Assembly (NCBI GenBank): GCA_038869515.1
Contig: JAWCQZ010000008.1
Coordinates: 1 to 64,000, forward strand
Length of the DNA stretch: 64,000 nucleotides
Reading direction: 5' to 3'
From: JAWCQZ01 sp038869515 [NCBI: Halobacteria archaeon]
Lineage (GTDB): Archaea; Halobacteriota; Syntropharchaeia; JACQPP01
Under the pieces are notes generated by a model. The model made no database searches. It was not told the DNA's origin and saw nothing but the letters and a program-made list of their open reading frames with translations. Both the position numbers and the translations under genes were made by a program. Below, one piece after another: positions 1 through 64,000 of the stretch. Positions within the stretch are counted from its first letter, which is position 1, and each line of letters opens with the position of its first letter.

Positions 1-76
1 GCGGGCTCCGCCCGCGCGCAAAAGGGCCTATGTTCCATATCACATCTTTCTACCTTTTCAGCCGGAGCCGTGGGTT

Positions 77-352
77 TCACCACCCCCGATACCCCCTCTC
101 CCTCCGGAACACCTCGATGACTCTGACCTCCCCGCCCTCCACCGCATAGACCGCCCGCCAGTCCCCGACCCTCAGCCGGTATTTCGGCGGCGCCGTCCCC
201 TCCAGCTTCCGGATGTCGGTCCCGGGTCGGGGAGTGAACGGGTCCTCCTCCAACCGGCGAAGCCCCTTCCGGATGCGCACCCGGCCCTGGGCGGGCAGTT
301 TCCGGAACTGCCGCTCGAAGGTGGAGGAGACCAGGACCCGGTAGAGGGCCAT
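77..352 (-). CDS. RelE/ParE-family toxin
   Basis: A 91-residue basic protein with the RelE/ParE pattern: an N-terminal strand and helix, a central 'KLEGTAPPKYRLRVGDWRAV' core (K-L-x-G, then YRLRVGDWR), and a C-terminal strand ending in an R-x-x-Y. Toxins of this fold cleave mRNA on the ribosome or poison gyrase; which one applies cannot be told here. The ATG at 352 overlaps the antitoxin stop (TGATG). A GTG at 355 would give a four-base GTGA overlap and one extra residue. The two genes form a translationally coupled pair with the antitoxin first. Confidence 0.8.
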   Translation of the reverse strand: MALYRVLVSSTFERQFRKLPAQGRVRIRKGLRRLEEDPFTPRPGTDIRKLEGTAPPKYRLRVGDWRAVYAVEGGEVRVIEVFRRERGYRGW

Positions 353-540
353 CACAACTGGTCGAGGGGGACGAACTCCTCTTCCTTCAGAATCTGGTTC
401 CAGCGCCGGTCAAGGCGCTTGAGCCCGGCCTCGCTCAGCAGGCGGCGGATGACGTCGTCGAAGGTCTCGCCCTTGCGGCCCACCTGCTCCAGCAGGGCCT
501 TGGTCTGCCTCTTCAGGGAGATGGTGGTGCTCTCGGCCAT
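352..540 (-). CDS. Antitoxin of the VapB/DUF7557-like type
   Basis: A 62-residue protein starting MAESTTISLKRQTK. It has a short N-terminal strand (TTISL) followed by two helices containing 'ETFDDVIRRLL', the layout of ribbon-helix-helix antitoxins of archaeal VapB/DUF7557 type. The acidic C-terminus (KEEEFVPLDQL) would be the toxin-neutralising part. The open frame extends upstream, but the ATG at 540 is chosen because an AT-rich box lies 29-40 bases upstream and the family starts here. It precedes and overlaps the RelE-like toxin gene and probably autoregulates the pair, as is usual for such systems. Confidence 0.7.
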   Translation of the reverse strand: MAESTTISLKRQTKALLEQVGRKGETFDDVIRRLLSEAGLKRLDRRWNQILKEEEFVPLDQL

Positions 541-567
541 GTCTCTATGGATTCCATGGCGGCCATG

Positions 568-581
568 GTTTAAATAAATAG
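568..581 (-). promoter_or_regulatory. TATA-like box for the toxin-antitoxin pair
   Basis: The run TTTAAATAAATA is the only AT-rich stretch in the divergent gap. Read on the minus strand it lies 29-40 bases before the antitoxin ATG at 540. Confidence 0.5.
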
Positions 582-612
582 CCCGGCCAGTCCGCCCGTC
601 GGAGGTCCCAAA

Positions 613-621
613 CCCATAAAT
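613..621 (+). promoter_or_regulatory. TATA-like box of the EF-Tu-like gene
   Basis: CCATAAATC lies about 27 bases before the ATG at 644, the spacing expected for a leaderless archaeal transcript. Confidence 0.45.
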
Positions 622-643
622 CCCCCGCCGCCCCCCGCCCCGC

Positions 644-1567
644 ATGCACTCTCTCAACTACGCCCTCCTCGGCGACCCCTCCATCGCCGCCGAACTCGGC
701 AAGAAGGCGACCCAGACCGACATCGCCACCTACGACCGCAAGACGGGCGACGCCATCCTGACCCTCTCCGTCGCCACCGGCTACCCCGAAAAACTGCAGC
801 CCCTCGTCCAGATGCTCGCCTTCACCCGGCAGGCTATCCTCCACGTCACGACGCTCGACCCGAAGCTGGGGGAGCAGGTGGTTGCAGCCGACCTCCACGG
901 CCCCCGCCCCGGGTTCTTGCTCCACGACCCGGCGGTCGATCCGGGGAGGGTGGCGACCATCCTGCGGGGGACGGGGCTGGAGGGGCTCACGCCGCTTTCC
1001 GGCCTGAAGGAACTGAAGGAAAAGGCGCCCCTGCTCCGGCCCCCGCCGCCCGCCGCCGGAGAGGCCCGGGTCGCCGTGGATCAGTGCTTCGAGGTGAAAG
1101 GGCTGGGCACCGTGGCCCTCGGGGTTGTCCTCCGCGGGACCGTCCGCAAGCACGACGACCTCCTCCTTTGGCCCGCGAGGACCCCGGTCCAAATCCGCAG
1201 CGTCCAGATGCACGATGACGACGTCCCCCAGGCGCCCGCCGGAGCGCGGGTCGGGCTCGCCCTCAAGGGTGTCGCCTCCGCGGAGGTCTCCCGGGGGGAG
1301 CAGTTGGCCCCGGAGGGGACGCTGGAGACGGCGGCCGAACTGCGGTTCCAGTTCCGGGCGACCCCCTACTGCAAGAAGCCGGTTACCGCTGGCTCGCAAT
1401 ACCACCTGCAGGTGGGGGCGCAGATTCACCCCGGCAGGGCGCGGCTCGATGGGGGCGCTCTCATCTTTTCCTCCGACAAGCCATTCGCCCACGCCGCGGG
1501 GGACCGCGCCCTGCTCCTCGATCTGAACAACCCGGGGCTGCGCATCGTCGGGGGCGGAGTCCTGTAG
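644..1567 (+). CDS. EF-Tu/SelB-like translation factor paralog with degenerate G domain
   Basis: A 307-residue protein. Residues 140-225 look like EF-Tu/SelB domain 2 (FEVKGLGTVALGVVLRGTV, then a beta-barrel ending AGARVGLALKGV), followed by a domain-3-like barrel. The N-terminal 125 residues occupy the place of the GTPase domain but have no P-loop (GxxxxGK[ST]), no DxxG and no NKxD. It therefore probably does not hydrolyse GTP. Such SelB-like paralogs occur in several archaea with unknown roles; a function in selenocysteine insertion is not supported. It stands as a single gene with its own box at 613-621. Confidence 0.7.
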   Translation: MHSLNYALLGDPSIAAELGKKATQTDIATYDRKTGDAILTLSVATGYPEKLQPLVQMLAFTRQAILHVTTLDPKLGEQVVAADLHGPRPGFLLHDPAVDPGRVATILRGTGLEGLTPLSGLKELKEKAPLLRPPPPAAGEARVAVDQCFEVKGLGTVALGVVLRGTVRKHDDLLLWPARTPVQIRSVQMHDDDVPQAPAGARVGLALKGVASAEVSRGEQLAPEGTLETAAELRFQFRATPYCKKPVTAGSQYHLQVGAQIHPGRARLDGGALIFSSDKPFAHAAGDRALLLDLNNPGLRIVGGGVL

Positions 1568-1614
1568 AGACCGGGCCGCTCTTGCGCGCGTTTTCGGGAC
1601 CCGCTTGGCGGCGA

Positions 1615-1623
1615 AAGTATATT
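1615..1623 (+). promoter_or_regulatory. TATA-like box of the radical SAM gene
   Basis: AAGTATATT lies 24-32 bases before the ATG at 1647. Confidence 0.5.
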
Positions 1624-1646
1624 GAAGGAGCCCCACCACCCGCCCC

Positions 1647-3587
1647 ATGGCTGACCCCTACCGGCGCGTCCTGCTCGCCGCGCCCCACACCGCCCACGGC
1701 CTCGGGGTCGCCATCGACGTGATCCCCCTCGGGCTCGAATACATCGCGGCCTACATCGAGCCCCACGTGGACGAGGTCGCGGTGATTGACATGGCGAAGG
1801 AGAAGAAGGAGTTCCCGCGCATCCTGAGGTCGTTCAAGCCCGACCTCGTCGGGGTCGCCATCCACAGCGCGGGGGAGCACTACAAGGGACTCGAGATGCT
1901 GCGGCAGGTCCGCGACTACGGCGTCCCCTCGGTGGTGGGGGGCTACCACGCGACCTCGTTCCTGGAGCGGCTCTTCCCCCACGCCGACATGCTGGTCCGG
2001 CGCGAGGGGGAGGAGACCTTCAAGGAGATTGTCCAGGGGAGAGACCCGAAGGAGATTCTCGGGCTCTCCCACGTCCAGTGGACGGGGGGGAACGGCCACG
2101 GCGGCAACGGCCATGAGGGCAACGGCCGCGGGGAGTGGAGGACGTTCCACAACCCCGACCGCCCCTTCATCAAGGACCTCGACTCCATCCCCTTCCCCGC
2201 CCGCCACCTGCGCCGCTACAAGTACTCCATCCACTGGGGCGCAGACCGCGCCCGAGACATCATCACCTTCTCGCGCGGCTGCTGGGCGAAGTGCACCTTC
2301 TGCTGCGAGCCGATGATGAGCGAGGCGCGGCAGAGGTTCCGCAGCCCCCGGAACATCATCCGGGAGGTGGACGCCATCGTGGACCACCACAAGGGAAAAC
2401 CGCTCAACGTCTTCATCGTGGACCCGAACCTCGTGGGCAATCCGAAGACCATGGAGGCCATCGTGGACCTGCTCCTGGAGCGGGACCACGACATCATCTT
2501 CGGAGGCCACGCGCGGGCCGACATGATCGCGAAATACCCCGACCTGGTGCGGAAGATGATCCGCGCGGGCATCACGAGTTACGAGATGGGCATCGAGACG
2601 ACCAGCCCGGACCAGTTGAAGAGCGCCAAGAAGGGGATGAAGACCCTTGAATACCACCGGACAGCCGCCGAGAACATCAACCGCTGGGGAGGCTCCAGCG
2701 GGGGGACCTTCGTCATCGGCCTCCCGGGGCAGACCGAGGAGCAGATCAAGGCCTTCCCGGACTACGCGAAGTCCATCGGCCTCCAGGCGACCGCCTACGG
2801 CATCGCGACCCCCTACCCCGGCACCGAGTTCTGGAACGAGTTGAACTCCCGGGGGCTCATCTTCGAGACCGACTGGGAGAAGTTCGACGAGATGCACAGC
2901 ACGTTCAAGGTGGACGGGTTCACCCCCCAGAGGCTGGAGGAGCTCGCCACGTTCAACATGGCTCGCTTCTGGGGGATGGACACCTACATCGAGCAGGAGC
3001 GCATCCGGATGGTCCGCACCGGCCGGAAGCAGAGCCTCGCCCGCTTCATCGGCGCGCAGGTCTGGGGCGTCACCTTCGCCAGCACCGTGGGCGGCCGCCT
3101 CCAAGGTGACCGGCTCGTCCGGCACGCCCGGGTCGCCCTGGAGGGGTACATCACCCCCCGCGTCGAGGAGTACACCCGCCGGGTCAAGCTGAACGACGTG
3201 GTGGAGATGCGCCGCTTCCTCAGAATCCTCGGAGAGCAGAAACTCCAGATCACGACCCGCCACGAGGGCAGGCCCGTCATGAGCCTGGTCGTCAAGACCA
3301 CCCCGACCAAGGTCGAATACATCAAGACCGTCGCGGGGCAGGAGGAGGACGCCACCCTCCACTTCTCCCTCGACATCGAAGATCTGGAGGCCCGCCCCGG
3401 CAGGCTCGCCCTCGTCCGCAAGATGCTCGCGAGCAACCGGGGCCCCGGCCGCCGCCGCGCCCTCGCGCGGCTCGTGGTCGCGGGGCTCGTCGAAGTGGCG
3501 GCGGAGAAAGGAAGAAAGATGATGGAGAAGGCGGGCCGGGGGAGGTCGGCCGAGCGCGGGGTCCAGATGCCGACCCCCTGCGCCTAA
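1647..3587 (+). CDS. Cobalamin-type (class B) radical SAM enzyme
   Basis: A 646-residue protein. Residues 1-145 form a B12-binding-like Rossmann domain (DLVGVAIHSAG, PSVVGGYHAT), but the DxHxxG cobalt-ligand motif is not visible. The radical SAM core carries the 4Fe-4S cysteines C212, C216 and C219 in 'SRGCWAKCTFC', followed by GGTFVIGLPGQTEE typical of the barrel. A Gly/Asn/His-rich linker sits near residue 150. The layout resembles BchE/HpnJ-type enzymes that modify lipids or other hydrophobic substrates; archaeal GDGT ring synthases belong to the same superclass. The substrate cannot be assigned. The last ~150 residues are a separate C-terminal region. It is convergent with the next operon, with overlapping ends. 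Confidence 0.8.
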   Translation: MADPYRRVLLAAPHTAHGLGVAIDVIPLGLEYIAAYIEPHVDEVAVIDMAKEKKEFPRILRSFKPDLVGVAIHSAGEHYKGLEMLRQVRDYGVPSVVGGYHATSFLERLFPHADMLVRREGEETFKEIVQGRDPKEILGLSHVQWTGGNGHGGNGHEGNGRGEWRTFHNPDRPFIKDLDSIPFPARHLRRYKYSIHWGADRARDIITFSRGCWAKCTFCCEPMMSEARQRFRSPRNIIREVDAIVDHHKGKPLNVFIVDPNLVGNPKTMEAIVDLLLERDHDIIFGGHARADMIAKYPDLVRKMIRAGITSYEMGIETTSPDQLKSAKKGMKTLEYHRTAAENINRWGGSSGGTFVIGLPGQTEEQIKAFPDYAKSIGLQATAYGIATPYPGTEFWNELNSRGLIFETDWEKFDEMHSTFKVDGFTPQRLEELATFNMARFWGMDTYIEQERIRMVRTGRKQSLARFIGAQVWGVTFASTVGGRLQGDRLVRHARVALEGYITPRVEEYTRRVKLNDVVEMRRFLRILGEQKLQITTRHEGRPVMSLVVKTTPTKVEYIKTVAGQEEDATLHFSLDIEDLEARPGRLALVRKMLASNRGPGRRRALARLVVAGLVEVAAEKGRKMMEKAGRGRSAERGVQMPTPCA

Positions 3588-4585
3588 GCGGCGGGGGCCT
3601 GCGTTTTTCCGCCTCTTGACGCGGCCGGGGGTCTCTTCTCCAGTTTGGCCCAGAACCATCCCGCCGCAGCCCCGAGCGCCAGGAACGAGGCCAGTTCGTC
3701 GAGCAGCAGCATGAGGTCCAACTGCGACGTCGCCGCCGGGCTCTGGAGCCACGGGATGAGGACGAAGATGCCCCACGCGACCCCGGCGAGCACCACCCCC
3801 TGCTTCACCGGGCCGCCCGCGAGGACGCGGCGCGCCCCGAGGAAGGAGAGGCCGAAGGGGATTGCATAGAGCCCCTCGACCGCGCCGAGCATCCCCATGG
3901 CTGCCGCCAGGCTCCCCCCGGGCCCCTCGAAGGGGAGGAGGAGGAGCCACGTCAGCGCCCCGTGGATGCCTCCGAAGACCGGGGCGGCCAAACCGCCCGC
4001 CAGGAGCCCGCGCTTCGCCTCGGCGGCCGGCAGTTTGTTGAACGCCACGGCCGCGAAGGCGGCGAGGCCGAGGACCACCGAGAGGCTGAGGACGTTCCCG
4101 ACGACCGAGAGGAGGGGGTCGGGCGGGGGACCGGCCGCCCCGGGCTGCGCGGTGGTCGCGAAGAGGACGTAGGCCTCGGCCGGGGCGTCGCCGGGCGCGC
4201 CGCCCCCCGGAAGGGGGGTGTTGTCAATGACGAGGTGGTAAACGCCGGGCGTTTCGACCCGGAAGTTGAGGTCGGCCCGGGCGGCCCTCAGTTTCACAGC
4301 GGCGGGCCCGGCGTCGAAGGGGATCCCGGAGGCGAGGGCGGCCCGGTAGGCCCCGAACTGCGCCGAGTCCATGTAGAGGATGTCCAGGTTTCCTTTGGTG
4401 CGGACGACGCTGGCGACGATCTCCTGGCCCGCCTGGCCGGTGAAGTTGGCCTCCCAGTAGGCGTCGGCCGGGACCGGCTTCAGGCCGGGGGGCGCGAAGA
4501 AGTAGAGCTGCACGTGGGGCCCGTTCGCGACGGCGGGGGCGGCGAGCAGCAGCGCCACGAGCAGCGCCGGAAGGGCGCGGGCCAT
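3584..4585 (-). CDS. Exported domain plus five-helix membrane protein
   Basis: A 333-residue protein beginning with a signal peptide (MARALPALLVALLLAAPAVA). Residues 22-145 form a beta-rich exported domain that looks like the emp24/GOLD or pre-peptidase class: KGNLDILYMDSAQF, then PGVYHLVIDNT near the end. About five hydrophobic segments follow (roughly 155-180, 192-212, 218-242, 252-272, 278-300), then a basic Lys/Arg tail. It is the last gene of the long minus-strand operon; its ATG at 4585 overlaps the preceding stop as TGATG. The function is unknown. The context suggests a partner of the surface lipoproteins and oxidase-like protein upstream. Confidence 0.7.
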   Translation of the reverse strand: MARALPALLVALLLAAPAVANGPHVQLYFFAPPGLKPVPADAYWEANFTGQAGQEIVASVVRTKGNLDILYMDSAQFGAYRAALASGIPFDAGPAAVKLRAARADLNFRVETPGVYHLVIDNTPLPGGGAPGDAPAEAYVLFATTAQPGAAGPPPDPLLSVVGNVLSLSVVLGLAAFAAVAFNKLPAAEAKRGLLAGGLAAPVFGGIHGALTWLLLLPFEGPGGSLAAAMGMLGAVEGLYAIPFGLSFLGARRVLAGGPVKQGVVLAGVAWGIFVLIPWLQSPAATSQLDLMLLLDELASFLALGAAAGWFWAKLEKRPPAASRGGKTQAPAA

Positions 4586-5169
4586 CAGGCGCCCTCCAGG
4601 CGGGCGGCGCTGAGCCGGGCGAACGCCTCCAAATCGCCGAACGGAGTCCGGTTCGAGTCGTGGGTGAACGCCACCAGGAGGCTCCGGCCCTTGAGGGCCG
4701 CGACATAGGAGGCGGAGCGCCCCCGGTTGTCGCAGAGGAGGTTCTCGGCTCCCAGGGCGAGTGTGGAGCGGTTCGGGCAGAGGCCTTCGGGGAAGGAGGC
4801 GATGTAGTTCCGGTAGGCCGCCTCCGCACGGCCGGAGGTGTTGAAATCGGCGACCTGCACGTGGACGAAGCGGGAGCGGTCCTCCGTGAGGTAGGGGAGG
4901 TCCTCGAAGCGCTCCGGCGCCACGCCGAGTTCCGACGTCAGGAACCCGGGGTCGTAGACCGCGGGCTCGACCGGAGCGTAGCCCTCCGGGAGGGCTCCGG
5001 GCGGGAGCAGGTAGCGGGGCGGCTCGGCAAGCCTTCCGGCATCGGGCGAGCCGGGGGCGGAGGTGGCGGCGGGCGGCGTGGCCGACGGGCCGGAGCAGCC
5101 AGCGAGAAGGACGAGGGCCGCGGCCGCGGACCACACCCAAAGCGATTGCGGGGCGATGGAACTCTTCAC
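4585..5169 (-). CDS. Lipoprotein, paralog 1
   Basis: A 194-residue protein with a signal peptide ending in a lipobox (LLAGC, Cys near 25) and a Pro/Ser/Ala-rich linker, so it is probably membrane-anchored by lipid. The mature part is about 140 residues and shares with the lipoprotein at 6464-6997 the blocks 'PPRYLLP', 'AVxDP', 'TLALG' and 'CDNxG'. Its two remaining cysteines (in 'GLCPN' and 'LLCDN') match cysteines in the paralog and could form a disulfide. No known domain is recognised. It overlaps the preceding gene by four bases (ATGA) and the next by one, so it is translationally coupled. Confidence 0.75.
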   Translation of the reverse strand: MKSSIAPQSLWVWSAAAALVLLAGCSGPSATPPAATSAPGSPDAGRLAEPPRYLLPPGALPEGYAPVEPAVYDPGFLTSELGVAPERFEDLPYLTEDRSRFVHVQVADFNTSGRAEAAYRNYIASFPEGLCPNRSTLALGAENLLCDNRGRSASYVAALKGRSLLVAFTHDSNRTPFGDLEAFARLSAARLEGA

Positions 5170-5894
5170 GGCCGCCCCCCCCGGTTTCCCCGCGGCGGGA
5201 CGAGCGACGCCGCCGCAACCGCCGCAGCCGCCGCCACCGCCGCTCCGAAGCCTGGCTGGGTCGGGGGGGAGGGCGAGGCAGAAGCGACGGCGGGCACGAG
5301 CCCGGACGAAGAGCCGGCGGAAGAGGGGGGCGCGGGCGAGGGAGAACCGGACGCCTCGGGGATTTGGACCTGATGGAATCTCCAGGCGCCCTTCTGCATC
5401 ACTCCATCGTCATGCCCGCTCATGGCGTAAAAACTGAAGACCGCCTGGCCGGAGCCGGAAGGGGGGGCGGTCCACAGGAACCGCCACACCGGGCGGGGGT
5501 CCGACGCGGGCCGGATGTAAGTCAGCACCGGGAAGTCCCGGACGACCTGGACGCCCGTGACCCGCACGAGTTCTGAATAGTTGAGGACGCGGGTCTCGTC
5601 GCCGGAGGCCTCAAGGGTTCCCCGGTCCACCGTCAGGACGAAGCGGGAGACGGGGCCCCCGTGGGGCGTGACCTCGAGCGCCATCTCATACTTCCGGCCG
5701 GGGGTGTAGGAGTCCGGGGCGTCCGCCAGCCGGGCCTCCTGGAGGGGCTCGGGGGCGGGGGCCGGACAGAGGTGGCAATCGGGGAAGAGGATGCCGGGGA
5801 AGGGATGGACGATTCCCCCATTCCCTTCCGCGGTCGGGACGGCAAAGAGTCCCGCGGCGCACAGGGCGGCGATGAGGAGGAGGCGCGACGCCAT
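5166..5894 (-). CDS. Reeler-like surface protein with PGF-CTERM tail, paralog 1
   Basis: A 242-residue protein with a signal peptide (residues 1-24). The mature N-terminus has a CxxC ('FPDCHLCPAP'). The core, about residues 60-175, has the reelin-domain/choice-of-anchor-V pattern: YTPGRKYEMALEV, SRFVLTVDRG, then W-R-F-L-W-T-A-P-P and VFSFYAMSG. A Ser/Pro/Ala-rich stalk leads to a PGF-CTERM signal (QPGFGAAVAA, hydrophobic stretch, then RGNRGG), which archaeosortase A uses to anchor surface proteins. It is the second of two adjacent paralogs; the sister is at 5895-6467. Confidence 0.8.
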   Translation of the reverse strand: MASRLLLIAALCAAGLFAVPTAEGNGGIVHPFPGILFPDCHLCPAPAPEPLQEARLADAPDSYTPGRKYEMALEVTPHGGPVSRFVLTVDRGTLEASGDETRVLNYSELVRVTGVQVVRDFPVLTYIRPASDPRPVWRFLWTAPPSGSGQAVFSFYAMSGHDDGVMQKGAWRFHQVQIPEASGSPSPAPPSSAGSSSGLVPAVASASPSPPTQPGFGAAVAAAAAVAAASLVPPRGNRGGRP

Positions 5895-6467
5895 TCATCT
5901 CCGCTTCGATTGGACCGCCCATAAGCCGACCGCGACAAGGACGGCGAGGGCGGCCGCCGCTTCGAACCCCGGAGTGGGCCCAGGGGCCGCCGGAGCCCCC
6001 TCGGGAACCGCGACCCGCCGGGTCCACCAGGCATCCCGCCCCATGACGCCGTCTCCGAAGCCGCTCATGGTGGTGAAGGTGAATGTGGCGTTGCCCGATC
6101 CCGCCGGGGGGGCCGTCCAAGCAAACTTCCAGACCGGTCTCCCGCCGGAGAATGCGCGACTGTAGGTGATGAACGAGGAGTTCACGACCTTGACGTTCTC
6201 GTCGGCAGAAGAGAGGACACCCTTGTCCACGCCGAGGACGAAGCGGGAGACGAGGCCGTGGTGGGGGATGACGTAGAGGGCCATTTCGTAGCGCTCTCCG
6301 GGGAGGTACCCGGCCGGAGCCTCGAGGGTCGAGACCTGGAGGGGCTGGGGGCCCGGCTCCGCGCACCCCGGGCAGTCGGGAAAGAGGGGCCCGATGGCCG
6401 GGTTGGCAATTTCGGCCGCAGAGGTCGCCGCCGCCAGGAGCAGAGTGACGAGGAGGACCGGCCTCAT
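5895..6467 (-). CDS. Reeler-like surface protein with PGF-CTERM tail, paralog 2
   Basis: A 190-residue protein with a signal peptide and a mature N-terminal CxxC ('FPDCPGCAEP'). The reelin-like core has PGERYEMALYV, SRFVLGVDKG, W-K-F-A-W-T-A-P-P and FTFTTMSG. The stalk is short, and the C-terminus TPGFEAAAAL...QSKRR is a compact PGF-CTERM sorting signal. It matches the protein at 5166-5894 along its whole length. In related domains of cytochrome-linked proteins this position often holds CxxCH; here the His is absent in both paralogs. Its start overlaps the stop of the upstream lipoprotein by four bases. Confidence 0.8.
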   Translation of the reverse strand: MRPVLLVTLLLAAATSAAEIANPAIGPLFPDCPGCAEPGPQPLQVSTLEAPAGYLPGERYEMALYVIPHHGLVSRFVLGVDKGVLSSADENVKVVNSSFITYSRAFSGGRPVWKFAWTAPPAGSGNATFTFTTMSGFGDGVMGRDAWWTRRVAVPEGAPAAPGPTPGFEAAAALAVLVAVGLWAVQSKRR

Positions 6468-6997
6468 GCCAGCAGGGCGAGGGTCCTCCGCGCGTGCTCC
6501 ACGAGGTCCGGGGGAGGCGAGACAGGGTCGTGGGTGTGGGCCGCCACGAGGCGACTCCCCGAGAGCGCCACGACCAGGTAGAACTCCGAGGTCACCTGGC
6601 CCGCGTTGTCGCAGGCGAAGTGCTCGACGCCGAGGGCGAGGGTCGTGCGCGCGGCGCAGGGGGCGTAGGTCGCGAGGTAGCCGGGGTAGGCGTCGTAGGC
6701 CCGGCGGGCCTCGGGGGCTCCGGAGAACTCGAGGACCTCGATGTGGTCAAGGTAGGTGTCGTTGCGGGTCTTGTAGACGTGGTTCTCGTAGCGGACCGGG
6801 GCGATGCCGAGATACCGGGCCCAGATGGCAGGGTCCACCACGGCTGCCTGGGCGACTCCGTAGTCGGGGAGGAGGCTCGCGTTGGGCAGGAGGTAGCGGG
6901 GCGGGGAGTCGTAGGCCGCGGGCAAAGGCGCGGGGCTCTGGGCGCAGGCGGCGAGGAGGACGAGGGCCGCCCCCGGGAGGAGGCCGGCGCGTCTCAC
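6464..6997 (-). CDS. Lipoprotein, paralog 2
   Basis: A 177-residue lipoprotein with lipobox LLAAC (Cys near 18) and a short linker. The mature domain is homologous to the protein at 4585-5169: SPPRYLLP, VVDP, APCAARTTLALG and HFACDN line up with it. The gene order lipoprotein, Reeler-like, Reeler-like, lipoprotein gives a mirror-like duplicated block. It overlaps both neighbours by four bases. No enzyme motif is seen; a binding or scaffold role at the outer face of the membrane is the likely reading. Confidence 0.75.
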   Translation of the reverse strand: MRRAGLLPGAALVLLAACAQSPAPLPAAYDSPPRYLLPNASLLPDYGVAQAAVVDPAIWARYLGIAPVRYENHVYKTRNDTYLDHIEVLEFSGAPEARRAYDAYPGYLATYAPCAARTTLALGVEHFACDNAGQVTSEFYLVVALSGSRLVAAHTHDPVSPPPDLVEHARRTLALLA

Positions 6998-7494
6998 CGG
7001 CCCCTCCGCGGAAAGAGGGCAAGGGCCGCGGCGAGGGCCGCCGCAGCGGCCAGGGCCTCGAATCCGGAAGTGGAACGGGAGGCGGGGGAAGGGACGGGGG
7101 ACGGGGGCGAGGCCGAGGGGGGCGCCGGACGGTCCCCCGCGGCGAATCGGACGCTCTCACTCCCGAAGGTCATGGTGTAGTTGCCCGACGGCCCTGAGAC
7201 GACGGCGTGGCACTCAAGGGTCCGCCTCTCGAGAGGGGCGAGCTCGAGGCGCTCCGGGCAGAATCCCATGTCACCTCCCGGGCCCGATACTCCGAAAGAG
7301 ACCGGGCCTCCGGCCGGTTCATCCGCGGTATTGACCAAAACCACGCGGAAGAAAAAGCCCCCGCCGTGGGGGGTGGCGGTGAGGTTCTGGAACCGGACGT
7401 CCGACCATGCGGCCTGGGCCGTCCCCGTCAGAAGCAGCAGGAGCGCTGCGGCGACCGCCGAAGCCGCCATCCCGGGGTGTTGGGGCCTTCTCAC
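6994..7494 (-). CDS. Surface protein with PGF-CTERM-like tail, paralog B
   Basis: About 166 residues if translated from the GTG at 7494, which overlaps the upstream stop as GTGA and supplies a basic n-region (MRRPQ) to the signal peptide. The alternative ATG at 7470 gives 158 residues but no charged n-region. The mature domain of about 90 residues is a beta-sandwich-like module (WSDVRFQNL, FRVVLVNTADE, GFCPERLELAPLERRTLEC, YTMTFGSESVRF), with two cysteines shared with the upstream paralog. A Pro/Ser stalk follows, and the tail STSGFEALAA...FPRRGR is a PGF-CTERM variant with SGF for PGF. Confidence 0.7.
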   Translation of the reverse strand: MRRPQHPGMAASAVAAALLLLLTGTAQAAWSDVRFQNLTATPHGGGFFFRVVLVNTADEPAGGPVSFGVSGPGGDMGFCPERLELAPLERRTLECHAVVSGPSGNYTMTFGSESVRFAAGDRPAPPSASPPSPVPSPASRSTSGFEALAAAAALAAALALFPRRGR

Positions 7495-7997
7495 GGCGGC
7501 CTCCGGAGACTGGCAACCGCGAAGGCCGCGGCGGCGAGGGCCGCCAGGGCCCCCGGGGCCCCGAAGCCCGGCGTCGGGGGCGGCGGGGAGGCGGGCTGCG
7601 GCTCTGCGGGCGCGGAGGGCGCGGGCGGCCCCTCTCCGGCGGTGAACCCGAGCCGCTCGCTCTGGAAAACGAGGGTGTATCGTCCCGGGGCCGGGATCTC
7701 TGCGCGGCACTCCACGGTCCGCTTCTCGAAGGCCGGCAGGCTCAGGAAGTGGCGGCAGAACTCCCGCTTGCCCGATTCTCCCTCCAGTTCGAAGGAGACG
7801 TTGTTGGCGTTGGTGGTCCCCTCGGTGTTGACCGCCAGGACCGAGAAGCGGTAGGCGAGGCCCGACTCGGGCTCGGCCGCCAGGTCCCGGAATTTGACGT
7901 CCGGCCAGTGGGCCTGGGCCGCGGCAGCGAGGGCCAGGAGGAGCAGAGTGACCGCCGCCGGGGAACTCAACGCTCCTCCGGAGGGTCTCGGGGCCAT
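7491..7997 (-). CDS. Surface protein with PGF-CTERM tail, paralog A
   Basis: A 168-residue protein: signal peptide to about residue 29, then a CARDB-like or sandwich domain (WPDVKFRDL, YRFSVLAVNTEG, REFCRHFLSLPAFEKRTVEC, YTLVFQSERLGF). Two cysteines are conserved with the paralog at 6994-7494. A Pro-rich stalk and a clear PGF-CTERM (TPGFGAPGALAAL...SLRRPP) follow. The ATG at 7997 lies inside the 3' end of the oxidase-like gene, overlapping it by 31 bases, so expression is coupled to that gene. The domain could bind the periplasmic-side face of the membrane protein; this is inference from position only. Confidence 0.75.
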   Translation of the reverse strand: MAPRPSGGALSSPAAVTLLLLALAAAAQAHWPDVKFRDLAAEPESGLAYRFSVLAVNTEGTTNANNVSFELEGESGKREFCRHFLSLPAFEKRTVECRAEIPAPGRYTLVFQSERLGFTAGEGPPAPSAPAEPQPASPPPPTPGFGAPGALAALAAAAFAVASLRRPP

Positions 7998-9643
7998 ATC
8001 CTCCAAGTGTGGATGAAGAAAAGAATGAGGGAGGCGGCAAGGGCCAGGGCGAAGGGCGTCCCGAAGCGGGTGACGTCGAGGGCCGCCAGATAGGGGAGGT
8101 ATCCCCCGGGGCCGTAGGGGTTGGAGGCGGTCTGGAAGACCCCGCCACCGGCGTAGCCGCCCCAGGCGTAGAAGAGGAGGAAACCCCCCAAGCCGATGTT
8201 CAACAGCCAAAAGTGAGCTGCGACCAGCCCGGGGTTCCACATCCTCGAAGGAGGAGGGGGCGGGCCTGCGGACGGGAGGGGGGAAGGGGACGGAGTCCCC
8301 CCTCTTCCAGGCGACAGTCGGGGGACGAGACCGTAGAGGAGGCCGAAGGCGATGCCGGAGAGCCCTCCGAGCATCACCATGTGGTCCTTCACCACCACCT
8401 GCATGATGGTGAACTCGTGGCCCGAGCGGACGAGCCAGAAGTAAATCGGGTCGAGGGAGAGGATGCCCTCGAGCGCGAGCCCGGCAGCGAGCCACGCCAT
8501 CCCCGCCCGGAGGAAGCGGGCCGCCCACGGGTCGCCGGGCAGCCTCCGCCAGAGCGCCGCCACAGCCGCAGCGAGGCCCGCCGCGAAGAGGAGGGCGAAG
8601 GGGAGGGCGAACCGGAGGACCCCCTGGCTCACTTCGAAGGGGTGGAACCGCTCCGCCTCGGTGAGGTCCCCGGTGGCGCCCACGAAAGCCGCGCGGCCCT
8701 GATAGGCCGCGACCGCAAGAAACGCCAGGAGCCCCAGGAGCCCGAGATTGTAGAGCCAGAGGAACACCCGGAGGCCCCGGGCGGGCGGTGGGCGGTTTTC
8801 CAGGAGGGCCACGCCGAACAGGACTGCGAGGAGTCCGCCCCCGAGCCACCCCATGACCGTCATGTGGCTGTGGACCGAGGCGAACATGGATTCGAAGTCG
8901 AACCCCCCTTCCTTGAGCCAGCGGAACATGGGCGGGCTGCCGTAGAGGCCGCCCAGGAGGATGCCCGCCACCAGCCAGAGGGCGGCAACCTTGAGCATCC
9001 ACTTCAGGGCCGGGTGCTCGACAGGCCCCTCCTCGGGAACGGCAGCCAGCCCGGCGAGCCGCGCGGGGAGGGGGAAGCGCTCCCGGGCGCGGTTGGCGAG
9101 GCGGGCGAGCGACGGCCGGAGGCCGAAGGTGAGCCAGACGTTGGCCGCGAACGCACCGGCCCCCAAGAGCACCAGAACCGCGAACGGTATGCCCCACCGG
9201 AGGAGGGAGAGGAACGCCTCGTAGGGCAGGTAGGCGTTGCCGGGGCCGTACAGGGCGGCTCCCGGGTCGGGGCTCTCCCGGCCCGCGATGAGGACCCGCG
9301 CCCCGGCCACCCCGCCCGCGAAAAGGGCCGCCATCATTCCCGCCAGGCCGACGTTGAGGAGCCAGAAGTGCCACGCCGCCAGCCGGGGGCTGTAGAGGGG
9401 TCGGGAGAAGACGCGGGGCAGGACCCAGTAGACCAGGGCGAAGAGCGCGTTGGAGAGCCACCCGAGCAGGTTGATGTGGCTGTGGACCGAAGCGAAGACC
9501 AGTTCGAAGTCGTGGCCGGTGTGCTTGAGGGCGCGGAATCCGGGGTTCGTCGCGAAGAAGCCGCCCATGGCGACGCCCACCACGAGCCAGAGGAGGGAGG
9601 CGAGGAGGAAGGGCCGGGGGCCCGGCGGGGCGTCGGCGGTCAT
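7967..9643 (-). CDS. Haem-copper oxidase subunit I-like membrane protein with three tandem repeats
   Basis: A 558-residue, about 12-helix protein. Three repeats of four helices align by eye: residues 12-180, 213-366 and 379-550. Each begins W-L-x-x-G, reaches a His-bearing second helix (VHSHINLLGW with H54/H56; VHSHMTVMGW with H258/H260; VKDHMVMLGG with H421), then a third helix FWLLNVG / LWLYNLG / FWLLNIG and a fourth near 'LRxxxPFA'. The His helix plus Y-x-x-LPR resembles helix II of cbb3-type subunit I and small four-helix relatives of that family. Canonical CuB motifs (HPEVY, HHMF) are absent, so oxygen reduction is not assured. A Pro/Ser insert lies at 444-466. It probably binds haem. 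Confidence 0.7.
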   Translation of the reverse strand: MTADAPPGPRPFLLASLLWLVVGVAMGGFFATNPGFRALKHTGHDFELVFASVHSHINLLGWLSNALFALVYWVLPRVFSRPLYSPRLAAWHFWLLNVGLAGMMAALFAGGVAGARVLIAGRESPDPGAALYGPGNAYLPYEAFLSLLRWGIPFAVLVLLGAGAFAANVWLTFGLRPSLARLANRARERFPLPARLAGLAAVPEEGPVEHPALKWMLKVAALWLVAGILLGGLYGSPPMFRWLKEGGFDFESMFASVHSHMTVMGWLGGGLLAVLFGVALLENRPPPARGLRVFLWLYNLGLLGLLAFLAVAAYQGRAAFVGATGDLTEAERFHPFEVSQGVLRFALPFALLFAAGLAAAVAALWRRLPGDPWAARFLRAGMAWLAAGLALEGILSLDPIYFWLVRSGHEFTIMQVVVKDHMVMLGGLSGIAFGLLYGLVPRLSPGRGGTPSPSPLPSAGPPPPPSRMWNPGLVAAHFWLLNIGLGGFLLFYAWGGYAGGGVFQTASNPYGPGGYLPYLAALDVTRFGTPFALALAASLILFFIHTWRIWPRDPPEER

Positions 9644-9670
9644 TCGGGTCGGGTTGGGGGCGGAGGCTCT

Positions 9671-10369
9671 TTAGGGCTTCTTCCGCAGGAGCGGGACCGC
9701 CGCCACGAGGAGGGCCACCGCTGCCAGGGCGATGGCCGCGTAAGCGGGGCCCGAGGCCGCCGAAGCGGTCTGGAGCGCCTGGGCGTTGGCGGTGCTCACC
9801 TGAGAGTAGGACTGCTGGAGCTGGGAGAGGCCGGCTTGGACTGCGGAGAGATTGACCTCCAGCCTCGGCCTCTCCACGAGCCAGGTCTGGGAAGCAGGAG
9901 TCTCGCTCCCCGGGGCGCCGGTCCAGGAAACCACCTTTCCGTCCTGATACCGCTGGTGAACCCGCCAGGAGACCGTGACCGGTTTCGCTCCGTTCCGGCC
10001 GCTGAATTTGAACTCCTCGAACTCGCCGGGAGCGATGGTGTTCCCCCTCCAGGTGACGCGGGCAAGGGCGACCTCTCCGGGATGGGCGTGCTCCCCCTTT
10101 TCATGGGTCCCCTCCCCGTGCCTGGGCTCGGTCACGACGGTCCAGCCCGGCTGCTTCAGCACCCGCTTGACCTCGACCTCGTGTGGAACTTCGAGGGTGA
10201 CCTCGACGGTCGGGACGGGCTCCTCCGTCGGGACCCGCAGGAGGTAGGTCTCGAACCGGTCGGTGACCGACTCGGCGGGGGAGACCACCGCGTGGCCGAG
10301 GACCGGAGCCTGGAGGACTGCGATGATGCCCAGACCGAGGAGGGGCGGAAGCGCACGAATTGATTTCAT
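9671..10369 (-). CDS. YcnI/DUF1775 copper-binding-type protein, paralog B
   Basis: A 232-residue protein. The signal peptide would be cut before His (VLG/HAVVSP), giving the N-terminal His that YcnI proteins use, with a conserved Glu and Trp, to bind Cu(II). HAVVSPAESVTDRFETYLL and the following VPTEE fit the DUF1775 start, and VTWRGNTIAPGEFEEFKF fits the second half. A His-rich loop (residues ~90-103) lies inside the domain. About residues 165-200 are Ser/Ala/Gln-rich, and a C-terminal helix with LLRKKP anchors the protein. It overlaps the upstream paralog by four bases. Confidence 0.8.
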   Translation of the reverse strand: MKSIRALPPLLGLGIIAVLQAPVLGHAVVSPAESVTDRFETYLLRVPTEEPVPTVEVTLEVPHEVEVKRVLKQPGWTVVTEPRHGEGTHEKGEHAHPGEVALARVTWRGNTIAPGEFEEFKFSGRNGAKPVTVSWRVHQRYQDGKVVSWTGAPGSETPASQTWLVERPRLEVNLSAVQAGLSQLQQSYSQVSTANAQALQTASAASGPAYAAIALAAVALLVAAVPLLRKKP

Positions 10370-11010
10370 TTATTCCGGCGTGCCAATCCGACTCCAGCCA
10401 GGACCAGAGCAACCAGCCCGAGAGCCACCCCGGCGATACCCGCGGGGGAGGAGGTCGAACCGGCGGCCCGGCTCGCCTCGGCCTGGGCCTGGGAGGCCTG
10501 GGTCTGGGCCTGCTGGGCCTGCGAGGTCAGGGCGTCGAGGCGGGCGTCGAGAGAGGACTTGGCCACCACCTTCACCGATGGGGCCTCCTCCTTCTCCCCC
10601 TCCTTGTGGACCTCGGCAGTTCCGGTCTGGTGGAGCTCCACGTCGAACTTGTGGGTCCCCGCCGCGGCGGGGGTCTCGGCCATGAAGCGGAGGGCGATGA
10701 GGTCGCCGCTCCTGTAGGTGTTCCTGGGCGCCTCCCACTTGATTTCGCTGATGCGGTCGCCGACTTTCTTCGTCTCGGTGGCCCACCCGGCGGGACGCTC
10801 GACGAACTCGACGTGGAACACGGGCCTCCCGGAGGCGTCCTTGGGGATTTTGAGCTCCACATGTTCCAGAGTCCCGGTCACGGGGACCCAGAGGGTGAAG
10901 GTCTCCTTGCGGTCGGTCACGGCCTCGCCGGGGGTGATGGAGGGGTGGCTGGCGGAAGCCGCAGCCACGGCGAGCAGGAAGAGGACCGGGAGCGCGAAGG
11001 ACAATCTCAT
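10366..11010 (-). CDS. YcnI/DUF1775 copper-binding-type protein, paralog A
   Basis: A 214-residue protein and the first gene of the operon. After the signal peptide the mature start is near SHPSITPGEAVTDRKETFTL, equivalent to the His-led start of paralog B, though a Ser may precede the His. The domain continues with VPVTG, a beta-rich middle and 'DLIALRFMAET'. A coiled Ala/Gln/Ser stalk (residues 150-185) precedes a C-terminal membrane helix ending ARRNK. In bacteria DUF1775 genes sit beside CopC/CopD or cytochrome assembly genes; here they lead an oxidase-like operon, which supports copper handling by analogy. A TATA-like box lies about 27 bases upstream. Confidence 0.8.
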   Translation of the reverse strand: MRLSFALPVLFLLAVAAASASHPSITPGEAVTDRKETFTLWVPVTGTLEHVELKIPKDASGRPVFHVEFVERPAGWATETKKVGDRISEIKWEAPRNTYRSGDLIALRFMAETPAAAGTHKFDVELHQTGTAEVHKEGEKEEAPSVKVVAKSSLDARLDALTSQAQQAQTQASQAQAEASRAAGSTSSPAGIAGVALGLVALVLAGVGLARRNK

Positions 11011-11032
11011 TGTGCCCGGGCTCTCCGCCCTC

Positions 11033-11043
11033 CTATGTATAGA
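11033..11043 (-). promoter_or_regulatory. Promoter of the surface redox operon
   Basis: On the minus strand the sequence reads TCTATACATAG, centred 27 bases before the ATG at 11010. This fits a leaderless start for the whole 3584-11010 operon. No other strong box is seen inside it, and nearly all genes overlap or abut. Confidence 0.6.
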
Positions 11044-11082
11044 TTTCTGCGGCTCGTGTTCACTGGTTGCCGTAGCCTGTTT

Positions 11083-11102
11083 CGTTTAAAAAAAATCAAA
11101 CG
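11083..11102. promoter_or_regulatory. AT-rich inverted repeat between divergent genes
   Basis: CGTTT and AAACG arms flank an A-rich ten-base core, midway between the divergent starts at 11010 and 11142. It may be an operator for the adjacent winged-helix protein or a TATA region for that gene with a short leader. A weaker box (GCTTAAG, 11111-11117) lies 25-31 bases before 11142. Confidence 0.35.
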
Positions 11103-11141
11103 AGCGAAGGGCTTAAGTGGCGCCGGTCGGAACAACAACGA

Positions 11142-11528
11142 ATGCTCGTTTCCGAATTCCATCTCTACCGCACCCCCGGCGGCGTCGTCTCCGTGGGCGG
11201 CGGGAAGATGCGCCTCATGACGCTCCTGCGGTCGGGGCCGAAGGAGTTCGGCGACCTTGTCGAAGCGCTCGGCAAGGACAAGTCCACAGTCTCGGTCCAC
11301 CTCCACGAGCTGGAGGAGGCGGGCCTCGTCTCCTCCCGCCCGGCGGCGCGGGACCGGCGGGTCAAAATCTACCGCTCGGAGGCGGCCCTCGTCCTCTCGG
11401 CGGGAGACGGCCGGGACCCCTCGGTCTCCCTGGCCCGGGTGTGGGCCGCCTCCCTGGGCACGCCCATCCGACCCCGCGCCCGGGCCGCGAAGGTCCCGGC
11501 AGAGGAGCCTGCGGGAGCCCCGGGATGA
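11142..11528 (+). CDS. Winged-helix transcriptional regulator (ArsR-like)
   Basis: A 128-residue protein with one winged-helix domain at about residues 15-90: KMRLMTLLRSGPKEF, then recognition helix DKSTVSVHLHELEEAGLVSS, then the wing DRRVKIYRSE. There are no metal-binding cysteines of the ArsR kind. It is divergent from the surface redox operon and four-base coupled (ATGA) to a small membrane protein, an HTH plus DUF7521 pairing seen in other archaea. It is a candidate regulator of the operon across the gap, with an AT-rich inverted repeat between them. Confidence 0.75.
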   Translation: MLVSEFHLYRTPGGVVSVGGGKMRLMTLLRSGPKEFGDLVEALGKDKSTVSVHLHELEEAGLVSSRPAARDRRVKIYRSEAALVLSAGDGRDPSVSLARVWAASLGTPIRPRARAAKVPAEEPAGAPG

Positions 11529-11842
11529 CCCTTGTCCAGACCGACTTGCTCTTCCTGCTGGCCCTGGGGGGAGTCGGGGGCCTCGCGGCGGCCCTGACCG
11601 CCCGGGCCTACCTCCGGACCCGCTACCGCTCCATGCTGTGGCTCACCGTGGCCCTCTGCCTGCTGACGGCGGGCCCCGTGGTGGAACACCTGCTCCTCTC
11701 GCTCTTCCACTGGCCGTTGAACTCCCACGACGCCGCCCACCTGGGGCTTCACGCCATCCCCGTCGCCGGGCTCCTGGCGGTGGTGGTCTCGGCCCTCCAG
11801 GCGCGGCAGGTCCCCGAGCCGACACCGTCGACCGGCCACTGA
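11525..11842 (+). CDS. Small three-helix membrane protein (DUF7521-like)
   Basis: A 105-residue protein with three hydrophobic segments (about 6-26, 36-56, 74-95) and an intermediate His/Asn loop (FHWPLNSHDAAHLGLH). Its ATG overlaps the stop of the winged-helix gene. Small membrane proteins of this size and position are commonly paired with HTH regulators in archaea and may act as membrane-bound signal partners; the ligand is unknown. The His cluster near the membrane is worth noting given the copper and haem context. Confidence 0.6.
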   Translation: MTLVQTDLLFLLALGGVGGLAAALTARAYLRTRYRSMLWLTVALCLLTAGPVVEHLLLSLFHWPLNSHDAAHLGLHAIPVAGLLAVVVSALQARQVPEPTPSTGH

Positions 11843-11854
11843 AGGCCGCGGTCC

Positions 11855-12325
11855 ATGGTGGAGAACCGCCACCTCCTGGAGGAGCGCGGGCTGTGCGCCT
11901 TCTGCGCGGCCAACCTTACGGACGAGGAACTCTGGAATGTTGTTTTCTACGCTGCGACTCTCCGGACTTCTTCGGAGAATGTGGCTGCGGGGGGACGGCT
12001 GTACGGAAAGCATTGCCTCTCGTGCCACGGTGAGCAGGGTGAGGGAAAACAACCGCTGCGACGGCTGACGCTGCTTGGAAGAGCGGTGAATACCAGCGAT
12101 GCGGAGCTTGAGGCGGAGGTGGCATCGGAACACCATGTGCGGCGCCTTTCCGGTGCCATCCTGAGCCCGGCGGAGCGGCAGCAGGTCGTGGACTACCTTC
12201 GCTCCATCGTCTTCGGCGAGACGCCCAGGCGACCGGAGACGAATTCGCCTCTCGCGGCGCTGGCCCTGGCAGCTGTCGCTGCGGCAATAACCGCTGCGGC
12301 TAAGGCGTGGAAGAGAAAGCGATAA
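11855..12325 (+). pseudogene. Truncated c-type cytochrome (second domain of a probable dihaem protein)
   Basis: The reading frame gives 156 residues. A class I cytochrome c domain spans about 40-125, with the haem site C54-LS-C57-H58 after GGRLYGK, and a C-terminal helix (about 130-150) followed by WKRKR. Upstream of it, LTDEELWNVVFYAATLR (residues 21-37) looks like the last helix of a preceding cytochrome c domain, whose haem-binding part is missing, and there is no signal peptide. Codon use is also less G/C-biased at third positions than in neighbours. It is best read as a 5'-truncated dihaem cytochrome; a functional monohaem protein exported by another route is less likely. Confidence 0.55.
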
Positions 12326-12326
12326 T

Positions 12327-12683
12327 TTACTTGAAAAAGCGCCAGAGTATCGGCGTTTTCTCCAGGGATTTCATCATCCGGTCCACTACCGGCATCACCC
12401 GCTCCACCAGGACCATCGCGCGCTCCACCGACTCGATGGATTTCTCGATTTTGTCCAGGGAACCGCTCACCCGCTCCATGCTCGTGTTGACCGCCTGGAT
12501 GGACTTCCGCATATCGGCCAGGGTCTCCTGGACCGAGCCCATCGCGTCGTCCACCCGGCTCCCGACGTGGGTCGCGGTCCGGTCCACCGTCCGCATGAGC
12601 TCCTCTGCGGTCTCGAGCGCCTTCCGGAACTCGGCGAGGGCGGACTCCGCCTCGGTGATCAACTCCCCCCGGATGGCGGCCAT
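12327..12683 (-). CDS. Coiled-coil protein of unknown function
   Basis: A 118-residue, almost wholly helical protein with heptad-like spacing (for example ESALAEFRKALETAEELM and SLDKIEKSIESVERAMVLVE) and many charged residues. There is no signal peptide or membrane segment. It resembles the methyl-accepting or DUF948-like class of amphipathic coils only in general character. It is convergent with the cytochrome remnant and upstream of nothing in its own strand, so it is probably a single gene. Confidence 0.6.
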   Translation of the reverse strand: MAAIRGELITEAESALAEFRKALETAEELMRTVDRTATHVGSRVDDAMGSVQETLADMRKSIQAVNTSMERVSGSLDKIEKSIESVERAMVLVERVMPVVDRMMKSLEKTPILWRFFK

Positions 12684-12714
12684 GGACCCCTTTCCCCCAG
12701 CCCATTTATGAGGC

Positions 12715-13353
12715 TTACGCGCGGACCCCGCGCTTGGGGCAGAGCCGTTCCACGGGGCACTCCCCGCATCTCGGAGCCCGTGCCTGGCAGACCTTCCGGC
12801 CGTGGAGAATCAGGGTGTGGCCGAGGGGAATCCACTCCTCGCGGGGAAACAGGGCCATCAGTTCCCGCTCGACCTGGAGAGGAGTGCGCCCCTTCGCGAG
12901 CCCGAGCCGCCGCGAAACCCGGAGTACGTGGGTGTCCACGGTGACGCCTTCCGCGCGACCGAAGCCGTTGCCGAGAACGGCGGTGGCCGACTTCCGGCCG
13001 ATGAAGGGCAGGGAGGTGAGGCCCTCCACCGTGTCCGGGACCCGGCCGCCGAACCTCTCGACCAGCGCCCTCCCGATGGCGCGGATGGCGCGCGCCTTCG
13101 TGCGGTGGAGGCCGAGGGGGCGGATGAGCGACTGCAGCTCCGCGAGGTCGGCCTCCGCATAGTCGGCCGCGCTCCGGTAGCGCCGGAAGAGCGCGGGGGT
13201 CACCCGGTTCACCCGGGCGTCGGCGCACTGGGCGGAGAGGAGGGTGGCGATGAGGAGCTGGAGGGGATCGGAGAACTCCAGCGAGCACTTCGCGCCGGGA
13301 TGGGCGCGGCGGAGGGCGCGGAAAATGGGCGAGGCCTGCCGCCGGAGGGTCAT
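12715..13353 (-). CDS. nth: Endonuclease III
   Basis: A 212-residue base-excision-repair glycosylase/AP lyase for oxidised pyrimidines. The helix-hairpin-helix LTSLPFIGRKSA carries the catalytic Lys (K121), GVTVDTHVLR carries the catalytic Asp (D140), and the C-terminal iron-sulfur loop has C189, C196, C199 and C205 in the classic C-x6-C-x2-C-x5-C order. The ATG at 13353 overlaps the truD stop by four bases. It ends the operon pth2-truD-nth. Confidence 0.93.
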   Translation of the reverse strand: MTLRRQASPIFRALRRAHPGAKCSLEFSDPLQLLIATLLSAQCADARVNRVTPALFRRYRSAADYAEADLAELQSLIRPLGLHRTKARAIRAIGRALVERFGGRVPDTVEGLTSLPFIGRKSATAVLGNGFGRAEGVTVDTHVLRVSRRLGLAKGRTPLQVERELMALFPREEWIPLGHTLILHGRKVCQARAPRCGECPVERLCPKRGVRA

Positions 13354-14624
13354 GCTTTCGTGAATTCGCGCAGCACCACGGTCGCGTAGGCCCCCGGCTC
13401 GAGCGAGAACTTCAGTTTGAGCGCGACGCAGCCGGGGCTCCGCTCGTCGGGCCCCCCCTCCCACTTCACGGGCGCCGGCAGCAGGAGAGCCCGCCGCCTC
13501 CCCTTGGAGGTCACGGGGCCCCTTGCGAAGTCCTCCGGCGCTATCCCCGCCCCCTCCAGCACCCCCCGCTCAATCTCTCCCGGCTCCCCGGAAGCCACGG
13601 GCGCCTCGGGGCCGAAGAGGGGGCCGCTGACCCGGGCGCGGCCCTCCGCCACAGCCCTCCGCGCGGCTTCGATGTTCCCGGGGGCCACCGTCTCGGTCCC
13701 GCCGCCGCGAAGGAGGAGGATGTCCCCCGCCACCGGCTCGGCCAGAGAGAGCCCGCGGGCGAGCCGCTCGGAGAGGACGCGGTTGAACAGCCTCGCCTGG
13801 AAGCCGTGGACGAATAGGGTCCGGAGGCCGGCGGGCAGGGCCTCCAGGGCCCCGCCCCAGTCGTCCGGCTTCGCGATGAGGCGGTTCAGGAGCGCCTTCT
13901 CGAACCCGAGGGACTTGGGCATCGCTGCCAGCGCCCCCTTGAAGTCGCCCTCCCGGGCGAGCCTCCGGGCAGCGCGGGTCGCCTCGCCCTCTCCCTCTCC
14001 CTCGTCGGCGAGGTAGGCCCGCATCGCCCCCTCGACGTCGCCCCGCACCAGCAGTTCCCCGACGCGGTGGGTCACCGCCCTCCGCTCACCGAACCGCTGG
14101 AGGCCGAAGAAGTTGGGGGCGCCCCCCAGGTAGCGGAGCTCAGCGGCGGTGGCCTCCGCCCGGGCACGCACCTCCTCCGCCGGGAGGGGGATGGCCCGGA
14201 GGACGATCGAGAATCGGTTGGATTCGAGGTCTCCGAGGCCCACCGGCTCCGGGTCGAGTCCCACGGCCCGGAGGCGGACCCCGGCGAGCCTCACCGATTC
14301 GAGGGCCGCGGGCCGCACTCCGAAGAAACTCATCCGCTGGACGGTCACGGCGTTTCGGTCCTTCATTCCGGCGAAAGAGATGCGCTTGCGGCTGATGCGG
14401 AGGGCGCGGGCGAGGGCGCGGACCAGCCCCTGGGTGTCCCAGTTCTCTTTCTCGACTTCGACAATCAGGTATCGGCCCGAGCCCCGGGGCTCCCGGCGCG
14501 GAATCTCCTCGACCCGGAAGTCGGCCGGCGTCTGGCGCAACACTCCGCCCACGCCGGGGGTCGCGGTCCCGTAGCGCTCCATGCCGACGGCGCGCTCGGC
14601 CTCGGGCGGAATGGGGACGCTCAC
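13350..14624 (-). CDS. truD: tRNA pseudouridine synthase D
   Basis: A 424-residue protein. The TruD signature FAGMKDRNAVT places the catalytic Asp at D89, and NWDTQGLVRALA and the FGLQRFGERR block are typical. TruD makes pseudouridine 13 in tRNA; archaeal and eukaryotic members (Pus7) can act on other RNAs. It overlaps pth2 upstream and nth downstream by four bases each, so the three are translationally coupled. Confidence 0.93.
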   Translation of the reverse strand: MSVPIPPEAERAVGMERYGTATPGVGGVLRQTPADFRVEEIPRREPRGSGRYLIVEVEKENWDTQGLVRALARALRISRKRISFAGMKDRNAVTVQRMSFFGVRPAALESVRLAGVRLRAVGLDPEPVGLGDLESNRFSIVLRAIPLPAEEVRARAEATAAELRYLGGAPNFFGLQRFGERRAVTHRVGELLVRGDVEGAMRAYLADEGEGEGEATRAARRLAREGDFKGALAAMPKSLGFEKALLNRLIAKPDDWGGALEALPAGLRTLFVHGFQARLFNRVLSERLARGLSLAEPVAGDILLLRGGGTETVAPGNIEAARRAVAEGRARVSGPLFGPEAPVASGEPGEIERGVLEGAGIAPEDFARGPVTSKGRRRALLLPAPVKWEGGPDERSPGCVALKLKFSLEPGAYATVVLREFTKA

Positions 14625-14983
14625 AGCAGAGGGAGGTCACCGGTCAGACGGTCGATGTCGGCCTCGGGGGCCGGCCCGACGCCGAGGGCGGTCACGCTCC
14701 CCGGGGGCAACTCGGTGTGGCCCGCATCTTCCACGAGGCCGAAGGGGAGGCCCGCGCCCCGCGCCTCGTTCCGGAGCCGGAGGAGTTCCTTCAGGGTCGC
14801 CACCTTGAGGGCGACCTTCTTCGCCCCGCCGCGCTTCCACGCCCGGCGGGCCTCCTCCGGGGCCGCATCGTGGGCGAGGAGGGAGGCGTGGGCCGCCTGG
14901 GCCGCCATCTTGCCGGGGGACATGGAGAGGTCGGAGCGGAGGACCAGGACCTGCTTGTATTCGACCGTTTTCGCCCTTGCCAT
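14621..14983 (-). CDS. pth2: Peptidyl-tRNA hydrolase, archaeal type (Pth2)
   Basis: A 120-residue protein with the Pth2 features: KQVLVLRSDLSMSPGKMAAQAAHAS (Lys and the AAQ/H stretch of the active site), a central GLPFGLVEDAGHTELPPGS with the D-A-G-x-T-E, and a TALGVGPA close. It recycles peptidyl-tRNA dropped from ribosomes. The ATG at 14983 lies eight bases after the acyl-CoA dehydrogenase stop. This is the usual archaeal form, unrelated to bacterial Pth. Confidence 0.92.
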   Translation of the reverse strand: MARAKTVEYKQVLVLRSDLSMSPGKMAAQAAHASLLAHDAAPEEARRAWKRGGAKKVALKVATLKELLRLRNEARGAGLPFGLVEDAGHTELPPGSVTALGVGPAPEADIDRLTGDLPLL

Positions 14984-14991
14984 TCTTCGCC

Positions 14992-16215
14992 CTAGATTTT
15001 CGTGTCCCCGCCGAGGAGGCGCTTGGCGATGATTCTCCTCTGGATTTCCGACGAGCCGTCGGGGATGCGGAGCGCCCGGGCGAGCCGGAAGACCTCCTCC
15101 AGTTTCATCTCGTTGGTCAGCCCCATGCCGCCGTGGACCTGGATGGCGCGGTCCATGACCCGGAAGAGCATCTCGGTCGCGTAGAGCTTCGCCATCGAAA
15201 TTTCCTTCAGCGCCATCTCCCCCTTCTCGATTCGCCACGCGGTGTTCAGCGCCATGTACTTGCAGGTGGCGATGTCCACCGCGCTGTCGGCCAGCATCCA
15301 CTGGATGGCCTGCCGCTCGCCGATGGGCTTGCCGAAGGTGACCCGCTGCTTGGCATACTCGACCGACCTCTCCAGGGCCCACTCGGCGAGGCCGGTGCAG
15401 AGACCCGCGAGGCTGAGGCGGCCCGTTCCGATGCCCAGCATCCCCAACTGGAATGCCTGGTCCACCTTGCCCAGGACGAACTCCGGGGCGACCTCGACGT
15501 CCTCCAGCGAGATGAGGGCCACATCGCTCCCGATGAATCCCATGAAGGGGACGATGGACTCCACCTTGAAGCCCGGCGCCTTCGTGTCCACGAAGAAGCC
15601 CGAGACGCCCCCCTTGTGGGCCTTTTGCATCTCCCGGTTGGTGACCGCGAAGACGAAGGCCCAGTCGGCGTAGGGCCCGTTGGTGATCCACATCTTCTGG
15701 CCGTTGATGACCCACTTCCCGTTCCGCTTCTCGGCGGTGGTCCGCATGTTCCAGGCGTCGGAGCCCGCTTCCGCCTCGGAGAAGCAGAAGCAGACCGTCT
15801 TCTCGCCGCTCAGCATCTCGGGCATCACCTTCTCGCGGGTCGCCTTCGGAAGCGCCTCGAGCATGGGGTTGGGGCCGCGGGGGAAGCCGCCGATGACCTC
15901 GCCCCGGAGGATGCCGGGGCCGCGGCGCCAGTTGGCCTCGGCGACCTGGAAGGCGAGGGTGGGTCCGTAGCCGCCGCCCCCCAGGTTCTTCGAGAGGAAG
16001 AGCGTGTAGAAACCGGCCTCCGCCGACTTCATGCGGACCTGCTTCTTCAGGGCCTCGACCTCGGGCGGGTGGAGGCCGTCCTCCCGGTAGAGTTTGCGGG
16101 GATTCTGCAGGAGTTCCTTGTGCTTCTCCTCCAGAGGATAGACCTCCTGCTGGAGGAACTTCTCCAGCGCGTCGAGGATGGCGCGGTGCTCGTCGGAGAT
16201 GGAGAAATCAACCAT
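14992..16215 (-). CDS. Acyl-CoA dehydrogenase
   Basis: A 407-residue flavoprotein with the full ACAD fold: an N-terminal helical domain, the CFCFSEAEAGSD flavin-binding block, the WITNGPYADW strand region, and the C-terminal helices RVTFGKPIGERQAIQWMLAD and QVHGGMGLTNE. Near the end the usual Y-E-G-T-S-E-I, which holds the catalytic Glu in many members, reads I-P-D-G-S-S-E-I, as in ACAD10/11-like branches, so the catalytic base may differ. It probably oxidises an acyl-CoA in fatty- or branched-acid breakdown, together with the dienoyl-CoA-reductase-like SDR divergent from this cluster. Confidence 0.9.
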   Translation of the reverse strand: MVDFSISDEHRAILDALEKFLQQEVYPLEEKHKELLQNPRKLYREDGLHPPEVEALKKQVRMKSAEAGFYTLFLSKNLGGGGYGPTLAFQVAEANWRRGPGILRGEVIGGFPRGPNPMLEALPKATREKVMPEMLSGEKTVCFCFSEAEAGSDAWNMRTTAEKRNGKWVINGQKMWITNGPYADWAFVFAVTNREMQKAHKGGVSGFFVDTKAPGFKVESIVPFMGFIGSDVALISLEDVEVAPEFVLGKVDQAFQLGMLGIGTGRLSLAGLCTGLAEWALERSVEYAKQRVTFGKPIGERQAIQWMLADSAVDIATCKYMALNTAWRIEKGEMALKEISMAKLYATEMLFRVMDRAIQVHGGMGLTNEMKLEEVFRLARALRIPDGSSEIQRRIIAKRLLGGDTKI

Positions 16216-16413
16216 CTACCAAGCGGCCTTAGACTGCATCCGGGAGCCCTTGAGGCCGTGGACCTTGCAGAACACCTGCCTCCCGTCGGTCACGGTGACT
16301 TTGCACCGGGCGCAGACCGGTCGCTTGCAGATCTGGCACGACGCGACCCCGGGGGTCCCGGGGTGCCAGTGACAGGGCTTGCCGGGGAGGGGGGAAACGA
16401 CGGCCGCGGCCAT
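16216..16413 (-). CDS. Small B-box-like zinc-finger protein
   Basis: A 65-residue protein with C-x-W-H (CHWH), CQICKRPVCARC and FCKVH: eight Cys/His ligands arranged like a B-box zinc finger that binds two zinc ions. The rest is short and basic. The ATG at 16413 is the only good start. It abuts the acyl-CoA dehydrogenase (its stop is directly followed by that gene's ATG), so it leads the operon. Its role, protein binding or regulation, is unknown. Confidence 0.7.
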   Translation of the reverse strand: MAAAVVSPLPGKPCHWHPGTPGVASCQICKRPVCARCKVTVTDGRQVFCKVHGLKGSRMQSKAAW

Positions 16414-16471
16414 TCCTCGGGGGGAGGCCGGGGGATGGAAAACCCTTTCTCTCCCCCACCTATGCCCCCGG

Positions 16472-18130
16472 ATGGCCGCCTCCGGACCCCGCACCGATCT
16501 CATGCTCCCCGCCGGCTCCCTGAAGGGCCGCTCCGCCATCGTCACCGGCGGCGGGACCGGCATCGGCCTCGCCACCGCCAAGACTTTCGCCCGCCTCGGG
16601 GCCAACGTCGCCATCGCCTCCCGGAGCCAGGAGCACCTCGGCCCGGCCCGCAAGGAGCTGGAGGATCTGGGGGCCAAGGTGGTGGCCCTCCCCACCGACG
16701 TCCGGCAGGTGGCCCAGGCGGAGGCCCTGGTGAAATCGGCCAGGGAGGCCTTCGGCCGCGTGGACATCCTGGTGAACAACGCCTCCGGGAACTTCGTCAC
16801 CCCGGTCACGAAACTCTCGGTGAACGGCTGGCGCGCGGTGGTGGACATCGTCCTCAACGGGACCTTCTACTGCACCCGGGCCGCGGGCCGCGAGATGGTG
16901 AAGCAGCGCTCGGGGCGCATCGTGAACATCGTCTCCACCATGGCGTGGACCGGCGGTCCCGGGACCTCCCACAACGCCGCCGCGAAGGCGGGGGTCGTGG
17001 GGCTCACCCGCTCCCTGGCGTCCGAACTCGCCTCCTTCAACATCCGGGTCAACGCCGTCGCCCCCGGCCCGGTGAAGACCGAGGGCGCGGAGAAGAACCT
17101 CTTCCCGACCCCCGAGGCGCAGAAGTCCATCACCGACCGGGTGCCGGTGAAGCGGTTCGCCGCCCCCGAGGAGGTGGCGAACCTTGTCGCCTACCTGGTC
17201 TCCGACTGGGCCGACTACATGAACGGGGCGGTGGTCCCCATGGACGGCGGGTACTCCCTCAGCATGGGCGGACTGGAGGCGTGGGCGGGTCCGAAGGGCG
17301 GGGACAGGCCCCTCTCCCCCGAACCCCCGGCCCCCCGGACGAACGGGCTCACTCTCGCCGGAAAGACCGCCATCGTGACCGGCGGTGGGACCGGCATCGG
17401 GAAGGCCTCGGCCCTCCTCTTCGCCCGCCTCGGGGCGAAGGTCGCCGTGACCTCGCGCAAGGTGGAGAACCTGGAGCAGACCGTGCGGGAAATCAAGGCC
17501 GCGGGGGGCGAGGCGTTCGCCCTCCCGTGCGACGTCCGGCTCCCCGAGCAGGTGGAGGCGATGGCGAAGCAGGTGAAGGAGCGCTGGGGCCGGATTGACC
17601 TCCTCTTCAGCAACGCAGGAGCGAACTTCCCGAGCCCCTTCCTGCAGTTGAGCGACAACGCCTGGAACGCCATCGTCGGAATCAACCTCCACGGCTCCTT
17701 CCACTGCGCCAAGTTCGTGGGGGCCGAGATGATCAAGCAGAAGTCGGGAGTCATCATCCACAACGTGACCCCTTACGCGTGGACCGGGGCCCCCATCATG
17801 GCCCACACCAGCGCCGCCAAGGGGGCCATCCTCAACCTGACCCAGAGCCTCGCCGTGGAGTGGGCGGTCCACCGCATCCGGGTGAACGCCGTCGCCCCGG
17901 GGCCCATCCTGACCGAGGGGTCCCGCAAGAACTTCATCGAGAAGAACCCGGCCGCCGCCGAAGTGGTCCGGCGCCGTGTCCCCTGGAAGCGGTGGGGGAC
18001 CCCGGAGGACATCGCCCGCGCCGTGGCCTACCTCGCCTCCGACTGGGCGGACTACGTCACCGGGGCGTGCCTCACCGTGGACGGGGGCGAGTGGCTCTAC
18101 AAGCCCATCGTCGAGCAATTGGCCCAATAA
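16472..18130 (+). CDS. Fused tandem short-chain dehydrogenase, 2,4-dienoyl-CoA-reductase-like
   Basis: A 552-residue protein made of two complete SDR domains (about 10-265 and 290-550) joined by a Pro-rich linker. Each has the cofactor motif TGGGTGIG and an NN/SNAG strand. In both the catalytic YxxxK is altered: N168-AAA-K172 in the first and T446-SAA-K450 in the second. This is the pattern of 2,4-dienoyl-CoA reductases (DECR), which lack the usual Tyr. It would use NADPH to reduce unsaturated acyl-CoAs, fitting the divergent acyl-CoA dehydrogenase. The ATG at 16472 is preferred; 16502 is an alternative. A fusion of two such domains is unusual. Confidence 0.85.
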   Translation: MAASGPRTDLMLPAGSLKGRSAIVTGGGTGIGLATAKTFARLGANVAIASRSQEHLGPARKELEDLGAKVVALPTDVRQVAQAEALVKSAREAFGRVDILVNNASGNFVTPVTKLSVNGWRAVVDIVLNGTFYCTRAAGREMVKQRSGRIVNIVSTMAWTGGPGTSHNAAAKAGVVGLTRSLASELASFNIRVNAVAPGPVKTEGAEKNLFPTPEAQKSITDRVPVKRFAAPEEVANLVAYLVSDWADYMNGAVVPMDGGYSLSMGGLEAWAGPKGGDRPLSPEPPAPRTNGLTLAGKTAIVTGGGTGIGKASALLFARLGAKVAVTSRKVENLEQTVREIKAAGGEAFALPCDVRLPEQVEAMAKQVKERWGRIDLLFSNAGANFPSPFLQLSDNAWNAIVGINLHGSFHCAKFVGAEMIKQKSGVIIHNVTPYAWTGAPIMAHTSAAKGAILNLTQSLAVEWAVHRIRVNAVAPGPILTEGSRKNFIEKNPAAAEVVRRRVPWKRWGTPEDIARAVAYLASDWADYVTGACLTVDGGEWLYKPIVEQLAQ

Positions 18131-18161
18131 GCCTTTTGAACCGCGGCCGCGACCCCGACCC

Positions 18162-18500
18162 ATGGCCACGACTCGGAGGCGGCTCACCCGCATCGAGCCC
18201 TTCTCGGCCGCCATCATGGGCGGGGCCACAGGCTTCGCGCTCGGGTTCCTGAACGGCCTCGGGACGGTCCTCTTCTTTCCCGCGCTGCGCCAGGGGATGA
18301 GCGACCTGGGCCTGGCCCAGTTGACGGGGCTGGTCAACGAATGGGTGAAGGCGTTTCCCTTCGCCTTCGAGTGGCCCGCCCTCCTCCTGAGCCCCATCGC
18401 CTGGGCCTTCGGTGGGGCCGGGGGGGCCTTCGCAGCCTGCATCTTCTACAACCTCCTGGCGAAGCGGCTCGGGGGCATCGAGTTCGAACTCGACGAATAG
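18162..18500 (+). CDS. Small membrane protein, unknown function
   Basis: A 112-residue protein with a basic N-terminus (MATTRRRLTR) and two to three hydrophobic segments (about 13-45 and 70-98), a Gly/Ala-rich central turn, and an acidic end (FELDE). It resembles the general layout of small archaeal DUF3566-like membrane proteins. A weak box, CTTTTGAA, lies 24-30 bases upstream. No partner is evident. Confidence 0.6.
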   Translation: MATTRRRLTRIEPFSAAIMGGATGFALGFLNGLGTVLFFPALRQGMSDLGLAQLTGLVNEWVKAFPFAFEWPALLLSPIAWAFGGAGGAFAACIFYNLLAKRLGGIEFELDE

Positions 18501-18508
18501 CCCGGAAG

Positions 18509-18829
18509 TTAGAAGCGGTTTCCGGAGGCGGAGCCCTGGCCGGGTCGCGCCCGCTTCCGGCGGTACCACTCGGCGACCCCCGCAGCCTCCAGCAACTCCT
18601 GGAAGCGGACGGGGTTCGTGCGCTCGAATTGCGGGCCGTGCTCGAGGAGGACGGGGGTCAGGTCGGAGAGGAAATCGGTCCTGCCCAGCTCCTGCAGGAA
18701 GCGGCCGGCCGGGACCTGGCTGATGAGAAACCCCTCCACCTTCAGCCGCAGGCGGAGCGCCTTTTGCTCCGGGGTCTCGACCGGTCTCGATTCCGCGCCC
18801 TCCGACCTGCGGCGGACGAAGAGGCCCAC
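18509..18829 (-). CDS. Conserved hypothetical protein linked to DUF2203
   Basis: A 106-residue protein if started at the GTG at 18829, just three bases after the DUF2203 stop; no ATG fits without overlapping that gene heavily. It is basic at both ends and helical in the middle (KALRLRLKVEGFLISQ, PVRFQELLEAAGVAEWYRRK). No motif is recognised. Its tight coupling suggests a shared function with DUF2203. Confidence 0.5.
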   Translation of the reverse strand: MGLFVRRRSEGAESRPVETPEQKALRLRLKVEGFLISQVPAGRFLQELGRTDFLSDLTPVLLEHGPQFERTNPVRFQELLEAAGVAEWYRRKRARPGQGSASGNRF

Positions 18830-18831
18830 GG

Positions 18832-19242
18832 CTACCGGTAGGCGGGGTCCTCTTCGAGCAGTTCCACCGGCTGCCGCCCCTGGAACCCCGCCTCCACGTC
18901 GTGCCAGAACCGGATGGTGTCCTCCCCCCGCTTCCAGCAGAGGAAAATCTCCCGCCCCTGGTGGCGCGCAGGGAAGTCCACGAGGCCCGCGTGCCAATCC
19001 TTGACGACGGCGCCCACGACGAGGAGCTCCTCGAGCCCCTGGTAGAACTCCAGGGCCTTGCCGTGGAACTCCCGGTTGCGGCGCACCGTGGCGAGGAGAG
19101 TGTCGAGGGGCTCTTCGAACTCGATGGAGAGCTCCTGGAGGGAGGACAGCTGGGACTGGAGGTCCTGGAGCCGCTCCAGCATCTCCCGGACCCGGGGGAG
19201 GGCGGCCCGCGCCTCCGGGAGGGTCCAGAGTCTCTTCCCCAT
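18832..19242 (-). CDS. DUF2203 family protein
   Basis: A 136-residue protein. The start (LWTLPEARAALPRVREMLERL) and a long coil, then 'KDWHAGLVDFPARHQGREIFLCWKRGE', match the DUF2203 family found in bacteria and archaea, where the central W-H-x-x-x-V-D-F-P is the hallmark. The function is unknown. It is coupled to the downstream hypothetical gene, and the pair runs toward the membrane-protein gene at 18162-18500. Confidence 0.8.
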   Translation of the reverse strand: MGKRLWTLPEARAALPRVREMLERLQDLQSQLSSLQELSIEFEEPLDTLLATVRRNREFHGKALEFYQGLEELLVVGAVVKDWHAGLVDFPARHQGREIFLCWKRGEDTIRFWHDVEAGFQGRQPVELLEEDPAYR

Positions 19243-19277
19243 GGTCCCCGTGCCACTTCTCGGAATATGAAAGCCTC

Positions 19278-19640
19278 TCAGTTTCGGCGCCGTGCCCTGC
19301 GGCTCCGCCGCCCCGGGCCCCGGGGGGCGGGCGGGGACTCCCGGAGGAGGTCGCCGAAGGTGCAGAGGAACCCCCGGCAGGCGTGCTGGAAGTCGCGCCG
19401 GCCCGCGGGGGTCACGGAGTAGACTTTGCGGCGGGAGTCGGGCGGGCAGCAGCCGGGGGGGCAGTGGATGAGCCCCCGGGCCTCGAGGACCTTGAGGGCC
19501 GGGTAGAGGGTCCCCGGGTTGGGCCGGACCCCGCGGCGCCGGCCCAACTCCGCCGCGAGTTCGCTCCCGGACATGGGCCTCCGGCTCAGGAGCCAGAGGA
19601 GGAGGAAGGAGAGGAACCCGCGGTTCTCGATGAGGGCCAT
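19278..19640 (-). CDS. PadR-family regulator with Cys-rich wing
   Basis: A 120-residue PadR winged helix: GFLSFLLLWLL, SGSELAAELG, the recognition segment NPGTLYPALKVLEARGLI, and the wing KVYSVTPAG. Unusually it carries H59, C60, C64, C65 in the wing (HCPPGCCPPD) and H86, C88, C93 in the C-terminal helix, a plausible metal or redox sensing set. PadR proteins usually repress a neighbouring gene. Here the divergent neighbour is a Cys/His-rich micro-peptide whose promoter has matching palindromes (19698-19740), so that gene is the likely target. Confidence 0.8.
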   Translation of the reverse strand: MALIENRGFLSFLLLWLLSRRPMSGSELAAELGRRRGVRPNPGTLYPALKVLEARGLIHCPPGCCPPDSRRKVYSVTPAGRRDFQHACRGFLCTFGDLLRESPPAPRGPGRRSRRARRRN

Positions 19641-19690
19641 CTCCCGGAGTGGGGGGGAGGGGGCTCATAAGCCTTCGCCCGGCGCAACCC

Positions 19691-19698
19691 TTTTATAT
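19691..19698 (+). promoter_or_regulatory. TATA box of the Cys-rich micro-peptide gene
   Basis: TTTTATAT lies directly before the first operator core. Transcription would start near 19720, inside the large palindrome. Confidence 0.6.
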
Positions 19699-19709
19699 TG
19701 GTAATCCAA
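19698..19709. promoter_or_regulatory. First operator core, TTGG-N4-CCAA
   Basis: TTGGTAATCCAA overlaps the end of the TATA box. The same core recurs 25 bases downstream inside the larger palindrome, suggesting two regulator dimers on one face of the DNA. Confidence 0.5.
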
Positions 19710-19716
19710 CTATCCA

Positions 19717-19740
19717 GGATTATTGGGTATCCAATAATCC
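19717..19740. promoter_or_regulatory. Main operator palindrome
   Basis: A perfect inverted repeat, GGATTATTGG and CCAATAATCC, around a four-base GTAT centre. It covers the expected start of transcription and is followed at once by a strong ribosome site (AAGGAGGTGA, 19741-19750). A bound repressor here would block initiation. The best candidate is the divergent PadR protein. Confidence 0.6.
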
Positions 19741-19753
19741 AAGGAGGTGACCC

Positions 19754-19849
19754 ATGAAACTCTGCAAACTGCTCCTCGTCGCGCTCGTGGTGGGGGCGGT
19801 CGTCCACCACCACAAGAAGAAGTGCTGCGGCTGCCACGGCTGCTGCTAA
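19754..19849 (+). CDS. 31-residue membrane micro-peptide with Cys/His-rich tail
   Basis: The reading frame from ATG 19754 codes for a short hydrophobic segment (residues 3-17, LCKLLLVALVVGAVV) and the tail HHHKKKCCGCHGCC. The tail has five cysteines and four histidines in 14 residues, and C4 lies at the other membrane face. It has a consensus ribosome site four bases upstream and a TATA box with operators, so it is a real, regulated gene despite its size. The tail could bind soft metals such as copper or zinc, or haem, like a membrane-tethered metallothionein. The metal is not known. Confidence 0.7.
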   Translation: MKLCKLLLVALVVGAVVHHHKKKCCGCHGCC

Positions 19850-19924
19850 CCTGTCTCCGGGGGAGGGGAGGCGAAGCCCCCCCGTTCACAGGCACGCCCC
19901 CCCACCCCCTGTCCTCAACTTTGG

Positions 19925-20494
19925 CTATTCCAAAAATCTCATCAGCCGACTCCACGCCTTCCGTTCCCGGGGCCCCCCGCACTTGAGGACCACAGGCTCC
20001 AGCTCGCGGATTCTCCGGAGCAGGCCGGCATCCTTGAAAATCGCATAGCGGGTCGCATGGACCGTCGCCTCGAGGACCCCGTCGAACCCCCGGTTGGGGG
20101 CACGGGGGGCGGCCCGGGCCACGCGGCCCGCCACCGGAGCGAGACGGAACGCGACCCTCCCCTCCTCCAGCCGCTCCGGACGCGCGCGGAACGAGACCCA
20201 GGCCGAGGCGGCCCGGAGGACCGGCCCGTGGCGGGTCGGGGAGAAGCGGGCCGGCCCCAGGTCCCGGAACGCCGCCTCCACGAAGAGGAGGGGGTCCTCG
20301 ACGACGTTCGCGATGAGGGCCCCCGACGCCTCCACATTGGCCAGAGTCCGGGAGGGGCGGTAGAGCACGGCTTCGACGCGCCCCCCGGAGCGGCGGAGTC
20401 CCGTCGGTGCGGCGTGGGGGCGGCCCCGGGGGCCGAGGGTCGTCGCGAGGGTCTCGGAGATTCCGGGCCGCAGACCGAACCGGTCGAGGTCCAT
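19925..20494 (-). CDS. DUF447 family protein
   Basis: A 189-residue protein with the DUF447 layout: PHAAPTGLR near the start, VEAVLYRPSRTLANVEASG, then ANVVEDPLLFVEAAF. The family has a flavin-reductase-like split barrel. In methanogens and H4MPT-using methylotrophs DUF447 genes cluster with methanopterin-related genes, including a CitG-like gene, as here. The ATG at 20494 lies five bases after the CitG-like stop. A role in methanopterin or related cofactor metabolism is likely but not shown. Confidence 0.75.
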   Translation of the reverse strand: MDLDRFGLRPGISETLATTLGPRGRPHAAPTGLRRSGGRVEAVLYRPSRTLANVEASGALIANVVEDPLLFVEAAFRDLGPARFSPTRHGPVLRAASAWVSFRARPERLEEGRVAFRLAPVAGRVARAAPRAPNRGFDGVLEATVHATRYAIFKDAGLLRRIRELEPVVLKCGGPRERKAWSRLMRFLE

Positions 20495-20499
20495 CGCGC

Positions 20500-21342
20500 T
20501 CACCGCCCCAGCAGCCACAGAAAGATGCCCGCGACCAGGATGTCGGCGGTGGAGCCGGGGTTAATCCCCCGCGCCGCCAGTTCATCGTCCCACCGCTCCA
20601 GCCGCCGGAGCGGCGCCCGCCGCAGGGCGCGGGCCCTCCGCCGGACCCGCTCCGCGGCGGCCGCCCCCGCCTTCACCGCCACGAGGGAGTCGGGGGCACG
20701 GGCGAGGAGGTCGAGGTAGGTGCGGACCACCCCCTCGTTCCAGCAGGAGCGCCCGAGGCGGGCCGCGAGGCGCGAGGCCGCCCACCCGCACTCCGCGAAG
20801 CCGTTGGACCACTCCCTCGCCACCCGGTCCCGGGGGGCGGCCAGGGTCACCGCATCGTAGAGGGTCGTCCCGCTCCTCCGGGCAGCAGCGCCGGCCCGCG
20901 GGTCGCGCAAATCGAGGGGGCCCGCGAAGGGGGCCACCCGCACCGGGGCGGCGCGGAAGGCGCGGTAGAACCCTACCGCGTCCTCCGCCGTGCTCCGGCG
21001 GACGAGGCGGTGGGCCCGGCTCCGGACGGCCGCGGGTCCCCGGGCCCCGCCCGCCCCGGCCGCGAGGGGCACCAGGAGGAGGAGGGTGCCGAAGTGGGTG
21101 TTGCCCCCCGGCTGGGCCGCCACCGACGCCTCGACCGCCCGCCGGAACCACCGGCCGAGCCCGCGCCTTTCCCGGGCGGCCCCCTCGAGGGCGGGGCGGC
21201 AGGCGAGGGCCGATGCGACGAAGTGCTCGTACCGGGCCCCCCCGTGGTCGTGGCGGGGGCCGACGTTGCCGGGCTTGGGGGAGGCGGAGGCCTCCAGGAC
21301 CATGGCGAGGGAGCCGCACGCCCCGACGAGGGAGGGGTCCAT
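20500..21342 (-). CDS. CitG/MdcB-like triphosphoribosyl-dephospho-CoA synthase family protein
   Basis: A 280-residue helical protein with the CitG hallmarks: LEASASPKPGNVGPRHDH near the N-terminus, GGNTHFGTLLLLVPLA, SGTTLYDAVTLAAP, RSCWNEGVVRTYLDLL, and a closing GINPGSTADILVAGIF. Bacterial CitG makes the citrate-lyase prosthetic group from dephospho-CoA and ATP. Archaea lack that lyase, so the archaeal branch, paired with DUF447, must make something else, probably within C1-cofactor synthesis. The gene pair forms a two-gene operon. Confidence 0.85.
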   Translation of the reverse strand: MDPSLVGACGSLAMVLEASASPKPGNVGPRHDHGGARYEHFVASALACRPALEGAARERRGLGRWFRRAVEASVAAQPGGNTHFGTLLLLVPLAAGAGGARGPAAVRSRAHRLVRRSTAEDAVGFYRAFRAAPVRVAPFAGPLDLRDPRAGAAARRSGTTLYDAVTLAAPRDRVAREWSNGFAECGWAASRLAARLGRSCWNEGVVRTYLDLLARAPDSLVAVKAGAAAAERVRRRARALRRAPLRRLERWDDELAARGINPGSTADILVAGIFLWLLGR

Positions 21343-21399
21343 GGGGCTCCTCCCTGCGCCGGGAGAAAACGGCTTTGACCTCCCGACACCCTCGCGAGG

Positions 21400-22254
21400 A
21401 TGCGCATCGCGCGGTTCGGGCTCCCGGGCCGGGAGGGGTGGGGCTTCGTGGTGGGAGACGGGGTCGTCGAGGGCCCCTCCGTGGGGCTGCCGGGAAGCCT
21501 CGACTCCCTCCTTGGCGGAAACGCCGCGGCGTCGCTCGCCGGGGCGCGGGCCTCCCTGGCCGCCGCCCGCCCCTCCCTCCGCCTCCCGGAGGTCGCCCTC
21601 CGCGCCCCGGTCCGCCCGTCGAAAATCGTCTGCGTCGGGCTGAACTACGCCGACCACGCGGCGGAGACCGGCGCGAAGATTCCGAAGGAGCCGGTCCTGT
21701 TCGCGAAACTGCCCAACGCGGTCGCCGGGCCCCGCGACGACATCCGATGCCCCGGCTTCGTGGAGCGCCTCGACTACGAGGCGGAGCTGGGGGTGGTGAT
21801 CGGGGCGCGATGCCGCGACATCGAGCCCTCCCGGGCCATGGAGCAGGTCCTCGGCTACGTCGCCGTCAACGACCTCTCGGCCCGGGACCTGCAGGCCCGG
21901 GACGGCCAGTGGACGCGCGCGAAGTCGCTCGACACCTTCTGCCCCGTGGGGCCGTGGCTGGTGACGGCCGATGAAATCCCCGACCCCCACCGGCTCGCGG
22001 TCCGGGCGCGGGTGAACGGAGAGGTGCGCCAAGACTCCTCCACGGCGAGCATGGTGGTGAAACTCCCGGAACTCATCGCCTACATCAGCCGCGGCATGAC
22101 GCTGGAGCCGGGGGACCTCATCTCCACGGGGACGCCGGCGGGGGTGGGGATGGGGCGGAGGCCGCCCGTGTTCCTGAAGGAGGGGGACGTGGTGGAAGTG
22201 GAGGTTGGCGGGGTGGGGGCCCTCCGGAACCGGGTCCGGAGGGAAGGAGGGTAA
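21400..22254 (+). CDS. Fumarylacetoacetate hydrolase (FAH) family protein
   Basis: A 284-residue protein: an N-terminal cap of about 65 residues, then the FAH core with IVCVGLNYADHA, LDYEAELGVVIG (metal-binding acidic residues), VNDLSARDLQ, KSLDTFCPVGPW and ISTGTPAGVG. Family members hydrolyse or decarboxylate beta-diketo acids such as 5-oxopent-3-ene-1,2,5-tricarboxylate or acylpyruvates; the exact substrate is not clear. It is followed directly by a winged-helix gene with TAA/ATG adjoining. Confidence 0.88.
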   Translation: MRIARFGLPGREGWGFVVGDGVVEGPSVGLPGSLDSLLGGNAAASLAGARASLAAARPSLRLPEVALRAPVRPSKIVCVGLNYADHAAETGAKIPKEPVLFAKLPNAVAGPRDDIRCPGFVERLDYEAELGVVIGARCRDIEPSRAMEQVLGYVAVNDLSARDLQARDGQWTRAKSLDTFCPVGPWLVTADEIPDPHRLAVRARVNGEVRQDSSTASMVVKLPELIAYISRGMTLEPGDLISTGTPAGVGMGRRPPVFLKEGDVVEVEVGGVGALRNRVRREGG

Positions 22255-22551
22255 ATGGATGTCCCCTCGGGCGGCCTCGAAGAGCGCCTCCTGCGCCTCC
22301 TCCTGGAGTGCGGCGCCTCCTCGACGGCCGACCTCCGCCGCCGGCTCCGCCTCCCGGAGGCGCGACTCGCGCATCTCTTGAAGCGGCTTGAGTCGCGGGG
22401 GATGGTGGCGGTGGAGCGACTCCCCCACGCAGCGTTCGTCTCCCTCCGCAGGAGCGACCTCCGCTTCGTCGGCGTCAAGCGCGGCCAGAAGCACCCGTTC
22501 CGGAAGTCGAAGGGCCGAAGGTCCCCCGCGCCCGACCCGCTCTACGGCTGA
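22255..22551 (+). CDS. Small winged-helix DNA-binding protein
   Basis: A 98-residue protein. Residues 9-70 form a MarR/LexA-like winged helix (LLLECGASSTADLRRRL, LAHLLKRLESRGMVAVER), followed by a basic tail (KRGQKHPFRKSKGRR). Its ATG directly follows the FAH stop codon, with a purine-rich GGGAAGGAGG just upstream, so the two are cotranscribed. It may regulate the same pathway; no ligand domain is present. Confidence 0.65.
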   Translation: MDVPSGGLEERLLRLLLECGASSTADLRRRLRLPEARLAHLLKRLESRGMVAVERLPHAAFVSLRRSDLRFVGVKRGQKHPFRKSKGRRSPAPDPLYG

Positions 22552-22554
22552 GCC

Positions 22555-23265
22555 CTACGCCGCGGGGCGGGTCAGGGAGACCATCAGCACCGGCCGCCGC
22601 TTCCCCTCGATCTTCTGGGTGGAGGCGGCCACCGTCCAGAACCTCCGCCGGAGCCGCGCGCGGGCGTCGTCCGGGAGCGCCCCGGGCTCGGCCTGGATGA
22701 GGAGGACCGCCTCCTGGGGGCCGGTGATGTCGAAGGCATGCTCCAGGACCGGGAGGTCCCCGGCCCCCTGGATCTCGGCGAGGACCACCGACTTGCGGTG
22801 CTCCTCGAGGAAGGCCCGCAGGGCCTCCAGGACGTCGGAGGGCTCCTTGAGGGGCCGGACCACAGAGACCTTGGGGCCCCGGAGGGCGAGGCCGCCGGCG
22901 AAGTCGAGGATGATGCCCTCCTGGCCCCCGGCCGAGGTGTAGGCCTTCAGCAGTTTGCGCGCCAGGCCGGGCTTCTTCTCCACGAGGAGGTACCCCTGCC
23001 CCGGCGAGACCAGCTGCCGCGCGGCCTCGAACCCGAAGTCGGGGTCCACCGGCATCCGCAGGGTGGGCCCTCCGGGCGGGCCGCCCTTCGCCATCCGCTC
23101 CAGGAACTCCACCATGTCGGGAGCCACCGGCTTCAGGATGGCCCGCAGTTTCGCCAGCGCCTCGGCGGGGCTCTTCTCGATCAGTTTCAGCGTGGAGTCG
23201 ACCTCGGCCTCCTTCATTCCCAGGGCCTTCAGGACGACCCGGAGCCGGCCCGACTCGGCGCTCAT
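22555..23265 (-). CDS. DUF835-like protein with helical N-terminus
   Basis: A 236-residue protein. The first 60 residues are helical (VVLKALGMKEAEVDSTLKLI). Residues 85-225 look like a RecA-like DUF835 domain: QGYLLVEKKPGLARKLLKAY, EGIILDFAGG, RKSVVLAEIQ and EAVLLIQAEPGALPD. DUF835 is frequent in Thermoplasmatota and Thermococci and is thought to relate to signalling ATPases such as KaiC-like proteins. The assignment is by pattern only. Confidence 0.5.
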   Translation of the reverse strand: MSAESGRLRVVLKALGMKEAEVDSTLKLIEKSPAEALAKLRAILKPVAPDMVEFLERMAKGGPPGGPTLRMPVDPDFGFEAARQLVSPGQGYLLVEKKPGLARKLLKAYTSAGGQEGIILDFAGGLALRGPKVSVVRPLKEPSDVLEALRAFLEEHRKSVVLAEIQGAGDLPVLEHAFDITGPQEAVLLIQAEPGALPDDARARLRRRFWTVAASTQKIEGKRRPVLMVSLTRPAA

Positions 23266-23304
23266 GGAAGCGGATGGGTGCGGCAGGGCATAAAGACGGT
23301 GACC

Positions 23305-24228
23305 TCAGGCTTGGCGGCCCGCGAACCTCTCCAGCCGCGCCAGGGTGGGCAGGGCGGTCATCGCCCCGGGCCGGGTGCAGACCAGGGCCCCCGCGGCGTT
23401 GGCGAAGCGGCCCATCTTCCCGGCGGGCCACCCCCGCAGGAGGCCGAAGAGGAGCGCCGCCGCGAAGCCGTCGCCCGCGCCGGTGGTGTCCGCGGCCCGA
23501 ACCCGGAATGCCGGGGGGGAGATGCGTTCGCCCTCGTGGAAGAGGAGGGAGCCCCGGGCCCCCCGCTTCAGGGCGAGCCACTCCGGCCCGAAGCGGCGGA
23601 GGAGGGCCCGCGCCGCCCGGTCCGGGGCACGGGCTCCGGTGACAATGCGCGCCTCCTCTTCGGTCAGCAGCAGCAGGTCGGTCCGCGCGAGGAGCCAGCG
23701 GAGGAAGGGGCGCGGGAAGGGGTGGTCCCGCCTCATGTTGGGGTCGAAGGAGACCGGGACCCCGAGCCTCCCCGCCCTCGCCACCGCCCTCCGGAGCGCC
23801 GCGGGCCCCCGGGGCGCCAGCAGCGGCCCCGAGCCGCAGTGGAGGAGCCGCAGGCCCCGCCCGAAGGCGGGGAGATCCTCCGGGCCGAGGGCCATGTCGG
23901 CGCTCCCGGTCCGGTGGAAGTCGAAGGTGCGCTCCCCGCCCCGGCCGAGGTAGACGAAGGCGAGCCCGGTCGGCTCCCGGCTCCTCCGCAGCCACCGCGT
24001 CTCCACCCCCTCCCGCTCCAGAGTGGCGATGAGGAAGGAGCCGAGACGGTCCTCCGAGACGCGACCCGCGAAGGCGACGCGAGCGCCGAGGCGGGCGAGC
24101 CCCACCGCGACGTTGGCCGGGGCGCCTCCGGCGAACTTCGCGAAGCCCGGCGGATCCGGGCCGGGGCGGGTCGCGACGAGGTCGACGAGGAGTTCGCCGA
24201 CGCAGAGCGCCTCGGGGTTGATGGCCAC
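23305..24228 (-). CDS. PfkB-family sugar or nucleoside kinase
   Basis: A 307-residue ribokinase-like protein. The start has GGAPANVAVGLARLG, the catalytic signature DTTGAGDGF holds D253, and PVSFDPNMR and LLLTEEEARI are typical of fructokinase or 2-keto-3-deoxygluconate kinase-like members. The substrate cannot be fixed without comparison. It is divergent from pdxT. Alone in its transcript. Confidence 0.85.
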   Translation of the reverse strand: MAINPEALCVGELLVDLVATRPGPDPPGFAKFAGGAPANVAVGLARLGARVAFAGRVSEDRLGSFLIATLEREGVETRWLRRSREPTGLAFVYLGRGGERTFDFHRTGSADMALGPEDLPAFGRGLRLLHCGSGPLLAPRGPAALRRAVARAGRLGVPVSFDPNMRRDHPFPRPFLRWLLARTDLLLLTEEEARIVTGARAPDRAARALLRRFGPEWLALKRGARGSLLFHEGERISPPAFRVRAADTTGAGDGFAAALLFGLLRGWPAGKMGRFANAAGALVCTRPGAMTALPTLARLERFAGRQA

Positions 24229-24266
24229 GGTGGCCTTTTTTCGCCAGACGGCAAAAAGCAGGCCCG

Positions 24267-24929
24267 ATGCTCGGCCGCTCCGAACTCTCGCGTTCGCCGT
24301 CCCCCGACGGGGTGAGTTCGGGGCGACTCGTCGGCGTCGTGGCCCTCCAGGGCGACGTGAGCGAGCACCTCGAGGCGTTCCGGAAGGTGCTCGGGGAGGC
24401 CGGGGAGGCGATCCCCATCCGCCGCCGGGGGGAGGTGGCGGGCTGCGACGCCCTCTCCCTCCCCGGGGGGGAGTCCACCACCATCGGCCGGCTCCTGGCG
24501 GAGAAGGGGATCGGGCCGGAGATCGCCGAGGCCGCGCGGCGGGGAGTCCCGGTCCTCGGGACCTGCGCCGGGCTGGTCCTCCTGGCGAAGAGGGTCACGG
24601 ACGAGCTGGAGCGGGGAAGCCCGGGAAACGGCGGCCGGGTGACGCCCCTCGGCCTCATGGACATCGCCGCCGACCGGAACGCGTTCGGGCGGCAGCGGGA
24701 GTCGTTCGAGGCGAACCTCGATTTTCCCGCCCTGGGGCGGGAGCCCTGCCCGGCACTCTTCATCCGCGCCCCCGCCATCGCCTCGACGGGGCCGGGCGTC
24801 GAAGTGCTCGCCCGCCACCAGGGGCGCATCGTGGCCGCGCGCCAGGGCAACCTCCTGGCCCTCGCCTTCCATCCCGAACTGACCGGCGACCCGCGGCCCC
24901 TCCGCTATTTCCTCGCCATGGGAGGGTAA
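24267..24929 (+). CDS. pdxT: Glutaminase subunit of pyridoxal 5'-phosphate synthase
   Basis: A 220-residue class I glutamine amidotransferase: VGVVALQGDVSEHLEA, LPGGESTTIG, the nucleophile C100 in VLGTCAGLVLLA, and the His-Glu pair in FHPELTGD. It feeds ammonia to PdxS for vitamin B6 synthesis. PdxS is not in the window. The first 16 residues are extra compared with most PdxT; a GTG at 24312 would give the usual length, but a T-rich box 26-34 bases before 24267 supports the ATG. Confidence 0.93.
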   Translation: MLGRSELSRSPSPDGVSSGRLVGVVALQGDVSEHLEAFRKVLGEAGEAIPIRRRGEVAGCDALSLPGGESTTIGRLLAEKGIGPEIAEAARRGVPVLGTCAGLVLLAKRVTDELERGSPGNGGRVTPLGLMDIAADRNAFGRQRESFEANLDFPALGREPCPALFIRAPAIASTGPGVEVLARHQGRIVAARQGNLLALAFHPELTGDPRPLRYFLAMGG

Positions 24930-24932
24930 GCG

Positions 24933-25388
24933 ATGGACCTGCGCCTGCTGCGCCGCCGGCTGCTCCTCATGCCCCTCCTGCTCGGGGCGGCGGCCCTGTT
25001 CCTCCTCTTTTCCCTCGACGGGGGGCAGGCCGGGGGGGCGGTCCTCGTCGGGCCCATCCCGGTCGCGGTCGGGACGTCGCCGATGGCTGCCGCCCTCGCC
25101 CTGCTCCTCCTCTTCGGTCTCCTGGTTCTGGCCACAGGGCGGATGTTGAAGGCCGCCGCCGAGACGGAGAGGGAGCACAGGTCGCGGGAGCATCCTCCCC
25201 CCGCCCCCCAGGAAACCGCGCAGGCCGGGGCCTCCAGAAGGACCCGGGTCCGGGGCGCCGGGGTCGTCATGGTCGGGCCCCTCCCCATCGCCTGGGGAAA
25301 CGACCCGAGGCTCCTCCGGTTCACCCTCCTGCTGGCGGCCGCCCTGACGGCCCTCGGCGTGGGAGCGATGCTGCTGTCGCCCGGTTAG
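24933..25388 (+). CDS. Tandem DUF131 (TIGR00304-like) membrane protein
   Basis: A 151-residue protein with two similar halves. Each contains the DUF131 motif G-x-V-x-V-G-P-x-P-I (GGAVLVGPIPVAVG near 34 and GVVMVGPLPIAWG near 110) between hydrophobic helices, with a charged linker between the halves. Single DUF131 units are common in archaea; here two appear in one chain. It follows pdxT by three bases and its 3' end overlaps that of hemA by four. Confidence 0.7.
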   Translation: MDLRLLRRRLLLMPLLLGAAALFLLFSLDGGQAGGAVLVGPIPVAVGTSPMAAALALLLLFGLLVLATGRMLKAAAETEREHRSREHPPPAPQETAQAGASRRTRVRGAGVVMVGPLPIAWGNDPRLLRFTLLLAAALTALGVGAMLLSPG

Positions 25389-26695
25389 GAGGAGCCGTCC
25401 AGGCGGAACATCTCCTCCGCCGATCGGAGGAGACGGGCGTCCCCGCGGCCCGAGGCTTTCCGGATGGCCTCGGCGGGACCGGCGAGAATCTTGTTGGCGA
25501 TGCTGTCTACCAGGGCGCGCAGGACCGCCTCCTGCTCCTTGCCCGGGGTCCCGTTCAACTTCCGCAGCGACCTCTCCAGTTCGGCCGCCTTCACCCGCTC
25601 CACGTTCCGGTATAGCCTGCGCAGGAGGTCCTCTCCCGGGGCTCCCTTCTCCGCCAGGGAGGCGACCGCCCGGTCCACCAGGCCCTCGACCCGGGCCATC
25701 TCGGCCCTCCGCTTCTGGAGGTTCTTCCGCGCGACCTCGCGGAGACCGTCGATGTTGTAGAGGCGGACGCCCGGGAGTTCCCCAATGGCGCGGTCCACGT
25801 TCCGGGGGTTGGAGATGTCAATCACGAAGAGGGGGCGGTCCCCCAGTCCCGCCCGGGAGCGGCGGCGGAGGATGGACTCCATCTCCTCGACTCCGACCAC
25901 CGCGTGGGGGGCCGAGGAGGCGCAGATGAAGAGGTCGGCCCGGGAGATGGGGCCCGCCATGCTCGCCAGCGGGACGGTCTCGGGGTGGCCGGCGCCTCCG
26001 TTTTCCAGGAGGCCCGCCAGGTCCCGGGCCCTCCTCAGGGTCCGGTTCGCGAAGGTCACCGACTTCACCTTCTGCTTCACGAGGGAGCGGGCCACGGCCC
26101 GGGCCATGTCCCCAGCCCCGAGGATGACCAGCGAGCGCCCCTCCAGGGAGCCGCCGCACAGTTTCCGGGCCAACTCCACGGTGGCGGAGCCGATGGAGAC
26201 GTTGCCCCGGCCGATGGCGGTCCGGGCCCGGGCCTCCTTGCCGGTGCTCAAGGCCTTCTGGAAGAGGGCGTCGAGGGTCCGGCCCGCGGTCCCCTCCTGG
26301 CGGGCGAAGCGGTAGGCCTCCCGCACCTGCCCGAGAATCTGCCCCTCGCCGACAATCATGCTGTCGAGCCCCGCGGCGACCGAGAGGAGGTGGCGGGCCG
26401 AGGCCTCCCCCGAGTAGAAGCGGACCGTGTCGGGCGTCGTGGAGTTCCCCAGGAGGTCCCCGAGGCGCTCCCGGACCCCGGCGGGGTCCCGGGCGACGGC
26501 GTAGATCTCCACCCGGTTGCAGGTCCGGAGGAGGGCGCATTCCTCGACGCCCTCCATCTCCTTCACCGAGCGGAGGAGAGAGCGGGCCTCCTTCGTCGAG
26601 GCCATCTCCAACTGGTCAATGGTGGCCCACCGGTGGGTGACGTGGGCGCTGACCAGGGAGCGGACGCCCGGACCTCCGTAGCTCCTCGCGGCCAT
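25385..26695 (-). CDS. hemA: Glutamyl-tRNA reductase
   Basis: A 436-residue enzyme of the C5 tetrapyrrole pathway. The nucleophile is C59 in ALLRTCNRVEIY. It has GLDSMIVGEGQILGQ, the NADPH domain LVILGAGDMARAVA, and the C-terminal dimerisation helices (VEGLVDRAVASL). It converts Glu-tRNA to glutamate-1-semialdehyde, the first step to haem, sirohaem or B12. This is relevant to the haem protein and cobalamin enzyme in the window. No other hem gene is adjacent. Confidence 0.93.
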   Translation of the reverse strand: MAARSYGGPGVRSLVSAHVTHRWATIDQLEMASTKEARSLLRSVKEMEGVEECALLRTCNRVEIYAVARDPAGVRERLGDLLGNSTTPDTVRFYSGEASARHLLSVAAGLDSMIVGEGQILGQVREAYRFARQEGTAGRTLDALFQKALSTGKEARARTAIGRGNVSIGSATVELARKLCGGSLEGRSLVILGAGDMARAVARSLVKQKVKSVTFANRTLRRARDLAGLLENGGAGHPETVPLASMAGPISRADLFICASSAPHAVVGVEEMESILRRRSRAGLGDRPLFVIDISNPRNVDRAIGELPGVRLYNIDGLREVARKNLQKRRAEMARVEGLVDRAVASLAEKGAPGEDLLRRLYRNVERVKAAELERSLRKLNGTPGKEQEAVLRALVDSIANKILAGPAEAIRKASGRGDARLLRSAEEMFRLDGSS

Positions 26696-26841
26696 CTCCC
26701 CTCCCTACAGAGGTCCCATTTTAAACGTTGAGCCGGACCGGCCGGTGCCCGACCCCGCCCGGAGAGGGAGGACTGCGTGCCGCCCTTCCACGGAAACGGG
26801 CCCAGGAGCGCCGGTTCTTCCCGCAGGGGAGAGCGAGGAAT

Positions 26842-26849
26842 CCTATATG
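26842..26849 (+). promoter_or_regulatory. TATA box of the DsbA-like gene
   Basis: CCTATATG lies 25-32 bases before the ATG at 26874, the spacing that decides in favour of that start over upstream ones at 26745 and 26847. Confidence 0.55.
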
Positions 26850-26873
26850 AACCCGGGGGCCAAGGGGTCGCCG

Positions 26874-27755
26874 ATGGCCGAGGAGCGACCTCCCGGGATA
26901 CCCATGATGCTGGAGAAGCCGCCCCCGGGCCAGCCCGCGGGGCTCCTCGGCCTTCCGCCCGCCGCGCCTCCCGACGAGCGGGCCTCCGGCGAGGTCCCGT
27001 CGCGCCCCTCCAGACCCTGGGGCGGGACGGTGGCCGTCCGCCTCCCCCACCTCTTCGCCATCGCCGTCGCCCTCGCATTCGTGAGCGGATTCGCGCTCCA
27101 CGCCGCGGTGTTCCCGGGAACATCTCCTGCCGGCGGCCCCGCCCCCGCCGCGCCCGCGGGGACCCTCGCGGCGGGCCGCATCCAGCTCTCCAACGGGCTG
27201 GGGGACGCCTACACCGAGGGGAACACGAACGCCAAGGTCCAGCTCATCGAATTCTCCGACTACCAGTGCCCATTCTGCCGCAGGCACTACACCCAGACCG
27301 CGCCAACCCTCCTGGCAGACTACGTCCGGAGCGGCAAGGTCCTCTACGCCTACCGCGATTTCCCGCTCGACAACATCCACCCCGGGGCGACCCCCTGGGC
27401 CATCGCGGCGCGCTGCGCGGGGGAGCAGGGGAAGTACAAGGCCCTCCACGACAAAATCTTCGACGAGCAGAGCAAGCAGGGACAGGGAACCATCAGTTAC
27501 GAAGACTACGCCGCCGTCGCCAAGCAGTGGGCCCAGGAACTCGGCCTGGACGCGGGCGCCTTCAACGCCTGCCTCGACTCGCGGAAATACGCCAGGCAGG
27601 TCCAGAGGGACCTCCAGGACGGTTTCGCCGCCGGGGTGAGCGGCACCCCGTCGTTTTTCGTGGGGAACCCCCAGAAGGGATATGTGAGAATCGAGGGGGC
27701 GCGGGAGCTCGCCCTCTTCAAGCAGACCCTGGACCAGGAACTCGCCTCGGCCTGA
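26874..27755 (+). CDS. Membrane-anchored DsbA-like thiol oxidoreductase
   Basis: A 293-residue protein: a Pro-rich cytoplasmic N-terminus (1-50), one membrane helix (about 57-78), a Pro/Ala linker, and a DsbA/DsbG-like thioredoxin domain (about 102-290). The active site is C132-PF-C135 after EFSDYQ, and the cis-Pro loop is SGTPSFFV. It is expected to oxidise or isomerise disulfides outside the membrane, as for the Cys-bearing surface proteins of this genome. The start at 26874 fits the promoter box. Confidence 0.87.
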   Translation: MAEERPPGIPMMLEKPPPGQPAGLLGLPPAAPPDERASGEVPSRPSRPWGGTVAVRLPHLFAIAVALAFVSGFALHAAVFPGTSPAGGPAPAAPAGTLAAGRIQLSNGLGDAYTEGNTNAKVQLIEFSDYQCPFCRRHYTQTAPTLLADYVRSGKVLYAYRDFPLDNIHPGATPWAIAARCAGEQGKYKALHDKIFDEQSKQGQGTISYEDYAAVAKQWAQELGLDAGAFNACLDSRKYARQVQRDLQDGFAAGVSGTPSFFVGNPQKGYVRIEGARELALFKQTLDQELASA

Positions 27756-27783
27756 TTCAAAACCCGCAACGGCTGCCCAGAAA

Positions 27784-27792
27784 GTTTTTAAA
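27784..27792 (+). promoter_or_regulatory. TATA box of the MC1 gene
   Basis: GTTTTTAAA lies 27-35 bases before the ATG at 27819. Its strength fits a highly expressed chromatin protein. Confidence 0.6.
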
Positions 27793-27818
27793 CCGACCCT
27801 GCGAGCCTGCGAGCGGAG

Positions 27819-28103
27819 ATGGCGCGGAAAGGCAGCAAGAGGCGCTTCGTCCTCGTCCGTGGTTCCAAGGAGGTCGCCGTCTTCACCGGAAGGTTTCCCC
27901 GCCAGGCGGCCCTCAAGGCGGCGTGCGCGGGCTACACCGCCATCGCCCTGCGGGAGCGCGGCACCAGGAAACTCCACCAGTTCAAGGGCTCCCGGCAGAA
28001 GGTGAAGGCTCCGCCCGGCCGCCCTTCCTGGCTCCCCGAGATGGTCTGGGTGCCCCGGGTGCGGAAGCAGGGCATCAAGCACCTCGAGAAGAAGCGGCGC
28101 TGA
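27819..28103 (+). CDS. MC1-family archaeal chromatin protein
   Basis: A 94-residue, strongly basic protein matching MC1 along its length: FVLVRG at the start, VFTGRFPRQAALKAA, LRERGTRKLHQFKG, PPGRPSWLPEMV and a C-terminal KHLEKKRR. MC1 bends and compacts DNA as a monomer in Methanosarcina and haloarchaea. Its presence here suggests an MC1-based chromatin; no histone gene lies in the window. Single gene with its own strong box. Confidence 0.88.
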   Translation: MARKGSKRRFVLVRGSKEVAVFTGRFPRQAALKAACAGYTAIALRERGTRKLHQFKGSRQKVKAPPGRPSWLPEMVWVPRVRKQGIKHLEKKRR

Positions 28104-28114
28104 CCGGAGAAGAG

Positions 28115-29080
28115 TCAAAGAGGAAGAGATTCCCGGAGCCTCGCGAGTCGCGCCAAGGGGCCGGTGGCCAAGTCCACGCCGCGGGCCGCGGCCTCGATGC
28201 TCCGCAACTCCGCCGGGGCCATTAACCAGTCCCCGCCCCGGGCGTTCTCCTCGGCCTGCCCCGCGCTCTTGGCTCCGGGGATGGCGACCACACGCGGGTC
28301 ATGGACCAGCCAGTTCAACGCCGTCTGGGAGACGCTTCTCCCGCGCCTCTTCCCGACCTTCCGCAGAGCGGTGATGAGCGGGACAGCGCGCCGGAGGTTC
28401 TCCCGGGAGAAGAGGGGGTGGGCCCGCCGGACCCAGTCCGAGGGCTGGTGGTCCGGGGTGTATTTGCCCGACAGAGCCCCCTGTGCCAGGGGGCTGTAGG
28501 CGATGAGGGTCACGCCCCACTTCCGGCACGCGGGGAGAAGGTCCCTCTCGGCTTCCCGCTCCAGGAGGTTGTACTTCACCTGGTTGGAGACCACCTCCGA
28601 CCGGGGCAGCGCCTCCCGGGCCTCGCGGAGCATGGCGGCGGGGAAGTTGCTCACGCCGATGTGGCGAATCCAGCCCCGCTTCTTGAGCCGTTCCATGGCC
28701 CGCATCATCGCCGGGACCGGGACGAGGGGGTTGGGCCAGTGGACCTGGTAGAGGTCGATGGCGTCCACGCCCAGGCGGCGGCGGGAGCCCGCGCATGCCT
28801 TCTCGAAGGAGTGGAAGGGCATCACCTTGGAGGCGACGAAGACACCGTCGCGCCTCTCCCCGAGAGCCTCGCCGATGACCTGCTCCGAGCGCCACGGGCC
28901 GTAGATTTCGGCGGTGTCGAGCCAGTTCACGCCGAGGGCGAGGGCCCGGTCGAAGGCCTCCAGGGCCTGCCGCTTGCCGTAAGAGCCGCCCCACCCCCAT
29001 TCGAGGGCCCCCCACTGCCACGTCCCGGCGCCGATGACCGAGAGTTTTTCGCCGGTCCGGCCGAGCATCGCGGTCCGCAT
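28115..29080 (-). CDS. Aldo/keto reductase
   Basis: A 321-residue TIM-barrel NAD(P)H oxidoreductase. The catalytic tetrad is visible as Asp and Tyr in WLDTAEIYG, Lys in VASKV, and His in YQVHW. The start MRTAMLGRTG is the usual AKR start, so the ATG at 29080 is chosen over 29089. YSPLAQGALSGKY and the C-terminal 'VAIPGAKS' loop for cofactor phosphate are also present. The substrate is unknown. It is divergent from the HAD gene. Confidence 0.88.
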   Translation of the reverse strand: MRTAMLGRTGEKLSVIGAGTWQWGALEWGWGGSYGKRQALEAFDRALALGVNWLDTAEIYGPWRSEQVIGEALGERRDGVFVASKVMPFHSFEKACAGSRRRLGVDAIDLYQVHWPNPLVPVPAMMRAMERLKKRGWIRHIGVSNFPAAMLREAREALPRSEVVSNQVKYNLLEREAERDLLPACRKWGVTLIAYSPLAQGALSGKYTPDHQPSDWVRRAHPLFSRENLRRAVPLITALRKVGKRRGRSVSQTALNWLVHDPRVVAIPGAKSAGQAEENARGGDWLMAPAELRSIEAAARGVDLATGPLARLARLRESLPL

Positions 29081-29126
29081 GGCACCCATGGGGAAACTCT
29101 ATGGCCAGAGGGATGAACCCGGCGCC

Positions 29127-29822
29127 ATGCTGCGGCTCAAGGCGCTCCTGGTCGATTTCGACGGGACCCTCGCCGACCACGAAGCTGTCTTCGCCGAGGA
29201 GTTGGACGGCCTCCTGGGGCTCCCGGGCCGGGAGATCTTCCGCCTCTGGCTCGAAGTCCACCGGGAGGAGGTCCACACCGACTTCCCCGACCGCCACGAG
29301 GACCCGGTGTTCCACCTGGAGAGGGTCGCCCGGCGGGCGGGCCGGAGACCGGGAAGGAAGGAGGCGGAGGAGTTCCGCGCGGCCTTCCAGCGGGGCGCCT
29401 GGAGGTCCTCCCGTCAGCCCCGCTTCCACCGGGACTCCCTCGACTTCCTCCGGCACGGCCTCCGCCCCGAGGCGCCCCTCTTCGCCCTCTCGACCGGCGA
29501 CCGGGCGGCGGCCAAGGCGCGCGCCGCGGCGCAGGCCGTCGGCCGTCCGGCCTTCCGCCTCATCCTGAGCGAGGAGACGCTGGGCATCCGGAAGGACCGC
29601 CCGGAGTTCTTCCGGCGGGCCTGCGAGAGGCTGCGGCTCCGTCCGCGGGAGGTGGCCTACCTCGGGGACCTGCCCCTCCACGACGTCGGGCCCGCCCGGG
29701 CGGCGGGGCTCTGGTCGGTCTACGTGAACCGGAAGACCGAGGCCATTCCCCCGGGCCGCCCGAGGCCCCACTTCGAGGTGAGGGACCTGTGGGAGGCGCG
29801 GCGGGAGCTCGGACTGCTCTGA
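29127..29822 (+). CDS. HAD-superfamily hydrolase
   Basis: A 231-residue protein with HAD motif I DFDGTLAD, motif II in ALSTGD, the Lys of motif III (GIRKDR) and motif IV YLGDLPLHD. The cap of about 95 residues is helical. It is phosphatase-like, perhaps with a sugar-phosphate or nucleotide substrate. The start at 29127 is chosen because a CTCTATG box lies 25-31 bases upstream and the fold begins here. Confidence 0.85.
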   Translation: MLRLKALLVDFDGTLADHEAVFAEELDGLLGLPGREIFRLWLEVHREEVHTDFPDRHEDPVFHLERVARRAGRRPGRKEAEEFRAAFQRGAWRSSRQPRFHRDSLDFLRHGLRPEAPLFALSTGDRAAAKARAAAQAVGRPAFRLILSEETLGIRKDRPEFFRRACERLRLRPREVAYLGDLPLHDVGPARAAGLWSVYVNRKTEAIPPGRPRPHFEVRDLWEARRELGLL

Positions 29823-29854
29823 AAATCGCCGGGGGGGGCGGGGAGGGGGGAATT

Positions 29855-29876
29855 GGACCGGAATCGTCGCCGGTCC
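29855..29876. terminator. Terminator-like hairpin after the HAD gene
   Basis: GGACCGG and CCGGTCC (7-base arms, 8-base loop) lie in the gap between the HAD gene and tRNA-Gly. It may close either transcript. Archaeal terminators are usually T-tracts, so the role is uncertain. Confidence 0.3.
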
Positions 29877-29899
29877 TCTCCGGCGTCTCTCGGCGACAG

Positions 29900-29971
29900 T
29901 GCGCCAATCGGGAGTCGAACCCGAGTTTTGGGCTTGGCAAGCCCAAGTCATAACCGCTAGACCATTGGCGC
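29900..29971 (-). tRNA. tRNA-Gly (GCC)
   Basis: On the minus strand the cloverleaf is complete: acceptor GCGCCAA/TTGGCGC, anticodon arm TGGGC-TTGCCAA-GCCCA giving anticodon GCC, and T arm TCGGG-TTCGACT-CCCGA. The discriminator is A and the 3' CCA is not encoded. No intron. A likely TATA element (minus-strand GTTTTAATATG) lies about 60-70 bases upstream. Confidence 0.93.
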
Positions 29972-30076
29972 CCGGGGAGTGGGGGAAGGGGGCTGTGCTC
30001 CCCCGTCCTTGGAACCCTTCACCCTCCCCGCATATTAAAACGTACAAACAAGGCTCCGGCAACCCGGGCCCGAAAG

Positions 30077-30085
30077 TTTTTTATA
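30077..30085 (+). promoter_or_regulatory. TATA box of the Hsp20 gene
   Basis: TTTTTTATA directly precedes the first operator palindrome. It implies a leader of about 40-45 bases, consistent with the ribosome site at 30130-30139. Confidence 0.65.
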
Positions 30086-30101
30086 CTAACCAATGGTTAG
30101 T
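30085..30101. promoter_or_regulatory. Operator palindrome 1 at the Hsp20 promoter
   Basis: ACTAACC-AAT-GGTTAGT, a perfect inverted repeat with a three-base centre, abuts the TATA box. Confidence 0.6.
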
Positions 30102-30107
30102 GCCAAT

Positions 30108-30126
30108 CACTAACCATAGGTTAGTG
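30108..30126. promoter_or_regulatory. Operator palindrome 2 at the Hsp20 promoter
   Basis: CACTAACC-ATA-GGTTAGTG repeats operator 1 after 24 bases, so two dimers could bind side by side over the start of transcription. The layout parallels heat-shock repression of hsp20 and AAA genes in Thermococcales by Phr, although the sequence is different. Confidence 0.6.
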
Positions 30127-30149
30127 GCAAAGGAGGTGAACACCGAACA

Positions 30150-32986
<2,837 letters not shown>

Positions 32987-32995
32987 GAGGCGCCG

Positions 32996-33283
32996 ATGGC
33001 CGGGCGCGAGCGCTCTTGGATGATGGACGCGTGCCCCATCTGCGGGAAGGTCTGCCGGGGAGCGTCCCGGAGATCGGTGGGGGCCCAGCTCCGGCGTTGC
33101 GCGCTCACCCACCGGCGCGCGGGGCCTCCCCCAGCGGTCCCGCCCGCCTCCGTCCTGCCGCATCCGGCCATTCCGCCGCTCGGACCGTCCGGCCCCTCCG
33201 GGTGGACGGTGGATGGAGAAGCGCCTCCACGCGCTACTTCGCCGGCCGCCGCTTCGTCCCCTTCTCCGTGTCCTCCACCTTGA
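32996..33283 (+). CDS. Small putative zinc-finger protein
   Basis: A 95-residue reading frame starting ten bases after the CDC48 stop. The N-terminal third has CPICGKVCRGASRRS and RCALTHRRA, with the ligand spacing of a small C2HC-like or treble-clef finger; the remainder is Pro-rich and disordered. Its last 50 bases overlap the 3' end of cysS on the other strand. It may be a real gene ending earlier in function, or chance. A start at 33017 is also possible. Confidence 0.35.
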   Translation: MAGRERSWMMDACPICGKVCRGASRRSVGAQLRRCALTHRRAGPPPAVPPASVLPHPAIPPLGPSGPSGWTVDGEAPPRATSPAAASSPSPCPPP

Positions 33284-34661
33284 ACCCGAGTTTCTCCATC
33301 TCCTTCCGAATCTCATCCGAGAGGTCGTAGAGCCCCTTCGCCCGCGCCTTCTCCCGGACGCGGATGAGGAGGTCGAGGAGGGGCTCGGGTCCGCCCGCTG
33401 CCGCGGGGGCCGCTGCGCCGAACTCCACCCCGAACGCCTCCAGCGCCCCCGCGAAAGCCCGGCCCGCAGCCTCGAGCGCCGCCGAGCCGGCCTTCTCCAG
33501 CAGGGGGTTGGCCGCGCGCACGAAATTGTGGAGGGCGGCGAGAGCCTCCGGGGTGTTGAGGTCGTCGTCCATCGTGGCGGCGAATCGGGTCTCGAACGCG
33601 GTGGTCGCCGCCCGCAGTTTGGAGTCGGAGGCGCCCTCCTTGGAGGCCCGCTTCAGGGCGTCGCCCAGAGCCCAGTGGAACGCCTCCAGCCTCTCCCGCG
33701 CCTTGTGGGCCTCCGCGATGCGCTCCTCGTCGAAGTCGAGGGGGCTCCGGTAGTGGGCCGTGGCGAAGAAGAGGCGGAGGGTCGGGGCGCCGAACTTCCC
33801 CAGCAACTGGCGGAGGGAGATGAAGTTGCCGAGCGACTTCGACATCTTCTGGCCCCGGATGGTGATGAGTCCCGAGTGGAGCCAGTATTTCGCGTAGGGC
33901 TGTTTCCCGGAGAGGACCTCGGCGATGGCGATTTCGGCGTCGTGGTGGGGGAAGGCGAGGTCCCGGCCGCCCCCGTGGATGTCGTACTGCTCCCCGAAGT
34001 GGTGCATGGCGATGGCGGTGTCCTCGATGTGCCAGCCCGGCCTCCCGCGCCCCCAGGGGCTCGGCCACCAGGGCTCCCCGGGCTTGGCGGCCTTCCAGAG
34101 CGCGAAGTCCTCGGGGGCGCGTTTCTTCTCCCCGGGCTCGACCCGGGCGCCCGCGACGAGGTCGCCGGGGACGTTCCGCGACAGCTTGCCGAACTCCGGG
34201 AAGGCGGCGATGGAGAAGTAGACGTCGCCGCCGGAGGCGTAGGCCGCCTTCTTCGCGATGAGCCCCTCGATCTGCCCGATGAGTTCCGCGACGTAGGCGG
34301 TGCACTTGCAGTAGAGGTTCACCGTTTCGACCCCCAGGTCGGCCATGAGGTCAAGGAACTCCCGGGTGAATGTCTCGGCGATGGTTTCCGGAGGCACGCC
34401 GGCCTCCTTGGAGCGGTTGATGATTTTGTCGTCGATGTCGGTGATGTTCACGATGCAGAAGAGGGAGTAGGTCCTCCGGAGCCAGCGCGCGAGGGTGTCG
34501 AAGGCGGCGTAGGTCCGGGCGTGGCCGACGTGGGGCACGTCGTAGACCGTGGGGCCGCAGACGAACATCGTCACCCGCTTGCCCCGCATCGGGACGAAGG
34601 GCTCCTTCTTGCCGGTGAGGGTGTTGTAGAGCTGGAGGCGGCCTTCGGAGTCGGGGGCCAT
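33234..34661 (-). CDS. cysS: Cysteinyl-tRNA synthetase
   Basis: A 475-residue class I synthetase. HIGH motif as HVGHARTYAAFD, zinc ligands with FVCGPTVYD and HGGGRDLAFPHH, and KMSKS in QKMSKSLGNF. The C-terminal helical domain is present. It charges tRNA-Cys. The ATG at 34661 lies one base after the stop of a cysteine-synthase-like gene, so amino acid supply and charging are coupled. Confidence 0.95.
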   Translation of the reverse strand: MAPDSEGRLQLYNTLTGKKEPFVPMRGKRVTMFVCGPTVYDVPHVGHARTYAAFDTLARWLRRTYSLFCIVNITDIDDKIINRSKEAGVPPETIAETFTREFLDLMADLGVETVNLYCKCTAYVAELIGQIEGLIAKKAAYASGGDVYFSIAAFPEFGKLSRNVPGDLVAGARVEPGEKKRAPEDFALWKAAKPGEPWWPSPWGRGRPGWHIEDTAIAMHHFGEQYDIHGGGRDLAFPHHDAEIAIAEVLSGKQPYAKYWLHSGLITIRGQKMSKSLGNFISLRQLLGKFGAPTLRLFFATAHYRSPLDFDEERIAEAHKARERLEAFHWALGDALKRASKEGASDSKLRAATTAFETRFAATMDDDLNTPEALAALHNFVRAANPLLEKAGSAALEAAGRAFAGALEAFGVEFGAAAPAAAGGPEPLLDLLIRVREKARAKGLYDLSDEIRKEMEKLGFKVEDTEKGTKRRPAK

Positions 34662-34662
34662 G

Positions 34663-35688
34663 CTATCCACCCCCCGCCAGGGGCCCACTCTCCACCATCT
34701 TCCCGTGCAGCACGCGCTCGACCAGTTCCTTGTACCGCTCCTTCCCGTCCCCGAAGAGGAGGACTCCCTTGCCCCCGTGCTTTTTCTGGTAGCCGTCCGC
34801 CACCCGGCCCGCCGCCCACGACGAGGGGCCCGCGTCGAACCCCGCCCGGAGGAGGCGGCCCGCCCCCTCCGCGATCTCGTCGTTCGACACCTCGACCCAC
34901 TCGTCCACCACATCCTGGTGGCGGCGCACGAGGGCGGGGACCATCGAGGCCTTGAGGTTCCTCAGCCCCTGGGCGAAGTGGTCGCGGTCCTTGGGGGTCA
35001 CGGCGATGACTCTCATCTCCGGGTATTTCTGCTTGAGGTAGGCCCCCCACCCCAGGGAGCCCCCGGTCCCGACCCCGATGACCGCGAAGTCGGGCCGAGC
35101 GCCCATCTGTTTCTCGATTTCAGGTCCGGTGGTCTCGAAGTGGGCGGCGAAGTTGTCTTCGGAGGCGTACTGGTTGGGCCAGAAGTAGCGGCCCCGCTCC
35201 CCCTCGACCAGCCGCTCCACGATGCCGATGGCCTGGTCGGTCTTGGTCGCCTCGATGAAGTCGGGGTTGGACTGGTAGTGCTCCGATCTGTCGCGCTCCA
35301 CCCGGATCAGTTCGCCGCTCTTCCGGTCGACGAAAATGGTGGGGCACTCCTCCTCCGACTCGATGACGTCGGCCGCGACCTTCCGGAGCGCCTCCTTGGT
35401 CCCGGGGGAGGTGTGTTTCCAGATGACCGCCTCGAACCGGTAGCCTAATTTCCGGCTCAGCAGGCCGCGGGCGAGCGCCATCTGGCCCGCCGAGGCCTCG
35501 ACGTCGGTCTGCGCCGAGGGGTCGAACTCCCCGCGGAGGATGGCGCGGCAGACCATGAAGACCGCGGGGCGCCACTTGAGGGAGCCGGCGGGGTTGCGGA
35601 ACTCCTCTTTCGCGAACAGGTGGTCGTTGAAGGGGCGGAGGTTAACGAGGGGCGTGCGGCCCACCGAATCGAGGAGTTCGCGGGCCAT
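34663..35688 (-). CDS. Cysteine-synthase-like PLP enzyme
   Basis: A 341-residue fold type II PLP protein. ELLDSVGRTPLVNL matches the family start, and the PLP Lys is in NPAGSLKWRPA, where Ser-Val-Lys-Asp-Arg is usual. The phosphate loop is GVGTGGSLGWGAYLK. It may make cysteine from O-phosphoserine or O-acetylserine, and its link to cysS supports that. The K-W-R-P variant and several insertions suggest a distinct subfamily. The ATG at 35688 fits the family start; the frame extends six codons further. Confidence 0.8.
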   Translation of the reverse strand: MARELLDSVGRTPLVNLRPFNDHLFAKEEFRNPAGSLKWRPAVFMVCRAILRGEFDPSAQTDVEASAGQMALARGLLSRKLGYRFEAVIWKHTSPGTKEALRKVAADVIESEEECPTIFVDRKSGELIRVERDRSEHYQSNPDFIEATKTDQAIGIVERLVEGERGRYFWPNQYASEDNFAAHFETTGPEIEKQMGARPDFAVIGVGTGGSLGWGAYLKQKYPEMRVIAVTPKDRDHFAQGLRNLKASMVPALVRRHQDVVDEWVEVSNDEIAEGAGRLLRAGFDAGPSSWAAGRVADGYQKKHGGKGVLLFGDGKERYKELVERVLHGKMVESGPLAGGG

Positions 35689-35736
35689 CACAGCAAAGAC
35701 GACCACCGTCCATCGGGGCGGCTTGGCCGGCGGGCT

Positions 35737-35746
35737 CTAATAAACT
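35737..35746 (+). promoter_or_regulatory. TATA box of the exported propeller gene
   Basis: CTAATAAACT lies 28-37 bases before the ATG at 35774. Confidence 0.45.
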
Positions 35747-35773
35747 TTTCCCGGCTGCGCCGCAAGGCGCACG

Positions 35774-36997
35774 ATGAAGCGGCTCCCCCTTCTCGCCATC
35801 GCCGGAGCCGCGGCCCTCGGGCTCGCCCTCGCCCTCTCCGCCTCCTCGACTCCGTGTCCGAAGCCCGGGACCGAGGCCAACACCTCCTCCCCGGTCCGGG
35901 TCTCCTACACTCCGCTGGAGCGGGTCGTCCCCGCCCCGAACCTCCCGTCCGGCGTCGCCCCCCAGCGGTCCAACAACAACCTCGCCCTCGCCCTCCACGA
36001 AGGGCGGCTCTTCTTCGCCTTCCGGACCGCCCACTGGCACTTCGCCTCGCCGACCGCCACCCTCTACGTCCTGTCGAGCGCCGACCTCGGGAGGACGTGG
36101 GACCTGGAGGCGAAAATCGCCCCGGGGCGGGATGTGCGGGAGCCCAACTTCCTCTCGGTGAACGGCTCGCTCCTCCTCTACTTCTTCCGGGGCGGGGTGA
36201 ACCCGGTCGCCTTCGAGCCGGGCCCGACGCTGGTCGCCCGGCGGCTCGGGCCCGGGCGGTGGAGCGAGCCGGCCCCCCTCTTCCCGGAGGAGGGGTGGGT
36301 CGCGTGGCGGATCAAAGCCGAGAACGGGACCCCCTACATGCTCCGCTACCGCGGGGAGCACTACAACTTCAGCGGAGGCGCGAAGCCGCTGGAGGTCGAG
36401 TTCCTCACGAGTCGCGACGGACGGAACTGGACCCCCGTCGACCCGGCGCGCCCCGTCGTCTACAGCGGCGGCGGCTCCGAGGCGGACTTCGGATTCGACC
36501 GGTCGGGGGACCTGCTCGCCACCATACGCATCGAGGACTCCGACCCGGGCGGCATGGGGGCCCGCACCTGCCGCGCCCCGGCGGGGGACCTCGCGAACTG
36601 GGCCTGCGCTCCAGACCCGCGCCGCTACGACTCGCCCCTCGCCCTCTCCCACAACGGCTCCGTCTACCTGGTGGCCCGCCGCCACCCGCTCGGCCCCTTC
36701 GACCTCGGCGCGCAGGCCCTCCCCGGGAGCCTCCAGGCAGCCCTCTACAACGGATTCTACTGGCTCACCCCGAAGCGGACCTCCCTCTACCGGCTCGTGT
36801 CGGACGAACCGCGCGCGGAGTGGCTGCTCGACTTCCCGAGCAACGGGGACACCGCCTTCCCCGCGCTGGTGAAACTGAACGACTCGACCTACCTCCTCTA
36901 CAACTACTCCTCCGACCCGGAGGGGTGCGAGGTTCCGTGGCTGGCGGGGCAACTCGGCCCCACCGCCATCTACGCGACCCGGCTCACCCTTCCCTGA
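35774..36997 (+). CDS. Secreted sialidase-like beta-propeller protein
   Basis: A 407-residue protein with a signal peptide (residues 1-24). The rest is a six-bladed propeller of the sialidase/BNR type: an Asp-box-like SSADLGRTWDLEA near 95 and a second TSRDGRNWTPV near 215. Many N-x-S/T sites. No catalytic sialidase triad can be named. It has no PGF-CTERM tail or lipobox, so it is probably released. Glycan binding or hydrolysis outside the cell is likely but unproven. Confidence 0.65.
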   Translation: MKRLPLLAIAGAAALGLALALSASSTPCPKPGTEANTSSPVRVSYTPLERVVPAPNLPSGVAPQRSNNNLALALHEGRLFFAFRTAHWHFASPTATLYVLSSADLGRTWDLEAKIAPGRDVREPNFLSVNGSLLLYFFRGGVNPVAFEPGPTLVARRLGPGRWSEPAPLFPEEGWVAWRIKAENGTPYMLRYRGEHYNFSGGAKPLEVEFLTSRDGRNWTPVDPARPVVYSGGGSEADFGFDRSGDLLATIRIEDSDPGGMGARTCRAPAGDLANWACAPDPRRYDSPLALSHNGSVYLVARRHPLGPFDLGAQALPGSLQAALYNGFYWLTPKRTSLYRLVSDEPRAEWLLDFPSNGDTAFPALVKLNDSTYLLYNYSSDPEGCEVPWLAGQLGPTAIYATRLTLP

Positions 36998-37922
36998 CGC
37001 TCTCCCCCCGCCTCTTCCATCCCCGCGGGTAGGTGCCGGGCTCCATGACCACCTTCCACGGCTTCACCGCCACCCCGGAGGCCATGTCCCCCATCCGCTC
37101 CGAATCGACCGCCGCCTCTCCGACGCAGACCAGTTCGCCCTTCGGGGTCAGCACGGCGACCCGGCTCTCCGGGCGGAGGCCGGGAGGGGGCGGCTCCGCG
37201 AGACCGGGGGCCATGAGGGGCGCGCCGTGGCAGAGCGCCTCCACCGCGCTCTCCTTCGCCACGATTCTCGGCAGGAACCCGAGCGCTTCCTCGGGCGACT
37301 GGAGCAGCGCCCGGAGGGACTCCGGGTCTCCCGCCTCCCGCGCATCGGCGGCCTCCTTCAGCCGGTGGAGCGTCACCGCCCGCGCCTCGTCCCACGGCCC
37401 GGCGCGGGTCCTCCGCAACTGGACCATGTGCGCCCCCGTCCCGAGGGCGAGGCCGAGGTCGTGGACCAGTTTGCGGATGTAGGTCCCCGCCTCGCAGCGC
37501 ACCCGGAAGAGGGCGAGAGGGCCGTCGGCCTCCAGGATTTGCAACTCGTGGATGGTCCGGACCCGGACCCGTTTCTCGACGGCCGACCGGAGGGGGGGCC
37601 GCTGGTAGATGGGGCCGGTGAACTCCTGGACGACGGAGTCGAGGGCTCTCCGCTCGACCTCCCGGTGGAGCCGGAGGAGGCCAACATACTCCTTCTCCAG
37701 GTCGCCGGTGGCCGCGGCGAGGCCGACTCCGCGGTCGAGCCAGAGGGGGAGGACCCCGGTGACCCGGGGGTCGAGGGTCCCGACGTGGCCCGCCTTCGGG
37801 ACGCCGAGGATCTCCCGGGCCCAGAGGGCCGCCTCGTGGCTTGTGGGGCCCGGAGGCTTGTCGAGGACCAGGAGGCCCCGCTTCAGCAGGGAATCGATGG
37901 AGGGGCGTCCCGTCGCGCTCAT
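36984..37922 (-). CDS. cbf5: tRNA/rRNA pseudouridine synthase Cbf5
   Basis: A 312-residue TruB-family enzyme. The catalytic Asp is D51 in GHVGTLDPRVTGVL; KEYVGLLRLH, EAGTYIRKLVHDLG, MVQLRRTRAG and a C-terminal PUA domain are present. In archaea Cbf5 acts in H/ACA RNPs and also on tRNA U55. It is the third gene of the DUF106-cmk-cbf5 order conserved in archaea, with a four-base overlap with cmk. Confidence 0.95.
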   Translation of the reverse strand: MSATGRPSIDSLLKRGLLVLDKPPGPTSHEAALWAREILGVPKAGHVGTLDPRVTGVLPLWLDRGVGLAAATGDLEKEYVGLLRLHREVERRALDSVVQEFTGPIYQRPPLRSAVEKRVRVRTIHELQILEADGPLALFRVRCEAGTYIRKLVHDLGLALGTGAHMVQLRRTRAGPWDEARAVTLHRLKEAADAREAGDPESLRALLQSPEEALGFLPRIVAKESAVEALCHGAPLMAPGLAEPPPPGLRPESRVAVLTPKGELVCVGEAAVDSERMGDMASGVAVKPWKVVMEPGTYPRGWKRRGESVREG

Positions 37923-38446
37923 CGCTTCGCGGCGGAGATGGCGGTGCGGATGACCCGTGCGATGGCCTGGGGGCCCCAGCGGGAGGAGTCGAGGACCAGT
38001 TGGTAGGGTTCGAGGGAGGCCATCTCGATGTTGTACCAGCGCCGGTAGCGCCGCGCCTCGCACCGCTCCCTCTCCCGGACCTGCCTCCGGGCGGTCGCCA
38101 CCGAGACCCCCTCCCGGCGCGCCACCCGCGCCGCCCGGACCTCGAGGGGCGCCGTGATCCAGACCCGCAGGTCGGCCTTCGGAATGAAGTGGGCCGCCAG
38201 CCGCCCCTCCACGATGGCGTTCCGGTGGCGCGCCGCCTCGGCGGCTTGGCGCCGGTCCACCGCCCGGTCGAGGCGGGGATCGCGCTCCGCCCGGCGGCCG
38301 AACTCCGGGAGGGAGAGGCCGCGCGCCTCCGCCTCCCTCCGGAACATCTCCCCGGCAGAGATGAGGGGCCAGCCGGTCTGCTTCGAAAGGAGGTCGGCCA
38401 CGGTCGTCTTCCCGGCGCCCGGGGGGCCGCCGAGGGTGACCTTCAC
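37919..38446 (-). CDS. cmk: Cytidylate kinase
   Basis: A 175-residue P-loop kinase: LGGPPGAGKTTVA, SAGEMFRREAEARGLSL, VEGRLAAHF, and LID basic residues RERERCEARRYRRWY. It phosphorylates CMP or dCMP. The start is a GTG at 38446 overlapping the DUF106 stop as GTGA, since no ATG fits the P-loop. The archaeal Cmk type is shorter than the bacterial one. Confidence 0.93.
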   Translation of the reverse strand: MKVTLGGPPGAGKTTVADLLSKQTGWPLISAGEMFRREAEARGLSLPEFGRRAERDPRLDRAVDRRQAAEAARHRNAIVEGRLAAHFIPKADLRVWITAPLEVRAARVARREGVSVATARRQVRERERCEARRYRRWYNIEMASLEPYQLVLDSSRWGPQAIARVIRTAISAAKR

Positions 38447-39357
38447 GCCGCCATCCCCCCGGAAGCCTCCGTCGCTTCCTTCTCCTTCCGCCGCATCCGG
38501 TCCTCCATCGCCTTCTGGACCAGGTGGCTGGCCGGGAGCGTGATGAGCATGTACCAGACGATCCACCAGGGCATGATGCCGAGGGCGAGGTCGTTGGGGT
38601 GGCGGCTGCCCGAGTCGCCGGGGGAGAGGGGCGGCACCCGGAAGAGGCCGCCGGTCCTCGAAGCGATGCAACTCTCGAGGTGGTCGCGGAAGGGCCCCAT
38701 CTCGCTCCGGTAGGGACAGTGGTCCGCCACGTAGTCGAGCGCGGGGCGGTGGACCGCCGTGACGTTTCCGCACGAGGAGATGTTCCGCTGCCCGTCGGGG
38801 CTCGCGTGGGAGATTTCGAGGGTGGCGTTCGGCGGGCAGCCCTCCACCAGAGAAATGGTCTCCGAAACGGCCACCCCCGGGGGCGGCACGGTGGCGTAAA
38901 TCCACATGAAGAAGGGCAGCGAGACAACCATCAGCAGCAGCATCGGCTTCATGTTCTCGGTCATCATCGCCTGCTGCTCCCGCATCATCCCCATCTGCTC
39001 CTCGCGCGCCTTCTGGATGAGGTGCTTGTTCTGGCTCTTCATCGCCTCCCGCAACTGCTTGCCGACGCGCTGGCTCCTCTCCTGGAACGCCTTGACCTTC
39101 TTCCAGTCGGTGAACCGGAACCGGAGGAGGGTGGAGATGACGCCGGAGACGATGGCGAGGAGGGCGATGGTGGCCTGGAAGGAGTGGGCGGCGAGCGGGT
39201 CGAGGAGGGGGCGCAGGGGCTTGGCGATTTGGCCTGCGAAGGGGAGGAGGACGATCCAGAGGAGCATCGGGGCGAAGAGGAGGAGCATGGGGCGGAGGCT
39301 CGGAGCTGGCGGGGGCTGCTTTCCGGCGGGCCCCTTGGCCCCGGTTTCGGGGGGCAT
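38443..39357 (-). CDS. DUF106 / Oxa1-superfamily membrane insertase (archaeal YidC-like)
   Basis: A 304-residue protein with three membrane segments (about 24-45, 60-80, 140-160) and one near 265-285. A charged coiled-coil region (about 85-135, Met/Gln/Glu-rich) follows the second helix; this is the DUF106 layout homologous to YidC, Get1 and EMC3. A large exported loop with four cysteines (about 175-235) is an unusual addition for the family. It leads the DUF106-cmk-cbf5 operon. Confidence 0.87.
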   Translation of the reverse strand: MPPETGAKGPAGKQPPPAPSLRPMLLLFAPMLLWIVLLPFAGQIAKPLRPLLDPLAAHSFQATIALLAIVSGVISTLLRFRFTDWKKVKAFQERSQRVGKQLREAMKSQNKHLIQKAREEQMGMMREQQAMMTENMKPMLLLMVVSLPFFMWIYATVPPPGVAVSETISLVEGCPPNATLEISHASPDGQRNISSCGNVTAVHRPALDYVADHCPYRSEMGPFRDHLESCIASRTGGLFRVPPLSPGDSGSRHPNDLALGIMPWWIVWYMLITLPASHLVQKAMEDRMRRKEKEATEASGGMAA

Positions 39358-39375
39358 GGCATGGGGAGGCCAGCA

Positions 39376-39388
39376 TTCTTAATATCAC
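39376..39388. promoter_or_regulatory. Shared AT box of divergent DUF106 and PRTase operons
   Basis: TTCTTAATATCAC is centred 22-25 bases from both starts (39357 on minus and 39404 on plus) and is the only AT-rich patch in the 46-base gap. A single box may serve both directions. Confidence 0.5.
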
Positions 39389-39403
39389 TTCCCCAGGGTT
39401 CTC

Positions 39404-40057
39404 ATGGCTGCCCGCAAGGTGCGATACCTCCGGGTCTCCTGGGACGACGTGGCCCGCTTGGTCCGCCGGGTAGCCCGGGAGGTGGTGGACGAGGGGTGGC
39501 GGCCGGAGGCCATCGTCGCCATCTCGCGCGGGGGGCTCTTCCACGGCCGGGTCCTGAGCGACCTCCTCGGCATCCCCGCCCTCTACGCGGTGAAGGTGGA
39601 GCACTGGGGAGTGACGGCGACAATCACCGGAGAGGCGCGCGTCGCCGCCCCTCTCTCGGGGCCCGTGGAGGGGAAGCGGGTCCTCGCCGTGGACGACATC
39701 GCCGACACCGGCGACAGCCTCGCCCTCGTCCGGAAGCACCTCGAGGAGCGGGGGGCCGGGGAGACCCGCCTCGCGACCCTCCACTACCTGCCCTCCTCGA
39801 AGGTGCGCCCCGATTTCTACGGCAAGACGCTCCAGTCGTGGGTCTGGGTTGTCTACCCCTGGAACTTCACCGAGGACCTGGGGAACGTCGCCCGGAAGAT
39901 GCTGCCGGAGGAGGGACTGGGGGCGGCGGAACTGAGACGGAAACTGGCGGCCCGGGGATTCGCCTCGGGAGCCAAGGAGTTCGCCGACGCCCTCGCGCTC
40001 CTGAAGTGGCAGGGAAAACTCGCGCAGAAGGGGGGCCGGTGGAGGGCGGGGCCGTGA
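39404..40057 (+). CDS. Purine phosphoribosyltransferase-like protein
   Basis: A 217-residue type I PRTase: the PRPP loop VDDIADTGDSLA, AIVAISRGGLFHGRV, and WVVYPWNFTED. This is the archaeal xanthine-guanine or hypoxanthine PRT-like family (COG2236). A C-terminal helical tail of about 45 residues is present. It is first in a salvage operon and is followed by MTAP with a GTGA overlap. Confidence 0.85.
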   Translation: MAARKVRYLRVSWDDVARLVRRVAREVVDEGWRPEAIVAISRGGLFHGRVLSDLLGIPALYAVKVEHWGVTATITGEARVAAPLSGPVEGKRVLAVDDIADTGDSLALVRKHLEERGAGETRLATLHYLPSSKVRPDFYGKTLQSWVWVVYPWNFTEDLGNVARKMLPEEGLGAAELRRKLAARGFASGAKEFADALALLKWQGKLAQKGGRWRAGP

Positions 40058-40905
40058 AGCCGGAACCGGCGGTCGGCATCATCGGGGGCTCCGGCCTCTA
40101 CGAGGCGGGGTTCCTCGGCAAGGCGAAGGCGCACCGGGTCGCCACCCCGTTCGGCCCCCCCTCCGACGCCATCGTGGAGGGGCGGTTGGAGGGGCGGAGG
40201 GTGCTCTTCCTCTCCCGGCACGGGCGAGGCCACCGGTGGCCCCCCCACAAAATCCCCGCCCGGGCCAACCTCTGGGCCCTCAAGAAACTCGGCTCGACGG
40301 CCCTCCTCTCTGTCTCGGCGGTCGGCTCCCTGAAGGAGGAGATTGCGCCCCTCGACGTGGTGGTGCCGGACCAGTTGTTCGACCGGACCCGCTCGCGCCC
40401 CTCCACCTTCTTCGACGACCTCACCGTCCACGTCTCCCTGGCGGAGCCCTTCTGCCCCGTCCTCCGGGGACTCCTCGCGGGGGGGGCGCGGGAAGCGGGG
40501 GGAAAGGTCCACCCGAGGGGGACCTACGTCTGCGTCGAGGGGCCCCAGTTCTCGACCAAGGCGGAGAGCGCGGAGAACCGGCGGGCGGGGTTCGACGTGG
40601 TCGGGATGACCGCCCTCCCCGAGGCGCGGCTCGCCCGCGAGGCGCAACTCTGCTACGGCACCCTCGCCTTCTCGACCGACTACGACGTCTGGAAGGAGAC
40701 CGAGGAGGTGGATGTGGCCCGGATCCTCGGGAACCTCCGCAAGAACGCCGCCCTCGCCCAGGAGGTCCTGCGGCGGGTCGTCCCCCGCATCGCCGAGGGG
40801 CGGGAGTGCCGCTGCCGGACGGCGCTGGAGGGGGCGGTGGTCACCGACCTGAAGCGGCTGCCCGCCCCGCTCCGGGCGAAACTCAAGCTCCTCCTCGGGC
40901 CATGA
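40054..40905 (+). CDS. mtnP: S-methyl-5'-thioadenosine phosphorylase-like enzyme
   Basis: A 283-residue purine nucleoside phosphorylase of the MTAP family: VGIIGGSGLYEAG, LSRHGRGHRWPPHKIPARAN, CVEGPQFSTKAES and VVGMTALPEARLAREA, followed by FSTDYDVW. It would split methylthioadenosine or a related nucleoside, giving adenine for the PRTase next to it. Start at GTG 40054 overlaps the PRTase stop. The specificity may be for guanosine or inosine; not resolved. Confidence 0.92.
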   Translation: MKPEPAVGIIGGSGLYEAGFLGKAKAHRVATPFGPPSDAIVEGRLEGRRVLFLSRHGRGHRWPPHKIPARANLWALKKLGSTALLSVSAVGSLKEEIAPLDVVVPDQLFDRTRSRPSTFFDDLTVHVSLAEPFCPVLRGLLAGGAREAGGKVHPRGTYVCVEGPQFSTKAESAENRRAGFDVVGMTALPEARLAREAQLCYGTLAFSTDYDVWKETEEVDVARILGNLRKNAALAQEVLRRVVPRIAEGRECRCRTALEGAVVTDLKRLPAPLRAKLKLLLGP

Positions 40906-41396
40906 GCGCGGTCCGGGAGCCGGGGCTCGTCGACGGGGCGCCCGCCGACCTCGACCTCCGCCGCCAGAGCCTGGTGGCCGACGGGGGGAACTTCCTCCTC
41001 ACCATCGGGAGCGGGAAGATCGTCCTCTGGCTCGGGAGGAAGGTCCCCGAGGCGACCATCGGGGCTCTCCTGCGGGCCGTGGCGGAGGCGGACCCCCGGG
41101 CGGGGCCCCGGGAGCCCCTCCTGGTGAAGTGCTCCCACGGCGAGATTCCCCGCTACGAAGAGGAGGGGCTCCGGCTCCTGGGGCACGCCCTCGCCGAGAA
41201 CCGGGCCCTCTTCCAGGTCCCCTTCGTGGACCCGAGGGCGGTCCGGTTCTACACCCGCCACCTCGCGGCCCGGCGTGAGGTGGAGGACGTGGAGGAGACC
41301 CTCCTCTGGAAGGGGGGACCGCTCCGCCTCCGGCGGCTGGCGGAGGCCCTCCGGGCCCTGGGCGTCGAGTTCTCCGCCCGGGCCCGCTCCGAGTGA
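40902..41396 (+). CDS. Conserved hypothetical protein in the salvage operon
   Basis: A 164-residue protein. ATGA overlap with MTAP. The sequence has a hydrophobic central strand region (GGNFLLTIGSGKIVLWLG) and a Pro/Arg-rich middle, then 'PFVDPRAVRFYTRHLAARREVEDV'. No known motif. Coupling suggests a link to purine salvage, but none is visible in the sequence. Confidence 0.55.
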   Translation: MSAVREPGLVDGAPADLDLRRQSLVADGGNFLLTIGSGKIVLWLGRKVPEATIGALLRAVAEADPRAGPREPLLVKCSHGEIPRYEEEGLRLLGHALAENRALFQVPFVDPRAVRFYTRHLAARREVEDVEETLLWKGGPLRLRRLAEALRALGVEFSARARSE

Positions 41397-41399
41397 GAG

Positions 41400-41756
41400 C
41401 TACTCGGCCGAGTCCAGCAACGAAACCTTGAGGAGCCGCTCCAGCCTCTTGCGGACCGCCTCCTCGGGGGCGATTTCGTTCCGCTCCATCTTCCGGAGGA
41501 GCCCCTCCTTCATCCTCGCCTCGGCCGCCAGCTGGGCGGGGGACCAGCCCCGGGCCTCCCGGGCCCTTCGGATCGTCTCGCCGTAGTTCTCCTTGAGGAC
41601 GGGGGCGTCGAGGACGAGGCGCGCGGGCCCCGGCTCCGGGGGGGCGATTTCGGGAGCGCCGGCCTTGAGACAGGCCGGGCACGCCAGCACGGAGGCCCCT
41701 CCGACCCTCGCGCGCTTGAGTCCCGACGCCGGCTGCCCGCAGAGCTCGCAAAGCAT
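41400..41756 (-). CDS. MBF1-like zinc-ribbon HTH protein
   Basis: A 118-residue protein: a zinc ribbon (CELCGQ ... CPACLKA) and a Cro/Xre helix-turn-helix ([25 protein letters not shown]). This two-domain layout is that of archaeal multiprotein bridging factor 1, a transcription coactivator linked to translation. It shares an AT box with the divergent PAN gene. Confidence 0.88.
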
Positions 41757-41779
41757 GCCTCATTCCCGACTTGCCCGAT

Positions 41780-41792
41780 AGATATATATAAC
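41780..41792. promoter_or_regulatory. Shared TATA box of MBF1-like and PAN genes
   Basis: AGATATATATAAC is centred 30 bases before the MBF1-like ATG (41756) and about 37 before the PAN ATG (41823). Being close to a palindrome it could direct transcription both ways. Confidence 0.6.
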
Positions 41793-41822
41793 CATCTTCC
41801 CCAACGGGAAGCGATTCTTGTG

Positions 41823-43049
41823 ATGGCTGAGGAATCGGCATCGGAGAAGCCTTCGGACCAGTTGAACCGCTACCTTCTGGAGCGCGTCCGGCAACTCGAG
41901 GAGCGCAACCTCAGCCTGCGGGAGGAGGCCAAGCGGCTGGAGACCGAGAAGCGGCTCATGGAGGGGCAAAAGCAGCGGTTCGAGCGGGAGTCCCAGAAAA
42001 TGCGCTCCGAGGTGGAGCGGCTCAAGAACGTCCCCCTGGTGGTGGGGACGGTGATTGACGTCATCAACAACGAGAAGATCATCATCAAATCCTCCACCGG
42101 GCCCAAGTTCGTGGTGAGCAAGAGCCAGTTCATCGGAGAGGTCCTGGCGGGGACCCAGGTGGCCCTGAACCAGCAGAGCCTGGCCGTCGTGGAGGTCCTG
42201 CCCAGCACCAAGGACCCCGCGGTCTACGCCATGGAGATCGTCGACCGGCCCGAACTCACCTACGAAGACGTGGGCGGCCTGGAGGGGCAGGTCCAGGAGA
42301 TCCGCGAGATGATCGAGCTGCCCCTGCTCCACCCGGAGAAGTTCGAGAAGGTGGGCATCGAGCCCCCCCGCGGCGTCCTCCTCTACGGCCCCCCGGGAAC
42401 GGGGAAGACGCTGCTGGCGAAGGCGGTCGCCCACCACACCAAGGCGACCTTCATCCGGGTCGTCGCCTCCGAACTGGTCCAGAAGTACATCGGCGAGGGG
42501 GCCCGCATGGTGCGGGAGATTTTCCGCCTCGCCCGGGAGAAGGCCCCCTCCATCGTCTTTGTGGACGAGCTGGACGCCATCGGCTCCCGGCGTCTCGACA
42601 GCGCCACCTCCGGGGACCGGGAGGTCCAGCGGACCCTGATGCAGCTCCTGTCGGAGATTGACGGCTTCGACCCCCGTGGGGACGTGAAGTTCGTCGCCGC
42701 CACCAACCGGCCCGACATCCTCGACCCCGCCCTCCTGCGGCCCGGCCGCTTCGACCGGATGATCGCCATCCCCCTCCCGACGGTCGAGGGGCGGGCGGAA
42801 ATCCTGAAAATCCACATCAGGAAGATGCGCCTCGCCCCCGACCTCTTCGTGGAGAGGGTCGCCGCCGCCACGGAGGGGGCGTCGGGAGCCGACCTGAAGG
42901 CGGTCTGCACCGAGGCGGGCATGTTCGCCATCCGGGCCGACCGGGACCACGTCACCATGGCGGACTTCGAAGCCGCCGCCCGCAAGGTCCTGGGCGGGCA
43001 GCAGTCGGTGGCGCCCAAGCCCCCCGAGGCGGCGGGAATGTTCGCCTGA
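41823..43049 (+). CDS. pan: Proteasome-activating nucleotidase (PAN)
   Basis: A 408-residue AAA ATPase: N-terminal coiled coil (about 15-65), OB domain, then [20 protein letters not shown] and [10 protein letters not shown]. It unfolds substrates for the 20S proteasome. Its C-terminus ends in G-M-F-A, so the docking motif HbYX has Phe in place of Tyr. The ATG at 41823 is preferred over GTG 41820 by the usual start residue pattern and box distance. Confidence 0.95.
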
Positions 43050-43127
43050 AGCCCCGCCCCTTTCGGAAACTTTCCCGCACCTGTCCCCCCGGGAACCCCT
43101 TCGCTCCGCCGGGACGATCCGGGCTAT

Positions 43128-43137
43128 GGTTTTTTGA
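43128..43137 (+). promoter_or_regulatory. TATA-like box of the GH1 gene
   Basis: TGGTTTTTTG lies 21-30 bases before the ATG at 43158 and supports this start over the upstream ATG at 43134. Confidence 0.5.
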
Positions 43138-43157
43138 GGCCCCGGAGATGCCTGCCC

Positions 43158-44441
43158 ATGGACCGCTTCCCGCCCGACTTTCTCTTCGGCGTCGCCACGT
43201 CGTCCCACCAGATCGAGGGGAACAACGCGAGCAGCGACTGGTGGGCCTTCGAGCAGGAGCCGGGACGCATCGAGAACGGCCACCGGTCGGGGCGGGCCTG
43301 CGACTTCTGGAACCGCTACCCCGAGGATGTGGCGCTGATGAAGTCCCTGGGGTTCCAGGCCCACCGCCTCTCCATCGAGTGGAGCCGGGTGGAGCCCGAG
43401 CGCGGGCGCTACTCCGAGGAAGCCATCGAGCGTTACCGGCGCATCCTCCAGGCCCACCGGGAGGCGGGAATCAAGACCTTCGCCACCCTCCACCACTTCA
43501 CCCTCCCCCGGTGGGTGGCGGAGTCGGGGAACCTGCTGGCCGACGGGAACCTGAGGGCCTTCGAGGCCTACGCCGCCCGGACGGTGCGCGCCCTGCGGGG
43601 GCTGGTCGACGCCTGGAACACCATCAACGAGCCGACCGTGTGGGCCTACATGGGGTTCCTCCGCGGGGAGTTCGCGCCGGGCCTCAAGAGTTTCCGGACG
43701 TGGGGCAAAGCGCTGAAGGCGGCGCTCCGGGCGCACGGCCTCGCCTACCACGCGGCCAAGGCGGAGGACCCGCACACCCCGGCGGGCATCGTCGCCAACG
43801 TGCCGGTCTACCGGCCCGACCACCGGTGGGACCCCGGGGACTACCTGGTGCGGTGGCTCGCCGACGGCCTCTTCAACCGCCCGGTGGTGAAGGCGCTGCG
43901 GGAGGGCGTCCTGAAGGTCCCCGGGGCCCCGAAGGAGAGGGCGCCCGCGCTGGAGGGCTCCTCCGACTTCATCGGCGTCAACTACTACCACCGCATCTGG
44001 ACCTGCTGGTGGCGCCTCCGGAACCCCCGGTTCGGGGCGCCGGGGGAGAGGCTCAGCCAGATGGGGTGGGCCTCCTACCCCGACGGCCTCCTCGAGGCCC
44101 TGCGGCGCTACGGAGCCCTCGGGAAGCCCCTCTACGTCACCGAGAACGGCGTCGGGACCGAGGACGACGGATGGCGCGCCGAGTTCCTCCGCGATCATCT
44201 CGCCCGGGTGCTGCAGGCGCGGGCCGAAGGGCTCGACGTCCGGGGCTACTTCCACTGGTCCTACATCGACAACTTCGAGTGGAGCCGGGGGTGGGTGCCG
44301 AGGTTCGGGCTGGTCGCCTTCGACCCGGAGACCCTGGAGCGGCGGCCCAAGCCCTCGGCGCGGCTCTACGGGGAGGTCGCCCGGAGACGGGAGTTGCCTC
44401 CGACAGGTTTTAGCCCGGGCTCCGCGGATTCTTCCCGATGA
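43158..44441 (+). CDS. Family 1 glycoside hydrolase (beta-glycosidase)
   Basis: A 427-residue TIM-barrel. FLFGVATSSHQIEG begins the family, the acid/base is E158 in TINEPT and the nucleophile E329 in YVTENGV; HWSYIDNFEW is the C-terminal signature. It hydrolyses beta-glucosides, galactosides or similar; it has no signal peptide, so it acts inside the cell. Both catalytic residues are present, so it is expected to be active. Confidence 0.93.
   Translation: MDRFPPDFLFGVATSSHQIEGNNASSDWWAFEQEPGRIENGHRSGRACDFWNRYPEDVALMKSLGFQAHRLSIEWSRVEPERGRYSEEAIERYRRILQAHREAGIKTFATLHHFTLPRWVAESGNLLADGNLRAFEAYAARTVRALRGLVDAWNTINEPTVWAYMGFLRGEFAPGLKSFRTWGKALKAALRAHGLAYHAAKAEDPHTPAGIVANVPVYRPDHRWDPGDYLVRWLADGLFNRPVVKALREGVLKVPGAPKERAPALEGSSDFIGVNYYHRIWTCWWRLRNPRFGAPGERLSQMGWASYPDGLLEALRRYGALGKPLYVTENGVGTEDDGWRAEFLRDHLARVLQARAEGLDVRGYFHWSYIDNFEWSRGWVPRFGLVAFDPETLERRPKPSARLYGEVARRRELPPTGFSPGSADSSR
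44407..44413 (+). promoter_or_regulatory. TATA-like box of the Lrp gene inside the GH1 3' end
   Basis: GTTTTAG lies 25-31 bases before the Lrp ATG at 44438. The Lrp gene thus probably has its own promoter even though its ATG overlaps the GH1 stop. Confidence 0.45.
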
Positions 44442-44890
44442 GCCAGAAGGTGGACGACCTCGACCTGAAAATCCTCCGGCACCTCCAGGAGGACGCCCGC
44501 AAGTCCTACCGGGACATCGCGGAGAAGCTCGACGTCGCCGAGGGGACGGTCTACAACCGGGTGAACAAACTCCTCCAGATGGGGGTCATCCGGAAATTCG
44601 GGGTTGAGGTCGACTACGGCAAACTCGGCTACGACCTCCTGGCGGTGGTGGGCGTCGTCGTGGAGGGGGGAAAACTCCAGGATGTGGAGGAGAAGCTCTC
44701 CCACGAGCCCAACGTCACGGCGGTCTACGACGTCACGGGCGAGTATGACACCGTGGTGGTGGCCCGGTTCAAGGACCGGACCGGCCTGAACCGCTTCATC
44801 AAGGCCCTGCTCTCCAACCCCGCGATCAAGAAGACCTACACCATGATGGCGCTCAACGTGGTGAAGGAAGAGTCGGGCGTCCGCCTCTGA
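44438..44890 (+). CDS. Lrp/AsnC-family transcriptional regulator
   Basis: A 150-residue protein: winged HTH (DLDLKILRHLQEDARKSYRDIAEKL, AEGTVYNRVNKLLQMGVI) and an RAM ligand domain (YDLLAVVGVVVEGGKL, YDVTGEYDTVVVARFKDR). It is of the global Lrp-like type responding to an amino acid. ATGA overlap with GH1. Confidence 0.9.
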   Translation: MSQKVDDLDLKILRHLQEDARKSYRDIAEKLDVAEGTVYNRVNKLLQMGVIRKFGVEVDYGKLGYDLLAVVGVVVEGGKLQDVEEKLSHEPNVTAVYDVTGEYDTVVVARFKDRTGLNRFIKALLSNPAIKKTYTMMALNVVKEESGVRL

Positions 44891-44921
44891 CCGCGGGAGC
44901 GAGGCGCGCCGGTCTACGGAA

Positions 44922-44929
44922 AGTTTATC
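44922..44929 (+). promoter_or_regulatory. TATA-like box
   Basis: AGTTTATC lies 26-33 bases before the ATG at 44955. Confidence 0.45.
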
Positions 44930-44954
44930 CCTCTCTCCGGGCCGAGACCCGAAG

Positions 44955-45767
44955 ATGGCCGCCGAAGCGAGACCCGCCAGCGACGCCTTCGAAATCGCCG
45001 GCCACCCCTACCCGGACTACCGCACCATCAAGGTCGCGCTCCACTCCTCCGATCTCTCGACCAAGGTCCGCGTCGAAGTCGCGCGCCGGGACGGCTACGA
45101 CCTCATCCTGGAGGGCGAGTTCTTCCCCTACACTTACCAGAAGGACATGCTCCGCTCCTTCATCCCCGCCGCCAAGGTCGGCGAGCCCGAGACGCGGGTC
45201 CTGAGCACCGGTGCCCTCTATCTCACGAACGCGGTCAAGCGCAAGGAGATTCCCGCGCCCCGAGGAGGCTTCGGGAAAAAGGCGCCGCTGGTTCTCGAGG
45301 ACAAGTTCAAGCCCCTCCAGGAGAAGGGGCTCTGCCTCCACGTGGTGGCGCCTGCGGTCTCCACGCGGCTGAACCGCAGCGCCCTCATGAGGGCCCCCGC
45401 CCACCAGCACTTCATCGTCTATGACAACAGCGAGGTCCACGCGGTCCTCAGCCGCACTTTGACCCGGAAGGAGGACGAGATGCTCCGGAGCGCCACCGAG
45501 GACCTTCCCGCCACTGCCCTGGAAGACGAGATGCGGCCCGCCGTCGAGGTGGTCCACACCGACTTCATCTCCTCGGAACTCATCGGCTACACCCTCGGCA
45601 AGCTCCGCCCCTACACCATCGCGGTTGTTAAGGAGGAGTACCTGGACGGCCCCGCGGCCCTCCCCCGGATCAGGCTCCTGCCCGCCGACAAACTTCCCGG
45701 CGACGCCATGCGGCGGGAGGAGAAGAAGAAGAAAGAACTGGTGGAAGAGAGCATGCTCACGCGGTAA
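44955..45767 (+). CDS. Conserved hypothetical protein
   Basis: A 270-residue soluble protein, mixed alpha/beta and charged. Blocks that look conserved include YPDYRTIKVALHSSDLSTKVRV, GEFFPYTYQKDMLRSF and APAHQHFIVYDNSEVHAVL. The end is a highly charged Glu/Lys/Arg helix (RREEKKKKELVEESM). No known motif or export signal. Own promoter box. Confidence 0.6.
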   Translation: MAAEARPASDAFEIAGHPYPDYRTIKVALHSSDLSTKVRVEVARRDGYDLILEGEFFPYTYQKDMLRSFIPAAKVGEPETRVLSTGALYLTNAVKRKEIPAPRGGFGKKAPLVLEDKFKPLQEKGLCLHVVAPAVSTRLNRSALMRAPAHQHFIVYDNSEVHAVLSRTLTRKEDEMLRSATEDLPATALEDEMRPAVEVVHTDFISSELIGYTLGKLRPYTIAVVKEEYLDGPAALPRIRLLPADKLPGDAMRREEKKKKELVEESMLTR

Positions 45768-45822
45768 GCGGCCCGGGGATTGCCGGGAGAAAGTTGTTAG
45801 CCCGAAATAGGAGACGGAGGAG

Positions 45823-46197
45823 ATGGTCGGCGAGCCCGCCGTCTGGACCGGCATCGGAGTTCTCGCGGGAGGGACCTACTATGCCATCTTCCGGGGGGTC
45901 CGGGCGTCCGGGCTGTGGAAGATGTTCCTCAAGACCTACGTCCCTCCGGAGCGCCACGGGGACGTCCGCCTACGGGTCGCCTTCGTCTGCTACAACCTCG
46001 CCCTCTTCCTGTGGCTCTTCCGCATCTGGGCCTGGCTGGCGGAGGCGGGGTTCCAGGCGGTTCCCGAGAAGGACCTGATCGAACTCACGAACGGGGTCCT
46101 CGGCGCGGTCTACGCGACGGCCATCCTGGGAGCGGTGATTTTCATTCCCTATGTGCGGAAGCGGGTGGACCTCCTGGAGAGGGAGGAAGGACGCTGA
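45823..46197 (+). CDS. Small three-helix membrane protein
   Basis: A 124-residue protein with three hydrophobic segments (about 7-25, 48-72, 90-110) and an amphipathic linker; it ends in basic and acidic residues (RKRVDLLEREEGR). A purine-rich site (GGAGACGGAGGAG) just precedes the ATG. Function unknown. Confidence 0.6.
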   Translation: MVGEPAVWTGIGVLAGGTYYAIFRGVRASGLWKMFLKTYVPPERHGDVRLRVAFVCYNLALFLWLFRIWAWLAEAGFQAVPEKDLIELTNGVLGAVYATAILGAVIFIPYVRKRVDLLEREEGR

Positions 46198-46206
46198 CCG
46201 GCCGCG

Positions 46207-46599
46207 TTACTTCTCGCCCCGCACGTCGAACTTCATCTTCCCCATGGAGGTCAGGAGGGTGGTGTCCTGCCCAGTCTGGAGCTTGCCCTGGAGTTCCGGG
46301 GGAATCTTGAGCTCGAAGTTCGCGTAGGTCGAGAGGTCCATCAGTTGGGCCGTGTCCCCGACGATGTTGAGGATCTGGACCCCCTTCCGCTCCACCACCG
46401 GGATGTAGATTTTGGCGTCCACGGGCTGGACCACGGAGCGCTTCACGCCGTCGAAGAGGCCGATGGCCTCGACCCGCAGTTTCGCGGCGCCGTGCTTCCC
46501 GGGCTTGGAGTGGGCGGTGCTGACGACGACGCAGGGCTCCTCGTCAATCAGGAGATACTTCCCCTCCTTGATCTCCTTCATCTCGGCCTGGATTTTCAT
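46207..46599 (-). CDS. eif5a: Translation initiation factor 5A
   Basis: A 130-residue protein. The hypusine loop is SKPGKHGAAK with the modified Lys at K35; the second domain is an OB fold (VQILNIVGDTAQLMDL). It helps the ribosome pass stall-prone sequences. It is divergent from its modifying enzyme DHS, a meaningful pairing. Confidence 0.95.
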   Translation of the reverse strand: MKIQAEMKEIKEGKYLLIDEEPCVVVSTAHSKPGKHGAAKLRVEAIGLFDGVKRSVVQPVDAKIYIPVVERKGVQILNIVGDTAQLMDLSTYANFELKIPPELQGKLQTGQDTTLLTSMGKMKFDVRGEK

Positions 46600-46623
46600 C
46601 TACGATGGCCCATCGGGGGACGG

Positions 46624-46631
46624 GGTTAAAA
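46624..46631 (-). promoter_or_regulatory. TATA-like box of eif5a
   Basis: Read on the minus strand, CTTTTAAC lies 25-32 bases before the ATG at 46599. Confidence 0.5.
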
Positions 46632-46644
46632 GATTTCTCTTGCT

Positions 46645-46701
46645 GCCGGTCCTGTCGACACCCGTTGCCGACGGGACGGGAGGGTTCCCGAGTGGACCGG
46701 C
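46645..46701. other. Three-stem inverted-repeat element between eif5a and dhs
   Basis: An outer stem GCCGGTCC (46645-46652) with GGACCGGC (46694-46701) encloses two hairpins: CCCGT-TGCCG-ACGGG (46661-46675) and CGGGA-GGGT-TCCCG (46677-46690). It lies between the two divergent promoters, so it is not in the leader of either leaderless gene. It could be a DNA cruciform, a regulator site, or a small RNA. Confidence 0.4.
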
Positions 46702-46717
46702 AACACGAACCGAAGAT

Positions 46718-46726
46718 TTCTTATGA
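46718..46726 (+). promoter_or_regulatory. TATA-like box of dhs
   Basis: TTCTTATGA lies 20-28 bases before the ATG at 46746. Confidence 0.45.
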
Positions 46727-46745
46727 TGCTCTTGGATTGGCAGCG

Positions 46746-47759
46746 ATGGCCCGCAAAGCGGACTTCCTGCGCCACCCCACGGTCCCCATCTCCGTAGGCA
46801 GGAAATCGGTCTCGGAACTCGCGCGGCAGATGGCCAGGACGGGCTTCCAGGGCCGGACCCTGGGCCAGGCGGTGGACGTCTGGGAGCAGATGTTCCGGAG
46901 GAAGGGGATGACGATTTTCCTGGGCCTCACGGGGGCGATGGTCCCGGCGGGCATGCGGCGAGTCATCGCGTTCCTCATCGAGCGAAAACTGGTGGACTGC
47001 ATCGTCTCGACCGGCGCGAACCTGTTCCACGACGCCTACGAGGCCCTGGGCCGGAAGCACTACCAGGGGACCGACACGGTGGACGACGCGGCCCTCCAGC
47101 GGTACCACATCGACCGGATGTATGACGTCTACGCCTCCGAGGACGAGTTCCGGATTCTCGACTGGAAGATCGCGGGGTTCGCGCGCTCCATCTCCCCCTG
47201 CCGCATCTCCACCCGGGAATTCATGCGCCGGTGGGGCCGCGAACTGGCCCGGATGGGAGGGGCCCGGGACTCCATCGTGGTGGCCGCCTACCGGAACCAC
47301 GTCCCCCTCTTCGTCCCCGCCATCTGCGACAGCGGCTACGGAATCGCCCTCCACCTGGCCCGGAGGAGGGGGGTGGACATCGACCTCGACCAGTTGAAGG
47401 ACGTGGAGGAGATTGTGGAGTTGTACGGCGCGAGCCGCGAGACCGGGGGAATCTACGTCGGAGGCGGCGTGCCCCGGAACTTCATCCAGCAGACCTCTGT
47501 CATCGAGGACATCGTGGAGCAGAACGCGCCCCACCAGTACGGCATCCAGTTCACCATCGACCCGCCCCACTACGGCGGCCTCTCCGGCTCCACCTTCTCC
47601 GAGGCGGTCTCCTGGGGGAAGTACCACCCCCGGGACGCCAAGATGGTCCAGGTGTTCGCCGACGCCACCATCGCCCTGCCCATCGTCGCCCACGCCCTGG
47701 AGGAGCGGACCCGGGGGCTCAAGCGGAAGCGCGTCCGGCCGCCCTGGCCCCTCGACTGA
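46746..47759 (+). CDS. dhs: Deoxyhypusine synthase
   Basis: A 337-residue NAD-dependent enzyme that transfers the butylamine of spermidine to K35 of eIF5A. The active Lys is K292 in EAVSWGKYH, with SGSTFSEAVSW; VSTGANLFHD and VPLFVPAICDSGYG are typical. Start at 46746. Its 3' end overlaps larB by 41 bases. Confidence 0.95.
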   Translation: MARKADFLRHPTVPISVGRKSVSELARQMARTGFQGRTLGQAVDVWEQMFRRKGMTIFLGLTGAMVPAGMRRVIAFLIERKLVDCIVSTGANLFHDAYEALGRKHYQGTDTVDDAALQRYHIDRMYDVYASEDEFRILDWKIAGFARSISPCRISTREFMRRWGRELARMGGARDSIVVAAYRNHVPLFVPAICDSGYGIALHLARRRGVDIDLDQLKDVEEIVELYGASRETGGIYVGGGVPRNFIQQTSVIEDIVEQNAPHQYGIQFTIDPPHYGGLSGSTFSEAVSWGKYHPRDAKMVQVFADATIALPIVAHALEERTRGLKRKRVRPPWPLD

Positions 47760-48549
47760 CTCCGCGGCCGGAGGCCCGCAGCGCCACCCGGCCCGCCGCC
47801 ACCGCCGCGCCGAAGCCGTTCCCGATGTTCACGACGGTGAGCCCGGGGGAGCACGACTGGAGCATCGTGAGGAGCGCCCCCAACCCCTCGCCGCCCGCCC
47901 CGTAGCCGCTCCGGGCCGGGACGCCGACCACCGGGACGTCCACCAGCCCCGCCACCACCGAAGGCAGCACCCCCTCCATCCCCGCCACCACGATGAGGGC
48001 GTCCACCCTCTCCGACATCTCCTCCAGGGGGCCGTAGAGGCGGTGGATGCCCGCCACCCCCACGTCGTAGGCCCGCTCCACCCCGACCCCCATCGCTTCC
48101 AGAGTGAGCGCCGCCTCCTCCGCGACCGGGATGTCGGAGGTGCCGGCGGTCAGGATCCCCACCCGCCCCCGGGGGGCGGGCCGGAGGTCTTTCCGCCGGA
48201 CCAGGAGGACCCCCGCCTCAGGATGGTGGGTGACCTGGAAGCCCCTGAGGGCCCTGCGCGCCGCCCGCGCGCCCGCGGGAGTGACGCGGGTCGCCAGGGC
48301 GACTCCGTTGTGGCGGACCATCTCCCGCAGGAGGCGGGCCACGTCCTGTGGCCGCTTGTTCTGCCCCATGACCGCCTCCGGCGCGCCGGTCCGGTGGTGG
48401 CGGAGGAGGTCGAGGCGGGCGCGGCCCGAGACCTCCCGGACCGCCAGGCGCGCCAGGGCCTTCCGGGCCTCCCCGGGCCCGAGGAGACCCCGGCGGAGGT
48501 CCCCGAGAAGCCGCTCCAGGGAGTCGGGGGCCCGGTTTCGCGCCGCCAT
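47719..48549 (-). CDS. larB: LarB-like nickel-pincer cofactor synthase
   Basis: A 276-residue protein of the PurE-like LarB family: GRVGILTAGTSDIPVAEEAA, YDVGVAGIHRLYG, VVAGMEGVLPSVVAGLV, PVVGVPARSGYG and VVNIGNGFGAAV. LarB carboxylates and hydrolyses nicotinic acid adenine dinucleotide to start the nickel-pincer cofactor of lactate racemase. LarC and LarE are not in the window. ATG at 48549. Confidence 0.9.
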   Translation of the reverse strand: MAARNRAPDSLERLLGDLRRGLLGPGEARKALARLAVREVSGRARLDLLRHHRTGAPEAVMGQNKRPQDVARLLREMVRHNGVALATRVTPAGARAARRALRGFQVTHHPEAGVLLVRRKDLRPAPRGRVGILTAGTSDIPVAEEAALTLEAMGVGVERAYDVGVAGIHRLYGPLEEMSERVDALIVVAGMEGVLPSVVAGLVDVPVVGVPARSGYGAGGEGLGALLTMLQSCSPGLTVVNIGNGFGAAVAAGRVALRASGRGVSRGARAAGRASA

Positions 48550-48571
48550 GGTTCCCACCCGCTCCCGGGGC

Positions 48572-51799
<3,228 letters not shown>

Positions 51800-51852
51800 G
51801 TCCTGTTCCAAAGTTGCGACACGCCCCCGGCGGAAAAGACTTTGGGACAGCC

Positions 51853-52884
51853 TCAGTGGAAAATCTGCGCCACCGCTTCCGCCAGCCGCCGGTTGTCGGG
51901 CCGCGTCCGAATTCCCAATCGGAGGTAGCGGGGCAGGCCGAAGGAGGCGCAGTCCCGGACCAGGAGGCCGCGCTTCAGGAGGTCGCGGGCGGCCCGCGAC
52001 GCCCCGCCGGGGGCCTCGGCGGTGAGGAAAGGGGCCGCGCTCGGCTGCGGGCGGAGGGGAGTAGCGGCGAGTTCCTCGGTGAGCCACGCCCGCTCCCGGG
52101 CCACGAGCCGCCTCGACCTTTCGAGGAACGGCCCCGCCCCCCGGAAGCAGGCCCGCGCCGCCTCCTCGGCGGGGACCGAGAGGGACCAAGGGCTCCGCAG
52201 CGCCTCCAGGGCATCCGCCACCGGGGGCGAGGCGGCGGCGAAGCCCGCCCGGAGGCCGGGGAGGCCGAACGCCTTGCTGAGGCTCCGGAGGACCAGGAGC
52301 CCTTCGAAGTCCGCCGCGTCGGGGGCGACCGACTGGGCGGGGTCCGACAACTCGACGAAGGACTCATCTACCACCAGCACCGCGCCGCGCCGGTCGCACT
52401 CCTCAGCCAGGGAGAGGACTTCGTCCCGGAGAAGCAGATCCCCGGTGGGGTTGTTGGGGTTGCAGGCGAAGACCACGCGGGAGGAGTCGGGGCCGGAGCC
52501 CTCCTTCGCCTCAGCCCCCGCGAGCATCGCCCGGAAGCGATACTCCTCGTAGGTGGGGCTGCGGACCACCACCCGGTCGCCGGGCTCGAGAAACGCGCGG
52601 ACGGCGAGCTCGATGAGTTCGGTGGAGCCGTTGCCGGGGACGACCAGTTCGGGGGACGAGCCGCAGAAGCGGGCCGCGGCCTCCCGGAACTCCGCATACC
52701 GGTCGTCGGGGTAGTGGGCCAACTCCTTCGCGCACTCCCGCAGGGCGCGGGCCACCGGGAAGGAGAGGGGGTTGGTGCAGGCGGAGAAGTCGAGGACCTC
52801 GCGGCCGGCGGCTTCAGAGGCGGCGCGGACGTTGCCGCCGTGGACCGGCCTTCTGGGGAACTGGGCACCCTGAACTCGGCTCAT
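51853..52884 (-). CDS. CobD/HisC-like class I/II aminotransferase
   Basis: A 343-residue PLP enzyme. [26 protein letters not shown] and [16 protein letters not shown] match threonine-phosphate decarboxylase (CobD) more than histidinol-phosphate aminotransferase; the PLP Lys is in [14 protein letters not shown]. CobD makes the aminopropanol linker of cobalamin, which would fit the B12-type radical SAM enzyme. HisC is the alternative. A box CTTTTTGTG lies 23-31 bases upstream of ATG 52884. Confidence 0.75.
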
Positions 52885-52921
52885 CCTGCCCGGGTTCCGG
52901 TGCGGCACAAAAAGACGCCGC

Positions 52922-53080
52922 TCACTCTTTTTCGAGGTAGCCGATGAAATGGGAGACCGCGTGGGCCACGAAGTCCGACCTTGAGGTGAACCTCTTCCTC
53001 GCGATGAGGGCGTCCATCTTCTCGACGACGTAGGGCGAGAGATAGGTCTGGATTCGCTCCTTGTTCTTGTTTTTCGGCAT
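52922..53080 (-). CDS. Small ribbon-helix-helix DNA-binding protein
   Basis: A 52-residue protein: KERIQTYLSPYVVEKMDALIA then SRSDFVAHAVSHFIGYLEKE, the strand-helix-helix of CopG/MetJ-type regulators, with a basic N-terminus (MPKNKNK). It follows gatD by 23 bases and precedes the CobD-like gene. It may act as a small regulator; the target is unknown. Confidence 0.65.
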   Translation of the reverse strand: MPKNKNKERIQTYLSPYVVEKMDALIARKRFTSRSDFVAHAVSHFIGYLEKE

Positions 53081-53103
53081 GGCCCCCTACGCGTTTCGCC
53101 GGT

Positions 53104-54336
53104 TCATTGCGCGGAACTCTCCGTGATTTCCCCGGCCACATTCGTCTGCATGAGACGCTTCACCCCGTCCAGGTCGCGGGTCTGCCCCAGCACCCACATC
53201 AGTTTCACGTAGGCGGTCTCCGGCAGCATGTCCTCCGCCTCAATCACCCCGGCCCTCAGCAGGTCGCGCCCCGTGTCGTAGACCCGGTCGTTCACCCTTC
53301 CCTGCAAACACTGGGAGGCCATGACCACCGGGATGCCCCGCTTCACCAGTTTGCGGACGGCAGGAATCCACGACGAGGCGACGTGGCCGAGGCCGGTCCC
53401 TTCCAGCACCACTCCACGGGCCCCCTGGGCGGCCCGTTCCAGTGCTTGCGGCCCGAGGCCGGGGGCGAACTTCACCAGCGCGACCTTCGGCTCCATCTTC
53501 AGGCGCGCTTTCAACTCCCCGCCCCGGGGCCGCCTCGGGAGGAAGAACTCCACCCTCCGGCTCGCGAACTCCACGAACCCGAGGGGGCCCGGCTGCGACT
53601 CGAACGCGTCGCGGCGGGAGGTGTGGTTCTTGCGGACCCGGGTGCCGCGATGGATGGCGCACACCCCGTCGGCGGTCCCGGCGTGCATCACCACCGCCAC
53701 CTCGGCGAAGTCGGCCAGGGCCGCCTCGGCGGCGCAGACCGCGTTGATGGCGGCGTCGCTGCTGGGGCGGTCGGAGGAGCGCTGGGCGCCGGTAAGGACC
53801 ACGGGCACCGGGCTCTCCAGCAGGAAGGCGAGGGCGGCGGCGGTGTAGCCCATGGTGTCGGTCCCGTGGGTGACAAGAACCCCGTCGGCCCCCTTGCGGA
53901 TTTCGTCCGCGATTTTCCTGGCGAGCGTGACCCACCGGGCGGGGGTCATGTTCTCGCTGAGGAGGGAGAAGACCGGCTCCGCCCGGAGGCGGGCGACCCC
54001 CTTCAATTCGGGGATGGCCTCCACCAGGTCCCCAGCCGAAAACTGGCTGGTGACGGCCCCGGTCCGGTAGTCCACCCGGGAGGCGATGGTGCCTCCGGTG
54101 GAGAGTATCGCGAGGGTTCGCGCTGGGCCTCCGACCGGGAGCGGCTTCGGGGCGGAGGGTCGCTCCGGGGCGGCCTTCTCCAGCAGGGTCACCTTCGCCC
54201 CGGGACCGATCCCCACGTTGTAGCCGCTGTCGAGTTTCACCACGGGGCCCGCGCCGGGAGAGGGCATGAGGACCCCCTCGATGGCCCGACTTCCCTTCAC
54301 GACCCGGACCCGGTCTCCGGGGGCGGGCCTGCTCAT
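53104..54336 (-). CDS. gatD: Glu-tRNA(Gln) amidotransferase subunit D
   Basis: A 410-residue asparaginase-like subunit: an N-terminal SH3-like part (PGDRVRVVKGS), then LAILSTGGTIASR with the catalytic Thr, VLVTHGTDTMGYT with the second Thr-Asp-Lys set, and VVLTGAQRSSDRPSSDA. It frees ammonia from glutamine for GatE to make Gln-tRNA(Gln). GatE is not adjacent. A structured element lies directly upstream of the ATG. Confidence 0.95.
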   Translation of the reverse strand: MSRPAPGDRVRVVKGSRAIEGVLMPSPGAGPVVKLDSGYNVGIGPGAKVTLLEKAAPERPSAPKPLPVGGPARTLAILSTGGTIASRVDYRTGAVTSQFSAGDLVEAIPELKGVARLRAEPVFSLLSENMTPARWVTLARKIADEIRKGADGVLVTHGTDTMGYTAAALAFLLESPVPVVLTGAQRSSDRPSSDAAINAVCAAEAALADFAEVAVVMHAGTADGVCAIHRGTRVRKNHTSRRDAFESQPGPLGFVEFASRRVEFFLPRRPRGGELKARLKMEPKVALVKFAPGLGPQALERAAQGARGVVLEGTGLGHVASSWIPAVRKLVKRGIPVVMASQCLQGRVNDRVYDTGRDLLRAGVIEAEDMLPETAYVKLMWVLGQTRDLDGVKRLMQTNVAGEITESSAQ

Positions 54337-54337
54337 C

Positions 54338-54412
54338 GTTGACTGGCCGGAACGCGGCCGAAGGCCGCGGTCGGCAGGCCAGACGACGCGCTCGTCGCGT
54401 CGAAAGTCAAAC
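54338..54412 (-). ncRNA. Structured leader-like element before gatD
   Basis: Read on the minus strand, GTTTGACT (54412-54405) pairs with AGTCAAC (54344-54338), enclosing two hairpins: CGACGCG-ACGAG-CGCGTCG (54402-54384) and an extended stem whose tip is CGCGGCC-TTC-GGCCGCG (54369-54353), closed by a cUUCGg tetraloop. The last paired base is one nucleotide before the gatD ATG. This is a three-way-junction shape. It may be a leader controlling gatD translation; on the DNA level it may also mark a repeat. Confidence 0.4.
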
Positions 54413-54418
54413 TTTTCG

Positions 54419-55990
54419 TCATTTGAGAAGGGCCCGGACAGCGGCCCGGGTCTCCGCCCGTGCCGCCTCGATTCTCCGCTCCCTCTCGGAGACCCACTGC
54501 CGGTCGTCCCGGAGGGTCTCGCGGGCGGCCGCCACCGCGCGGCCCAACTCGGCGGGCGACGGGCCCCCGCGCCCCCGCGCCTCCACGGCCCCCCGGGGGT
54601 CGAGGCACCGCTCGAACTCCTTCGGGCCGAAGCCGGCCGACTTGAGGGGGCGGCCGGTGGCCTTCTTGAAGGCCGCCTCCAGGCGCGGGTAGGAGGGGGC
54701 GTGGCCGAGGGAGCCGACGATCCGGTGGGCCTGGCGGAAGGGGATCCCGGTGAGGTGGGCGAGGGTGTCGGCCACGTCGGTTGCGGTGGAGAAATCGGCC
54801 CCGGCCATCCTCTCCATGAGGCCCCTGCGGATGTCCATGGTCCGGACCATCTCCTCCATCGCCTCGAGGCAGCCCCGGGTCCCCCGGAGCGCCCGGAGGA
54901 GGAGCGGGGTCATCTCCTGGAGGTCCCGGTTGTAGGCGAGGGGGAGGTTCTTCGCCATCGCCGCCGCGGCGGTCAGGGCGCCGAGAGCGAGGCCGGCCCG
55001 GCCCCGGATGAGTTCGGCGGCGTCGGGATTACGCTTCTGGGGCATGATGGAGGAGCCGGTGGCCCAGCCCGGGGCGAGGACCACGAAGCCGAAGGCGGGG
55101 CTCGACCAGTTCACCAGTTCCTCGGCCATGCGGCTGAGGCGGACCATCAGCAGGGCCAAGGCCGCCAGGGCCTCCAGCAGGAAGTCCCGGTCCCCGGTGG
55201 CGTCCATGGAGTTCTCGAAGACCCCGTCGAACCCGAGCAGGCGGGCGGTGGTGTCGGAGTCCACCGGCCAGCGGGTCGAGGCGAGAGCGGCGGCTCCCAG
55301 GGGGGAGACATTGAGGCGGGGCCAGAGGTCGCGGAGGCGGGCGGTGTCCCGCCCGAGGCCCGCGGCGTGGGCGAGGAGGTGGTGGCCGAGGGTCGTGGGC
55401 TGGGCGGGCTGGAGGTGGGTGAAGCCGGGCATGAGGGTCCCCGCCTCCTCGGTGGCCCGCGCGACGAGGACGGCCCGGAGGTCGAGGAGCGCTCTGTGGA
55501 CGGCCAGAAGGTCGTCCCGGAGGGCGACGCGGATGCAGGTGGCCACCTCGTCGTTCCGGGAGCGGGCCGTGTGCATCCTGCCCCCGGCGGGGCCGATGCG
55601 CTCCGTCAACTCCGCCTCGATGGCGGTGTGGAGGTCCTCCCGCTCCTCGAGGCGGATTCCGGCGACCCCGTCCCTCTCGATCGAGTCGAGGCCCTGCAGA
55701 ATCCGGGCCGCCTCCGCCTTCGGGAGAATCCGCTGCTTCGCGAGCATGGCGACGTGGGCCCGGTCCACCCAGAGGTCGGCCGGGAAGAGCCAGGGGTCGG
55801 CCTCGAGGGAGCGGAGGAACGATTGGGGGGCGGCACGAAGTCCCGGGCCCCCCGGAAACCCTCCCGCCCCGTCGGCGCGGGCCTCAAACTTGCGTGCCTT
55901 CGGCACGCGTGGCAATCTGGGAGGCCCGCGCCGGCCCCATCGGGAACCCTCTCGTTTCGCCGGGACTTGCCATTTGCCGCTGCGGACCAT
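54419..55990 (-). CDS. argH: Argininosuccinate lyase
   Basis: A 523-residue lyase. HTARSRNDEVATC, TLMPGFTHLQPAQPTTLGHHLLA and the signature GSSIMPQKRNPD are present; it splits argininosuccinate into arginine and fumarate. The first 57 residues, rich in Pro, Arg and Gly, are longer than usual. A minus-strand box GTTTTTTC centred 27 bases upstream of ATG 55990 supports the long start; shorter GTG starts near 55885 exist. Confidence 0.93.
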   Translation of the reverse strand: MVRSGKWQVPAKREGSRWGRRGPPRLPRVPKARKFEARADGAGGFPGGPGLRAAPQSFLRSLEADPWLFPADLWVDRAHVAMLAKQRILPKAEAARILQGLDSIERDGVAGIRLEEREDLHTAIEAELTERIGPAGGRMHTARSRNDEVATCIRVALRDDLLAVHRALLDLRAVLVARATEEAGTLMPGFTHLQPAQPTTLGHHLLAHAAGLGRDTARLRDLWPRLNVSPLGAAALASTRWPVDSDTTARLLGFDGVFENSMDATGDRDFLLEALAALALLMVRLSRMAEELVNWSSPAFGFVVLAPGWATGSSIMPQKRNPDAAELIRGRAGLALGALTAAAAMAKNLPLAYNRDLQEMTPLLLRALRGTRGCLEAMEEMVRTMDIRRGLMERMAGADFSTATDVADTLAHLTGIPFRQAHRIVGSLGHAPSYPRLEAAFKKATGRPLKSAGFGPKEFERCLDPRGAVEARGRGGPSPAELGRAVAAARETLRDDRQWVSERERRIEAARAETRAAVRALLK

Positions 55991-56012
55991 AGAAGGGCCA
56001 CGCCCCTTCACC

Positions 56013-56020
56013 GAAAAAAC
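56013..56020 (-). promoter_or_regulatory. TATA-like box of argH
   Basis: On the minus strand GTTTTTTC lies 23-30 bases before the ATG at 55990. It sits inside a small hairpin (CCGAA/TTCGG, 56011-56026). Confidence 0.45.
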
Positions 56021-56173
56021 CTTCGGTTAGAACCCGTCGCAGCAAGGCGATTTTGCGGGGATGGGGGGGGCGCGTGCGTGATCGCCGGCGAAAACCGGGG
56101 TGGGGGGCGGGCTTGTGGACGGGGAGTCACGGCCAGCGACCCCCCGGGGCGGAGCCCCTCCCCCCGGCGACAG

Positions 56174-56247
56174 TGGGGGCGGTAGGATTTGAACCCACGA
56201 GAGGCGGGTCTGGAGCCCGCTGCCTTACCTGGCTAGGCAACACCCCC
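56174..56247 (-). tRNA. tRNA-Trp (CCA)
   Basis: On the minus strand: acceptor GGGGGTG/CGCCCCC with one G-U, anticodon arm GCGGG-CTCCAGA-CCCGC giving anticodon CCA, T arm GTGGG-TTCAAAT-CCTAC. The discriminator is A, and CCA is not encoded at the 3' end. Unlike many euryarchaeal tRNA-Trp genes it has no intron. A TGATAAGG box lies about 26-33 bases upstream. Confidence 0.9.
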
Positions 56248-56283
56248 GTTCACCCCTAGGAGGAGGTTGGGCCTTATCACCTT

Positions 56284-57426
56284 TCACCGGGAGGCGCGTC
56301 GGTGGAAGAGCCCCGACAAGGCGAGACCCCCCGCCGCCAGAAGGAATTCAAATCCCGGCGAGCGGGCCGGAGCGGAGGGGACCGGAGTGAACGAAGGAAA
56401 AACCCCGGGAGATGGAGCGGGGGTTGGAACGGAAGATGGCGAAGGGGGGCTGAGGTCCCACACGCGGAGGGTCCCGTCGTCGGAGGCCGAGGCCAGGCGG
56501 GTCCCCGAGGGGTTCCACGCGACCGACCGGACCGGCGCGGTGTGCCCGGTAAAGACGCGTTCGCCCTCGCCGGTGGAGACCCTCCAGACCCGAACCGTGC
56601 CGTCGTTGGACCCCGAGGCGAGCCGGGTTCCGGTCGGGCCCCACGCGACTGCGTTGACGACGCTGCTGTGACCGGCGAAGGTCCGGAACGGGGACCCCGA
56701 CGGAATTTCCCAGATGCGAATCTTGGCATCCTGCGAGCCGATGGCCACCAGGTTCGCAAGTGGACTCCAGGAGAGGGACTCCACGCTCGACAGGTCTCCG
56801 CTCAGATTCCGGAGGCGGGTCCCCGTGACCGGGTCCCAGACCCGAAGAGCGGGCTCATCCGACCCCGAGACGAGGAGGGCGCCGTCCGGACTCCAGGCCA
56901 CCTGGGTCACGTACTTCATGCTGTCCTTGAGTTCATGAACCGTGACGTTCGCGACAGGGTCCCAAATGCGGACGAACCCCACCACGACTGGGAAGAAGTC
57001 CCGGTTCGCACCGAAGGCGAGATGGGTCCCATTGGGGTTCCAGACGGGGGAGGTGACGGGGCCCGGATGGAGGCCGAGGTCGCCCACGGCAGCCCCGGTG
57101 TTCGGGTCCCATGCGCGGAGGGTCCCGTAGACCGGCGCGGCGCTCAGGTTGTTGGAGGCCGCTGCCAGTCGCTTGCCGTCGTGGCTCCAGGCGACGAACC
57201 CCACCGGACCCGCCCCTCCCGAGAGCACCTTCAAAGGCGCACCGGCGGTCGCGTCCCAAATCCGAACAACTCCGTCCACCGACCCGGAGGCGAGCCGGCT
57301 CCCGTCGGGGCTCCAAGCCACCGAGGAGGCGCCCCCTCCACCGGTTTGGATGACCCGTGGTTCCTGGCCCCAGGCAGGACCGGCCAGGAGGGATACCGCG
57401 AGGAGAACGACCCATAGGCTTCGCAT
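56284..57426 (-). CDS. Exported WD40-repeat protein with PGF-CTERM tail
   Basis: A 380-residue protein with a signal peptide (MRSLWVVLLAVSLLAGPAWG), about seven WD40 repeats (for example SVAWSPDGSRLASGS ... VVRIWDATAG and AVAWGPTGTRLASGS ... TVRVWRVSTG), a Pro/Ser stalk and the sorting tail SPGFEFLLAAGGL...HRRASR. It would present a WD40 propeller outside the cell, a rare placement in archaea but known for PGF-CTERM proteins. Partner unknown. Confidence 0.85.
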   Translation of the reverse strand: MRSLWVVLLAVSLLAGPAWGQEPRVIQTGGGGASSVAWSPDGSRLASGSVDGVVRIWDATAGAPLKVLSGGAGPVGFVAWSHDGKRLAAASNNLSAAPVYGTLRAWDPNTGAAVGDLGLHPGPVTSPVWNPNGTHLAFGANRDFFPVVVGFVRIWDPVANVTVHELKDSMKYVTQVAWSPDGALLVSGSDEPALRVWDPVTGTRLRNLSGDLSSVESLSWSPLANLVAIGSQDAKIRIWEIPSGSPFRTFAGHSSVVNAVAWGPTGTRLASGSNDGTVRVWRVSTGEGERVFTGHTAPVRSVAWNPSGTRLASASDDGTLRVWDLSPPSPSSVPTPAPSPGVFPSFTPVPSAPARSPGFEFLLAAGGLALSGLFHRRASR

Positions 57427-57445
57427 CCCCCGGGTGTTGTGGGAC

Positions 57446-57455
57446 GTTTTAAAAC
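57446..57455 (-). promoter_or_regulatory. TATA box of the WD40 gene
   Basis: GTTTTAAAAC, palindromic, is centred about 25 bases before the ATG at 57426 and is the strongest box in the gap. Confidence 0.55.
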
Positions 57456-57494
57456 CGTTGGGGCGGGAGGCTCTCGCCACGGAGGGGCCAAAGG

Positions 57495-57501
57495 GATTTA
57501 G
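57495..57501 (+). promoter_or_regulatory. TATA-like box
   Basis: ATTTAGA, 22-28 bases before the ATG at 57523, supports the small Cys-bearing gene. Confidence 0.35.
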
Positions 57502-57522
57502 AGCCCCGGGGAGAGGAGGGCC

Positions 57523-57708
57523 ATGGCCGCCTCCCGCCCCCCCTGGGCCTCCCCCGCCGCCGAACTGGCCGGCTCCCCCCTCTGGGAGCACCGGTGCGAC
57601 CCCTGCAAGGTGGTCGTGAAGCACTTCGGCCCCTGCGACGACACCTGCGCCCACGTGGCGGAGGCCCACGCGCCCCACGGGGCCCGCCACGGCCCGCTGA
57701 AAGGGTAG
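57523..57708 (+). CDS. Small Cys/His-containing protein
   Basis: A 61-residue protein with a C-x2-C ... C-x3-C core (CDPCKVVVKHFGPCDDTCAH) and flanking histidines, a plausible single zinc site. The first 20 residues are Pro/Ala-rich. It is followed four bases later by the thioesterase gene, so the two are likely cotranscribed. Role unknown. Confidence 0.55.
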   Translation: MAASRPPWASPAAELAGSPLWEHRCDPCKVVVKHFGPCDDTCAHVAEAHAPHGARHGPLKG

Positions 57709-57712
57709 GCAG

Positions 57713-58141
57713 ATGCCCCCGCCCCGGGACTACATCCGCCTGCTGCTCGAAGGGAAGGCCCCGCCCGCCCCCGTGATGAAACTGGTGGGCTTCTCCCTGA
57801 AGTCGGCCGAGCCGGGGCGGGCGGTGATGGAGTTCGAGGCCGACGAGCGCCACCACAACCCGGGCGGAACCCTCCACGGGGGAGTCCTCTGCGACGTGGC
57901 CGACGGCGCGATGGGGTTCGCCTTCGCCTCAACCCTGAAGGAGGGAGAGAACTTCACCACCGTGGAACTCAAAATCAACTTCCTGAAGGCGGTCAAGGAG
58001 GGAAAGCTGAAGGCCGAGGGGAGGGTGGTGAAGCGGGGGAAGACCTTGAGTTACATCGAAGCGGATGTGACCGATGAGGAGGGGGCCCTGATCGCGAAGG
58101 CGTCGAGCACCGTCATGGTCCTGCCGGGCGGGAGCAGATAG
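57713..58141 (+). CDS. PaaI-type hotdog thioesterase
   Basis: A 142-residue hotdog protein: HHNPGGTLHGGVLCDVADGAMG with the Asn and Asp of PaaI/YigI-type enzymes, and FTTVELKINFLKAVKEG. It hydrolyses acyl-CoA or aryl-CoA esters; the substrate is not known. Coupled to the small Cys protein upstream. Confidence 0.88.
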   Translation: MPPPRDYIRLLLEGKAPPAPVMKLVGFSLKSAEPGRAVMEFEADERHHNPGGTLHGGVLCDVADGAMGFAFASTLKEGENFTTVELKINFLKAVKEGKLKAEGRVVKRGKTLSYIEADVTDEEGALIAKASSTVMVLPGGSR

Positions 58142-58143
58142 GC

Positions 58144-58464
58144 TCAGGCCTGCCTGGGCGCGGCCCTTTCCCCGGCGCGCGGGCCCTGCGAGAAGCCGCA
58201 CTCGTGGCAGAACTTGGGGACCTCCTTCTCGAAGAGGGCGCCGCAGTGGAAGCACCGGGGGCGCAGGTCCCGGGTCCGCACCAGCCGCTCGCTGCAGTTT
58301 TCGCAGTAGCGCCCCCGGCCCGGGAGGCGGCAGGCGGCGCACCACCGCAGGTGGCGCTTCCGCCGCTCGACCGGCCAGTAGAGGAGGAGGATGAAAGCCA
58401 CGAAGGCGCCGAGGAACGCGAGCCAGAGGAGGCCCGCGAGACCGAGGGCCTGGAGGACGCCCAT
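58144..58464 (-). CDS. Membrane-anchored double zinc-ribbon protein
   Basis: A 106-residue protein: one membrane helix (about 8-30), then basic residues and two zinc ribbons (WCAACRL...YCENC and CFHCGAL...FCHECGF). Zinc-ribbon membrane proteins of this kind are frequent in archaea with unknown function. It starts 22 bases from the divergent gene at 58486. Confidence 0.75.
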   Translation of the reverse strand: MGVLQALGLAGLLWLAFLGAFVAFILLLYWPVERRKRHLRWCAACRLPGRGRYCENCSERLVRTRDLRPRCFHCGALFEKEVPKFCHECGFSQGPRAGERAAPRQA

Positions 58465-58485
58465 CTTCCCCGGGAGGGTCGCGGG

Positions 58486-58788
58486 ATGAAGGTTTTCCCC
58501 TACGACGTCCGCCGGGGACCGATGGAGAAGCCGGCACCCCGGAAGGTCCGCCCCGCCCGGGTCGCCGCGGGAGTCCCGGTCCCGCAGGAGGTCCGGGCGG
58601 AGCTGGAGTCCCTCGCGCGGAGGCACGGGCGCCCCCTCGAGACCGTGGAGGCCCGATTCCGCCACATGGAGGGCTACGACCTCATCCGGGAGCGGTTCCA
58701 GGGGCGGCCGGAGAGGGAGCGGTGGGACTACATCCTGCAGATTCTGGAGGAGCGGCTCAAGGACGAGGCCCCGGGGGCGCAAAGTTGA
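58486..58788 (+). CDS. Conserved hypothetical protein
   Basis: A 100-residue protein with a basic N-terminus and charged helices (VRAELESLARRHGRPLETVEARF, RWDYILQILEERLKDE). There is no domain match by eye. A start at ATG 58522 is equally possible because the GGTTTTCC patch at 58491-58498 lies 25-31 bases before it and could serve both divergent genes. Confidence 0.55.
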   Translation: MKVFPYDVRRGPMEKPAPRKVRPARVAAGVPVPQEVRAELESLARRHGRPLETVEARFRHMEGYDLIRERFQGRPERERWDYILQILEERLKDEAPGAQS

Positions 58789-58813
58789 AAAAGAGCCGCG
58801 CGCACGGCACTCC

Positions 58814-59260
58814 ATGCTGAAAGCGGGCGACAAGGCGCCGGAGCTTGCGGGCCTCGACCAAAACGGCCGGAAGATTTCGCTGGCAGGCAAGAAGGTCGTC
58901 CTCTACTTCTACCCCAAGGACGACACGCCGGGGTGCACCGTCGAGGCGTGCAACTTCCGGGACTCCAGCGACGAAATCCGCAAGCGGGGCTGGGAGGTCG
59001 TGGGGGTCTCGACCGACCCCGTGCTCTCCCACAAGAAGTTCGAGCAGAAATACCGCCTCAACTTCCCGCTCCTGGCAGACCCCGAGAAGGAACTGACATC
59101 GGAGTTCGGAGTCCTCGCCCCCCTGGGCTACGCCCAGCGCGCCACCTTCCTCGTCGGCGCCAACGGCCTCGTCCTGCACGTCTGGCCGAAGGTGAGCCCG
59201 AAGAGCCACGCCGCCGAGGTCATCGCAAAAATCGAGGAGCTCGACCGGACGGGAACGTAG
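58814..59260 (+). CDS. bcp: Peroxiredoxin of the Bcp/PrxQ type
   Basis: A 148-residue thioredoxin-fold peroxidase. The peroxidatic C41 and resolving C46 lie in TPGCTVEACNFRD, the C-x4-C of PrxQ. It reduces peroxides using a thioredoxin-like donor. The gene stands alone in the plus strand. Confidence 0.93.
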   Translation: MLKAGDKAPELAGLDQNGRKISLAGKKVVLYFYPKDDTPGCTVEACNFRDSSDEIRKRGWEVVGVSTDPVLSHKKFEQKYRLNFPLLADPEKELTSEFGVLAPLGYAQRATFLVGANGLVLHVWPKVSPKSHAAEVIAKIEELDRTGT

Positions 59261-60745
59261 TCACCCCCGCGCCGCGAGGATTTTGTCTGCGCATTCGAGC
59301 CCGCTCCGGGCCGCCATCTCGGTCCCGATGCCGCGTCCCCCGGCCGAGTCGCCCGCGAGGTAGAGCCCCTCCACAGGGGTCTCGTTCGGGAGCCGGTCCC
59401 GCCCCGCCTGGCCCACCAGGGGAGGGTTGCTGATGGGGGGCCCGCCCGCCTTGCCGAGGAAGCCGCCGTAGAACCGGGTCGAGGGGTCCCACATCCGCAT
59501 CACCTCGCGGGAGAGTCCCGGGAAGAGGCGGCGGAGGTAGGGCCAGGTCATCCCCCGGGCCCCCACGGCGAGGAGGATGTGGCGGCCCGGCGGGGCGAGG
59601 TCGGGGTCGAAGTGGGTCGGGAAGACCGCCCAGGCGATGCCGAAGCCGGCGTGCCCGAGAAGCCGGTTCAGCCAGAGCCGCCCCCGGGAGGCCGCCCCGC
59701 CATACCACCGCCCTTGGCCGCGCCGGGTCATCCGGGCGGCGAGGGCGGCCGGGAGGTGGCGGGATAGCCGCAGGAGCCTCTCCGCCCCCGGCGCATCGCC
59801 GGCCAGGTAGTTTTTCGCCTCCGCCACCCGCCCCCGGAGGGCGACGCGGAGCACCTCCCGGGTGTCGAAGTTGTAGGTGCGGACCGCGCGGACCCGCTCG
59901 AGGTAGTCGGCGGGGAAGCGCCCCTCCCCCGCGAGGCCGAAGACCGTCTCGCGGAGTCCAGCGGTGCTCACCACGACCGGCGCTTCCTCGAAGCCGCCGC
60001 GGGTCTCGACGCCCTCCACCCGGCCGCCGCGGATGCGGAGGAGGCCGGCCGGGGCGCGCGTCCGGACCTCGCCCCCCGACGCCTCCACCGCCCGCCCGAG
60101 CGCCTCCGGGATGGCCGAGGCGCCGCCCCGGACGTAGGAGAGGGATGAGTTCCGGAACACCTCCTGGTAGCACCGGATGAACTCGCCGGCCGCGACCTGC
60201 CCCGCCGCGGAGGTGGTGTAGAGGGTGGAGAGGATGGAGGGGACGAGGAGCGCGGGGGCCCCCACGGGATAGCGGCCGATGAAGGAGAGGAGGTCGGTCC
60301 GGTCGAGCCGGTCCAGCTCCTGCCCGGGCAGGGTCCACAAATCGCGGACCAGCGCCTCGTCCCCCGCCCCGAACTCAAGGCCGAAGGCGGCGTACATCCC
60401 CGCGAAGTCGCGCACCGCCTCCTCGACCCCGCGGCACCCGTAGCCCGGAACTTCCACCGAGGTCCGCCCCACCCGGAGCACGACATCCTCCCGGACGGCG
60501 GGGAGGAATTCGACCCGCTCCCCCGCCCGCCGCAGGGCCTCCCCCAGCACCCCCTTCTCCCCCGAGGCGAAGAGGTGGACGGCGACGTCGAACTGGAACC
60601 CCTCCCACTCCACGGCCGCGCAGGCGCCGCCAACGGCCGAGTTCTTCTCCAAGACGAGCACCTTCAGCCCCCCTCGAGCCAGAGCCGAGGCGGCGGCGAG
60701 GCCTCCGACGCCGGAGCCCAGGATGACCGCGTCCCACCGGCCCAT
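59261..60745 (-). CDS. Phytoene-desaturase-like FAD oxidoreductase
   Basis: A 494-residue protein. The FAD-binding start is DAVILGSGVGGLAAASALARGG and VLEKNSAVGGACA; the C-terminal FAD motif is GLYLAGDSAGGRGIGTEMAA. This is the COG1233 carotenoid isomerase/desaturase-like family, but the substrate could be an isoprenoid lipid (geranylgeranyl reductase-like reactions) or carotenoid. Start at 60745. Confidence 0.85.
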   Translation of the reverse strand: MGRWDAVILGSGVGGLAAASALARGGLKVLVLEKNSAVGGACAAVEWEGFQFDVAVHLFASGEKGVLGEALRRAGERVEFLPAVREDVVLRVGRTSVEVPGYGCRGVEEAVRDFAGMYAAFGLEFGAGDEALVRDLWTLPGQELDRLDRTDLLSFIGRYPVGAPALLVPSILSTLYTTSAAGQVAAGEFIRCYQEVFRNSSLSYVRGGASAIPEALGRAVEASGGEVRTRAPAGLLRIRGGRVEGVETRGGFEEAPVVVSTAGLRETVFGLAGEGRFPADYLERVRAVRTYNFDTREVLRVALRGRVAEAKNYLAGDAPGAERLLRLSRHLPAALAARMTRRGQGRWYGGAASRGRLWLNRLLGHAGFGIAWAVFPTHFDPDLAPPGRHILLAVGARGMTWPYLRRLFPGLSREVMRMWDPSTRFYGGFLGKAGGPPISNPPLVGQAGRDRLPNETPVEGLYLAGDSAGGRGIGTEMAARSGLECADKILAARG

Positions 60746-60800
60746 CTTCCTGGTGCGGAGCCTCCTGAAAGATGCGCTCTCCGGTCCCGGGCGGGCGCCC

Positions 60801-61241
60801 TCAGGCCTTGCCCTCTTCCTTGGGGACTCGGCCCGCCATCTCCTCGGCGAGGGCCAAGACGAGGGGGAGCGCCTCCTGCTCTCCCCGGCGCCGGTTCTTC
60901 CGGTAGGCCTCCAGGACCTCCGGGTGCTCCTCGATGCGGCTGCGCGCGATGGCCCGGAGGGGACCCGGGAGGATGCGGCGGGTCTCGGGGTACCTCTCCC
61001 GGACGCGGACCGCCATGAACCGGACCAGGCTCTCCTTGACGGCGTCCGCGGGGCCGGGGGCGGCGGGCTTCGGGGCATGGGCTCCCTCCCTGCGCGCCCC
61101 ACTCTCCCGGGGCTTGGAGGCCTTGGACCCCCCCTCCTCCCCCCTCCTCGCCGCGGCGGCTTTGGGGGCCTCGGGCTCGGCCTTGGCCGGAGCGGGCTCC
61201 GGGGCCTGGGCGGTCTCGGGCGGAGCGGGTCCCGGGCTCAT
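60801..61241 (-). CDS. Hypothetical protein coupled to the GPN GTPase
   Basis: A 146-residue protein. The N-terminal 65 residues are a Pro/Ala/Glu/Lys-rich, low-complexity region; the C-terminal 80 are helical and basic (VKESLVRFMAVRVRERYP, RSRIEEHPEVLEAYRKNRR). It overlaps the GPN gene stop by four bases. Position suggests a partner of the GPN GTPase. Confidence 0.5.
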   Translation of the reverse strand: MSPGPAPPETAQAPEPAPAKAEPEAPKAAAARRGEEGGSKASKPRESGARREGAHAPKPAAPGPADAVKESLVRFMAVRVRERYPETRRILPGPLRAIARSRIEEHPEVLEAYRKNRRRGEQEALPLVLALAEEMAGRVPKEEGKA

Positions 61242-61993
61242 TCGCGCACGATGTCCTCCCCCCCCATATAAATCTCCTGAACCGCGGTGTAGAGGTCGGC
61301 GGCTCCCTCGCCGGTGGCCCCCGAGACCGGGAGGGGCGCCCCGAAGGCTCCGATGGAGTCGAGGGCCTTGAACAGTTCGGTGCTCACCGCGCCCGCCCCC
61401 TCGAGGGCCTCCCGGAGCAGGTCGCCGTCGGCGGCCCACGATTCGATCCGCGCCCGCTCCTCGGGCTTGAGGAGGTCCGACTTCCCCAGGAGAGTCACCG
61501 AGGGGACGGCGAACCGGAACTGGACCGAGCAGGCGAGGAGGGCGAGGGAGACGAAGCCGGCGGGCTGGCGGGCGAGGAGGGGGTCGTAGAGGAACGCGAG
61601 GAGGTTGGGGCCCCCCAGCGCCTCGACGAGGAGGCGGGAGGACTCGCGGAAGGCGAAGAGCTCGATCTGCCCCGGGGTGTCCATGAGGAAGTAGTCGGCC
61701 CGGAGGGAGTCGAGTTCTCTCCGGATCTCCTCGGCGTGGAGGGCGATCATGTCGGCGGCGAGGATCTGCCCCCCGTTGGGGCCGACGCTGTAGCGGTTCA
61801 TCACGTCGGACAGCTTCACCCAGTCCCGCACATCCACGTCGGGGGTGTAGGGGAGTCGCTCCGCGCCCGGGTCGAGGTTCACGGTGAAGGCGGGATATTT
61901 CTGGGCGTCCATCCACTCCAGGAGCGCCTTCGTGAAGGTGGACTTCCCCGAGCCCGCGGTGCCGACGAGGTAGAGGCGGATGTTGTCCTCCAT
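61238..61993 (-). CDS. GPN-loop GTPase
   Basis: A 251-residue P-loop protein: GTAGSGKST (11-19), the insertion loop GPN at 71-73 (YSVGPNGG), MDTPGQIELF and LLGKSDLLK. GPN GTPases dimerise and assist assembly of RNA polymerase in eukaryotes; the archaeal role is thought similar. Divergent from the CBS gene. Confidence 0.93.
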   Translation of the reverse strand: MEDNIRLYLVGTAGSGKSTFTKALLEWMDAQKYPAFTVNLDPGAERLPYTPDVDVRDWVKLSDVMNRYSVGPNGGQILAADMIALHAEEIRRELDSLRADYFLMDTPGQIELFAFRESSRLLVEALGGPNLLAFLYDPLLARQPAGFVSLALLACSVQFRFAVPSVTLLGKSDLLKPEERARIESWAADGDLLREALEGAGAVSTELFKALDSIGAFGAPLPVSGATGEGAADLYTAVQEIYMGGEDIVRE

Positions 61994-62089
61994 CGCGGGA
62001 ATGCGTGCTGCCGTCAAAAGACCCTCGGTCCGCCCTCCCCAGCCCTGAATCCGGGGTCTCGCGATCCCCGGTTCCGGGCCCGCGTCAAG

Positions 62090-62096
62090 CCTAATA
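62090..62096 (+). promoter_or_regulatory. TATA-like box of the CBS gene
   Basis: CCTAATA lies 24-30 bases before the ATG at 62120. Confidence 0.4.
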
Positions 62097-62119
62097 GGGG
62101 TCGAGGCCCATGCCCTCCC

Positions 62120-62506
62120 ATGTCCAGAACCGTCCTCACGGCCCAGGATGTGATGGTCAAGGAGGTCTACACCATCGGCCCCAACCAGAAGGTCGCCCTC
62201 GCCCGGCTCCAGATGCTCCGCCATGGCGTCGGCGCCCTGCCGGTCCTCGACTCCGACGGCAGCCTGCTCGGCATCGTGACCCTCCGGGACATCGACCTCG
62301 CCGGGCACGACATCGGCGACATGCGCATCGAGGAACTGATGAGCCGCAACCTCGTCACCTGCTCCCCCGAGACCCCCCTCCGGCGCATCGCCGACGACAT
62401 GGTGAAGAGCGGCATCCAGCGCATCCCGGTGGTCAGCGGGCGCGGAAAACTGGTGGGGCTGGTGACCCAGACCACCCTCATCAAGGGGGCGCGGAACTAC
62501 CTGTGA
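62120..62506 (+). CDS. CBS-domain pair protein
   Basis: A 128-residue protein made of two CBS domains (DVMVKEVYTIGPNQKVALA and ELMSRNLVTCSPETPLRRIA), which bind adenine nucleotides as energy sensors. GTGA overlap joins it to the aminotransferase, which it may regulate. It could instead act free. Confidence 0.85.
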   Translation: MSRTVLTAQDVMVKEVYTIGPNQKVALARLQMLRHGVGALPVLDSDGSLLGIVTLRDIDLAGHDIGDMRIEELMSRNLVTCSPETPLRRIADDMVKSGIQRIPVVSGRGKLVGLVTQTTLIKGARNYL

Positions 62507-63690
62507 GCCTCCGCAAGGGCTCCCTGAAGGTGAAATCGCTCCACCTCGGGAACCGGGTGGCCCGGAGGGTGCGGGAGGTCCCCCCGAGCGGCATCCGGAG
62601 GTTCTTCGAGATGGTGATCGGCATGGAGGACGTCCTCAGCCTCGCGGTGGGCGAGCCCGACTTCGCCACCCCGTGGCGCGTCCGGGAGGCGGCCATCTAC
62701 TCCCTCGAGCGCGGCGACACCTCCTACACCAGCAACTGGGGGTTGCTGGAGCTGCGCGAGGCCATCGCCCGCCACATGGAGGAGGGGTACGGCGCGACCT
62801 ACGACCCGAAGAAGGAGGTCCTCGTCACCACCGGGGTCTCGGAGGGGCTCGACCTGACCCTGCGGGCGGTGGTGGAGCCCGGCGAGGAGATCCTCTACCC
62901 GGAGCCCGCCTACGTCTCCTACGGCCCCAACACGGTCTTCGCCGGGGGCGTCCCCCGGAGCGTGGTGGCGGAGGAGCACGAGGGGTTCGTCCCCCGGGCG
63001 GAGGCGCTCGACGCGGCGGCCGCGAAGGGGCCGGTGAAGGCCCTCCTGCTGAACTACCCCAACAACCCGACCGGGGCGGCCCTCGGCCGGAGGGAGATGG
63101 CCCGCATCGCGGAGGTGGCGGAGGACCGCGACCTGCTCATCATCTCCGACGAGATTTACCGGGACCTGACCTACGACGGCAAGCCCTTGAGCATGGCCTC
63201 CTTCGCCCCCGAGCGCACCATCGTCCTCGGGGGCTTCTCGAAGGGGCAGGCGATGACCGGCTTCCGCATCGGCTACGCCTGCGGGCCCGCCGAACTGATC
63301 GCGGGGCTGGCGAAAATCCACCAGTACACCATGCTCTGCGCCCCCATCACCGGCCAGTACGCCGCCATCGAGGCCCTCGCGGCGGAGGGGGAGACGCGGG
63401 AGATGGTGCGGGAGTACGACCGGAGGCGGCGGTTCCTCATGGGCGCATTCAGGGAGATGGACCTCCCCTGCGCGGAGCCGAAGGGGGCGTTCTACGCCTT
63501 CCCGATGGTGCCCGGCGAGAGTTCCGAGAAGTTCGCCGAGGGGCTCCTGAACCAGCAGAAGGTCGCGGTGGTGCCCGGGTCGGCCTTCGGGAAGAGCGGG
63601 GAGGGGCACATCCGCATCTCCTACGCGGTGGAGATGGGGACGCTGAGGGAAGCGGTGGAGCGGATTGGGAAGTACGTCGAGGGGAAGTAA
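62503..63690 (+). CDS. Class I/II aminotransferase
   Basis: A 395-residue PLP enzyme: LAVGEPDFATPW, TSNWGLLELREAIA, LLNYPNNPTGAAL, SDEIYRDLTY, and the PLP Lys in GFSKGQAMTGFRIGY. It is of the aspartate or alanine aminotransferase family; the substrate is unknown. The start is a GTG at 62503 overlapping the CBS stop; no ATG is available upstream in frame without overlap. Confidence 0.88.
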   Translation: MSLRKGSLKVKSLHLGNRVARRVREVPPSGIRRFFEMVIGMEDVLSLAVGEPDFATPWRVREAAIYSLERGDTSYTSNWGLLELREAIARHMEEGYGATYDPKKEVLVTTGVSEGLDLTLRAVVEPGEEILYPEPAYVSYGPNTVFAGGVPRSVVAEEHEGFVPRAEALDAAAAKGPVKALLLNYPNNPTGAALGRREMARIAEVAEDRDLLIISDEIYRDLTYDGKPLSMASFAPERTIVLGGFSKGQAMTGFRIGYACGPAELIAGLAKIHQYTMLCAPITGQYAAIEALAAEGETREMVREYDRRRRFLMGAFREMDLPCAEPKGAFYAFPMVPGESSEKFAEGLLNQQKVAVVPGSAFGKSGEGHIRISYAVEMGTLREAVERIGKYVEGK

Positions 63691-63745
63691 GCGCAGAATC
63701 CGCAACAAAAGGGCTCAACCGCAAAGCAGGGGCCGCAGCGCGAAG

Positions 63746-63802
63746 GCGGCCGTAGGCGGGAGTTACGAGAGAGTTTCCGAGTGGAGCGGCAACTACGGCC
63801 GC
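63746..63802. terminator. Long inverted repeat between convergent genes
   Basis: GCGGCCGTAG (63746-63755) and CTACGGCCGC (63793-63802), ten-base perfect arms, 37-base spacer. One arm includes the stop codon of the partial minus-strand gene. It may end transcription from either side. Confidence 0.35.
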
Positions 63803-64000
63803 TTGAACAACTGCACGCCCTTCCCCAGGATGGAGCCCCCCGCCGCGACGAGGATGCCCGCCCCGGCCGCCTTGATGGCGACGCCGATGGAGTTCTGGAA
63901 ACTCTCGGCGATGGGCCCGAGGAGGGTCTTCCCGAGGTCGGCGCCTCCGCCTCCCCCCAGGAGGGCGGCGGGGTCGAGGGAGGGGATGTTGATGGCAGGC
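63793..64000 (-). CDS. Partial gene: C-terminal end of a hydrophobic protein
   Basis: The frame is open from the window edge to TAG at 63793-63795, 68 residues or more. The end contains a Gly-rich loop, then 'NSIGVAIKAAGAGILVAAGG' as a hydrophobic stretch, and KGVQLFKRP at the close. The rest of the protein is outside the window, so no function can be given. Confidence 0.55.
   Translation of the reverse strand, partial: PAINIPSLDPAALLGGGGGADLGKTLLGPIAESFQNSIGVAIKAAGAGILVAAGGSILGKGVQLFKRP

What the first reader, a model, noticed from the sequence alone, without database searches (positions are those of the whole stretch)
7967..9643. Oxidase-like membrane protein with three visible sequence repeats
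Seen: a 12-helix protein in which three blocks of about 170 residues align by eye (WLxxG start, H-x-H helix, FWLLN-like helix, RxxxPFA helix). H54/H56, H258/H260 and H421 lie at the equivalent position. Known: haem-copper oxidase subunit I has 12 helices in threefold pseudo-symmetry, but the symmetry is usually structural and not readable in sequence; small single four-helix cbb3-I-like proteins also exist. Inference: this gene looks like three such modules fused and could be close to the form from which subunit I arose, or a haem carrier without oxidase activity.
Basis: partly seen in the sequence, partly recalled or inferred. Interest (0 to 1): 0.8.

Follow-up and report, generated by a model that had tools for sequence, protein, structure and literature searches.

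The report
Tripled oxidase-like haem protein in archaeon
An archaeon carries a membrane protein made of three clearly repeated copies of the unit from which respiratory oxidases are built; it keeps most of the haem-holding histidines but not the oxygen-reducing copper site, and it appears to have been tripled separately from other tripled relatives, so it is more likely a living parallel to how oxidases arose than their ancestor.

Summary
Three blocks of 170-205 aa share 35-41% identity, z 14-21 against local shuffles; two CcoN and one COX1 give -1 to 6.6. The protein passes the Pfam COX1 and DUF2871 cut-offs. Block 1, modelled alone (pLDDT 86), fits the third unit of cbb3 oxidase (Z 15.5, 2.4 A over 162 residues). 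It lacks the CuB His-His pair, and Lys419 stands at the high-spin haem ligand. Mapped onto CcoN, H56/H258 and H421/H54 would form two bis-His haem b sites, one at a place empty in oxidases; H260/K419 is a degenerate third. Single 4-helix genes are widespread; doubles and triples occur, including bacterial triples with all six histidines (L023, L128). Tree tests reject shared module order with L023/L128 (p 0.002, 0.007) and weakly with oxidases (p 0.034, one of five tests); shared insertions agree. So 'ancestral form' is not supported; 'haem protein without oxidase activity' is the best reading, haem binding being inferred. The ring of three blocks could not be modelled, and archaeal genomes could not be surveyed. 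Pei et al. 2014 (recalled, text not held) already described single- and three-unit homologues: a new variant of a known kind.

The parts
7967..9643 (-). P0002, 558-aa three-module membrane protein of the haem-copper oxidase superfamily
9029..9643 (-). module 1 (residues 1-205), HxH = H54/H56
   Evidence: structure model pLDDT 86.3 matches cbb3 residues 299-463, Z 15.5
8519..9028 (-). module 2 (residues 206-375), HxH = H258/H260
7970..8518 (-). module 3 (residues 376-558), KDH = K419/H421, with a proline-rich insert between its second and third long helices
9476..9484 (-). codons of H54-S55-H56, predicted haem ligands
   Evidence: position 54 aligns with H345 and H60 of CcoN
8864..8872 (-). codons of H258-S259-H260, predicted ligands
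8381..8389 (-). codons of K419-D420-H421; Lys at the place of the high-spin haem ligand of oxidases
9671..10369 (-). DUF1775 (YcnI-like) protein, upstream in the same run of genes
   Evidence: Pfam 68 bits, cut-off 25
10366..11010 (-). diverged paralogue of the DUF1775 protein, first gene of the run
   Evidence: local score 167, shuffle maximum 66; no Pfam DUF1775 hit of its own
7491..7997 (-). small secreted protein, overlaps the 3' end of P0002 by 31 bases; its end resembles PGF-CTERM below the cut-off
   Evidence: 20.2 bits, cut-off 24.5
6994..7470 (-). paralogue of 7491-7997; no Pfam or NCBIfam family
6464..6997 (-). lipoprotein-like secreted protein, paralogue of 4585-5169; no family
5895..6467 (-). 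choice-of-anchor V domain protein, paralogue of 5166-5894
   Evidence: NCBIfam 44.5 bits, cut-off 42
5166..5894 (-). paralogue of 5895-6467; choice-of-anchor V below the cut-off
   Evidence: 34.1 bits, cut-off 42
4585..5169 (-). paralogue of 6464-6997; no family
3584..4585 (-). last gene of the run, 333 aa; no family; secreted part then membrane helices by eye
11855..12325 (+). monohaem cytochrome c (CxxCH), on the other strand upstream of the run; possible redox partner
   Evidence: Pfam Cytochrom_C 38.2 bits, cut-off 21.3

Best explanation
P0002 is a non-oxidase member of the haem-copper oxidase superfamily in which three 4-helix units, of the kind that exist elsewhere as single genes (DUF2871-like), are fused head to tail in one chain. 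It most likely folds like an oxidase subunit I. Each unit offers the first His of its HxH to one neighbour and the second to the other, so that haem b is held between units. Two such bis-His sites are complete (H56 with H258, H421 with H54); the third (H260 with K419), which in oxidases is the catalytic haem/copper site, is degenerate. The haems would lie near the outer face of the membrane, so the protein would pass electrons sideways to or from secreted partners (the copper-binding DUF1775 protein of its operon, or the nearby cytochrome c) rather than reduce oxygen. Shown: triple repeat, family, predicted fold of block 1, ligand residues, absence of the CuB His-His pair. Inferred: haem binding, which residues pair, electron transfer, partners, operon. 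The triplication arose separately from the bacterial triples L023/L128 and probably from the oxidases.
For: Pfam COX1 63.7 bits (cut-off 34.8) and DUF2871 32.5 bits (27.4); CcoN is the best PDB match by sequence, 1.4e-9, with block 1 aligning to all three CcoN units. Block 1 model: ranks 1-48 of the 50 Foldseek rows shown (278 matches in all, 2 with E <= 0.001) are entries of oxidases, NO reductases or supercomplexes holding them, ranks 49-50 are not; the 50 VIA rows shown are all of that kind. HxH in 38 of 39 modules that I fetched from profile hits. Pairing rule: on the alignment, with CcoN ligands as recalled, H60 (unit 1) and H345 (unit 3) fall in the '54' column and H347 in the '56' column; H207 of unit 2 falls at '56' when counted from the conserved Pro 20 residues on (motif printed). 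Low-spin haem = 56 of unit 3 + 54 of unit 1; the b3/CuB site = 56 of unit 2 + 54 of unit 3. The rule is cyclic, so it does not depend on which block is called unit 1. Separate triplication. Gene run.
Against: No haem has been shown. The full-length model failed (pLDDT 42.9, two-row alignment), so the ring of three blocks and the His distances are not modelled. By phmmer alone, unit 2 of CcoN aligns with H207 next to, not on, position 56. Blocks 2 and 3 score only 30 and about 26 bits (in two pieces) against a profile of single modules, block 1 100. The free tree gives the three blocks no supported clade; block 1 is most identical to L010; block 2 has a long branch and odd composition. No close archaeal relative was found: the first genome scan gave none and the 80 loci of the second have bacterial titles. 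The DUF1775 neighbour could point to copper rather than electrons.
Confidence: 0.6

Rival explanations
1. It is a copper-handling membrane protein: the HxH pairs and the H260/K419 site bind copper passed on by the DUF1775 protein and its paralogue, and it serves copper import or cuproprotein loading, as proposed for YcnJ in Bacillus.
For: Gene run with a DUF1775 protein and its paralogue; DUF1775 of YcnI binds Cu(II) and often neighbours copper genes (PMC8424229, passages). Both printed sequences have a His shortly after a signal-like stretch. The L023 triple lies next to SCO1.
Against: Family and fold are those of a haem-binding subunit, and the HxH columns coincide with haem ligands of CcoN (roles recalled). 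Single modules show no shared neighbourhood: the largest neighbour cluster covers 11 of the 80 loci L009-L088.
Confidence: 0.15
2. It is a gas-binding or NO-handling protein: the degenerate H260/K419 site holds a high-spin haem that binds NO or O2, as proposed for NnrS-type homologues.
For: Single modules fused to DUF1858 (L132, L134, L137) and a weakly matching three-unit candidate near nirK on a Halomarina plasmid fit a nitrogen-oxide link, which Pei et al. proposed (recalled).
Against: None of the window neighbours scanned is a nitrogen-oxide gene; Lys is not a usual proximal ligand.
Confidence: 0.15
3. It is an ancestral or transitional form on the line to oxidase subunit I.
For: Readable threefold repeat, haem ligands in the right columns, Pfam COX1 membership; no supported clade of the three blocks in the free tree.
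Against: Insertions shared within P0002; one-clade test; block 3 with the third unit of oxidases p 0.034, which would not survive correction for five tests. Block 1 with unit 1 of oxidases was not tested.
Confidence: 0.07
4. A degraded gene with no function.
For: K419 and loss of the W62 and G27 equivalents in block 3.
Against: Open over 558 codons with strong third-position GC (0.90), in a tight run of genes, five of six ligand positions kept.
Confidence: 0.03

Closest known systems
HCOH proteins, single-EU and three-EU homologues of haem-copper oxidases (Pei, Li, Kinch, Grishin 2014, Protein Sci 23:1220; content recalled, text not held; seen only as cited in papers)
   Same: 4-helix unit, single or in three copies, haem ligands kept, no oxidase site
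   Different: As recalled, most three-EU members keep two histidines (one haem). P0002 has five of six, and its repeat is more readable (z 14-21) than in the four three-unit homologues or candidates tested here (L006, L129, L130, L131: z -0.8 to 10.2)
DUF2871 (PF11070)
   Same: the whole protein passes the family cut-off, best stretch in block 1
   Different: the model is a single 134-residue unit; P0002 holds three
CcoN, cbb3 oxidase subunit I
   Same: predicted fold of block 1 (Z 15.5), HxH columns
   Different: no CuB His-His pair, Lys for H345, extra His pair at the site without cofactor; ccoN model 38.8 bits against a cut-off of 583
L023 and L128 bacterial three-module proteins found here
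   Same: three modules in one chain, HxH-type helices
   Different: all six histidines kept; joining P0002 blocks 2 and 3 to their modules 2 and 3 is rejected
YgdD homotrimer model (PMC4602095, passages)
   Same: 4-helix unit proposed to trimerise like the oxidase core
   Different: separate chains, not a fusion; not compared with P0002 here

Membership tests
Haem-copper oxidase superfamily (fold, PF00115) | sequence match over the curated cut-off and the subunit I fold | tested here: met
   63.7 bits, cut-off 34.8; block 1 model Z 15.5, 2.4 A over 162 residues to 3mk7_A; whole chain not modelled well
Haem-copper oxidase / NO reductase catalytic subunit | CuB (or FeB) ligands: one His in helix VI and a His-His pair in helix VII (recalled) | tested here: not met
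   H260 is at the helix VI place, but one search lists all His of P0002 and none are neighbours or lie in the third long helix of block 2; the CcoN pair is printed
Haem-copper oxidase / NO reductase catalytic subunit | proximal His of the high-spin haem (H345 of CcoN) | tested here: not met
   K419 in that column if block 3 is unit 3
cbb3 oxidase CcoN (TIGR00780) | NCBI curated cut-off 583 bits | tested here: not met
   38.8 bits
Three-EU HCOH | three homologous 4-helix units in one chain | tested here: met
Three-EU HCOH | two conserved histidines, one haem (recalled as typical) | tested here: inconclusive
   five of six positions are His in P0002; L131 keeps only the 56(1)/54(2) pair, L130 that pair and 56(2)
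DUF2871 (PF11070) | cut-off 27.4 bits | tested here: met
   32.5 bits, two stretches
NnrS | match to an NnrS Pfam family | tested here: not met
   no NnrS row at E <= 1
Haem b protein | binds haem | not testable with these tools
   ligand columns only

The most novel reading that the evidence does not exclude
P0002 and the L023 type represent repeated, independent fusions of a homotrimeric 4-helix b-type cytochrome whose three identical clefts each held a bis-His haem. L023 keeps all three sites; P0002 has begun to break the ring by replacing one ligand (K419) at exactly the place where oxidases built their copper site. If so, the step from a symmetric haem ring to an asymmetric oxidase can be re-run in the laboratory from living proteins, and P0002 carries haem at a position empty in oxidases.
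Probability: 0.35. Interest if true: 0.8.

Novelty: new variant of a known kind. Interest (0 to 1): 0.55.

Why it matters
The threefold symmetry of respiratory oxidases has long suggested an origin by triplication of a small haem protein, but in the CcoN and COX1 proteins tested here it is hardly readable in sequence. Here single, double and triple forms are found in living genomes, triplication appears to have happened more than once, and the ligand pattern predicts how many haems each form should bind. That makes the origin of the oxidase site testable by expressing a few small proteins and counting haems.

Tried and rejected
Tried without result: P0002 in viral contigs, in plasmids at E <= 1e-3 and in the first genome scan; the three-block alignment in viral contigs; the P0002/L023 pair in viral contigs. 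Full-length structure with two rows failed. Deep alignment A5 put L023 in the wrong register and the single modules on block 1, so it was not used. P0002 against 79 genomes of the phylum of G007 (L040, titled Elusimicrobia) and 79 of the phylum of G006 (L029, titled Planctomycetota) gave matches at E <= 1e-9 in 2 and 5 genomes; no row spans three blocks, and three matches in frames of 770-818 aa were not looked at. Gene neighbourhood of single modules showed no common partner. Paper searches for the origin or triplication of subunit I, HCOH, DUF2871 and NnrS listed no paper that I recognised as describing this protein; I read listings and passages only. Pei et al. is not held.

Two planned tree tests were not finished: block 1 with module 1 of L023/L128, and block 1 with unit 1 of an oxidase. 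The viral fold library was not used.

Considered and rejected: plain CcoN or COX1 (ligands missing); plain NnrS; chance repeat (shuffles); ancestor of oxidases (tree tests, weak).

Biases: loci L009-L088 were found with a pattern that demands H[SA]H, so their HxH says nothing about conservation. The 39 modules were picked by me among the rows, mostly the best-scoring single frames, and the profile was itself built largely from H[SA]H rows. Block edges of the oxidases were set by me from profile hits. Groups for the AU tests were partly chosen after the tree was seen, five tests were finished without correction, and long branches are involved. The tree dropped columns filled in under 50% of rows, so the insertions are separate evidence; Trp19 is not.

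Full report
1. Observation. The reading frame of the finding lies on the minus strand, 7967-9643, 558 codons. The plus strand is also open there, but as a charged low-complexity sequence; the minus frame has the codon pattern and family matches of a gene. Three blocks (residues 1-205, 206-375, 376-558) align with local scores 238, 238 and 201, far above 500 full and 500 window shuffles each. With the same method, two CcoN proteins, one oxidase-like protein of a survey genome (L151) and one COX1 give z between -1.0 and 6.6; four three-unit homologues or candidates (L006, L129, L130, L131) -0.8 to 10.2; P0002 13.7 to 21.2; the bacterial triples L023 and L128 15.9 to 23.8. The repeat is real and unusually readable, though not more so than in L023 and L128.

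2. Family and fold. Pfam COX1 (63.7 bits, cut-off 34.8) and DUF2871 (32.5, cut-off 27.4) are both passed; the ccoN model is hit weakly (38.8 bits, cut-off 583). By sequence in the Protein Data Bank, CcoN is best (1.4e-9; 5 sequences at E <= 10), and block 1 aligns with each of the three CcoN units, best with the third. A model of block 1 from 86 rows (pLDDT 86.3) fits residues 299-463 of CcoN with Z 15.5 and 2.4 A over 162 residues. Of the 50 Foldseek rows shown (278 matches, 2 with E <= 0.001) the first 48 are entries of oxidases, NO reductases or supercomplexes that hold them, as are the 50 VIA rows shown. The full-length model failed (pLDDT 42.9) and is used only for its helix pattern.

3. 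Ligands. In the alignment, H54 falls on H345 (unit 3) and on H60 (unit 1) of CcoN, and H56 on H347. With the ligand roles of CcoN as I recall them, the low-spin haem uses position 56 of unit 3 and position 54 of unit 1, and the haem b3/CuB site uses position 54 of unit 3 and position 56 of unit 2 (H207; one search places it one residue off, and I place it at 56 by counting 20 residues to the conserved Pro, motif). The rule is cyclic. Applied to P0002 it gives H421/H54 (like the low-spin site), H56/H258 (a site without cofactor in oxidases) and H260/K419 (the catalytic place). The CuB pair HH of helix VII is absent: P0002 has His only at 41, 44, 54, 56, 92, 210, 258, 260, 334, 409, 421, 477 and 545. 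K419 is AAG, two changes from a His codon. Arg-rich loops after the second long helix suggest that the HxH end faces outward (read from the sequence).

4. Relatives. In these, profile hits fall in frames with one module, except L023 (three modules, 429 aa, HAH, HFH, HAH) and L019 (two adjacent one-module frames). L023 lies beside SCO1 and a cytochrome c. Of 61 genomes of the phylum of G008, 48 have a match at E <= 1e-12 (oxidases included); 5 (G008, G010, G019, G028, G037) hold a double-module frame of 292-313 aa, 10 hold two modules about 1.1-1.3 kb apart, and 4 (G008, G014, G023, G032) two directly adjacent ones. Of 59 genomes of the phylum of G003, 15 have a match and 2 (G003 itself, G111) a triple with three matches at E < 1e-34 (one frame each). 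The G111 triple (L128) has HVH, HFH, HVH. HxH is present in 38 of 39 modules fetched from these surveys, IxH in one (selection caveat in Tried and rejected). In 14 control genomes DUF2871 rings only in Haloferax volcanii, below the cut-off.

5. Evolution. In a tree of 65 modules (139 columns) the three P0002 blocks are nearest to one another by path, but form no supported clade; by identity block 1 is closest to the single module L010 (39%). Holding them as one clade gives a likelihood 0.73 higher (p 0.547), while joining block 2 to the second modules of L023, L128 and two doubles is rejected (p 0.0024), as is joining block 3 to the third modules of L023 and L128 (p 0.0071); joining block 3 to the third unit of oxidases gives p 0.034; the six L023/L128 modules as one clade p 0.069. 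In an 86-row alignment all three P0002 blocks share a Trp at position 19 (Tyr in 81, Phe in 1, Trp in 1 of 83 others), residues L39, G43, F46 in a stretch that is a gap in 81 of 83, and P140 and R149 in a stretch that is a gap in 81-82 of 83. The simplest reading is a triplication within the P0002 line.

6. Setting. aIF5A, GatD, PAN and CDC48 mark the window as archaeal; GC 70%. No whole genome is held, so archaeal relatives could not be surveyed. P0002 is the third gene of a tight ten-gene run (11010 to 3584, overlaps or gaps of at most 31 bases), probably an operon, that contains a DUF1775 protein and its paralogue, then three further pairs of paralogues of secreted proteins. Three of the ten genes match no family in Pfam and NCBIfam, and one more (6464-6997) none. 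DUF1775 of Bacillus YcnI binds Cu(II) (PMC8424229, passages). A cytochrome c lies on the other strand (11855-12325).

7. Function. Most likely a non-oxidase haem b protein with two bis-His haems near the outer membrane face, working with secreted redox or copper partners. Haem binding and partners are inferred. Copper handling and gas binding are the main rivals.

8. Novelty. Single- and three-unit homologues were described in 2014 (recalled). New here, as far as searches show: an archaeal triple with five of six ligand positions kept and a strongly readable repeat, bacterial triples with all six, and tests that indicate separate triplications.

Noticed in passing
L143:917-5966, L156:484-5673, L144:933-6499 (genomes G026, G035, G018): In three of three genomes scanned: cytochrome c, a 4-helix oxidase module (GG type, e.g. 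LAHAHINLIGG), a sulfatase-modifying-factor-like protein, a second 4-helix module (GWVEM type) and a 4Fe-4S protein (FixG_C only in L143): a cbb3-like cluster whose catalytic subunit seems replaced by two separate units. Ten of 61 genomes show two modules so spaced.
   Followed up: partly
window 3584-11010, minus strand: Run of ten genes built of four paralogous pairs around the tripled protein.
   Followed up: partly
L138, L139, L140, L141, L142: Double-module fusions of 292-313 aa; in L138-L141 the second module keeps only the second His (IYH), in L142 the first module does (ITH).
   Followed up: partly
L132:325-1290, L134:835-1851, L137:382-1272: Single oxidase module fused to two DUF1858 stretches.
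   Followed up: partly
L006:532-1743: Haloarchaeal hypothetical protein beside a cbb3/COX1-type gene and near nirK on a Halomarina plasmid; three weak module hits (22.5, 12.3, 14.4 bits) but no Pfam family.
   Followed up: partly
L008:2702-3064: Single-module gene on a contig of the viral collection.
   Followed up: no
window 8243-8320: Proline-rich low-complexity insert in block 3 (about residues 442-467).
   Followed up: no
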